This document shows, piece by piece, positions 1 through 38,218 of a stretch of 38,218 nucleotides of DNA (position 1 is its first letter; each line of letters starts with the position of its first letter). Under the pieces are notes generated by a model. That model was not told where the DNA came from and did no database searches. It saw nothing but the letters and a program-made list of their open reading frames with translations. The translations under genes were made by a program, and so were the position numbers. The DNA lies in assembly GCA_020433455.1 (NCBI GenBank), contig JAGRCP010000065.1, positions 1 to 38,218 on the forward strand, read 5' to 3'. Source of the DNA: Caldilineaceae bacterium (lineage in GTDB: Bacteria; Chloroflexota; Anaerolineae; Caldilineales; Caldilineaceae).

Positions 1-90
1 CGATTTGAAATCGTCGAAACTCGAGCTCCAAGTTCATAAACGCCGTTAGCCGGCCGGATTGCTTGACTATAACCCGACCGACAAGGTAAC

Positions 91-738
91 ATGCCCCTAT
101 ACAAAATTGAGACAACGATGAAAGTTGCTATGTTCTCAGATATCGGACGTCGCCTTCTGGCAGGCCCCCTTCGCAAACTGACGCCCCTCCTTCAGGCAAC
201 GGGCATTTCACCCAACGGCCTGTCGGTAATCGGCTTTCTGCTTACGGCGCTGATCGCCTTGTTGCTGGCCCGAGGCTTTCTGGTTACGGGCGGCATTTTG
301 CTCGTGTTTGCGGCCTTTTTTGACACGCTGGACGGGGCCCTGGCCCGGGCAACAAACCAAAGTACGCCCTTCGGCGCATTTCTGGACAGCACGCTGGACC
401 GCTTCTCCGAGGGCGTTGTCTTTATTGCTCTGACTTATTACTATGCGAATTTAGGAGACCAGGCTCTTAACCTGACGCTCATCAGCGCGGCCCTGCTCGG
501 CTCGCTCATGGTCAGTTATGCCCGGGCCCGGGCGGAAGCGCTGGGCTACAGCGGGAAGGTCGGCCTCCTCCAGCGGCCCGAACGAATCGCGGTTCTGGTC
601 GTCGGTCTTATCGGCGGGTGGATGACCAGCGCATTGATCATTCTGGCGCTATTTGCCAACGTCACGGCAGTTCAACGCATTTTGGCCGTACGCCAGGAAG
701 CAAGCCGGGCGCTCGCCGATACCGGAGTTGACCAATAA
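91..738 (+). CDS. CDP-alcohol phosphatidyltransferase family protein (phospholipid head-group synthase)
   Basis: Integral membrane enzyme of the family that replaces CMP on a CDP-lipid with an alcohol such as inositol phosphate or glycerol phosphate. The complete family motif D-x2-D-G-x2-A-R-x8-G-x3-D-x3-D is visible: D78, D81-G82, A85-R86, G95, D99, D103. These aspartates bind the metal and the CDP. Hydrophobic segments lie at about residues 44-76, 108-135 and 165-195, as expected for the roughly 200-residue enzymes. The motif does not tell which alcohol is used; a phosphatidylinositol-phosphate or PgsA-like role is possible. The start is uncertain: ATG 91 has AAGGT upstream, but ATGs at 118 and 130 are also in frame and the protein begins naturally near MFSDIGRR (130). 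It stands alone before a hairpin-rich gap. Confidence 0.88.
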   Translation: MPLYKIETTMKVAMFSDIGRRLLAGPLRKLTPLLQATGISPNGLSVIGFLLTALIALLLARGFLVTGGILLVFAAFFDTLDGALARATNQSTPFGAFLDSTLDRFSEGVVFIALTYYYANLGDQALNLTLISAALLGSLMVSYARARAEALGYSGKVGLLQRPERIAVLVVGLIGGWMTSALIILALFANVTAVQRILAVRQEASRALADTGVDQ

Positions 739-773
739 AGCCTGCATGCAGGCTCGGCTGCAGGCCGCAGCCG
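739..773. terminator. Two adjacent hairpins after the phosphatidyltransferase gene
   Basis: A perfect 16-nt palindrome (739-754, AGCCTGCATGCAGGCT) begins immediately after the stop codon. It is followed by a 7-bp stem CGGCTGC/GCAGCCG (755-761 and 767-773) with a 5-nt loop. There is no T-tract, so this is a possible transcript 3' end rather than a classical intrinsic terminator. Confidence 0.45.
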
Positions 774-814
774 CATGCGTTCCAGTTATACATCCGGTTA
801 TATAACGCAAAACT

Positions 815-831
815 CCGGGAACATTTCCCGG
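815..831. promoter_or_regulatory. Inverted repeat CCGGGAA-N3-TTCCCGG
   Basis: A perfect 7-bp inverted repeat with a 3-nt spacer lies in the gap upstream of the sigma factor gene. It is either a small hairpin or a protein-binding site; the sequence does not decide which. Confidence 0.35.
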
Positions 832-859
832 CGGATTTGCGTATTTTTAAGCAGTTCAC

Positions 860-880
860 AACATAAGCGACGCTTATGTT
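860..880. promoter_or_regulatory. Operator-like 10-bp palindrome upstream of the sigma factor gene
   Basis: AACATAAGCG (860-869), a single A, then CGCTTATGTT (871-880) form a perfect 21-nt dyad. The one-base spacer favours a dimeric protein-binding site over an RNA hairpin. It lies 88 nt before the sigma factor start. A TTGACC at 888-893 could be a weak -35, but no convincing -10 follows. Confidence 0.45.
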
Positions 881-968
881 TGCTAACTTTTGACCATAAC
901 CCTCAGCACCCCTCAATTACACCAAATATTCCATTTCGCCGTAATTTTTTTAGCCCGGCGCCGTCAAT

Positions 969-1571
<603 letters not shown>

Positions 1572-1600
1572 AATAACGTGACAAACGTGACAGATATGCA

Positions 1601-3859
1601 ATGATGGCGGATAAGCCGCAACATCCCGAACCGAATAATCGGACCCACCAGCTTTTTGACCAGGCGGTTGAACGCTTGCTGGCCAATGAGCCCTTCGATC
1701 TCATCGTGGAGCAGGCGCCTGATGACCTGCAATACGAGCTGGCGGAATACCTGGAAGTCGTCCAGCTTATGCAGCGAGTGAGCGAGGAGCCTGCTCCCGC
1801 TCCCGCCAATCGGGCGGCGAATAAGGCGTCCTTTCTGGCGCAGGCCCGCACGATGCGCGAGCAGCCGGTCGCAGCCGCGAACGGCGCCCCGGCCCCCGTA
1901 GCGCAGCAACCCAGGCCCGCAACGCCGCCCGCGCCCCCTGGCTTGCTGGAGCGAATTTTCGGGGGTCTGACCCTGCGTTCGCCCATGCCCAGCTTGGCCG
2001 CGATTGCCTTACTCATGGTGGTGCTGCTGGGCGTGACCACTTCGGTACGCGCCGCGGTGGAAGACGCCCTGCCCGGCGATCGCGTCTATGCCGTAAAAGA
2101 AGCCGTACGCCGCCACGAGCTGGCCCTGGCTCCGCCTTCAGAAACCCAGGCCCTTGCCGCGGCCCAGGACGAAGATCGGGCGAACGATATTCAGCAAGCC
2201 GCCCACAATGCCGATTTAGGCGCAACCTTCATCCAGGAAGTCAGCGAGATGACCTTCATCAGCGACTCGCCCGGCGTCTATCAATTCGGTTCGGCCTGGG
2301 TCTCCAAATCATATCAGCCCGACCCGAATATCGAAGCCTACGTAAAAACAACGGTTATCGGAGATCTGCAACCTGGCGCACGGGTTGAGGTAACCTATCG
2401 CATCATTCCCGCCCAGAGCGCAACCAGCGGCAAGCCGCTGGTCCAGGGCGTGGAACTGCGGGTTATCGCACCGCCGCCGGCACCCACGGCCACGCCGCGC
2501 CGGCGCGCAACTGCAACGCCCATGCCCGCGATCGTTCCGCCCGCGGCAACCCAACAGCTAAGCCGCGCAACGCCCATCACCGAAGTGGCGGAGCCTACGG
2601 CGACGGCCCCTTACCGGCCCACGCCGATCCCGGCCTGCGTGCCAAATCCGCCTCCGGGCTGGGTGGCGTACATAGTAACCCGTTATGATCGGCTCATAGA
2701 CCTGGCCGGCGGCGATCCCATAGTCGCCGCCCAAATCATTCAGGTAAACTGCCTGCCGGAAGCCGGCATTATCGGCGGGATTACGCTTTATATTCCCGCC
2801 TATCCGGCCGCGCCCACGCCCGTCGCAACGCCGACCATTGTTCAACCGCCCGGCCCCCTGACGCCCATAGCGCAAACGCCCGCGGCAACGGCCACCATCC
2901 CGCCCGACATGACGCCCCTGGCCACCGCTACGCCGTCGCCCACTGACGACGGCGCCTCCGCGACCGCGACAAGCGAATCAACGGCCGGGCCGACCGATGA
3001 GCCCACGGCTGACGCCACCATGACGGCCGCGCCCACAGAGAAAGCTACAGAAGAAGTCATCGTCATCCCCGGCACGGGTACGCCCGGGGTTACGCCTGCC
3101 GTCACGGCCCAGGGGACGCCGCTGCCAGCGACTGTCGCAACCACAGAGGCAACCGTCACGCCCGCGCCCACCGCAGCGGGCACGACCGCGCCGACCGCAA
3201 CTCCGGTTCAGGCATCGCCAACACCCGCCGACGCTACCGCCATACCGGTCACGCCGACGCTGACGATTGAGGCAGGCACGCCGACGCCGCAACCGACAAG
3301 CGCGCCGGCCGAAACCGTCACCCCCGCGCCTGCAGAGACGACGCTGCCCACGGCCACAAGTGAAGGGACGCCCGCGACAGCAGTCGCTCCTGGAGTAACG
3401 CCGACCGGCGTAGCGTCATCCACGGTTGCCGCAACCCAGCCCACGGCAACCGGACCGCCGCCAGCGGCGACCGTCACCAGCGCGCCTACAACCGGCGCCA
3501 GCCCGCCTGTATCCACGCAGCCGGCCCAAGTTGCTACGCCAACTTCGCCACCGGCTGCAACGTTGATTCCGTCTCCGACCGCGCCGACAGAACCAACCAG
3601 TCCACCCGCGCCTACAAACCCGCCCGCTACGGCTATCAATCCGCCCGTAGTTCAGCCCACGGTCACCCAGGCGCCGCCAACCAGCCCGCCTGCCGCTACA
3701 AACCCGCCGCCCGCTACACAACCTCCAGCTACCCAGGCGCCGCCTATCAATCCGCCCACGGCCCAGCCGACGGCCACCCAGACTCCGCCGCCTGGCGACG
3801 ATGGCGGCAGCAGTCAGGCAACGCCTGTAACAGATCCGCCTCCGGACTCAAACGGATAA
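1601..3859 (+). CDS. Membrane-anchored LysM protein with long Pro/Thr/Ala-rich tail, candidate anti-sigma partner
   Basis: 752-residue protein read directly after the sigma gene. Visible layout: a cytoplasmic segment (about 1-60) resembling a short anti-sigma-like helical region; a Pro/Ala linker; one transmembrane segment (129-149); a short DUF5667-like stretch beginning ALPGDRVYAVKEAVRR (about 156-171); a beta-rich region 209-290 resembling DUF5666; a LysM-like module 344-401 flanked by two cysteines (C346, C384); then about 350 residues of Pro/Thr/Ala low complexity. LysM modules bind peptidoglycan glycans, so the outside part could sense or hold the cell wall. The anti-sigma role is inferred from gene order and topology, not from a recognised zinc-binding motif. 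Start choice: ATG 1601 or 1604, with no strong Shine-Dalgarno. The tail makes length and boundary comparisons unreliable. Confidence 0.75.
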   Translation: MMADKPQHPEPNNRTHQLFDQAVERLLANEPFDLIVEQAPDDLQYELAEYLEVVQLMQRVSEEPAPAPANRAANKASFLAQARTMREQPVAAANGAPAPVAQQPRPATPPAPPGLLERIFGGLTLRSPMPSLAAIALLMVVLLGVTTSVRAAVEDALPGDRVYAVKEAVRRHELALAPPSETQALAAAQDEDRANDIQQAAHNADLGATFIQEVSEMTFISDSPGVYQFGSAWVSKSYQPDPNIEAYVKTTVIGDLQPGARVEVTYRIIPAQSATSGKPLVQGVELRVIAPPPAPTATPRRRATATPMPAIVPPAATQQLSRATPITEVAEPTATAPYRPTPIPACVPNPPPGWVAYIVTRYDRLIDLAGGDPIVAAQIIQVNCLPEAGIIGGITLYIPAYPAAPTPVATPTIVQPPGPLTPIAQTPAATATIPPDMTPLATATPSPTDDGASATATSESTAGPTDEPTADATMTAAPTEKATEEVIVIPGTGTPGVTPAVTAQGTPLPATVATTEATVTPAPTAAGTTAPTATPVQASPTPADATAIPVTPTLTIEAGTPTPQPTSAPAETVTPAPAETTLPTATSEGTPATAVAPGVTPTGVASSTVAATQPTATGPPPAATVTSAPTTGASPPVSTQPAQVATPTSPPAATLIPSPTAPTEPTSPPAPTNPPATAINPPVVQPTVTQAPPTSPPAATNPPPATQPPATQAPPINPPTAQPTATQTPPPGDDGGSSQATPVTDPPPDSNG

Positions 3860-3981
3860 GCGGCAGAACGCAGATCAATGATGACTACTGCTGCCCCAAT
3901 TTGGTAATCCGAACGACCTCAGCGTAGAATAGGCATCTGCCGTTTCGTAGGCAGCCATGTTCCCAAAGCCGTCGGCGTGTA

Positions 3982-4009
3982 GCGCCCTCCCTTTGGGTGC
4001 ATATTTTTT
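3982..4009 (+). terminator. Intrinsic terminator
   Basis: Stem GCGCCC (3982-3987) with GGGTGC (3995-4000), 6 bp including one G-U pair and a 7-nt loop, followed by T6 at 4004-4009. It closes the sigma/LysM unit and sits about 65 nt before ffh. Confidence 0.65.
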
Positions 4010-4073
4010 ATTGGTTTGCCCGGATTGATAATCGGCAGCAAACCGAGTGAGGAGAGCGCAAGGAGACGCTTCC

Positions 4074-5435
4074 GTGTTTGAAACACTGTCGGAAAAGCTG
4101 CAAAACGTCTTTGACAATCTGGCCCGCCAGGGCAAGCTGTCCGAAGCCGACGTCAACGCGGCCATGCGCGAAGTCCGCCTGGCGCTGCTGGAAGCCGACG
4201 TCAACTTTAAGGTAGTCAAGGATTTCGTGGCCCGGGTGAAGGAACGCGCCATCGGGGCCGAGGTCATGAACAGCCTGACGCCCGCTCAACAGGTCGTCAA
4301 AATCGTTAACGAAGAGCTGATTGAGACCCTGGGCGAAGCCGCGCCCCTCAACACATCCGGCGCGCCGCCCCATGTGATCATGCTGGTCGGGCTTCAGGGC
4401 GCGGGCAAGACGACCATGGCCGCCAAGCTGGCCTTGCGCATGCGCAAAGACGGCCAGCGTCCGCTCCTGGTGGCCGCCGATATCTACCGGCCTGCCGCCA
4501 TCAAACAGCTCCAGATTCTGGGCGAGCAGATCGACGTACCCGTCCACAGCGAAGGAACGGAGACGCCCGCATCAACCATCGCCAAAAATTCGCTCAAGCT
4601 GGCCCGGGAAAAGGCTTACACCGCGGTGATTCTGGACACGGCCGGTCGCCTTCAGATCGACGACCAGATGATGCAGGAACTGGAACAGGTGCGCATGGTA
4701 AGCCGCCCGGCGGAAATCCTGCTGGTAGTTGACGCCATGACGGGCCAGGAAGCGGTAACGGTGGCCCAGGGCTTCAACGAGCGGGTGCCCATTACCGGCC
4801 TGGTCATGACCAAGATCGACGGTGACGCCCGGGGCGGAGCCGCCCTGAGCGTGCGCCAGGTTACCGGCGTGCCCATCAAGTTTCTGGGGACGGGCGAAAA
4901 ACTCCCCGACATCGAGCCGTTCCAGCCGGATCGACTGGCAAGCCGCATCCTGGGCATGGGCGATGTCCTGACGCTCATTGAGCGCGCGCAGGAAAACATG
5001 GACATGGATGATGCCGCCAATCTGGAGAAGAAACTCCAGGAGGGCGACTTCAACTTCGAGGACTTTTTGGATCAACTCAAGCAGATCAAGCGCATGGGTC
5101 CCATCGGCGATATCCTCTCCATGATTCCAGGCGCGGGCAAGATGATGAAGGGCATGGACGCCAACATGGCAGAGGATAACCTCAAGCGTACAGAAGCCAT
5201 CATCAACAGCATGACGTTGGAAGAACGCCGCCGCCCTGACGTCCTCAACGCCAGCCGCCGCCGGCGCATTGCAACGGGCAGCGGCACCAAGGTGGAGGAC
5301 GTTAATGCGCTGGTGAAGCAGTTCCGCGATATGCAAAAGATGATGAAGCAGATGGGCATCATGGGCGGCGGACGCAAGGGCAAGCGCCGCGGTCGCCGAG
5401 GCAACATGGGCGGCCTTATGGATATGTTTGGATAA
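4074..5435 (+). CDS. ffh: Signal recognition particle GTPase Ffh (SRP54)
   Basis: Protein core of the signal recognition particle, which binds signal sequences on nascent membrane proteins and delivers ribosomes to FtsY at the membrane. The N domain begins FETLSEKLQ. The G domain has GLQGAGKTT (G1), DTAGR (G3) and TKIDGDARGG (G4/closing loop). The methionine-rich M domain includes FNFEDFLDQLKQIKRMGPIGDILSMIPG and ends in the usual Met/Gly/Lys-rich tail. I chose GTG 4074 because AAGGAG (4060-4065) sits 8 nt upstream and the protein then begins V/M-FETLSEKLQ as in other Ffh proteins. The longer in-frame reading from 4047 adds nine unconserved residues. rpsP follows after 35 nt, a common neighbour of ffh. 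Confidence 0.98.
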   Translation: MFETLSEKLQNVFDNLARQGKLSEADVNAAMREVRLALLEADVNFKVVKDFVARVKERAIGAEVMNSLTPAQQVVKIVNEELIETLGEAAPLNTSGAPPHVIMLVGLQGAGKTTMAAKLALRMRKDGQRPLLVAADIYRPAAIKQLQILGEQIDVPVHSEGTETPASTIAKNSLKLAREKAYTAVILDTAGRLQIDDQMMQELEQVRMVSRPAEILLVVDAMTGQEAVTVAQGFNERVPITGLVMTKIDGDARGGAALSVRQVTGVPIKFLGTGEKLPDIEPFQPDRLASRILGMGDVLTLIERAQENMDMDDAANLEKKLQEGDFNFEDFLDQLKQIKRMGPIGDILSMIPGAGKMMKGMDANMAEDNLKRTEAIINSMTLEERRRPDVLNASRRRRIATGSGTKVEDVNALVKQFRDMQKMMKQMGIMGGGRKGKRRGRRGNMGGLMDMFG

Positions 5436-5470
5436 ACAAAGTTTTATAAAAGCTAAGGAGAAAATTCACA

Positions 5471-5899
5471 ATGGTTCGTATTCGCCTGCGCCGCATGGGC
5501 GCCAAAAAGAAGCCGTTTTACCGCGTCGTAGTCGCCGATCAGCGCTCGCCCCGGGACGGCCGCTTTATTGAGACCATCGGCACCTATAATCCTCTGACCC
5601 AGCCGGAGACGGTCGATCTCAAGCTGGATCGCGCGGCCCACTGGCTCAGCGTCGGCGCCCAGCCCACCGATGCCGTAGCTCGCCTGCTGCGGGACCGGAA
5701 CCTGCTGGATGAAAGCGGCAAGCCCATCCCCCTGAGCGAGGAAATCATGGCGGCCGAAGAAGAGAAAAAAGGCATACTCGAAACGGCCGCCGAAGCCGTC
5801 GAGGAAGTCGTAGAGGAAATTGAAGAAGCCGTTGAAAACGTGGTAGAAGACATTGAAGAAGCGGTCAAAGAATTGGTCAGCGGTGAGAAAGACGCCTAA
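5471..5899 (+). CDS. rpsP: 30S ribosomal protein S16 with acidic C-terminal extension
   Basis: Small-subunit ribosomal protein needed for 30S assembly. Residues 1-80 are a standard S16 ([21 protein letters not shown], then [14 protein letters not shown]). AAGGAG lies 9 nt before the ATG. Typical S16 is about 80-90 residues; this one has 142. The extra 50 residues are nearly all Glu, Ala, Val and Ile in a heptad-like pattern (for example [19 protein letters not shown]), predicting a long acidic amphipathic helix. The extension has no assigned function; it recalls the N-terminus of the S1-domain protein at 12299-13642. The gene overlaps the next by one base (TAATG), indicating translational coupling. 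Confidence 0.97.
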
Positions 5900-6138
5900 T
5901 GGAGACCCAATTGGAAGATTTGGTCCAATTTATCGCCGAGCAGTTGGTGGAGGAGCCGGAGGAAGTCAGCGTCTACAGCAAGCAGACCCGGCGCACCACC
6001 ATCCTCAAGTTGCGCACCGCGCCGGACGACACCGGCCGGGTCATCGGGCGTAATGGACGCGTCGCCAATGCCATGCGCTCTCTGCTCCAGGTAGCGGCGC
6101 GCAACAGCGACCACGCCGTTATTCTTGAGATCGACTGA
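5899..6138 (+). CDS. khpA: KH-domain RNA-binding protein (KhpA-like)
   Basis: 79-residue single KH-domain protein. The nucleic-acid-binding GxxG loop is seen as IGRNGRVANAMRSLL, with the flanking beta strand TILKLRTAPDDTGRVIG. In other bacteria this small KH protein, encoded between rpsP and rimM, binds many RNAs and works with KhpB/Jag in ribosome or cell-division related regulation. The start codon overlaps the rpsP stop, so the two are likely co-translated. Length and position match the family. The symbol rests on synteny plus the KH core. Confidence 0.92.
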   Translation: METQLEDLVQFIAEQLVEEPEEVSVYSKQTRRTTILKLRTAPDDTGRVIGRNGRVANAMRSLLQVAARNSDHAVILEID

Positions 6139-6168
6139 GGAGAATCGCGCGCGGACTGGACGGATGAT

Positions 6169-6231
6169 CAATCTCTTGGTCTCGCAATCTCTTTGTATGA
6201 CTCTTTGGACGAATTAGAGATTGGGAGATTG
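6169..6231. repeat. Structured spacer: CAATCTCT repeats and their inverse
   Basis: CAATCTCTT occurs at 6169 and again at 6185. The inverse AGAGATTG is at 6216-6223 and GAGATTG at 6225-6231. The 8-bp pair 6185-6192 with 6216-6223 can form a hairpin between khpA and rimM. There is no T-tract; an RNA processing or stability element is possible. Confidence 0.35.
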
Positions 6232-6263
6232 TCATTCCGCATTCTGCGTCGATTTCATCAATT

Positions 6264-6848
6264 ATGCCTTCTCCTTCATCAGACCGCGGCGTTACCCGTT
6301 ACACCTACCGCAACCGCACAGTCGAAGTGCCGGACGGCTATCTGATCGTAGGCAAAATTGTCGCGCCCCATGGATTAGGCGGCGAGCTGCGTGTCGAACT
6401 GCATACTGATTTTCCCGAACGTTTTGAACCAGGCATGACTTTTTTTGTGGGGGAAGAGCCGGCCCCCATGGTTCTGGCGACGGCGCGTCCGCATAAAGGT
6501 CACTTGCTGATCCGCTTTGAGGACGTGTACAATCGGGATGCGGCCGAAGCACTGCGGCAGGCCTGGATCTTTGTGCCGGAAGACGAAGCCGTCGAACTAG
6601 AAGAAGACGCCTATTTTGTCCACGATCTGGTGGGACTGACAGTCGTTACCGACGGGGGCGAAACGCTGGGAGAGCTGCGCGACGTCCTCTTCACGGGCGC
6701 GAACGAGGTTTACATTCTTGAGCCGGCGCCCGGCGTCAACAATGGCAAGGAAATCCTCCTGCCGGCCATTGCCCAGGTCGTGCGGGCGATTGATCTGGAA
6801 GCGGGCGTCATCACCGTTACGCTCATGGACGGGCTGCTGGAGACCTGA
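6264..6848 (+). CDS. rimM: 16S rRNA processing protein RimM
   Basis: Ribosome maturation factor that binds S19 and helps 30S head assembly. The N-terminal RimM barrel begins YLIVGKIVAPHGLGGELRVEL, the family hallmark with the GxHGLxGExRV pattern. The C-terminal PRC-barrel contains DLVGLTVVTDGGETLGEL and the closing LLPAIAQVVRAIDLEAGVITV. 194 residues is slightly above the usual 170-180, from a short N-terminal extension. ATG 6264 is the listed start; no strong Shine-Dalgarno is visible. It follows khpA after a 125-nt structured spacer. In many bacteria trmD and rplS come next; here dprA follows instead. Confidence 0.96.
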   Translation: MPSPSSDRGVTRYTYRNRTVEVPDGYLIVGKIVAPHGLGGELRVELHTDFPERFEPGMTFFVGEEPAPMVLATARPHKGHLLIRFEDVYNRDAAEALRQAWIFVPEDEAVELEEDAYFVHDLVGLTVVTDGGETLGELRDVLFTGANEVYILEPAPGVNNGKEILLPAIAQVVRAIDLEAGVITVTLMDGLLET

Positions 6849-6969
6849 ACTGGTCGCACTACGCAAACGCTGGTTTCTTTCCAGTGTAGCTCATCTGTAA
6901 GAACCATGGTTTCGTAACGCCTTTAATTTAGCAATGGATCGCCAACCGTATCCCCCGGAGGTTGCGTCG

Positions 6970-8049
6970 ATGGAAGAAAAAGCCTACTGGATCGCATTCA
7001 ATCAGGTACGCGGGATCGGACCGGCCCGCGTGGCCGGCCTGCTGGAGCAGTTCGGAACGCTGGAAGCCGCCTGGCATGCGCCCCTGCGTCGGCTTCAGCA
7101 GAGCCGCCTGGACCGCCGTGCGCTGGAGAATCTTCTCATCGCGCGGCGAAAGTTTGATCTGGACAAGGAATGGGAGCGCGTCTCAGCCAGCCGCGCCACG
7201 CTGCTCACCTGGTTGGATGATGAGTATCCGGCCAGATTGCGGGCCATTGATTCGCCGCCGCCCGTGCTCTATCTGGACGGCGCCCTGATGCCTCAGGATG
7301 ACTGGGCCGTGGGCATTGTGGGAACCCGACGGGCCAGCGTCTACGGCCGGGAGGTCGCTCGCCGACTGGCCGGCGAATTGGCCCGACAAGGCGTTACCGT
7401 GGCGAGCGGGCTGGCGCTGGGCGTTGACACGGTTGCGCACCAGGCAGCGTTGGAGGCCGGCGGGCGCACTATCGCCGTACTGGGCAGCGGCGTCGATTAT
7501 ATCTACCCTGCCCAGAACAAGCGCCTGGCCCAACAGATTCAGGAACAAGGCTGCATCATGAGTGAGTATGCGCTGGGCGTGCGGCCTGAGGCCAACAATT
7601 TCCCGCCCCGCAATCGCATCATCAGCGGCCTGAGTCGTGCGGTGGCGGTCATTGAGGCCGGCGAACAAAGCGGAGCGCTGATCACGGCCAAGTTTGCAGC
7701 GGAACAGGGACGCGACGTCTTCGCCGTTCCCGGCAACATTTTGCACCCCGGCAGTGCGGGCTGCAATCGGCTGATTCAAACCGGAGCCATCCCCCTCCTC
7801 TCTGTTGATGATGTGCTGGAACAGCTGGACATGGAGCGGATGCTGGAGCAGCGGACGGTCAAGCAGTACATACCCGATGATCCGCTGGAAGCCGCGCTGC
7901 TGGAACAGATCTCAGGCCAACCGCAACATATTGATGAACTTGTACGTCAACTCACGCTACCCGCTGCTCAAATCAGCAGCCTGTTGGCCATCATGGAACT
8001 CAAAGGACTCATTCGGCAGGTTAGCGCAATGCACTATGTCCGCGCATGA
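6970..8049 (+). CDS. dprA: DNA-processing protein DprA (Smf)
   Basis: Binds incoming single-stranded DNA and loads RecA during natural transformation. The Rossmann-like core is clear: VGIVGTRRASVYGREVA, then VTVASGLALGVDTVAHQAAL, VLGSGVDYIYPAQN, FPPRNRIISGLSRAVAVIEAGEQSGALITAKFAAEQGRDVFAVPGN. An N-terminal helix-hairpin-helix-like part (about 5-60) precedes it, and a C-terminal winged-helix-like part (about residues 295-359) follows. ATG 6970 was chosen because GGAGG (6957-6961) is 8 nt upstream; the longer reading from 6934 would put this Shine-Dalgarno inside the gene. Presence of dprA does not by itself prove competence. Confidence 0.96.
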   Translation: MEEKAYWIAFNQVRGIGPARVAGLLEQFGTLEAAWHAPLRRLQQSRLDRRALENLLIARRKFDLDKEWERVSASRATLLTWLDDEYPARLRAIDSPPPVLYLDGALMPQDDWAVGIVGTRRASVYGREVARRLAGELARQGVTVASGLALGVDTVAHQAALEAGGRTIAVLGSGVDYIYPAQNKRLAQQIQEQGCIMSEYALGVRPEANNFPPRNRIISGLSRAVAVIEAGEQSGALITAKFAAEQGRDVFAVPGNILHPGSAGCNRLIQTGAIPLLSVDDVLEQLDMERMLEQRTVKQYIPDDPLEAALLEQISGQPQHIDELVRQLTLPAAQISSLLAIMELKGLIRQVSAMHYVRA

Positions 8050-8119
8050 ATGTGGACGAGCGTGACTGTCAACTACGGCTCTGATGAGCCGCCACAGAAA
8101 GGGACCGGAGAGAAACCAG

Positions 8120-9214
8120 ATGAGCATTCCGCACCTTTACGCCGCGATTCTTGCCGGCGGTCGAGGCACGCGTTTATGGCCCCACAGCCGGGCTAATCAC
8201 CCAAAACAATTCGCCGACATTACCGGCAGCGGTCGCACGCTGATCCAAGCGACCGCCGATCGATTGGACGGCCTGGTCACCGACGATGCACTCTATGTCA
8301 TCACCGGAGCTGACTATGCCGAGCTGACGGCCCAACAGCTGCCACAGATGCCGCCCGCCAACATTCTGGCGGAGCCCAGCGGCCGCAATACCGCCCCGGC
8401 CATCGGCCTGGCCTGCATTCAGCTCCAGCAACGCGACCCCGATGCGATTATTGCCGTGTTTTCCGCCGATCACGCCATCCCCCAAACCGCCGTATTTCAG
8501 ACTGCCGTCACCCAGAGCGTAGAAGCCGCGCGCGCCGGCTACCTGACCATCTTGGGCATCGAGCCCACTGAACCCCACACGGGCTATGGCTACATCAAAC
8601 GCAATGAGTTGATTCGGGCGGGGGCAGGGGAAACGCCGGACATCTTCACCGTCGAGCGCTTTTTAGAGAAGCCCGCCCGCAGCAAGGCGGAGGCGCTTTT
8701 GGAAGAAGGCGGCTACTATTGGAACGGCGGCATCTTCATTAGCCGCGTCGACGTGATGCTGAATGAGATGGCGCGTCAAATGCCGGACATGCACGCTACG
8801 CTTCAGACCATCGGCGCTGCCGCGGACGGACCAAACGCGCAAGTCGTCCTGGAAGAAGAATGGCAAAAAATGCCCAACACCAGCATCGATTACGGTATTC
8901 TGGAACATGCCGAGAAGGTTGCAGTTGTACCCTTAAACGCCGGTTGGAGCGACGTGGGCAGTTGGGATGCGCTGGGGAGACTGCTAACGGGGGATCAGGA
9001 CGGCAATGTTATTATCAACAGCGATCTCACCGCTATCGAAAGTCACAACAACATCATCTACGGCAATCGACGCAAGATCGCAACCATAGGCGTGGATGAC
9101 ATGGTCATCGTGGATACCGGCGACGCACTTCTGATCGGCCGCCGCAATCAGATGCAGAAGGTCAAAGATGTGGTGGACGCCTTAAAAAATAACGCCCGGT
9201 CCGATCTGCTTTAA
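8120..9214 (+). CDS. manC: Mannose-1-phosphate guanylyltransferase
   Basis: Makes GDP-mannose from mannose-1-phosphate and GTP for polysaccharide and glycan synthesis. The nucleotidyltransferase signature LAGGRGTRLWPHSR followed by PKQF is at about residues 11-31. FSADH, TGYGYIK, the EKP segment (VERFLEKPARSKAE) and YYWNGGIF are all typical of the GDP-mannose branch. 364 residues fits the single-domain enzymes without the isomerase domain. ATG 8120 is preferred because GGAG (8107-8110) lies 9 nt before it; ATG 8084 adds 12 unconserved residues. The next gene starts 35 nt downstream on the same strand. Confidence 0.93.
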   Translation: MSIPHLYAAILAGGRGTRLWPHSRANHPKQFADITGSGRTLIQATADRLDGLVTDDALYVITGADYAELTAQQLPQMPPANILAEPSGRNTAPAIGLACIQLQQRDPDAIIAVFSADHAIPQTAVFQTAVTQSVEAARAGYLTILGIEPTEPHTGYGYIKRNELIRAGAGETPDIFTVERFLEKPARSKAEALLEEGGYYWNGGIFISRVDVMLNEMARQMPDMHATLQTIGAAADGPNAQVVLEEEWQKMPNTSIDYGILEHAEKVAVVPLNAGWSDVGSWDALGRLLTGDQDGNVIINSDLTAIESHNNIIYGNRRKIATIGVDDMVIVDTGDALLIGRRNQMQKVKDVVDALKNNARSDLL

Positions 9215-9249
9215 CGCAAACAGCTCAGCGCCACCCGGAGGAGAGCCTG

Positions 9250-10923
9250 ATGACACCGCAGCAATCCGATCCTGACTCATCAAACCGCATCAACCAGTAT
9301 GTATCCGACATTCGTACCCGCTTGCCCGCTACCGAAGAACAGCGTCACGCCATGCGCAACGGCCTGATAATCGGCGGGCTGATAGGCCTGCTGGTGGGGT
9401 GGTTCGTTCTGGGCTGGTTTCTCTTTCCCGTTCGTCTGGTGGTCAACGCCGATCAACTCACCGAAAAAGGCCAGGCTGATTACATCTCGGCGGTGGCGGA
9501 CGCCTATGCCGCGCGCCAGGATGATGAGGCCTTGCGGCTGGCGGCCTACCGGCTGCGCACCTACATCGGGAATGAGGAGCTAAACGAGGCGTTAAGCCAG
9601 ACCGTCAGCTATTTCAACGCAAACGCCATGCCGGACACAGGCATTTTCGAAACGCCGGTTGATTTCAACAGCAGGGTGCGCGTCAACAATATCTACGGTC
9701 TGGCCGCTGATCTGAGCAGCGCCTATAACCTGCCCATTAATGACTTCCTCGTCGAAACGGGCATGGCAGCGGATGATGCAAGCGCAACCGCCGCCCAGAC
9801 CGACGCGGCGACAGCCCAAAATCAGACGCAAACCGAAACGGGCGCGGTCGGCTCGTCGAGCGCCCGTTCACCGCGTGCATTTTGGACTCGCCTGGTGCAA
9901 CTACTGGTGGCCATCCTGCTGATCTTTGGCGGTCTGTGGCTCATTCGGTGGCTTCGCCGGCGGATGGACGCATCCCGCGCCGACGGGGTTCAGGACAGCT
10001 GGTCCAGCGTGGAAGAATTCCCGCACGACAGGCGCGACGTCATCATGCCCGGTGAGCGTCAGGCGTCGTCCGCCCAGGCGTACCAAGGCCGCGAAGACAG
10101 AAATCAGGCCGCATATGATGACCGCTACACGGCTTCATACGATGATCGGGAATACGAAGCTCGGGAGGCGGATGTTGTAATCGGCGATGAGTTTGATGAG
10201 CACGGCGAGCCGCCTTCCACACTGAGAGCAAGCGTCGATCCGCGTGAATACGCCGATTATTCCTTCAGCGATGAGGATGCAGGGGAAGAGTACGATGTGG
10301 TAGACGGCGAGTATCGCCCTGTCCAGGCGAGCAGGGAGCATTATGCTGCGGATGATGAACCGGCCTGGCCGGACGATATCGACCAGATTGACGAAGTTGA
10401 CGAGATAGCCGAAGTTGCGGTGGAGACAAAGCGAGCGGCTTCTCCCCTCCCGACCCGGCAAACGCGGCGGGAAGAGGCCGCGACGCGCGGCGATTACACC
10501 TTCCACTATCCCGCCGGCGTGGAAGAATACGAATACGATGAGTCATACACGATAAGCGATCATGAGGGAAGGGTCATCGGCTCATGCGGTATGGGCGTCA
10601 ACCTCCAAAACGGCTCGCTCAAAAGCGATCCCAGCCGCGTGATTGCCCTGGACTCATGGATGTTCGACAAGGTTGATACCAGCCGCCCCGACGACTACCG
10701 GCGCACGCTAATCAGCGAGTATGTGGTCAATCAGGGCTTGGAAAAAGAGTTTAATGAAGAGTCGGGCAAATTCGGCGCGCCCATCGTGGCCCAACCCGGC
10801 ATAGAGTATCGGCTGGAAGGCAAGAATCTTATCATGCTCTGCAAGATTCTGGACGTGACGTACGACAAGGACGGGCTCTTCAAGCAGGTAAAAGTAAACG
10901 CGCGCATCATCCAAAAAGACTAA
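9250..10923 (+). CDS. Two-TM membrane protein with conserved-looking C-terminal domain, function unknown
   Basis: 557-residue protein I do not recognise. It has a short cytoplasmic N-terminus, TM1 at 38-60 (glycine-rich), an outside segment 61-213, TM2 at 214-234, then a basic stop-transfer patch. Residues 240-415 are rich in Asp, Glu, Tyr and Arg and probably disordered. Residues about 416-557 look folded and beta-rich (YTISDHEGRVIGSCGMGVNL and on to KVNARII). The region after TM1 contains helix-like repeats. A good Shine-Dalgarno (GGAGGAGA) precedes ATG 9250. It is probably co-transcribed with manC and ends 4 nt from the convergent dgt gene. A role at the envelope is inferred from topology only. 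Confidence 0.8.
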   Translation: MTPQQSDPDSSNRINQYVSDIRTRLPATEEQRHAMRNGLIIGGLIGLLVGWFVLGWFLFPVRLVVNADQLTEKGQADYISAVADAYAARQDDEALRLAAYRLRTYIGNEELNEALSQTVSYFNANAMPDTGIFETPVDFNSRVRVNNIYGLAADLSSAYNLPINDFLVETGMAADDASATAAQTDAATAQNQTQTETGAVGSSSARSPRAFWTRLVQLLVAILLIFGGLWLIRWLRRRMDASRADGVQDSWSSVEEFPHDRRDVIMPGERQASSAQAYQGREDRNQAAYDDRYTASYDDREYEAREADVVIGDEFDEHGEPPSTLRASVDPREYADYSFSDEDAGEEYDVVDGEYRPVQASREHYAADDEPAWPDDIDQIDEVDEIAEVAVETKRAASPLPTRQTRREEAATRGDYTFHYPAGVEEYEYDESYTISDHEGRVIGSCGMGVNLQNGSLKSDPSRVIALDSWMFDKVDTSRPDDYRRTLISEYVVNQGLEKEFNEESGKFGAPIVAQPGIEYRLEGKNLIMLCKILDVTYDKDGLFKQVKVNARIIQKD

Positions 10924-10927
10924 TCCC

Positions 10928-12088
10928 TCAGACCCGCTCTTCGTAATCAAATAAACGCTTGTGTTCCAGAATGGCGTAGCGATCGGTCATGCCGGCCAGG
11001 TAATCGCAAACGGTGCGATGCAGGCCGTCCGGGCGCTGGGCCGCCTTTTCCGTCACCTCCGGGGGAAGCTGCTCGGGCAGTGCAATATACGCATGGAAAA
11101 GATCCTGGAGCAATCGCTCAGCCTTGGCCGCCATGCGCACAACGCGATAATGGCGATAGAAATTAGCGAAGAGAAAGGCTTTTAACTCACGATTGGCCAC
11201 AGCCAGATCAGGAGAATACGTGGCCACATTCTCGGGCTGGGCGCGCAGATCGGCCAGTGACGCAATTCCGGCATCGTCAATACGCTGTTGCGTTGCGCCG
11301 AGAACATTGGAAACCTGAATTCCTACCAGGCGACGAATAAAGCGATGGCGCGCCAGATCGACGTGGAGGTCCAAAGGCGGATCGTCATCAAAGGTCGCCA
11401 TAACGCGTTGGGCGATTTCCAACTGCAAAACTGCGTTCGGGTCCAGAATCCCGGCCCGCAGTCCGTCATCCAGGTCGCTGGTGTTATAAGCGATTTCATC
11501 AGCCAGATTGCTGATCTGGCACTCCAATGTTCCCCGCTCCTCCGGTGAAAAATCCCGGGCGTCCACAACATCATAGTCGGTATCGTGCTTGACCACGCCT
11601 TCCAGCACTTCATAAGTCAAATTGAGGCCGGGGAATTCCGGATAACGATTCTCCAGCTTGGTCAGGATGCGAAATGTTTGCTTCTGGTGATCATAGCCGC
11701 CATATTCAGCCATCAGGTCATTGAGCGTCTCCTCGCCCACATGGCCAAAAGGGGGATGCCCCAAATCGTGGGCAAGACAGATGGCCTCCGTCAGGTCCTC
11801 ATTGCAGCAAAGGGTGCGGGCCAGCGTACGGCCAATCTGAGCGACTTCGATACTGTGGGTCAATCGATTGCGGTAGTGATCGCCCTCCGAATAGACAAAG
11901 ACCTGCGTCTTATAATCCAGGCGACGAAAAGCCGTCGTATGGATAATGCGATCCCGGTCGCGCTGATAGGACGTGCGATAGGGATGCTCGTCCTCAGGTA
12001 CGGCGCGGCCGCGACTGTCCTGACTGTGCATGGCGTACGGCGCCAGCATCTGATTTTCACGCTCCTCCTGCATCTCTCTTGTCAACAT
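10928..12088 (-). CDS. dgt: Deoxyguanosinetriphosphate triphosphohydrolase-like HD hydrolase
   Basis: Hydrolyses dNTPs, classically dGTP, to the deoxynucleoside and tripolyphosphate, helping to control nucleotide pools. HD-domain metal ligands are visible: H78 in NRLTHSIEVAQIGRTLARTL, the H107-D108 pair in CLAHDLGHPPFGHVGEE, and the later Asp in NLADEIAYNTSDLDDG. DRDRIIHTTAFRRLDYKTQVF is the conserved N-terminal signature of the dGTPase family. 386 residues matches the shorter, class-2-like enzymes. ATG 12088 has GGGAG 8 nt upstream. The upstream S1 gene is separated by a strong terminator, so dgt needs its own promoter in 12089-12248, which I could not identify with confidence. It converges with the gene ending at 10923. 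Confidence 0.95.
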   Translation of the reverse strand: MLTREMQEERENQMLAPYAMHSQDSRGRAVPEDEHPYRTSYQRDRDRIIHTTAFRRLDYKTQVFVYSEGDHYRNRLTHSIEVAQIGRTLARTLCCNEDLTEAICLAHDLGHPPFGHVGEETLNDLMAEYGGYDHQKQTFRILTKLENRYPEFPGLNLTYEVLEGVVKHDTDYDVVDARDFSPEERGTLECQISNLADEIAYNTSDLDDGLRAGILDPNAVLQLEIAQRVMATFDDDPPLDLHVDLARHRFIRRLVGIQVSNVLGATQQRIDDAGIASLADLRAQPENVATYSPDLAVANRELKAFLFANFYRHYRVVRMAAKAERLLQDLFHAYIALPEQLPPEVTEKAAQRPDGLHRTVCDYLAGMTDRYAILEHKRLFDYEERV

Positions 12089-12248
12089 GGCGATTTCTCC
12101 CGTGAATCAGGCGGCATAGAAGAAGCGTAATCGTAGCACAAGATAGCATGAACGGATAACCTCCGGGTCTGGACGGTTGAAGCTGCTGCCCAACAGCAAA
12201 AAGCGGCCTCAAGCGTTGGGCTTTAACGGCGGGGGCAATTTGCAGAAC

Positions 12249-12277
12249 AAAAAAAGCGGCGGGCAAATGCCCGCCGC
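12249..12277 (-). terminator. Strong intrinsic terminator of the S1-domain gene
   Basis: 9-bp perfect GC-rich stem GCGGCGGGC (12256-12264) and GCCCGCCGC (12269-12277) with loop AAAT, followed on the minus strand by U7 (A7 at 12249-12255). It lies 22 nt beyond the S1-domain gene stop. Confidence 0.93.
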
Positions 12278-12298
12278 CTGTCTGTTTAAGCAGTTTGG

Positions 12299-13642
12299 CT
12301 AGCTTGCGCTGCCGTCCAGCGTCCGTGCGATGATTTCATCCTGAATGGCACGCACTTCATTACGCCGCGCGCGCTTAGTGCGCTTGCGCGTCATGCCATC
12401 CACATCACCTTCTTCATCAGCCATAGCCTTGCGGAAAGCCAATTCCATGGGCGACAAAACTTCCACGTCGGCAAAGGCGTCTTCCAGCTCATCCTCAGGG
12501 ATTTCCGGCTCCTCCTGGACAGGCTGAGCGGCTTCCGGCTCAGGGCGCAAGCCCTTGATGCTCACATCAATCCGGCCCCGGCGGCGACTCACTTCAATGA
12601 TGCGCACTTCAAGCTCTTCGCCTTCGCTCACCACATCCTGAGGCTTATTGACGTAGCCTTCGGCCATCTCGCGCACGTGCAGCAGGGCATCGCGCCCCAC
12701 GCCAATGTCTACAAACGCGCCGTAGGGAACGATACGCGTCACCTTGCCGGGCAGTACGTCGCCCTTTTTCAAATCACGGATCGTCTTGGTGTCTGGCGAA
12801 ACCAGGGTCAGGCTGATCCGGTTGCGCTTCCGGTCCAGCTTCTTGATCCAGACGGTGACCTTTTGCCCCTTCTGGAGCACGTCGGTAACCTTGTCTACCC
12901 GGCGCACGTCCAGTTCGGAGATGTGGACCAAGCCGTCGCGACCGACGCCGATATCAATAAATGCGCCGAAATCCGTAGTACGCTTGACCACGCCTTCGAC
13001 TTCCTGACCGACGGCCAACCTTACCACCTTGGTCTGGGCGTCATCGTCTTCAGCAGGCTTGTGCGGCTTCTTCTCATCGGCCGTTGCTGCGCTATCCGCC
13101 TTGGCCGCGGCAGGCGCCGCAGCGGGCTCGGCCTCTTCAGCCTCAGCCGCTTCCTGGGCGACCGGCTCCTGAACCGCGGGCGCTTCCGCCACAGGTTCGG
13201 GAGCAACGGGCGCGGCAGGCTCCTCGGCAGCCGGACTCCCCTGCACCGGCGCGTCATCATCACCGGCCTCTTCAACCGCCGGGACTTCAACCGCTTCAGC
13301 CACGACGTCTGCGGCAACAGCGCCATCGTCCGCGGCCCTGGTAGCCTCAGCAACCTCGGTGACTTCCGCTTCCCCAGTCGTTGCACCACCGACTTCAGCT
13401 ACCGGGTCGGAGAGGGGTTCGGCCGCGGTATCGGCCTGAGCGCCGCCGTGTTTGACCATGTCATCAATTTTTTCAGCGGCTTCATGCACCACTTCAGCGG
13501 CCGCAGCCCCAATTTCTTTTGTAATCTCTTCAACCGTTTCAACAGCAGAAGCAGCAGCATCCGCAATGTCGTGCGCGGCGTGTTGCACCATCTCTTCCAC
13601 GGCTTCTACAGCGTCTGTGGCGTTCTTATTATTTTCGCTCAT
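12299..13642 (-). CDS. Two-domain S1 RNA-binding protein with Ala/Glu-rich N-terminal arm
   Basis: 447-residue protein with two S1/OB-fold domains, at 208-282 and 290-366. Each contains the RNA-binding core (TTDFGAFIDIGVGRDGLVHISEL; VPYGAFVDIGVGRDALLHV). Residues 1-200 are Ala/Glu/Val-rich, helical and probably extended at first, then Pro/Ala/Glu low complexity. The C-terminus (about 380-447) is charged. Ribosomal protein S1 usually has four to six S1 domains, so this is a short S1 homologue: it could serve the S1 role in mRNA binding or be a general RNA-binding factor. I chose the ATG at 13642 because GGAGG lies 5 nt upstream; the longer reading adds 25 unconserved residues. It has its own promoter and terminator, so it is monocistronic. 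Confidence 0.9.
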   Translation of the reverse strand: MSENNKNATDAVEAVEEMVQHAAHDIADAAASAVETVEEITKEIGAAAAEVVHEAAEKIDDMVKHGGAQADTAAEPLSDPVAEVGGATTGEAEVTEVAEATRAADDGAVAADVVAEAVEVPAVEEAGDDDAPVQGSPAAEEPAAPVAPEPVAEAPAVQEPVAQEAAEAEEAEPAAAPAAAKADSAATADEKKPHKPAEDDDAQTKVVRLAVGQEVEGVVKRTTDFGAFIDIGVGRDGLVHISELDVRRVDKVTDVLQKGQKVTVWIKKLDRKRNRISLTLVSPDTKTIRDLKKGDVLPGKVTRIVPYGAFVDIGVGRDALLHVREMAEGYVNKPQDVVSEGEELEVRIIEVSRRRGRIDVSIKGLRPEPEAAQPVQEEPEIPEDELEDAFADVEVLSPMELAFRKAMADEEGDVDGMTRKRTKRARRNEVRAIQDEIIARTLDGSAS

Positions 13643-13722
13643 AATCCCCTCCCGGACGACAGCAGGCGAACCGCAAACGGCCAAACCTGCTGTGAAACCT
13701 CTCGAATTTTTAACCAAAAGGC

Positions 13723-13751
13723 ATTATAACCTCGGCTCCATGGAATGCCAA
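13723..13751 (-). promoter_or_regulatory. Sigma-70-type promoter of the S1-domain gene
   Basis: On the minus strand, TTGGCA (13751-13746), a 17-nt spacer, then a perfect TATAAT (13728-13723). The expected start is about 70 nt upstream of ATG 13642. Confidence 0.85.
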
Positions 13752-13803
13752 AGATTTCCCCTTGTGAAAGCATTTACACAGGCAAAAACGGAAATTTTTT
13801 TCA

Positions 13804-13833
13804 TTGAGCTTTTTCTCCTATCCGACCTATAAT
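13804..13833 (+). promoter_or_regulatory. Sigma-70-type promoter of the M32 carboxypeptidase gene
   Basis: TTGAGC (13804-13809), an 18-nt spacer and a perfect TATAAT (13828-13833). It is divergent from the S1-gene promoter, with about 50 nt of AT-rich DNA between the two. Confidence 0.8.
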
Positions 13834-13880
13834 TCACGTTGATCCATCAACCGTACATCAACCCAAGGACAGCAAGTATT

Positions 13881-15401
13881 ATGTCAAATAAGATCAGATC
13901 TGAAATGGATGAATTGCGCCGCCGTTTGCAGATAGTGAACGATCTGAACGGAGCCGGCGCGGTCCTCTACTGGGATCAGGCCACCTACATGCCGTCAGGC
14001 GGAACCGCCGCGCGGGGGCGACGCATGGCGACGCTGACCCGTCTCGCCCATGAGCGCTTCACGGATCCGGGCGTGGGCAAGCTGCTCGACGCCCTGCAAC
14101 CCTATGCCGAAAGCCTGCCCGCAGACAGTGATGATGCTGCGCTCTGGCGCGTGACCCGCCGCCAATACGACCGCGCAACCCGGGTTCCGGCTGACTTCAT
14201 GGCCGAGATCACGGCCCACGCCAGCGAAAGCTACGACGTCTGGACCCACGCGCGCCCGGCCAACGATTTCGCGGCCGTCAGGCCGTTCCTGGAGAAGACG
14301 GTAGCCCTAAGCCGCGGCTATGCAGATTTCTTCCCCGAGATCGATCATCCGGCCGACGCCCACATTGCCGAAGCGGATTACGGGATGACGGTAGCCCAAA
14401 TCCGCCCCCTGTTTGCCGAGCTACAGGACGCGCTCACCGCCATGACCGACGTCATCAGTCGCCGGGAGCCCGTGGACGATGCCATGCTCCGCCAAGCCTA
14501 CCCCATTGACGCGCAGCAGGCATTCGGCGAAAAAGTCATCCGGGCTTACGGGTATGACTTTAAGCGGGGCCGCCAGGATCTGTCGCCCCACCCATTCTCT
14601 ATTGCGCTGGCAATCGACGATGTGCGCATCACCACGCGCTTCAAAGAGCGCGACTTCAACGAAGGACTCTTCAGCACCCTGCACGAATCAGGCCACGCCA
14701 TGTACGAACAGGGAATCGACCCGGCATTGGCGGGCACGCCGCTGGCCGACGGCACTTCGGCCGGCGTGCATGAAAGCCAATCCCGCCTATGGGAAAACAT
14801 GGTGGGACGCAGTCGGGGCTTCTGGCGCTATTACTACCCGCGCCTCCAGGCCGCCTTCCCGGATCAGTTGGGCCGCGTTGAGGAAGAGGCATTCTATCGG
14901 GCCATCAACAAAGTGATGCGCTCTCTCATCCGCACCGACGCCGACGAGGTAACCTACAACCTGCACGTCATCATTCGCTTCGGCCTGGCGATGGATGTGC
15001 TGGAAGGCACGGTCAGCGTGGCCGATCTGCCCGCGGTCTGGCACGCGCGCTATGAAGAGGCTCTGGGCGTACGCGCGCCGGACGACCGGGACGGCGTGCT
15101 CCAGGACGTGCATTGGTATGGAGGACTCATGGGCGGCAGCTTCCAGGGCTACACCCTGGGCAACATCATGGGGGCCCAATTCTTTGCCGCGGCGGTTGCC
15201 CAGCAGCCCGCCATTCCCGAGGAGATCGCGCGCGGCGAATTCGGTCCGCTGCATGAATGGCTGCGCGCCAATATCTATCGTCACGGCAGCAAATTTACCG
15301 CGGACGAACTGCTGGAGCGGGCGACGGGCGGCCCGCTCCAGTTGGGGCCCTACCTGGAGTACCTCAGAAAAAAATTCGGGGAGATTTACGGGGAGCTATA
15401 G
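13881..15401 (+). CDS. M32 family metallocarboxypeptidase (Taq type)
   Basis: Zinc (or cobalt) carboxypeptidase that removes C-terminal residues from peptides in the cytoplasm. All family M32 signatures are visible: HPF (237-239), DxRxT (D247-VRIT), the zinc motif HESGH (268-272), HESQ (297-300) carrying the third ligand Glu, IRTDADE, and GVLQDVHW. 506 residues is the usual length for the family. ATG 13881 is chosen since it follows AAGGAC by 10 nt and the promoter by about 48 nt; the earlier TTG reading at 13839 would begin almost at the transcription start. There is no signal peptide, consistent with an intracellular peptidase. Confidence 0.96.
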   Translation: MSNKIRSEMDELRRRLQIVNDLNGAGAVLYWDQATYMPSGGTAARGRRMATLTRLAHERFTDPGVGKLLDALQPYAESLPADSDDAALWRVTRRQYDRATRVPADFMAEITAHASESYDVWTHARPANDFAAVRPFLEKTVALSRGYADFFPEIDHPADAHIAEADYGMTVAQIRPLFAELQDALTAMTDVISRREPVDDAMLRQAYPIDAQQAFGEKVIRAYGYDFKRGRQDLSPHPFSIALAIDDVRITTRFKERDFNEGLFSTLHESGHAMYEQGIDPALAGTPLADGTSAGVHESQSRLWENMVGRSRGFWRYYYPRLQAAFPDQLGRVEEEAFYRAINKVMRSLIRTDADEVTYNLHVIIRFGLAMDVLEGTVSVADLPAVWHARYEEALGVRAPDDRDGVLQDVHWYGGLMGGSFQGYTLGNIMGAQFFAAAVAQQPAIPEEIARGEFGPLHEWLRANIYRHGSKFTADELLERATGGPLQLGPYLEYLRKKFGEIYGEL

Positions 15402-15446
15402 CAGAGCGCAAATCCGTGGGAAGATGCACGATGAAGGGGCGTTGGG

Positions 15447-16517
15447 CTATACGTTAAAGCGAATGGACATGATGTCGCCGTCATCCGTCACATAGCCCTT
15501 GCCCTCCAGGCGCAGCTTGCCCAGCTTGCGGGCTTCGGCCATGCCGCCCGCGTCCATGAGGTCCCCGTAGCTGATGACCTCGGCCCGGATAAAGCCCTTC
15601 TGCAAGTCACTATGGATGACGCCGGCCGCTTCGGGCGCGGTAGCGCCGCGGCTCACGGTCCAGGCGCGCACTTCATCTTCGCCCACGGTAAAGAAGCTCT
15701 GCTGGTTGAGCATGGCGTACGAGCGGCGGATCGCACGGTGGAGGCCCGGCTCATCAATGCCGAAGTCGGCCAAAAATTCGGTCGCTTCATCCGGATCCAT
15801 CTGGGCCAGTTCGGCCTCCAAACGGCCGCGCAGGGCAATTGTACGCGCGTCCAACAAAGGGGCCACAGCGCGCTCGTCATCATCATCGCCCTGGTTGATA
15901 ATGATGAGCAGGGGCTTGAGGGACATCAGGCCGAAGCCGCCCAGGGATTTGCGCTCAGCTTCGCTCAACTCGATATCGCGCAGGGGCGTCTCATCCTCCA
16001 ACGCGGCCATGAGGCGCTGCAGCAGCTCTTCCTCTGCGGCCATGACCTTGCGCTCTTCGGGCGTCCCCCGATTCTTCATGGAAGCCAGGCGCTCCAACCG
16101 GCGGTCAATGACGGCCATGTCCGAAAGCAGGAGTTCGCCTTCCATCACGGTGATATCCCGGGCGGGATCGACGGAATCGTCGGGGTGGGGCACATTTTCG
16201 TCCTCAAACGCGCGCACCACCAACATGAGGGCTTCATTGGCCGCGATAGCGTTGAGGAGCGGTCCGGCCAGGCCGGCTTTGGCCGCGCCCTTGCCAAAGC
16301 CGGCAATATCGTTGAACGTTACCTGGGCATAGGTCGTCTTCTTGGGATTGAACAACGCGGACAGCGCATCCACCCGGGGATCCGGCACGGCCACCACCGC
16401 CGTATGCACCTCTACCTGACCGCTGGAAAAAGCCTCCGTCGCGGTATCGCTGCCGGTTAATGCGTTAAAAATTGTGGTCTTCCCGCTGTTGGGCAGACCG
16501 ATAATGCCGATTTCCAT
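15447..16517 (-). CDS. ychF: YchF/OLA1-type P-loop NTPase with variant motifs
   Basis: Obg-related NTPase with an N-terminal G domain, a coiled-coil insertion and a C-terminal TGS (DUF933) domain; family members bind the ribosome and prefer ATP. Seen here: G1 GLPNSGKTTIFNALTG (7-22), G3 DIAGFGKGAAKAGLAGPLLN, a helical insertion rich in Glu/Arg (about 145-190), and the TGS end FFTVGEDEVRAWTVSRGATAPEAAGVIHSDLQKGFIRAEVISY. The G4-equivalent reads NQGD instead of the NxxE of typical YchF, and G1 has S-G-K-T-T rather than V-G-K-S-T, so this is a divergent subgroup. 356 residues is normal. AAGGAT sits 8 nt before ATG 16517. It lies downstream of a small membrane protein gene. Confidence 0.9.
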   Translation of the reverse strand: MEIGIIGLPNSGKTTIFNALTGSDTATEAFSSGQVEVHTAVVAVPDPRVDALSALFNPKKTTYAQVTFNDIAGFGKGAAKAGLAGPLLNAIAANEALMLVVRAFEDENVPHPDDSVDPARDITVMEGELLLSDMAVIDRRLERLASMKNRGTPEERKVMAAEEELLQRLMAALEDETPLRDIELSEAERKSLGGFGLMSLKPLLIIINQGDDDDERAVAPLLDARTIALRGRLEAELAQMDPDEATEFLADFGIDEPGLHRAIRRSYAMLNQQSFFTVGEDEVRAWTVSRGATAPEAAGVIHSDLQKGFIRAEVISYGDLMDAGGMAEARKLGKLRLEGKGYVTDDGDIMSIRFNV

Positions 16518-16616
16518 ATACAGTATCCTTGAAGTCAGAAAAAGAAATCAGGAAGGAGAAATGAGAAACAGCGTACGGTGAGTCAGAACCAATTTCTCTT
16601 TTCTTCTTCCTCTTTA

Positions 16617-17018
16617 TTACTTTTTGGGCGGAATCATCTCCGCGCTCGGCAATCCGCCGCCGATGAGCAAACCCGCGCCCCCGCCGTAGAGGAGCCCCGC
16701 GCCCGCAGCCAGCCCAACCAGCGGCGCAAAGTGACTGCCCGGCGCAACGACTGCAGCGTAGATTCCGCCGGCAATCAGCCCGGAAAGGCCCATAAGCAAT
16801 GCGCCCCGCCGTGCGCCGCCCCAATAGGCGGCCAGTGCACCGCCGGGAATCCACAAGAGCGACAGCGGCAGCCCCATGCGCGCCACATTCAGGTAGAACA
16901 TCCGGGGCAGGTTAGGCATAATCTGATCGGCAAGCCAGGGAAAGATGACCATGCCAAAGCTGAAGCCGCCCATGAGTCCGATAACCGCGCCAAAAACGAT
17001 GAAGGGCAGTCGATTCAT
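16617..17018 (-). CDS. Small membrane protein, function unknown
   Basis: 133 residues with about four transmembrane segments, rich in Gly, Ala and Leu (FIVFGAVIGLMGGFSFGMVIF; LSLLWIPGGALAAYWG; ALLMGLSGLIAGGIYAAVV; LVGLAAGAGLLYGGGAGLLIGG). No family is recognised. I chose the ATG at 17018 because GAGGAG lies 7 nt upstream; the longer reading to 17126 adds 36 residues unlike the rest. It is 99 nt upstream of ychF on the same strand and may share its transcript. Confidence 0.75.
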   Translation of the reverse strand: MNRLPFIVFGAVIGLMGGFSFGMVIFPWLADQIMPNLPRMFYLNVARMGLPLSLLWIPGGALAAYWGGARRGALLMGLSGLIAGGIYAAVVAPGSHFAPLVGLAAGAGLLYGGGAGLLIGGGLPSAEMIPPKK

Positions 17019-17278
17019 CCTTACGCTCCTCTGAGCATGACGTGCGTAACATCCGTGATTGCGTGATTCGCCGGCAGATTTTACCATAGGCGAGGCCGCC
17101 GGGAGACATTCGGAAGACAGCAGCAATCGCTGAGGCGTTTTTTAGCGGTTGGCGGAGCAATCGACCGGTCCCGGCGCGGCCGACCGATCACGAAAACCTC
17201 AAAACACACAAACACACAAACAATCATGGGCGCTATGAATTTTAACCGTTAATTTCACAAATTTCTCCAAATTGACTA

Positions 17279-17308
17279 TTGACACGCCCCGCGTGTATGT
17301 GCTATTCT
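17279..17308 (+). promoter_or_regulatory. Promoter of the ABC exporter leader
   Basis: Perfect -35 TTGACA (17279-17284), an 18-nt spacer and TATTCT (17303-17308) as -10. Transcription would begin near 17315, giving a leader of about 370 nt before the first exporter gene. An AT-rich stretch with a CA-rich repeat (17202-17222) lies upstream. Confidence 0.7.
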
Positions 17309-17364
17309 GGCTTCGTTTGAAAGTAAATTGAAGCCGTTGCGAAATCGATTAACAACTTAACGGC
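17309..17364 (+). promoter_or_regulatory. Two mutually exclusive 5' leader stems
   Basis: GGCTTC (17309-17314) can pair with GAAGCC (17330-17335). GCCGTT (17333-17338) can pair with AACGGC (17359-17364). The two share 17333-17335, so only one forms at a time. A T-rich stretch follows (17369-17394). Confidence 0.4.
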
Positions 17365-17417
17365 AGCCTTTTACCATTTATTTTTTACACTTTTAGCCGT
17401 ACAGGAAAGGGCGCACA

Positions 17418-17507
17418 ATGAAGATGATTCCTGTTATGCCCGTAATCCGTACCTCTAAGGGCGGATTCGCAGCTTATCAAGGGAGTAGTGCGCCTGCTGT
17501 CGATTAG
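17418..17507 (+). CDS. Leader peptide 1 of the exporter attenuator (29 codons)
   Basis: Short ORF reading MKMIPVMPVIRTSKGGFAAY, then QGSSAPAVD and TAG. AGGAAAGG (17403-17410) stands 7 nt before ATG 17418. It is the first ORF of the transcript from the promoter at 17279. Its codons 23-26 contain the 5' strand of the antiterminator (17485-17493), and its stop lies in the loop of the adjoining hairpin. A translating ribosome therefore occupies exactly the RNA that would prevent termination. No homologue is recognised; the peptide is inferred to act through ribosome position, as in other leader peptides. Coding status needs experiment. Confidence 0.65.
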   Translation: MKMIPVMPVIRTSKGGFAAYQGSSAPAVD

Positions 17508-17547
17508 ACAATCCAGCAGATAGACGATTACGGTCGCAGCGCACTAC
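17485..17547 (+). promoter_or_regulatory. Antiterminator stem with stacked hairpin
   Basis: GTAGTGCGC (17485-17493) is perfectly complementary to GCGCACTAC (17539-17547). Directly inside it, CTGCTG (17494-17499) pairs with CAGCAG (17514-17519). The 3' strand overlaps the 5' arm of terminator 1 (17533-17542), so the two structures exclude one another. The 5' strand can alternatively pair with 17409-17416, just before the leader start codon. Confidence 0.7.
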
Positions 17548-17569
17548 AAACGGCGTCTGCGGCTTTTTT
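17533..17569 (+). terminator. Terminator 1 in the ABC exporter leader (attenuator)
   Basis: GTCGCAG (17533-17539) pairs with CTGCGGC (17557-17563), 7 bp with one G-U. An inner CGC/GCG (17540-17542 with 17553-17555) extends the stem. T6 follows at 17564-17569. A standard intrinsic terminator about 120 nt ahead of the exporter start. Confidence 0.82.
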
Positions 17570-17578
17570 GATTGGAAA

Positions 17579-17610
17579 AGCGCGACAAGGAGGAATCTCT
17601 TTGCCGCGCT
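17579..17610 (+). promoter_or_regulatory. Hairpin sequestering the Shine-Dalgarno of leader ORF 2
   Basis: AGCGCG (17579-17584) pairs with CGCGCT (17605-17610). After one mismatch, CAAGGAG (17586-17592) pairs with CTCTTTG (17597-17603), one G-U, leaving loop GAAT. The near-perfect Shine-Dalgarno AAGGAGG and the TTG start codon are both inside the stem. Confidence 0.65.
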
Positions 17611-17669
17611 GCCAAAGAAAAACGTGGACGCCGGAAGATAAAGTCCGGTGGTCACGTTTTTTTTATTGA
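17601..17669 (+). CDS. Leader ORF 2 overlapping terminator 2 (22 codons)
   Basis: TTG 17601 lies 7 nt after AAGGAGG (17587-17593), the best Shine-Dalgarno in the leader. The ORF encodes MPRCQRKTWTPEDKVRWSRF, then FY and TGA. It runs through the whole of terminator 2, so translating ribosomes would block that hairpin. It is out of frame with the exporter gene, which starts 19 nt after its stop. The coding claim rests on the Shine-Dalgarno, spacing and placement; no homologue is known to me. Confidence 0.5.
   Translation: MPRCQRKTWTPEDKVRWSRFFY
17621..17664 (+). terminator. Terminator 2 in the ABC exporter leader
   Basis: A 15-position stem (17621-17635 with 17644-17658) having one mismatch and two G-U pairs, 8-nt loop, then T8 (17657-17664, its first two bases in the stem). 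It ends 24 nt before the exporter start codon, so it should stop transcription before the genes unless prevented. Confidence 0.85.
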
Positions 17670-17688
17670 AAATTCCTGAGGTCCCAAC

Positions 17689-19527
17689 ATGGCAGTTATG
17701 GCAGTAAACCAACATCAACAACATGAAAAACAGATCAAGCAGGCAGCGCAGCATAACCGCCTGCAAGGGCTGTGGCGGCTCATGGGCGGCTTTCGGGGCG
17801 AGTATGCAGGCGCGGTAGCAAGCCTGGCGCTGGCAACCGGCGCCCGCACGCTCACCTTCCTGCTGCTGGCCTGGTTTATCGATACGTACCTGGTCGCGGA
17901 TGAGAAGCCCATTGCGTTGTACCTTATTGCGCTGGGCTTTGTCGGTCTGGCCGTAATCCAGGGCGTTTTTACGTTCTACAGCGGCAAGCTGGCCGCAAGC
18001 ACATCGGAAGGCATCGTCCAGCGGCTGCGCAACTATATGCTCAACCACATCCAGCGCCTGACCTTCGCCTATCACGATACTACCTCTACCGGCGAGTTGA
18101 TCCAGCGGGCCACATCGGATATCGACGCCATCCGCCGCTTCTTTGCCGAACAGGCGATTGAGACGGGCCGCATCATCATGCTCTTCGTGGTTAATCTGGC
18201 TGCGATCATGCTCATCGACGTGCAGCTTGCCCTCATCTCGGTGGCCGTGATTCCGGTGGTGCTGGTCCTGTCCTTCTTCTTCTTTCGCAAAGTGTCAGAC
18301 GTTTATGAACGGTATCAGGAGCAGGAAGCGATTCTCTCCAGCGCGCTGCAGGAAAATCTGAGCGGCGTGCGGGTGGTCAAGGCCTTCGCGCGCCAGCCCT
18401 ATGAAGAAGAGCGATTCGGGGAAATAAACGGCGAAATGTATCGCCGGGGAAAGCGGCTGCTGCTCATGCACTCCCTCTACTGGCCCTTCTCCGACATTCT
18501 CTGCGGCTTTCAGATGCTTGCCGGGTTCACCGTGGGTGCGCTCATGGCTATCAACGGGCGCATCACCGTGGGCGAGTATCTTGCCTATGCGGGCATGATC
18601 ATCTGGATCATCTGGCCCATTCGCAACCTGGGCCGGATGATCATCCAGATGTCCACCGGCATGGTCTCCTTCGGCCGTGTCGCCCAGGTAGTACGGGAAG
18701 AGCGGGAGGATCTGGAAACGGGCGATACCGTCCTGCCGGCCCGCGTGAAGGGCAAGATCGAATACCGGGATGCGGGCTTCACCTATACCGGTACAGAGCA
18801 ACCGGTGTTGACGGATATCAGCTTCACCGCCCGGCCGGGTCAACGCATCGCCCTGCTGGGCGCGACGGGCGCGGGCAAAACGTCGCTCATTAACCTGCTG
18901 CCGCGCTTCTACAACTACACCAGCGGCGAGATTCTGCTGGACGACGTGCCGCTGACAAGCTACTCGCGCAGCACGCTGCGCCACCTCATCGGCATTGTGG
19001 AGCAGGAGCCGTTCCTCTTCTCGCGCACGGTGCGGGACAACATCACCTACGGCGTAGGACGCACCGTGTCGCAAGCTGAAGTGGAGGAAGCGGCCCGCTT
19101 CGCCGCCATCCACGAGGTCATCGTCAACAAGTTCCCGGACGGCTATGACACGCTGGTAGGCGAGCGGGGCACAACCCTATCGGGCGGTCAGAAGCAGCGG
19201 GTGGCCATCGCCCGGACGTTGCTCAAGGATCCCCGCATCCTCATCCTGGACGATTCTACATCGGCTGTGGATACGGAGACCGAGGCGCTCATCCGCACCG
19301 CGCTGGAAGCGCTCATGGCGGGACGAACCACCTTTATCATCGCCCACCGCATCCAGAGCCTCATGAGTGCAGACCTGATCCTGGTCATGAAGGAGGGGCG
19401 CATCGTGCAACGGGGAACCCATGCCGAACTGGTGAACCAGCCGGGCATGTATCGGAATATCTACGCAGCGCAAACGCGCATGGAAACCGAACTCGAGGAG
19501 GAACTAACTCGTGTCCGAACAGTATGA
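17689..19527 (+). CDS. ABC exporter half-transporter, degenerate-site subunit
   Basis: Membrane exporter half of the multidrug type (TMD-NBD, 612 residues), probably pairing with the next gene product. About six TM helices occupy residues 40-320. The ATPase domain has Walker A GATGAGKT (391-398), canonical signature LSGGQ (497-501), Walker B ILILDD with D522 in place of the catalytic Glu, and the H-loop His (H553). The missing Glu here, together with the non-canonical signature of the partner, is the known pattern of heterodimeric exporters with one degenerate ATP site (BmrCD, LmrCD, TM287/288). GAGG (17678-17681) is 7 nt before ATG 17689. Expression is likely gated by the leader upstream. 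Substrate is unknown; drugs or lipids are possible. Confidence 0.93.
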   Translation: MAVMAVNQHQQHEKQIKQAAQHNRLQGLWRLMGGFRGEYAGAVASLALATGARTLTFLLLAWFIDTYLVADEKPIALYLIALGFVGLAVIQGVFTFYSGKLAASTSEGIVQRLRNYMLNHIQRLTFAYHDTTSTGELIQRATSDIDAIRRFFAEQAIETGRIIMLFVVNLAAIMLIDVQLALISVAVIPVVLVLSFFFFRKVSDVYERYQEQEAILSSALQENLSGVRVVKAFARQPYEEERFGEINGEMYRRGKRLLLMHSLYWPFSDILCGFQMLAGFTVGALMAINGRITVGEYLAYAGMIIWIIWPIRNLGRMIIQMSTGMVSFGRVAQVVREEREDLETGDTVLPARVKGKIEYRDAGFTYTGTEQPVLTDISFTARPGQRIALLGATGAGKTSLINLLPRFYNYTSGEILLDDVPLTSYSRSTLRHLIGIVEQEPFLFSRTVRDNITYGVGRTVSQAEVEEAARFAAIHEVIVNKFPDGYDTLVGERGTTLSGGQKQRVAIARTLLKDPRILILDDSTSAVDTETEALIRTALEALMAGRTTFIIAHRIQSLMSADLILVMKEGRIVQRGTHAELVNQPGMYRNIYAAQTRMETELEEELTRVRTV

Positions 19528-21442
19528 ACAATTTGAGGAAGAGGAATTCGAGACCCAATTCAACGGCGCAACCATCAGGCGGATTGTCGGCCAGCTCAAG
19601 CCCTATTGGGTTCAGACGCTGATCTTTTTGACGCTGGTGGCCGTCGTCTCGTTTCTCGATTCTTACTTCACCTTTCTCAGCAAGCGCATTATCGACGAGG
19701 GCATCGTCGCCGGAAACGTGACGGCCCTGCGCAGCATCGTGATTCAGTACGGCGCGCTCATCGTGATCCAGGCCGCGGCGGTCTTCGGCTTTATCTATCT
19801 GACCGGCATTCTGGGCCATAAAGTGCGCTATGATCTGCGCAAGGCCATGTTCAACAAGCTCCAGCAGCTTTCTCTGGGTTATTACAACCGCACGCCTGTG
19901 GGCTGGATTATCTCGCGCGTCACGTCTGATACGGACCGGGTCGCTGAACTGGTTACCTGGGGCATGCTCGATGTGACCTGGGGCATCTTCAATATCGGCA
20001 CCGCGCTGATCTTCATGTGGATGATCAGCCCCCAGCTCACCATAATCGTCGCCGTCATCCTGCCGATCATCGTGGCGGTGGCGCTGGAATTCAAGAAGCG
20101 CATCATCATTCAGTATCGCAATGTGCGCCGCATCAACTCCCAGATTACCGGTCACTACAACGAGACCATTACCGGCGTACGGGTCATCAAGGCCCTGCGG
20201 CGGGAAGAAGCAAATCTGGACGAATTTGAAACGCTCTCGGGCGACATGTATGCTGCCGGTTATCGCGCGGCGTGGCTTTCCGCACTCTTCCTGCCGACGG
20301 TCCAGATTCTGGCCGCCCTGGCAGTGGGCGCGGTCATCTGGTACGGCGGCCTGCGTGCACAGGTAGGCGGCATCACCATCGGCGGCATTCAGGCCTTTAT
20401 CTCCTATATCACCTTCATGCTCTGGCCCATCCAGGAGGTAGCGCGGGTCTATGCCGGCATGCAGCAGGCGATTGCATCCGGTGAGCGCATCTATTCGCTC
20501 CTGGACTCGGAGCCGGAAATTGTGGATAAGCCCGACGCTTATGCGCCCGAGCATATGCGGGGAGATCTGGTTTTCGACCACGTGGACTTCTTCTACGAGG
20601 AAGGCAAACCGGTGCTAAGCGACTTTAACCTCAACGTGGCGGAAGGCGAGACCATCGCGCTGGTGGGGCCCACGGGCGGCGGCAAGTCCACCATCGTCAA
20701 CCTCATCGCCCGCTTCTATGAGCCCAAGCGCGGCCGCATCACCATCGGCGGCGAGGATTACACCCGCTTTACCCAGCGCGCTATCCAGTCGCGGATCGGC
20801 ATGGTGCTCCAGACGCCCCATCTCTTCTCGGGCACGATCCGGGAGAACCTGCGCTACGGTCGGCTGGATGCCACGGATCAGGCCATGGAGGAGGCGGCCA
20901 AGCTGGTGGGCGCGCACGACTTCATTAAGCGCCTGCCAAACGGCTATGATGAAGAGGTGGGCGAAGGCGGCAATCTGCTCTCCGTAGGGCAAAAGCAGCT
21001 CATCAGCCTGGCCCGGGCCGTGCTGGCCCAGCCCGACATCTTCATTATGGACGAGGCGACCAGCTCAGTGGATACGCTCACGGAGGCCCTCATCCAGCAG
21101 GGCATGGAAACGCTCATGCAAGGGCGAACAAGCTTTGTCATCGCGCATCGGCTAAGCACCATCCGCAATGCGGACCGCATCCTGGTGATCGAAGACGGGC
21201 GCATTGCCGAGATCGGCAATCACCAGGAACTGCTGACGCTGGGCGGCCATTACTATCGCCTCTACACCCAGCAGTTCAAGCGTGAAGCGGCCGACAAGCT
21301 GGACATCGCTGATCGCCGCGGCGCGGAATCCCGGAACGGGCAAGAGAAGGATATCTTGCCGCCTCCCGAAAGCGATTCCCACGAGTTGGAATACGAGCAG
21401 ACGGCCCATCGTCGTTTGGCCGAAACGGAGTATGGAGACTAA
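19511..21442 (+). CDS. ABC exporter half-transporter, catalytic-site subunit
   Basis: 643-residue partner of the preceding exporter, overlapping it by 17 nt, with a GTG start at 19511 and GAGGAGG 9 nt upstream. TM helices span about residues 32-320. The ATPase domain has Walker A GPTGGGKS (386-393), signature LSVGQ (490-494, non-canonical V), and Walker B IFIMDEATSSVD with the catalytic E515 intact, plus H546. Combining this Walker A/B with the partner's LSGGQ gives the functional ATP site. An acidic N-terminus (1-18) and a C-terminal tail of about 50 residues lie outside the folded domains. Translational coupling through the overlap suggests equal synthesis of both subunits. Confidence 0.94.
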   Translation: MSEQYEQFEEEEFETQFNGATIRRIVGQLKPYWVQTLIFLTLVAVVSFLDSYFTFLSKRIIDEGIVAGNVTALRSIVIQYGALIVIQAAAVFGFIYLTGILGHKVRYDLRKAMFNKLQQLSLGYYNRTPVGWIISRVTSDTDRVAELVTWGMLDVTWGIFNIGTALIFMWMISPQLTIIVAVILPIIVAVALEFKKRIIIQYRNVRRINSQITGHYNETITGVRVIKALRREEANLDEFETLSGDMYAAGYRAAWLSALFLPTVQILAALAVGAVIWYGGLRAQVGGITIGGIQAFISYITFMLWPIQEVARVYAGMQQAIASGERIYSLLDSEPEIVDKPDAYAPEHMRGDLVFDHVDFFYEEGKPVLSDFNLNVAEGETIALVGPTGGGKSTIVNLIARFYEPKRGRITIGGEDYTRFTQRAIQSRIGMVLQTPHLFSGTIRENLRYGRLDATDQAMEEAAKLVGAHDFIKRLPNGYDEEVGEGGNLLSVGQKQLISLARAVLAQPDIFIMDEATSSVDTLTEALIQQGMETLMQGRTSFVIAHRLSTIRNADRILVIEDGRIAEIGNHQELLTLGGHYYRLYTQQFKREAADKLDIADRRGAESRNGQEKDILPPPESDSHELEYEQTAHRRLAETEYGD

Positions 21443-21447
21443 CGCAT

Positions 21448-21542
21448 CCCGGCAGGAATCTGCATGCAGCGCCTAGCGGAGGCGGAGCCGTGAGATTTCC
21501 GCGTAGGATTTCCATGTAGGATTTCTGCCGGGGTGTTCACCC
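21448..21542 (+). repeat. Structured 3' region after the exporter operon
   Basis: CCCGGCAGGAATC (21448-21460) pairs with GATTTCTGCCGGG (21520-21532), 13 bp with one G-U. Inside are the palindrome TGCATGCA and two direct copies of GTAGGATTTC (21503 and 21516). A small GGGTG/CACCC hairpin follows (21531-21542). There is no T-tract; possibly a transcript end or a dispersed repeat unit. Confidence 0.45.
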
Positions 21543-21563
21543 GGAACTGTATCAGCATTGCTG

Positions 21564-21610
21564 TTATGTTTACTTACATAGTTGATTATGTTTACATATT
21601 CGACTATCAT
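21564..21610 (+). promoter_or_regulatory. Promoter with paired operator-like repeats before the M23 gene
   Basis: TTGATT (21582-21587), a 17-nt spacer and TATCAT (21605-21610) form a plausible promoter. Two copies of TTATGTTTAC lie 22 nt apart (21564 and 21586), each within a TATGT-N-ACATA dyad. The second copy overlaps the -35. Two helical turns of separation suits cooperative repressor binding. Confidence 0.6.
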
Positions 21611-21666
21611 AGCGCACAGAGCACCGCCCCATTGCCTGCTTGATTACACAATTCGGGAGATTCTGT

Positions 21667-24600
21667 ATGTTAACCAATCCTCCGCTGATCGGTTCCGCCT
21701 CGGTCATCCAGGGCTTTGGCGCCGATCCTGAACGCTACGGCGGCATTGCATGCGGCGGCGTTCCCTTACGCGGCCATAACGGCATGGACTTCAATGCCGC
21801 ACCTAACTCGCCGGTCATGGCGGTGCAGGACGGGGTAGTGCTGGCCGTGGGCGACGAGCCTGACGGCTTCGGTCACTACGTGCTGCTGGGTCACTACTGG
21901 GGTCAATCCCTCTATGCACATCTGGATCGGGCCACCGTCGCCCCCCAGCAGAATGTCCAGGGCGGCGATCAGATTGGGTTCAGCGGCAGCAGCGGAGCCG
22001 GCAGTACGCCCCATTTTCATTTCGGCATGCGTATTACGCCGTTTGCCGTAAATGACGGCTGGTGCGGCTATGTGGATCCGGAACCCTACTTGCGCCGGCT
22101 GCTCGTCCCCCGGGGCGCCATTATCGGGCCTCACATTGTAGGCGGCGTCGTACGCCATTTGGATTTGCTGCGTCGCTGGCAGCCGCGCATGGTCCTGGTT
22201 CTGGATCCCAATCCGGACGAGGTCCGTCAGCTGCGCGAGGCTTGCCCCGCCACCGCCATCATCGGTCGCATCTTTGAGCCGGACAACGTCATTGATGAGC
22301 GCATCCGGGCCAATCCAAAAGAGGCCGCGGCCTGGGCTCATGCAAAGATAATGAGCCGCCTGGCTCCCGAGGTGGACTACTGGCAATTCGCCAATGAAGT
22401 CTTGCAAAAAGCGGATACCCTGCCCCTGCTGGGCGCATTTGAGCAGGAGCGTATGCGCCTGGCCGATGCCAACGGGTACAAATGCGCCATCTTCGGCTTC
22501 AGCGTAGGCAACCCCGATCTGCCTGAGCACGACCGCATGGCCGATTGGCGACGGGTCTATCCGGTCATCGAGTACGCCGAGCAGCACGATCACTGCATTT
22601 CCGTTCACCAATACGGCATGCCCGATATCTGGGGCCCGGACAACAATTTCGATTGGTACCTGTATCGTCTGGAGCATCAGGTCCTGCGCCGTCTGCCTTT
22701 TAAACGAGTCAAGTTCGCCGTGACGGAATATGGCATTGACGGGCTGATTCAGGGCGATCGGGGCGGTTGGCAGACGTACACCAGCGCCGACAATTATGTC
22801 AATCAGCTACTCAAGGGCGGAGCCTATGCCGAACGCTTTTCCGGCCGGGTGCTGGGCTATGCCGTCTTTACATTCGGCCACAATCCGCCATGGGGCTCCT
22901 ATGATATTGCCGGCGCCGTGGCTGATCAACTGGCCGCGCGCTCACCGCGCGGCACATGGGAAGAGGTAGATACCAACGTGAACGACTTTGCCCACGACAG
23001 CGACATCACCGAACCGGGCAGCAGCGAGCCGGCAAACCCCGTTACGCCGACTGAACCGACGCCCGCAGAGCCGGAACCCCAACCGACGGAACCGGAGCCG
23101 ACTCAGCCTGCCGCCCCGCCCATCGAGCGGCGCACTACCGAGTGGTTTGACCACTACAACATGCAGATTGCGACGCTGGCCCAACGGCCCGACAACCCTG
23201 ATGCCGGCGGCGACACGGTCTACGTGCTCAGGGATGTTTTTACCACTTACCTGGGCTCGTGGGAACCGTCAAACGAAACCGGCTCCATTCCGCAGTGGGC
23301 GCGTGACGCCTATCTCAGCGGCCAGTTTCTGGAAGCGGGCGCGGATCACCACCTCTTCGGCGCTGTGCTGGACCGGGACGGCAACCTCATCAAGGATACG
23401 CCCTTGCGCTTCTGGTCCGACGGTTTCGATAAGTTAGCCGACGGAAGCTATGAAGGCTATCTCACCATCCGCACCAAGTCCGATTCCGGCTGGGCCAACA
23501 ACCCCATGGGGCCGGGCAGTTCCTACGTGCCCGAGCGGGGCGAGCGAGGGCCATGGTGCTGGGCGCCGGAAGGCGCGGCTGAAGTAATGTGCGGCGGCGG
23601 GCTGCCGGCGCGTCATCACCTCTCCACCTTTGCCGTCTGGCAGGCGATGGACCGTACGGCCTATGAAGCCGCCGTGAACGGCGGCACCCCCGTCGCACCG
23701 CCGGTTGAGCCGCCCGTCGCACCGCCGACCGAACCGGTTCAACCGCCGACCGAACCCACGGAACCCGCGATTGAAATCGATCAGCGCATCACGCCATGGT
23801 TCAACCACATGAACATGTCCATCCAGTCCATCGCCGATCGGCCGGATAACCCGGATCCGAATGGCGATAAGGTCTATCTGGTCAAGGATGTCTTTACCAC
23901 CATCAACGGTTCGTGGGAGCCCAGCGATACGCCCTATTCCATTCCTCAGTGGGCTCGGGACGCTTATCTCAAGCCGTGGGGCGCGCCCGACTACTTTGAC
24001 GATGCGGGCGCAGATCACCATCTCTTCGTGGCCGTACTGGGCGAGGACGGAGAGCTGCGCAGGTTCTATCCCGTGCGCTTCTGGTCCGACGGCTTTGCCA
24101 AGCTGGGGGACCCGAGTTACGAAGGCTATGTTCACCGGGAGACCAAGGAGCGCTCCGGCTGGATCAACATTCCCATTGGTCCGGATTCCAACTTTGTACC
24201 CGAACGGGATGAGTCGGGCCCCTGGTGCTGGGCGCCTGACGGCGCGGCCGAGGTCATCTGCGGCGGCGGGCTGCCGGCCAAGCAGCACGTTTCCACTTTC
24301 GTCGTCTGGCAAGAGGCGCCCCGCAGCGCGATCGACTCGGGCGGCGAAATCGGCGGGCCTATAAGCGAGCCGGGCGAAGGCGAAATCGGCGATCCCATCA
24401 GCGAACCGGGCGAGGGAGATCACACCATCTTCATGCCCACCGTTTTCGGACCGGGCGGACGGCCCGCTTCGGCCCCAGCCCCGCAAGCCGATGCGCCGTT
24501 CCCCGCGGCGACCGGCAGCGCTGCCGGCCAGGACCTGGGCGAAATTCGCTGGTCAGCCTGGGTGCGCCTGGGTTATGAGGGCGGACAAAACAGCGCCTTG

Positions 24601-24744
24601 GCCATCCACGCCCGACGCAACGGACTGGGCATGCCCGTGACGCCGGTCTATCGTCACGGAGATCTAATCTTGCAGGGATATCTGGGCGGCATTGTTTTTC
24701 ACAAGCAGGGCAAGCCGGAGACGGTGCAATATACAGAGTGGTAA
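21667..24744 (+). CDS. M23 peptidase-like / clan GH-A-like protein with duplicated C-terminal domain
   Basis: 1025-residue multidomain protein. Residues 5-125 are an M23 (LytM) domain with the zinc pattern H37-x3-D41, H85 and H116-x-H118, a fold that cuts peptidoglycan peptides. Residues about 150-430 resemble a clan GH-A TIM barrel: N243-E244 (FANEV) and E354 (TEYG) sit where acid/base and nucleophile are expected. After a Pro/Glu linker come two copies of a 175-residue domain (486-659 and 704-882) sharing IPQWARDAYL, GADHHLF, FWSDGF and WCWAP-GAAEV-CGGGLPA. A further Pro/Gly linker and a roughly 70-residue end domain follow. ATG 21667 has GGGAG about 8 nt upstream. No signal peptide or TM segment is seen, which is odd for a wall-acting enzyme. 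Function is inferred as cell-wall or polysaccharide processing. Confidence 0.8.
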   Translation: MLTNPPLIGSASVIQGFGADPERYGGIACGGVPLRGHNGMDFNAAPNSPVMAVQDGVVLAVGDEPDGFGHYVLLGHYWGQSLYAHLDRATVAPQQNVQGGDQIGFSGSSGAGSTPHFHFGMRITPFAVNDGWCGYVDPEPYLRRLLVPRGAIIGPHIVGGVVRHLDLLRRWQPRMVLVLDPNPDEVRQLREACPATAIIGRIFEPDNVIDERIRANPKEAAAWAHAKIMSRLAPEVDYWQFANEVLQKADTLPLLGAFEQERMRLADANGYKCAIFGFSVGNPDLPEHDRMADWRRVYPVIEYAEQHDHCISVHQYGMPDIWGPDNNFDWYLYRLEHQVLRRLPFKRVKFAVTEYGIDGLIQGDRGGWQTYTSADNYVNQLLKGGAYAERFSGRVLGYAVFTFGHNPPWGSYDIAGAVADQLAARSPRGTWEEVDTNVNDFAHDSDITEPGSSEPANPVTPTEPTPAEPEPQPTEPEPTQPAAPPIERRTTEWFDHYNMQIATLAQRPDNPDAGGDTVYVLRDVFTTYLGSWEPSNETGSIPQWARDAYLSGQFLEAGADHHLFGAVLDRDGNLIKDTPLRFWSDGFDKLADGSYEGYLTIRTKSDSGWANNPMGPGSSYVPERGERGPWCWAPEGAAEVMCGGGLPARHHLSTFAVWQAMDRTAYEAAVNGGTPVAPPVEPPVAPPTEPVQPPTEPTEPAIEIDQRITPWFNHMNMSIQSIADRPDNPDPNGDKVYLVKDVFTTINGSWEPSDTPYSIPQWARDAYLKPWGAPDYFDDAGADHHLFVAVLGEDGELRRFYPVRFWSDGFAKLGDPSYEGYVHRETKERSGWINIPIGPDSNFVPERDESGPWCWAPDGAAEVICGGGLPAKQHVSTFVVWQEAPRSAIDSGGEIGGPISEPGEGEIGDPISEPGEGDHTIFMPTVFGPGGRPASAPAPQADAPFPAATGSAAGQDLGEIRWSAWVRLGYEGGQNSALAIHARRNGLGMPVTPVYRHGDLILQGYLGGIVFHKQGKPETVQYTEW

Positions 24745-24800
24745 GTTGATAGGGTGACGGGCGCGCCCCGCCCGTAGTCCATGTTGAATCGATCCGAATA

Positions 24801-24835
24801 AAAAGCGCCTGAACCGTAACGGTTCAGGCGCTTTT
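24801..24835. terminator. Bidirectional intrinsic terminator
   Basis: A perfect 16-bp stem AAAAGCGCCTGAACCG / CGGTTCAGGCGCTTTT with loop TAA. The A-run on the left and T-run on the right let it work on both strands, ending the M23-protein transcript (+) and the tRNA-Gln transcript (-). Confidence 0.93.
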
Positions 24836-24845
24836 GTTTGTTAGA

Positions 24846-24917
24846 CTGGGGGACAGGGATTCGAACCCCAACCATCTGATCCAGAGTCAGACGTTCTGCC
24901 GATTAAACTATCCCCCA
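24846..24917 (-). tRNA. tRNA-Gln (anticodon CUG)
   Basis: 72-nt tRNA read on the minus strand from 24917. Acceptor stem TGGGGGA/TCCCCCA with discriminator G, D arm with GTTTAATCGGCAG, anticodon stem TCTGA/TCAGA with loop CTCTGGA (anticodon CTG), and T arm GGTTCGAATCC. The weak U1-A72 pair and G73 agree with known Gln identity elements. CCA is not encoded. Confidence 0.96.
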
Positions 24918-24936
24918 TCGGCGGCAACGAGGGAAG

Positions 24937-24965
24937 ATAGTAGCACAGAGTGAGCGCAACGGCAA
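24937..24965 (-). promoter_or_regulatory. Promoter of tRNA-Gln
   Basis: On the minus strand, TTGCCG (24965-24960), a 17-nt spacer and TACTAT (24942-24937), ending 20 nt before the tRNA 5' end. Confidence 0.7.
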
Positions 24966-24987
24966 ATTTTCAGGCCACAATCGGGCA

Positions 24988-25022
24988 ATTGGAATTTCTC
25001 CCGTCAGCGACATGATTCCAAT
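24988..25022. repeat. Inverted repeat after the M60 gene
   Basis: ATTGGAAT (24988-24995) and ATTCCAAT (25015-25022) form an 8-bp perfect dyad 43 nt beyond the M60 gene stop. It is overlapped by two direct copies of TCAGCGAC. No T-tract is present. Confidence 0.35.
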
Positions 25023-25065
25023 CAGCGACCGGCAATATTCCCTGACACGAATACCACAAAAATCG

Positions 25066-28000
25066 CTATCTCCTACCGACAAAGGGGAAGTATATCTGCC
25101 TCACCTCTTCGCTGCGCTCACCATACGCCTGACCCACCACAAACGGCCCCATCCGGCGCGTGGCATCATTGACGCCCACCTCCACAAGATAGAACGTTTC
25201 ACTATCCATAGTCAACGTTGCGTTGTAATTAACCGGCGTTACCGAATCAATGACATGAGAAGGTATCAACTGGTTATTGACCGTTTGGAATCCGGACGGC
25301 ATCTCTGCAAGCACGTTGAATCCGGCCACGCCGCTTTCCGTTAGCGTCTGCCATGTAAAATCAACTGCGCCATCTCCATTACGGACGGAGTGAATGTATC
25401 CCAGGCTCACTGCCAAGGGACCGTTATACTCCACCGAACCAATATCGCACTGAGCGTCCGTACGCAGCCTGCCGTTCTGATCGGTGGAAAGACAGGTCGT
25501 GTTGTCGCCGGCATTGACGAGCGGGCTACTGGACAGAGGCTCGTATGTGAGGGTCGGACCGCCGTTATCGGCCAGCGGTTCCAGCCCCGGATCAGCGTTC
25601 ATTGCTGTGGTGCGAGCCGCCAGGACAGCGCCGCAGCCGCCGTCGCCGATCCAGTTGCCCACGCTCATGGAGGGTGGTTCGCCGCTGCAGTCCGCTCCGC
25701 TGGCGCTGGCAATCGCCGTGTTGGCGATTGTCCAGCCGGCCCCGGTGAGGGCCTCGAGCGAGCCGCCCTGATTGCCGATAAAGGTGCTGTTGCGAATATT
25801 GTTGTTGTTATTGCGCAGCGTGATGGCCCCGCCGGCGGACGGTGCGCGGTTATTGGAGAAGGTACTGTTGTTGACTTGGAGATAGCCCTGGGAATGGACA
25901 GCGCCGCCGCCGTATTGGGTCGAGACATTGCCGACAAAAGTCATGTTGTTGAGCGTCAGCGTCGAATACCAGGCCGCGATGATCGCACCGGATGTGCTGC
26001 GCCCTCCGGTGATGTTCAGGTTCTGCATCGTCACGTTTTTAGAGTTTTCGATCTTAAACAACTGAATATCGCCTGTGCCGTCGCCGTTGCTGTCGCCGCT
26101 GATGGTGGTTCCGTCCGCTCCGCCGTCCAGTGTGAGGTTTTTGTCAATGCTTATGCGGCTGGCCAGACGAATGGTCTTGTCGGCCATAGCCGGATGGAAG
26201 GTGATGGTGTCGCCGGCAACCGCTGTCGTTACGGCGTTGCGCAGGGTGCAGTCGCCGCTGTCCGCGACCGAGGTGACCTCGAGCGATGTCGTGCAGACGG
26301 GCGTCACCTCGATATGCGCCACATCCTGGACCGTATTGACGCCGCTGCTGCGCACCGTATAGGTGAAGACGTCAGTGCCGTAGAAGCCGGGCGCGGGCGT
26401 ATAGGTAACCGTACCGTCGCCGTTGTTCACGAGGCTGCCGTGCATAGCCGCAGCATCCATCGCGACCAGCGTGGCGATATTGTCCATGGTGAGCGCGTCG
26501 TTGGTGAGATTCAATGTCACAGGCGTATCCGTGAAGGTTGTATAGAGCTCCTGTGAACCGTAGATGGGCATCCAGTCGGGCAGGGCGCTCACGGAATCGC
26601 AGGCGCCGCTGCTGGCTTCAAGCCCCCAGGTGTCAACCATGAAGGGACAGAGATCGTAGCCGACCTCATTGGAAAAACGGGTCAGCCACTGATCGCGCTT
26701 CTGCTGCTCGTTTGTCGGCCGATTGGCGCTGATATCCGTTTCGTAGCTTTGCATAACGTTGTGATAGGCGTCCCAGCCGAAGCCGTCGGCCAACTGAAAC
26801 CAGAAGGCCCAGCGGCTGGATTTGCTGCTGTAGGTTCCGCCGGGCGCAACGCTGGTAATGGCATTGTCCATCACGGCGATGGGGTCGCTTGTCCAGCTCC
26901 AACTGCTCTGCGTCGGCTGGGAGGCGTGGTTCTCCATGGAGTAATTGGAGAAAATATTGACCGCTATCTCGATGTCAACGTCGAAGGTCCACCAGAGGCG
27001 CTGGTGGTTGTGGCCCAACTCGTGGAAGTCGCCCCAACTGCCTTCAACCGGCAATGTGTCCCAATCGGCCGGGTTGTTCCACACCCTGTCGGTCGCCTGG
27101 TAGGGGAAGCCTGAGTGGGCGGCGCCGAACGAGATCTGCACATCCACGTTCATCAGTTCGGGGCCGGTGCGAGGCGTCGTGCGTGCGGCCAGCCAATCCT
27201 GGCCGTTGACAACGTCGGTCCACCAATTCATGAGCGCGGTGGGCTCGGTCAGCGCGGCCACTTCAGCCGAACGGCAGGCGATAATCATGCTGGGCGAGAC
27301 CAAAATGGCGTAGGGGGCCGGTTTGTCACGCAATGTGTCAAGCCATTCCTGGTCGGTGTGCTGACCGAGGACAAAGTAAGGCTGCTCAATCGCGCCGTTG
27401 ACGGTGATGTCGATCAAGCCCAGGTTGGGCGGCGGGGCATATGCATTTGAGCCGAAGTCGATGATGATCGGGCCGCCGAACGCGCCCGCAACCTCCATGG
27501 TTGCGCTCTCGATGGGATAGACACGGTCCACCTGGGGTAAGCGCTCCCAGGCAGGCCGCCGCGAAATGTCGTCGGCATGGGCGCTGATGCGGATGTTATA
27601 GCCCTTGCCGACCAGAGAAGGCGGAACCTGGACCGTAATCAGCTCGCCCGGCACGGCGTAAAGGCCGGTCGCGTGCCATCGGCCTATGCTGGTATCCAGC
27701 GTCACGGTTTTGTTGACCCGGGGCGCGTCAGGCGGAATAACGCCATAGAGGGCTTCGGCCGTGCGGTGAGCGGTGACCTGGGCCGCGGGCGTTGCGCGGA
27801 GGAGAGCAGATTCGCGTAGAAGCAGCATCTGTTCAAAGGGATCGCTGACCGGCGTGTCCGGCGTGGGGTTGATGGTGTTGATGCGCGCCGTGAAATACGC
27901 ATCCAGTTGCGCCATAAGCAGGTCATCGGCGGGCAGAGCGGTGAAGAGCGCCTTCATCACGCTTCCGCCTTCGTCCAATTCGTCGCTGCTATAGCCTGTT

Positions 28001-29037
28001 GAGTCAGTCAGCATGTCCAGCAACACGTCGCTGATGACCTGGCCGACGCCGCGCGTTACGGGCACAGCGCCGTTGTCAGTCGTCACGCCTGCGCCGAATG
28101 CGAGGCCGGCCTGCCGCAGCAACAGGTTGCTGGGCGCCTGGGAGACGGGCTTGCCCCACCAGAGGTTGTAGCCCTCGCCGAAGTCGGCGATCAGCAGGCC
28201 GCCGCCGCCCATGATGAAGTCGCGGAGGGTATCCAGATTGGCCTGGGGTTCGGTGTCGCCCAGCCAGCCGGGCACAAAGACGTCAGCCGTCGTCAATGCC
28301 GCGGCCAAGCCGGTCTCATCGACCAGGGTGACATTGGTATATCCCTGGGCTTGCAGCCAGTCCCGGTTTTCGGACGTGTAGGTGACGATGCCGACGGCCA
28401 GGTCGCTCGTGCCGGTGGTCCAGGCGATGGCGTTCCTGAAGAATTGGCCGGTGTCGCCTATGCCACTGCGGGCGGCCAGGTCAAACGCCTGTTGATCAGG
28501 CAAGGCCACAACCCGGCCCGACCCCCAGCTTGCCGCGGCAGCCATGGGACTGCGCTGGCTTCCCCAGTAGCTGACCACATAGGCCGTGGGGCCGAAGGCA
28601 GTCAGGGTCCCGCCGTCGCCGTCACCGGCCAGCGAACTCACGCCGCTGAGCAGGGCATCCCGCGTCGCCTCGCCGTCGATGGCCGCGTTGACGGAAATGG
28701 TCACCGTGGCCGTGTCCGTCCCGCTTCCGTCGCTGACAGTGTAGGTGAAGCTGTCCGCGCCGATATAGCCGGGCGTCGGCGTGTAGGTGTAGGTATTGTC
28801 GCCGTTGTCGCTCAGGGCGCCATTGGCAGGCGTTGTCGTGCCGGTTACAGAGAGCGTGTCGCCGTCCGCATCATCATCGTTGAGCAGCATGGGGATGACC
28901 ACGGAGCCGTTCTCGGCGACGAGGACGATGTCATCGGTTGCAACCGGACCCGCTGCCAGCGCGGTTTTGCCCGGCAGGGTCATCAACAAAAGCAAAAACA
29001 AGAGAGAAAAGAGAAATCGTGCTTGCATGGAGTACAT
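25066..29037 (-). CDS. Secreted M60-type metallopeptidase with Ig-like and beta-helix modules
   Basis: 1323-residue exported protein. Signal peptide at 1-29 (hydrophobic FLFSLLFLLLLMTL, cleavage near ALA-AG). Residues 31-117 are a bacterial Ig/cadherin-like repeat (DDDADGDTLSV, YTPTPGYIGADSFTYTV). Residues about 125-345 look like a glutamine-amidotransferase-type Rossmann region (LLIADFGEGYNLWW). The M60 peptidase region follows, with zinc motif H672-E-L-G-H676 and E690. Family M60 enzymes cleave mucin-like glycoproteins or act on surface glycans. A second Ig-like repeat (about 855-940) and a right-handed beta-helix (about 960-1220, starting CTLRNAV) precede an end domain terminating IYFPFVGRR. 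The start at 29037 is supported by AGGT 6 nt upstream. The target substrate is unknown. Confidence 0.88.
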   Translation of the reverse strand: MYSMQARFLFSLLFLLLLMTLPGKTALAAGPVATDDIVLVAENGSVVIPMLLNDDDADGDTLSVTGTTTPANGALSDNGDNTYTYTPTPGYIGADSFTYTVSDGSGTDTATVTISVNAAIDGEATRDALLSGVSSLAGDGDGGTLTAFGPTAYVVSYWGSQRSPMAAAASWGSGRVVALPDQQAFDLAARSGIGDTGQFFRNAIAWTTGTSDLAVGIVTYTSENRDWLQAQGYTNVTLVDETGLAAALTTADVFVPGWLGDTEPQANLDTLRDFIMGGGGLLIADFGEGYNLWWGKPVSQAPSNLLLRQAGLAFGAGVTTDNGAVPVTRGVGQVISDVLLDMLTDSTGYSSDELDEGGSVMKALFTALPADDLLMAQLDAYFTARINTINPTPDTPVSDPFEQMLLLRESALLRATPAAQVTAHRTAEALYGVIPPDAPRVNKTVTLDTSIGRWHATGLYAVPGELITVQVPPSLVGKGYNIRISAHADDISRRPAWERLPQVDRVYPIESATMEVAGAFGGPIIIDFGSNAYAPPPNLGLIDITVNGAIEQPYFVLGQHTDQEWLDTLRDKPAPYAILVSPSMIIACRSAEVAALTEPTALMNWWTDVVNGQDWLAARTTPRTGPELMNVDVQISFGAAHSGFPYQATDRVWNNPADWDTLPVEGSWGDFHELGHNHQRLWWTFDVDIEIAVNIFSNYSMENHASQPTQSSWSWTSDPIAVMDNAITSVAPGGTYSSKSSRWAFWFQLADGFGWDAYHNVMQSYETDISANRPTNEQQKRDQWLTRFSNEVGYDLCPFMVDTWGLEASSGACDSVSALPDWMPIYGSQELYTTFTDTPVTLNLTNDALTMDNIATLVAMDAAAMHGSLVNNGDGTVTYTPAPGFYGTDVFTYTVRSSGVNTVQDVAHIEVTPVCTTSLEVTSVADSGDCTLRNAVTTAVAGDTITFHPAMADKTIRLASRISIDKNLTLDGGADGTTISGDSNGDGTGDIQLFKIENSKNVTMQNLNITGGRSTSGAIIAAWYSTLTLNNMTFVGNVSTQYGGGAVHSQGYLQVNNSTFSNNRAPSAGGAITLRNNNNNIRNSTFIGNQGGSLEALTGAGWTIANTAIASASGADCSGEPPSMSVGNWIGDGGCGAVLAARTTAMNADPGLEPLADNGGPTLTYEPLSSSPLVNAGDNTTCLSTDQNGRLRTDAQCDIGSVEYNGPLAVSLGYIHSVRNGDGAVDFTWQTLTESGVAGFNVLAEMPSGFQTVNNQLIPSHVIDSVTPVNYNATLTMDSETFYLVEVGVNDATRRMGPFVVGQAYGERSEEVRQIYFPFVGRR

Positions 29038-29549
29038 AGTCAACCTATTCTTGGAATCATTTGGGTGTGTCGGCACAAACCGTCTGCTCTACAAACAAAC
29101 TCGGTTGAATAGAAGCCTGCTTCCCATACCAGACGGCGATTTCAACTGTCGCCTGGATAGCCGAGCATACAGAATCAACCCACTTCAAACACACCCCTCA
29201 ATTGTCTTAAAGGAGTAACGGGTTTGTGCAGCGTCGATAAAGCCGGTTTCAATGCTGATCGTGCATTGGTATACAGTTGCTTCAACATCCAGCATATAAT
29301 GCTGAGGGGCGCGCAACAACAATATATCGGGTAGACGCTGCCCGCATATTCATCTGGCCTTTATCCTGCTCAAGCGGAGGGATAGAGAAAGGTGAACTTG
29401 CTCATTACGGCGTAAATGCCACGGCAGAAATCAGGGGCTTCCACCTCTGGAAGGAGTTGCTTGGCTTATTTCAGTCGGAGTTTACCAACTGGGCTAAAGA
29501 TTAGCGACCTCAACCGGAGCATTCCCCGCTCCGGTTGAGGTCGAGTCAA
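29038..29549. other. 512-bp intergenic region between M60 gene and gltX
   Basis: No convincing gene. A 75-codon plus-strand reading (TTG 29277 to TAG 29504) has no Shine-Dalgarno and no recognisable protein. A perfect dyad CAGCAT-ATA-ATGCTG (29290-29304) contains TATAAT. The region is more AT-rich than its flanks. It must hold the M60 gene promoter (minus strand), which I could not place confidently. Confidence 0.5.
29505..29543. terminator. 16-bp perfect hairpin after gltX
   Basis: CGACCTCAACCGGAGC (29505-29520) pairs perfectly with 29528-29543 across a 7-nt loop. It starts 7 nt beyond the gltX stop on the minus strand. There is no U-tract on either side, so it is a likely transcript 3' end or stability hairpin rather than a standard intrinsic terminator. 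Confidence 0.6.
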
Positions 29550-31076
29550 TTATGTCGTTTCAAGTGCGGCCTTGCGCAGGGCGGCCTCACCGTTGCGCAC
29601 CCGGATAAGGGTCTCGTCCCGCCCCAATACAACCATGCTGTCAAAAAGAGGCGGCGCGACCATCTTGCCCGTGAGCGCCCCCCGAAAGGGGGAGAAAAAG
29701 CTCCCTGCCTTGAGGCCTAATTCATCGGTCTTGGCCCGAAAGGCCTGCTCCAGCACGTCAGCGGTAAAAGGCTCGGCATTTTCGATGAGATCATAGCCTG
29801 TCGCGAGGACATCAGCGCTCTGGGCAGCGTCCAGCTTCTTCCCCAGAAGCGCCTTGGTGTTGGAATAGTCGATCTCATCTGCCGACTGAAAGGCCCACTC
29901 CACCTTCTCCGCGGCCTCGGCCAACGTCTTGAGCCGCTCCTGAATCAAGGGGACGAGCAGGGGCAGGCGCGGGTCCTGGGCCAGATCGCTCTCGGCGATG
30001 TCCAGCCCCCGACTGAGGTAGGGTATAAGACGCGCCTGAAGCTCGGCCGGCGCCATATCCCGGATGTAGACGCCGTTGAGCCACTCCAGCTTGGCGTAGG
30101 GCAGTGCGCCCGGCGACGGGTTAATGTCGGCCACGTCAAACCGCTCGATCGCTTCTTCCCGGGTAAAAATTTCCCGCTCCGCGTCAAAATTCCATCCCAC
30201 ATTGGTGAGGAGATTGAAAACCGCCTCAGGCAGGTAGCCCGCGTCGATAAACTCGTGGACCTGGGCCAGATATTCGTGGCCGTCCACCACCTTTTTGCGC
30301 TTGCTCATCTTGCCCTGGCCGCTGGGATCCAGAATCACGGGCAGGTGGATGAAGCGGGGCGCATCCCAATCAAAAGCAGCATAGAGCATTTGATGCAGCG
30401 GGGTGGAAGAAATCCACTCCTCGCCGCGCAGGACGTCGGTCACCCCCATCAAATGATCATCCACCACCACGGCCAGATGATAGGTGGGCAGCCCGTCGCT
30501 CTTGAGAATAACCGGGTCCCGCACGCTCTCATTCTCCACGGTGATATCGCCGCGGATGAGATCGTGGACGGTGGTTTTGCCCTCCAAAGGAGCAGAAAAA
30601 CGGACGACCGACGGACGACCCTCCGCCTCATACGCGGCAATCTGCTCCGGGGTGAGATATCGGTCCCGGCGGTCATAACCGGGCGCATCGCCCCGCGCGC
30701 GCTGCTCTTCCCGCAGCGCATCCAGCTCCTCGGCGGACATATAGCTACGATAAGCGTAACCATCGTCAATGAGCTGCTGCACATACCGCTGGTAGATTTC
30801 CCTGCGCCGGCTTTGAATGTACGGACCCACAGGACCGCCTGCTTCGGGGCCTTCATCCCATTCCAGGCCTAACCAGCGCAGGCCGCGCATGAGATCGTCC
30901 AGGCTGTCTTCCTGATAGCGATTTTGATCCGTGTCTTCGATGCGCAGGATGAATTGGCCGTTGGTATGACGCGCCCAAAGCCAGGCAAAGAGCGCCGTGC
31001 GCAGTCCCCCCAGATGCAGATAGCCGGTGGGGCTGGGCGCAAAGCGGGTGCGTGCAGGTGCGTGTAGTTCGCTCAT
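29550..31076 (-). CDS. gltX: Glutamyl-tRNA synthetase
   Basis: Class I aminoacyl-tRNA synthetase charging tRNA-Glu (and tRNA-Gln in organisms lacking GlnRS). The HIGH-type motif is seen in RFAPSPTGYLHLGGLRTALF at about residues 10-29, and KMSKR in DPSGQGKMSKRKKVV. The C-terminal helical anticodon-binding part is present. 508 residues is normal to slightly long. Start: ATG 31076 lies 7 nt after AAGGA; a second ATG directly precedes it at 31079. An AT-rich TATATA (31111-31116) on the minus strand could be the -10, without a good -35. The tRNA-Gln gene at 24846 makes it worth asking whether this enzyme is non-discriminating, which the sequence alone does not settle. Confidence 0.97.
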   Translation of the reverse strand: MSELHAPARTRFAPSPTGYLHLGGLRTALFAWLWARHTNGQFILRIEDTDQNRYQEDSLDDLMRGLRWLGLEWDEGPEAGGPVGPYIQSRRREIYQRYVQQLIDDGYAYRSYMSAEELDALREEQRARGDAPGYDRRDRYLTPEQIAAYEAEGRPSVVRFSAPLEGKTTVHDLIRGDITVENESVRDPVILKSDGLPTYHLAVVVDDHLMGVTDVLRGEEWISSTPLHQMLYAAFDWDAPRFIHLPVILDPSGQGKMSKRKKVVDGHEYLAQVHEFIDAGYLPEAVFNLLTNVGWNFDAEREIFTREEAIERFDVADINPSPGALPYAKLEWLNGVYIRDMAPAELQARLIPYLSRGLDIAESDLAQDPRLPLLVPLIQERLKTLAEAAEKVEWAFQSADEIDYSNTKALLGKKLDAAQSADVLATGYDLIENAEPFTADVLEQAFRAKTDELGLKAGSFFSPFRGALTGKMVAPPLFDSMVVLGRDETLIRVRNGEAALRKAALETT

Positions 31077-31297
31077 CATCGTTCCTTCCAGGTCGCTCAC
31101 AAGGTTGCTTTATATACGCTCTCCAAGCTGACAGAATAAACGAGATGGAGCAGAGGAGCAAAGCAGGAGGCGCGCGGCAGAAAGAAATCTTTTGCCGTTC
31201 ATCAAACGGCGGATCGACGCTCCTTCTCCAATCCGCCGACGTTCCTTTTTCCCATCCCACCCGATTGAGTATGCCAAACCTACTCGAGAGCATGGGC

Positions 31298-31350
31298 GAC
31301 AACTATTCAATATATTGTTGTCCCTCGCCCGTCTGCCGTATATGGTAGAC
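31298..31350. promoter_or_regulatory. Two operator-like dyads upstream of the sugar importer promoter
   Basis: GACAAC-N13-GTTGTC (31298-31322) and GTCTGCC-N6-GGTAGAC (31331-31350, one mismatch). Both lie just upstream of the promoter, as expected for regulator binding sites of a sugar-uptake operon. Confidence 0.45.
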
Positions 31351-31372
31351 GAATTGTTGCGCGGAATTCTAA

Positions 31373-31400
31373 TTGACAAATACAAGGCCGCGAATATACG
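31373..31400 (+). promoter_or_regulatory. Promoter of the sugar ABC importer operon
   Basis: Perfect TTGACA (31373-31378), a 16-nt spacer and TATACG (31395-31400). It lies directly after the operator-like dyads. Confidence 0.65.
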
Positions 31401-31591
31401 ATGTAGACGTTGCCTGGTTAGGATTTTGCGTTCACTGCTCCCCGCGCTCGAGTCAAAAATTCTATGTAAAGAGATGTATCCGGCTTCGTTCCCGGTCCCA
31501 AATTTTGGCTTTGGCTCATTCTTTCGGAGATGGGCGCAGCGGCATCCGTTTTGTTGGCTTCACTGAAATACTCAACCCACAGGAGAAGAAG

Positions 31592-32929
31592 ATGTCACGG
31601 AAATTCTATTTGGTATTCGTGCTGATCATGGGCCTGCTCTTTAGCGCATGCGCTGCGCCTGCCCCCGCAACGGACGCACCGGCAGGCGATGACGCTGCGG
31701 CAGAGCCGGCCGGAGACGCGGCCGCGTCAGGTGATGAGGTGGTGCTCACCATGGGCTCCTGGCGCTCTGACGATGTGGAACAGATGAATCGCATCTTTGA
31801 CGCATTCCATGCCGAACATCCCAATATCACGGTCGAATTCGATCCCAGCAACCCCAGCGAGTACAATGCCGCGCTGCGGACCCAGCTCGAAGGCGGGACC
31901 GCGCCGGATCTCTTCTATCTGCGCTCTTTCTCCACCTCGCGTCAGCTATACGAAGAAGGCTTCCTGGAGCCGCTGGATGACGTCGAAAATTTGCAGGCGA
32001 ATTTCACCGAAGCAGCCCGCTCGCCCTGGGCCACGGATGACGGCCTTGCCTACGGCGTGCCCTTCATCGCCGTCTCTCACGGCATTTATTACAACCAGGA
32101 CCTCTTTGACGAATTGGGGCTGACCGTGCCGGAGACGTGGGAAGAGCTGCTGACCACGGCCCAAGCCGTCCAGGATGCCGAGTACGATGCCTTCGCCAAT
32201 GCATCGGGCGACGAGTGGACCATCGCCGAGATCGTCTTCATGAACCTGGCTCCCACGTTCATCGGCGGGCGGGAAGGGCGCCTGGCCTACCTGAGCGGCG
32301 AACGCTGCTTCAATGACGAAAATGCAGTGGCTGCCTTCCAGGCTGTAGCCGATTTGGCCCCTTACTTCCCGGATGGCCAGGAAGCGCTCAACTATTACGA
32401 CAGCCAGCAGCTCTTTATTCTGGGTGAGGCGGCCATGTGGCTGGGCGGCTCCTGGGACATTCCCGTCTTCGAGCAGGATATCACCGACTTCAGCTGGAGC
32501 GTCTTCCCCATTCCCGCACCCGAAGGCCAGACGGAAGAATATGTCACCTTCCACATGGACGCAGGCATCGGTCTGAACGCAGCTTCCCAAAATAAGGAAG
32601 CTGCCAAGGTGCTCCTGGACTGGATGGCGTCTAACGAAATCCCGGCGCTGCTGGCCAACGAACTGCCCGGCTTCTTCCCCATCCACACGGAAGTGCCCAC
32701 GCTGGAAAACGAGCATGCCAACACCTTCCTGGCCATGAATGAAGGCCGGGGACTGGACGTACGCTGGGCGTGGCCCGTGCTCCTGGACGGCGATCCCGAC
32801 GGTTATACGCTCATGCAGAGCGGCGCGGTGGGCATCGTCAACGGGACGACCACGCCCCAGGAAGCCGCCGACGCGCTACAAGAAGGGTTGGCCCAATGGC
32901 TGGAGGCCGCCCAGAACTGCGGACAGTAA
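31592..32929 (+). CDS. Carbohydrate ABC transporter substrate-binding lipoprotein
   Basis: 445-residue solute-binding protein of the family 1 (MalE-like) type, anchored to the outer face of the membrane. The lipoprotein signal peptide ends LLFSAC, with C19 as the lipidated residue, followed by an Ala/Asp/Pro-rich linker. The mature part starts EVVLTMGSWRSDDVEQMNRIFDAF and contains typical elements such as GTAPDLFYL, YGVPFIAVSHGIYYNQDLFDELGL and PETWEELL. Start chosen at ATG 31592 with AGGAG 6 nt upstream. The two permease genes follow, but no ATPase gene is in the operon, so a shared MsmK/UgpC-type ATPase encoded elsewhere is likely. The sugar is not predictable. Confidence 0.95.
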   Translation: MSRKFYLVFVLIMGLLFSACAAPAPATDAPAGDDAAAEPAGDAAASGDEVVLTMGSWRSDDVEQMNRIFDAFHAEHPNITVEFDPSNPSEYNAALRTQLEGGTAPDLFYLRSFSTSRQLYEEGFLEPLDDVENLQANFTEAARSPWATDDGLAYGVPFIAVSHGIYYNQDLFDELGLTVPETWEELLTTAQAVQDAEYDAFANASGDEWTIAEIVFMNLAPTFIGGREGRLAYLSGERCFNDENAVAAFQAVADLAPYFPDGQEALNYYDSQQLFILGEAAMWLGGSWDIPVFEQDITDFSWSVFPIPAPEGQTEEYVTFHMDAGIGLNAASQNKEAAKVLLDWMASNEIPALLANELPGFFPIHTEVPTLENEHANTFLAMNEGRGLDVRWAWPVLLDGDPDGYTLMQSGAVGIVNGTTTPQEAADALQEGLAQWLEAAQNCGQ

Positions 32930-32990
32930 GAGCAGCTTGCAGGCTACATCCATGTTGTCGGTCCTAAAATAACGTGTGAAGAGCGCGTAT

Positions 32991-33037
32991 GCGGTAAAGA
33001 AGCTTGCTTGCAAAATACAGGCAAGCTTCTTTACCGC
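32991..33037 (+). repeat. 20-bp intercistronic hairpin between lipoprotein and permease genes
   Basis: GCGGTAAAGAAGCTTGC (32991-33007) is perfectly complementary to 33021-33037. TTG/CAG (33008-33010 with 33018-33020, one G-U) extends it to 20 bp around a 7-nt loop. No T-tract follows. It is probably a stability hairpin protecting the upstream lipoprotein message, as in malE-malF. Confidence 0.75.
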
Positions 33038-33059
33038 CCCTGTCTATTCGAGGAGTTCC

Positions 33060-33995
33060 ATGCACAATCAGCACGCAGGAGAGAACAAACGACGTCGCCA
33101 GCTCATCTGGATACTGTTCCTGCTGCCGGCGCTCATCGTCTATACGGCGTTTATGGCCTTTCCCCTCTTCAATTCCATGCGCCTGAGCTTCTACACGGGA
33201 ACGGGCCTGACGCCGGATCATTTCGTGGGGTTCGACAATTATGTCAATTTATTTACGAATCCCCTCTGGAATGAAAAGTTTTTCAATGCGCTGGGCAATA
33301 CGGTAGTCTTCTTCCTCATCCACATGCTGGTCCAGAACACTCTGGGGCTTCTCTTCGCTACCTTATTGGCGTCGGGCATCCGGGGCCACAATATTTTCCG
33401 CACCATCATCTTTATTCCCGCCACCATGTCCATCGTGGTCACCGGCTTCCTGTGGCAGATCATCCTCAATCCCCGCTGGGGCGCAGTCAACAAGCTGCTG
33501 GAAGCGGTCAATCTGGATGCATTGGCGCGGCCCTGGCTAGGCGACCCCAACCTGGTCCTCATTGTGATCTCGCTGGTCTCATCATGGCAGTGGGTAGGCC
33601 TCCCCACGATGATGTTTCTGGCCGGCTTCCTGACCATTCCTGACTCCCTGAGCGAGGCCGCGCGCATTGACGGCGCATCGCCGTGGCAGATATTCTGGCG
33701 GGTCAAAATTCCCCTGCTCATGCCGGTCATCGGCATCGTCTCCGTCCTTACCTTCGTGGGCAACTTTAACGCCTTCGACATTATCTATGCCATGGCCGGC
33801 TCCCGGGGCGAGCCGGGCTATGCGGCGGACCTGCTGGCCACCTTTTTCTACCGTACCGGCATTGCCGGCGAAGCGCCCGTAGCCCGGCCGGATATGGGCG
33901 TGGGCGCAGCCGTGGCCACCGTTACATTCCTGATCCTGCTGGTGGGCGTTTCCATCTGGCTCTTTTATTCGCGGAAACGCACCTATGAACTGTAG
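33060..33995 (+). CDS. Carbohydrate ABC transporter permease 1 (MalF/UgpA type)
   Basis: 311-residue inner-membrane permease with six TM helices (first at about 13-35, WILFLLPALIVYTAFMAFPLF). The EAA loop that contacts the ATPase is visible as EAARIDGASPWQIFWRVKIPLL (about residues 198-219). The UgpA-type N-terminal part is present (SFYTGTGLTPDHFVGFDNYVNLF). ATG 33060 has AGGAG 4 nt upstream; the longer reading from 32976 includes the intercistronic hairpin and is rejected. It is followed after 8 nt by the second permease. Confidence 0.95.
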   Translation: MHNQHAGENKRRRQLIWILFLLPALIVYTAFMAFPLFNSMRLSFYTGTGLTPDHFVGFDNYVNLFTNPLWNEKFFNALGNTVVFFLIHMLVQNTLGLLFATLLASGIRGHNIFRTIIFIPATMSIVVTGFLWQIILNPRWGAVNKLLEAVNLDALARPWLGDPNLVLIVISLVSSWQWVGLPTMMFLAGFLTIPDSLSEAARIDGASPWQIFWRVKIPLLMPVIGIVSVLTFVGNFNAFDIIYAMAGSRGEPGYAADLLATFFYRTGIAGEAPVARPDMGVGAAVATVTFLILLVGVSIWLFYSRKRTYEL

Positions 33996-34003
33996 TTGGT
34001 GAG

Positions 34004-34831
34004 ATGATGCGACATCGAATTTCAACCTTTGCTGCCTACGCGGTTCTGACGGCCTGGTCGCTGGTCGTACTCTTTCCGGTATGGACCATGCTGGTCAACT
34101 CCCTCAAGCCGCGCAAGGAGATATTCCGCAACCCCTTCAACTTTCCGCCCGAAATCACGTGGGAGGGCTATCAGAGCGTCTGGGCCAACGGTCACTTTGA
34201 GCTTTACTTCCGCAACAGCCTCTTTGTCACTGTTCTTTCGCTGCTGACCATTCTCCTGCTCGGCTCCATGGCCGCCTATGCGTTGGCCAATTGGGAATCG
34301 CCCGCCGCCGGCTTCGTCTACATCTTTTTCCTGGCCGGCCTCATGATTCCTATCCGCCTGGGCACCATCAATATTTTGCAAATCGTGATCGCCCTGGGCC
34401 TTTCCGATACGATCTACAGCCTCTTCCCCGTCTACATCGCCATGGGGCTGCCGATTACCGTTTTCATCCTGACGACCTTTATCCGCTCCATTCCCCGGGA
34501 GATCGGCGACGCAGCGCGGGTGGACGGCGCAAACGAGTGGCGCATTTACAGTCGTATCGTCCTGCCCTTGATCCGCCCGGCCCTGGCCACTTCGGCCATC
34601 TTCAACCTGATCCCCATCTGGAACGATTTGTGGTTCCCCCTGATCTTCATCCGCGCCGATCAGCACCGTACGGTTATGCTGGGCGCATCTCTGCTTTTCG
34701 GCCAGTATCAAACCGACTGGACAAGCATCCTGGCCGTTCTGACCTTGTCCTCCCTGCCGATTTTGATTCTGTATCTTCTGATGTCCAAACAATTCATCCA
34801 AGGACTCACCGGCGGCGCCGTGAAAGGGTAA
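34004..34831 (+). CDS. Carbohydrate ABC transporter permease 2 (MalG/UgpE type)
   Basis: 275-residue partner permease with six TM helices. N-terminal MalG-type motif: TAWSLVVLFPVWTMLVNSLKPRKEIFRNPFNFP. EAA-like loop: EIGDAARVDGANEWRIYSRIVLPLIRP. It ends with the usual short tail (SKQFIQGLTGGAVKG). ATG 34004 and 34007 are adjacent; GGTGAG just upstream suits 34007 slightly better. It forms the membrane channel with the previous gene product. The methyltransferase-like gene starts 5 nt after its stop, so all four genes appear to be one operon. Confidence 0.95.
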   Translation: MMRHRISTFAAYAVLTAWSLVVLFPVWTMLVNSLKPRKEIFRNPFNFPPEITWEGYQSVWANGHFELYFRNSLFVTVLSLLTILLLGSMAAYALANWESPAAGFVYIFFLAGLMIPIRLGTINILQIVIALGLSDTIYSLFPVYIAMGLPITVFILTTFIRSIPREIGDAARVDGANEWRIYSRIVLPLIRPALATSAIFNLIPIWNDLWFPLIFIRADQHRTVMLGASLLFGQYQTDWTSILAVLTLSSLPILILYLLMSKQFIQGLTGGAVKG

Positions 34832-34836
34832 CCGGC

Positions 34837-36015
34837 ATGAACGGAAGAGAACGCATGGCCCTGGCCATGCAGGGCAAAGCCGCGGACCGCGTGCCCGTCA
34901 TGTGCCAATTGGCCATTGGCCACTACTTTTTGAACACCGATATTCCGCCCCACAAAATCTGGTTCACCAGCGAGGGCTTTGCCGACGCACTGGTGCAGAT
35001 TCAACGCCGCTATCGCTTCGACGGCATCCTGATCAACATGCCCGGCCGGCCGGCCGACGCCCTGAGTCACGTAGTCTCGCTGGACGAAAATACGGACGGC
35101 CAGATTCTGACCTGGGATCAATACGGCACAACGTTCATCCCCTGGGACGACAACGCACAACATACGCCGCCCCGGACTGCCCAACCGGATCGGGCTGATT
35201 TTGCCGCGCTGGACCCGGATAACCTGGAAAATCTCGACGATTTTATGGGCTACGTATGGGGCGTCTACCACATCCCGTGGATCGAAGGTAAGCGGGGCAA
35301 GGGACCCCTGCGGGAGATTCCGCCTTATTTCCTGCGCACCATCGACCTGGTACGCGCCCAGGTGGGAGATGAAATCTCGGTCCACGGCGAAGTCTTTTCG
35401 CCGCTGACCCACTTCATGGAGCTGTTCGGCTACGAAAACGCGCTCATGAACTTCATCATCGATCCGGCCAAAACCCACGCCATTTTGGAGAGGCTGACCG
35501 AGTCTTCGGTGACGTGGGCCGTGGCCCAGGCCAGGCACGGCGTGGACGCGGTGCTCATTTCTTCAGCCTTCGTGGGCGGGCCTTTTCTGTCCCCCAAGAT
35601 GTATCGGGAATTTGTGGTGCCGTATGAGAAGAAGGTGGTGGACGCGGTGAAGGCCACAGGCGTACCCGTTTATACCCACACATGCGGCAGTATCGGCGAC
35701 CGCCTGGAGTTTATGCTAGAATCGGGCACCCAGGGCGTAGACACGCTGGACCCGCCGCCCCTGGGCAACACGGAACTGGCCGTCGCCAAACCGCTGATTG
35801 GGGACCGGGTCTTCATCAAGGGCAATATGAATGCCGTGGAATTATTGGAAGCCGCTACCGAAGAGGAGATCGTAGCCCACGCGGCGGAGCGGCTGCGCAT
35901 CGGCAAGCCGGGCGGCGGCTACATCCTGAGCACAGCCTGCTCGGTTGCCCCGCGCATGGAACCGTGGAAGCTGGAGATTCTCACGCCTTTGGCCGAGGAG
36001 TTGGGGGGGTATTGA
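34837..36015 (+). CDS. URO-D superfamily protein, MtaA/CmuA-like putative zinc methyltransferase
   Basis: 392-residue protein of the uroporphyrinogen decarboxylase superfamily. It starts MNGRERMALAMQGKAADRVPVM, a common start for the methyltransferase-like branch. The motif H281-x-C283 with C368 further on (HTCG and STACSV) matches the H-x-C-x(n)-C zinc site of MtaA/MtbA/CmuA corrinoid-methyl transferases and is not a feature of true HemE. So the likely chemistry is methyl transfer, possibly with a corrinoid or thiol acceptor, rather than haem synthesis. No corrinoid protein gene is present in the window. Its place as last gene of a sugar-importer operon suggests it acts on, or is induced with, the imported compound. 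Confidence 0.82.
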   Translation: MNGRERMALAMQGKAADRVPVMCQLAIGHYFLNTDIPPHKIWFTSEGFADALVQIQRRYRFDGILINMPGRPADALSHVVSLDENTDGQILTWDQYGTTFIPWDDNAQHTPPRTAQPDRADFAALDPDNLENLDDFMGYVWGVYHIPWIEGKRGKGPLREIPPYFLRTIDLVRAQVGDEISVHGEVFSPLTHFMELFGYENALMNFIIDPAKTHAILERLTESSVTWAVAQARHGVDAVLISSAFVGGPFLSPKMYREFVVPYEKKVVDAVKATGVPVYTHTCGSIGDRLEFMLESGTQGVDTLDPPPLGNTELAVAKPLIGDRVFIKGNMNAVELLEAATEEEIVAHAAERLRIGKPGGGYILSTACSVAPRMEPWKLEILTPLAEELGGY

Positions 36016-36094
36016 GGGGTGTGGGGTTGTTGGGGTTAGCCTGTTGTTGCTTTATTTCCCCGCCACCCAACTTCCCTACCACCCCACAACTATA

Positions 36095-37978
<1,884 letters not shown>

Positions 37979-38026
37979 ATTTTCACACTCTGATTCGAGC
38001 CAAAACGGTCTGTCAAAACACGCAAA

Positions 38027-38053
38027 GAGACTCGGCCGCAAAGACCGAGTCTC
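38027..38053 (-). promoter_or_regulatory. Hairpin in the typA 5' leader
   Basis: GAGACTCGG (38027-38035) and CCGAGTCTC (38045-38053) form a 9-bp perfect stem with a 9-nt loop, between the promoter and the typA start, about 50 nt before the start codon. It could act in mRNA stability or control; no T-tract. Confidence 0.5.
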
Positions 38054-38068
38054 GTACCTGCCGGGGTT

Positions 38069-38097
38069 ATTGTAGTGGTCAGGGTGCAAAGTGGCAA
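38069..38097 (-). promoter_or_regulatory. Promoter of typA
   Basis: On the minus strand, TTGCCA (38097-38092), a 17-nt spacer and TACAAT (38074-38069). Transcription would begin near 38062, leaving an 85-nt leader. Confidence 0.72.
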
Positions 38098-38195
38098 GAC
38101 GGCGGGGGCGTGAAAGATCAATCTCGCAAGAACCCGCGGCGATCTGGCGTCCGGCGCTCCCGAAATCACCCACGCGGCCGCGTTACCGGGCGTCC

Positions 38196-38218
38196 GCACC
38201 GGGGTCAAACCCCGGTGC
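38196..38218. terminator. Hairpin at the window edge
   Basis: GCACCGGGG and CCCCGGTGC form a perfect 9-bp stem with loop TCAAA, ending on the last base. Whether a T-tract follows is outside the window; it may terminate a gene beyond the edge. Confidence 0.4.

Follow-up and report, generated by a model that had tools for sequence, protein, structure and literature searches.

The window, i.e., the whole stretch of 38,218 nucleotides analysed here (Caldilineaceae bacterium, assembly GCA_020433455.1, contig JAGRCP010000065.1), carries two ABC exporter genes preceded by a promoter, a very short ORF and two intrinsic terminators. This arrangement raises the question of whether translation of the short ORF decides on the transcription of the exporter genes and, if so, which signal the ribosome could report.

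The leader and its competing pairings

The features of the locus are the following:

17279..17308, + strand: sigma-70-type promoter, TTGACA and TATTCT spaced by 18 nucleotides, with an extended TG (pattern scan)
17402..17409, + strand: Shine-Dalgarno region of the leader, AGGAAAGG (direct reading)
17409..17416, + strand: strand A, GGGCGCAC, anti-antiterminator partner of strand C (8 bp with 17488-17495)
17419..17508, + strand: leader ORF of 29 codons, MKMIPVMPVIRTSKGGFAAYQGSSAPAVD (direct reading; homologous leaders at 101 loci)
17484..17494, + strand: strand C, AGTAGTGCGCC, the switch strand near the 3' end of the leader ORF (conserved at the RNA level)
17533..17563, + strand: intrinsic terminator T1, a stem-loop with arms 17533-17539 and 17557-17563 (sequence; double changes in relatives)
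17539..17547, + strand: strand B, inside T1, antiterminator partner of strand C (9 bp with 17485-17493)
17551..17561, + strand: segment of the T1 loop and 3' arm able to pair with the 5' arm of T2 (17623-17633; 11 bp)
17564..17569, + strand: T6 tail of T1 (direct reading)
17580..17609, + strand: stable hairpin between T1 and T2 (folding)
17620..17664, + strand: T2, the second intrinsic terminator, including its T tail (hairpin of -21.1 kcal/mol)
17689..19527, + strand: ABC exporter half-transporter 1, catalytic Glu replaced by D (LILDDSTSAVD)
19511..21442, + strand: ABC exporter half-transporter 2, with a degenerate LSVGQ signature and the Walker B motif FIMDEATSSVD

T1 lies 3' of the leader stop codon, and T2 (about 17620-17659) just 5' of the exporter start at 17689. 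Strand A is located between the ribosome-binding site of the leader and its start codon, and its 8-bp pairing with C (17409-17416 with 17488-17495) includes one G-U; the 9-bp pairing of C with B (17485-17493 with 17539-17547) is perfect. An earlier note, made from the letters of this DNA, had described the promoter, the 29-codon ORF, these two pairings and T1 with its six Ts, and we found all of them where it had placed them. As to the genes themselves, the two half-transporters show degenerate sites, as heterodimeric exporters do, and the solved relatives of the first one include TM_0288 and the YheH/YheI (BmrCD) chains.

Our main reading, to which we give a probability of about 0.85, is that the window's leader is a ribosome-mediated transcription attenuator and belongs to a module shared class-wide. 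Its anatomy, conservation, covariation and gene context are observed, whereas the transcription, the stalling, its inducer and a relay at T2 are what we infer. A ribosome would translate the 29-codon ORF during transcription of the leader by RNA polymerase. When it proceeds to the stop codon, it would cover C, B would remain part of the T1 5' arm, and transcription would end at about 17569. If the ribosome is stalled or slowed early in the ORF, C would be left free to pair with B, T1 would be blocked and the polymerase would read on; the T1 3' arm thus freed could in turn bind the T2 5' arm and delay this second terminator, allowing the exporter genes to be transcribed. Strand A would act on C as an early and transient anti-antiterminator.

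The fold of 17315-17570 is unexceptional (z = -1.46), and the case for the leader element therefore rests on comparison. With T2 included, the 375-nt fold reaches z = -4.4, and the pattern scan is expected to return 1.9 terminator-like sites per shuffle. Taken alone, the features of the window do not decisively beat chance.

Stepwise folding of the growing transcript bears on the role of the ribosome. When no ribosome is present, the first pairing to form is A:C (0.92-0.93 up to 17510); once B has been transcribed, C:B reaches 0.99 and T1 about 0. With a ribosome over 17404-17445, C:B stands at 0.96-0.99 and T1 at 0-0.02 until the end of T1, and when C is covered, T1 forms at 0.91. These models, together with the covariation described below, agree with two propositions of the earlier note, i.e., that full translation covers C and lets T1 form, and that an early-stalled ribosome frees C for B and suppresses T1; a translation-dependent switch is thus supported by modelling. 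Its proposition that the untranslated leader terminates is not supported by the folds: the pairing of A with C does form first, but C:B then takes over. Since the equilibrium fold favours C:B without a ribosome, the untranslated state may read through, and termination without translation would hold only if A:C were kinetically trapped. Folding without a ribosome also predicts a pairing between the surroundings of strand A (AGCCGU...GGGCGC; window 17390-17563) and the T1 3' arm, which may be due to chance or represent an extra antiterminating interaction.

Conservation and compensatory change among relatives

When the family of the window was searched at the DNA level with the window's leader, only the leader itself was recovered; conservation was therefore sought via the exporter, and then with a covariance model. 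The family of the window and GTDB genomes both yielded orthologues of the first exporter gene, and the relatives from GTDB are mostly Chloroflexi/Anaerolineae/Ardenticatenales MAGs. Among orthologues whose proteins are about 56-73% identical to the window's, most have a homologous leader: a promoter is followed by a short ORF, at the end of which lies a near-constant RGTGCGYC strand, and then by a terminator with the complement of this strand in its 5' arm or its loop. For the covariance model R1, eight of these leaders were aligned by their switch strand and T1; the model matched 18 of the 46 genomes of the window's family (E ≤ 0.05) and 91 of 396 sampled genomes of its class, i.e., about a quarter (E ≤ 0.001). 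Drawing 400 genomes phylum-wide gave 27 matching ones, 26 of which belong to the window's class. The leader set comprises 101 loci with a start codon and a Shine-Dalgarno sequence; weak R1 matches without a clear leader (L081, L083, L084, L085 and L125) were left out. Of 99 homologous leaders, 65 have a promoter scoring at least 10/12 upstream, compared with 1.9 expected from shuffles, and an ORF with a Shine-Dalgarno sequence and a start codon is found between promoter and structural gene, as in known attenuators. In the Rfam covariance-model search of the window at gathering score, the leader was unmatched and the sole match was a tRNA elsewhere; a permissive Rfam search with five loci gave no leader family and two sub-threshold matches, both in locus L057.

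L057 (3790-5752), on a contig of 50 kb assigned to a Spirochaetales bin, combines a leader with an exporter pair, the first protein of which shares 56% identity with that of the window. Of 198 genomes of that phylum, R1 matched only the one carrying L057 and one other, and the presence of this locus in such a bin would reflect horizontal transfer or misbinning. In another class of the window's phylum, the ABC-F-like gene of L126 (1351-1600, genome G675) stands downstream of a C-like strand and a terminator, and the nearest ORF with a Shine-Dalgarno sequence ends 5' of the C-like strand. L195 (1331-1700), from the Spirochaetota genome G817, has a leader ORF (MIAIRLSFAGNVKSDVSLRKERCAC) and a terminator, also before an ABC-F-like gene; its leader could be a distant relative or a case of convergence. 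Within the window's family, genus g7 has a sister group of leaders (L076, 1341-1590; L078; L079; L080) before two-domain GNAT-like genes. Their peptide reads MLR-x-SF-x-GI-x-x-L-F-x-RP-x-x-AIG and they use another switch strand, GCGCCCG, which matches a GGGCGC terminator arm, so that the logic is alike and the sequence different.

Across the leader set, the median distance from the start codon to the beginning of the modelled C region is 57 nt. Within C, Ser is encoded by AGT in 77 of 79 cases and Ala by GCG in all 91, and one reading frame (R/S-S/G-A-P/S) is used in 95 of 101 leaders, another one in 6. Because of this nearly invariant codon choice and of the six leaders in other frames, we consider that C is kept as RNA. 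The leaders are about 18-36 residues long and their N-termini differ widely. Strand A often directly follows the Shine-Dalgarno sequence in relatives (GGAGGCGCAC, then ATG), and the core of its pairing with C is present in 77 of 101 leaders; it is weak or missing in a few relatives, e.g., L067 and L086. An anti-antiterminator overlapping the start region of the leader is thus present, although in the window folding makes it only transient.

The earlier note had named the absence of compensatory change among relatives as the observation that would speak against it; such change is present in the T1 stem, in C:A and in C:B. Across 100 relatives, 99.0% of the cells of the T1 stem are paired, 7/7 pairs of the main helix have changed on both sides and double-changed cells number 148 versus 32.7 in shuffles (0/500), all of this in an alignment fitted to the tested structure and so biased towards it; sliding the partners destroys the signal. 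The duplexes that each leader forms with its own strands are stronger than permuted ones, for C:A (z = -8.1, 0/2000) as for C:B (z = -8.5, 0/2000). Moreover, covariation links column 13 of C to A (C-G 42, T-A 13) and column 6 to B (G-C, T-A and A-T), both with 0/5000 permutations. In a thinned set of 60 leaders less than 62% alike, C:A stays at z = -6.4 and C:B at z = -7.3, column 13 with A gives 2/5000, column 6 with B 0/5000, and column 6 with A loses significance; the permutation and thinning tests lessen, without abolishing, the effect of shared ancestry. The family thus has what defines an attenuator, i.e., an intrinsic terminator and an antiterminator which exclude each other, with compensatory change. 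It is this comparative evidence that lifts the leader element above chance.

The second terminator

That a stall turns the exporter on, as had also been proposed, is supported as far as the suppression of T1 is concerned; the proposal falls short further downstream, where T2 must be overcome as well. At 72 of 123 loci, T1 and the gene are separated by a second terminator-like hairpin, whose 5' arm is a far better match for the T1 3' arm of its own locus than for those of other loci (z = -13.5 over the 72 loci, -10.4 in the thinned set), and in the window this match (17551-17561 with 17623-17633) extends over 11 bp, two of them G-U. Such a match suggests a relay, the antiterminator at T1 leading to antitermination at T2, for which we see about an even chance. 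The pairing of the T1 loop with T2, tested over all loci, gave a negative result (z = +1.8), and the relay is therefore kept as a possibility only. In the stepwise fold of the window, the T1 3' arm is paired with the T2 5' arm at 0.99 until the T2 3' arm is transcribed; T2 then wins at equilibrium, so that read-through of T2 would have to be kinetic.

The alternative that survives best takes T2 for a duplicated T1 terminator which, without any relay, just tightens the off state, and we give it appreciable weight, if somewhat below even odds. It agrees with the resemblance between the 5' arms of T1 and T2 (z = 9.6), with the T1 loop alone adding nothing to the match, and with the victory of T2 at equilibrium in the window. 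On the other hand, the match reaches into the T1 loop in several exporter-type leaders, the window's among them, and in these the T2 5' arm does not reproduce that of T1; furthermore, at 45 of the 72 loci the duplex of the T1 3' arm with the T2 5' arm exceeds the T2 hairpin in strength.

Downstream genes, likely signal and known systems

The 110 proteins encoded downstream of the attenuator include 44 with ABC_membrane, at least 24 of GNAT families, 19 with ABC_tran, 5 HAD, 3 MFS, 3 ABC-2 membrane and 2 RIO proteins. Six full-length ABC-F proteins were tested, and all score above the NCBIfam cut-off for ribosomal-protection ABC-F; two other tested proteins are DrrA-like, below the cut-off of that family. 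For one MFS protein, the best match was an H+-antiporter subfamily, followed by the Mef macrolide pumps, all below cut-off. Going by annotation, this association of ABC-F ribosome protection, efflux and acetylation is consistent with the expected look of a response to translation inhibitors. Since this RNA module, whose leaders vary in their N-termini, stands before exporter, acetyltransferase, ABC-F and other resistance-type genes, the signal would most likely be the stalling of ribosomes by antibiotics. R-X-R is the classic macrolide arrest motif. It occurs in a subset of the leaders more often than expected (20 sites versus 7.9; 16 versus 5.6 in the thinned set), an enrichment that was noticed post hoc, and it is absent from the window's leader, in whose peptide no drug-arrest motif could be recognised. 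A more ambitious proposal, to which we give a little less than an even chance, is that one modular attenuator with one shared switch strand defines a class-wide antibiotic-response regulon in Anaerolineae-type Chloroflexota, acting by a relay from T1 to T2.

It is improbable that the nascent chain, and not a drug, is the sensor, the leader peptide arresting the ribosome at its conserved C-terminal R-S-A-P in the way of the RAPP/RAGP arrest peptides. Arg precedes S-A-P in 75 of the 95 in-frame leaders, and the use of CGN as well as AGR codons for it is a hint that the amino acid itself is selected; however, the AGT/GCG codon bias and the six other-frame leaders point to conservation mostly at the RNA level, leaders of about 18-36 residues are short for sensing outside the tunnel, and a ribosome halted at this motif would sit on C, so that the genes would stay off. 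A trp/his-type attenuator responding to amino-acid starvation through control codons would share the overall logic (leader ORF, antiterminator, terminator) and yet has very little likelihood, the leaders being without a run of one amino acid and widely different in their N-termini, and the genes downstream coding for exporters, GNATs and ABC-F proteins instead of biosynthetic enzymes; the category of amino-acid biosynthesis attenuators (control codons plus biosynthetic genes) was accordingly set aside for these leaders and genes. We hold it highly unlikely that the leader is a ligand-binding riboswitch or is bound by a protein, with an incidental ORF, as could be thought from the conserved RNA core (strand C and terminator) before unrelated genes: this core consists of pairing strands only, no aptamer-like fold was seen, Rfam gave no match, and C lies inside an ORF with a Shine-Dalgarno sequence and a start codon at 101 loci, in a mostly fixed frame.

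Ribosome-mediated attenuation, the reading that we prefer, has counterparts in other bacteria. In the vmlR leader of Bacillus subtilis, a uORF lies within the anti-antiterminator, and antibiotic stalling favours the antiterminator over the intrinsic terminator; the gene, vmlR, codes for an ABC-F protein, and its ribosome-binding site is hidden by a second hairpin further downstream, which is opened in the read-through RNA (PMC9226507). The Chloroflexota leaders share with vmlR the attenuation logic, a second hairpin after the terminator and, at some loci, the type of gene (ABC-F). They differ in that the second hairpin of the window is a terminator, whereas that of vmlR hides a ribosome-binding site, and in that one RNA strand, in another phylum, is shared before many unrelated genes; the likeness described here is one of logic, and Rfam has no matching family. 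The bmrB-bmrCD system, also of B. subtilis, controls a heterodimeric ABC multidrug exporter through a terminator, an antiterminator and a predicted anti-antiterminator, and requires translation of the leader (PMC4191407); the role of the anti-antiterminator was left unclear by its authors (PMC4191407). The window's leader likewise precedes a heterodimeric-type ABC exporter and follows the same three-structure logic, but its terminator comes after the leader stop codon, while that of bmrB is inside the leader coding region. For ermK and mef/mel (msrD), macrolide stalling on a short ORF is followed by antitermination (reviewed in PMC5418344); leaders, hosts and genes differ from ours, and R-X-R-like macrolide sites are found only in the leader subset mentioned above.

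In the open-access literature, we found no leader-peptide attenuator in Chloroflexi/Chloroflexota and no matching RNA motif. Hence, attenuation of the bmrB/vmlR type is known, and the lineage-wide modular family looks new and uncatalogued. So far, descriptions of antibiotic-sensing attenuators have each concerned a single gene, mainly in Firmicutes; in the present case, the same conserved RNA module stands before ABC exporters, acetyltransferases, ABC-F proteins and others across a large and mostly uncultured class. With their varied N-termini, the leaders amount to a natural collection of candidate stalling sequences, and relay antitermination could be tested on the tandem terminators. The module could also serve as a tag, any gene after the attenuator being a candidate responder to translation inhibitors, and this tag extends to HAD, RIO-kinase-like and unannotated genes, which are rarely called resistance genes.

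At L088, L089, L090, L092, L096 and L105, the attenuator precedes a gene for a small HAD-type hydrolase, which does not count among the usual resistance genes, and this hydrolase may be an unrecognised drug-modifying or detoxifying enzyme. The two RIO1 matches were assigned by eye to L134 (2145-2924) and L183 (1001-1780); a phosphotransferase-type resistance or a ribosome-linked function is possible for these proteins. Finally, at L190 (3117-4042, genome G035), an unrelated gene, solute-binding-like as judged by eye, lies between the attenuator and the exporter orthologue.
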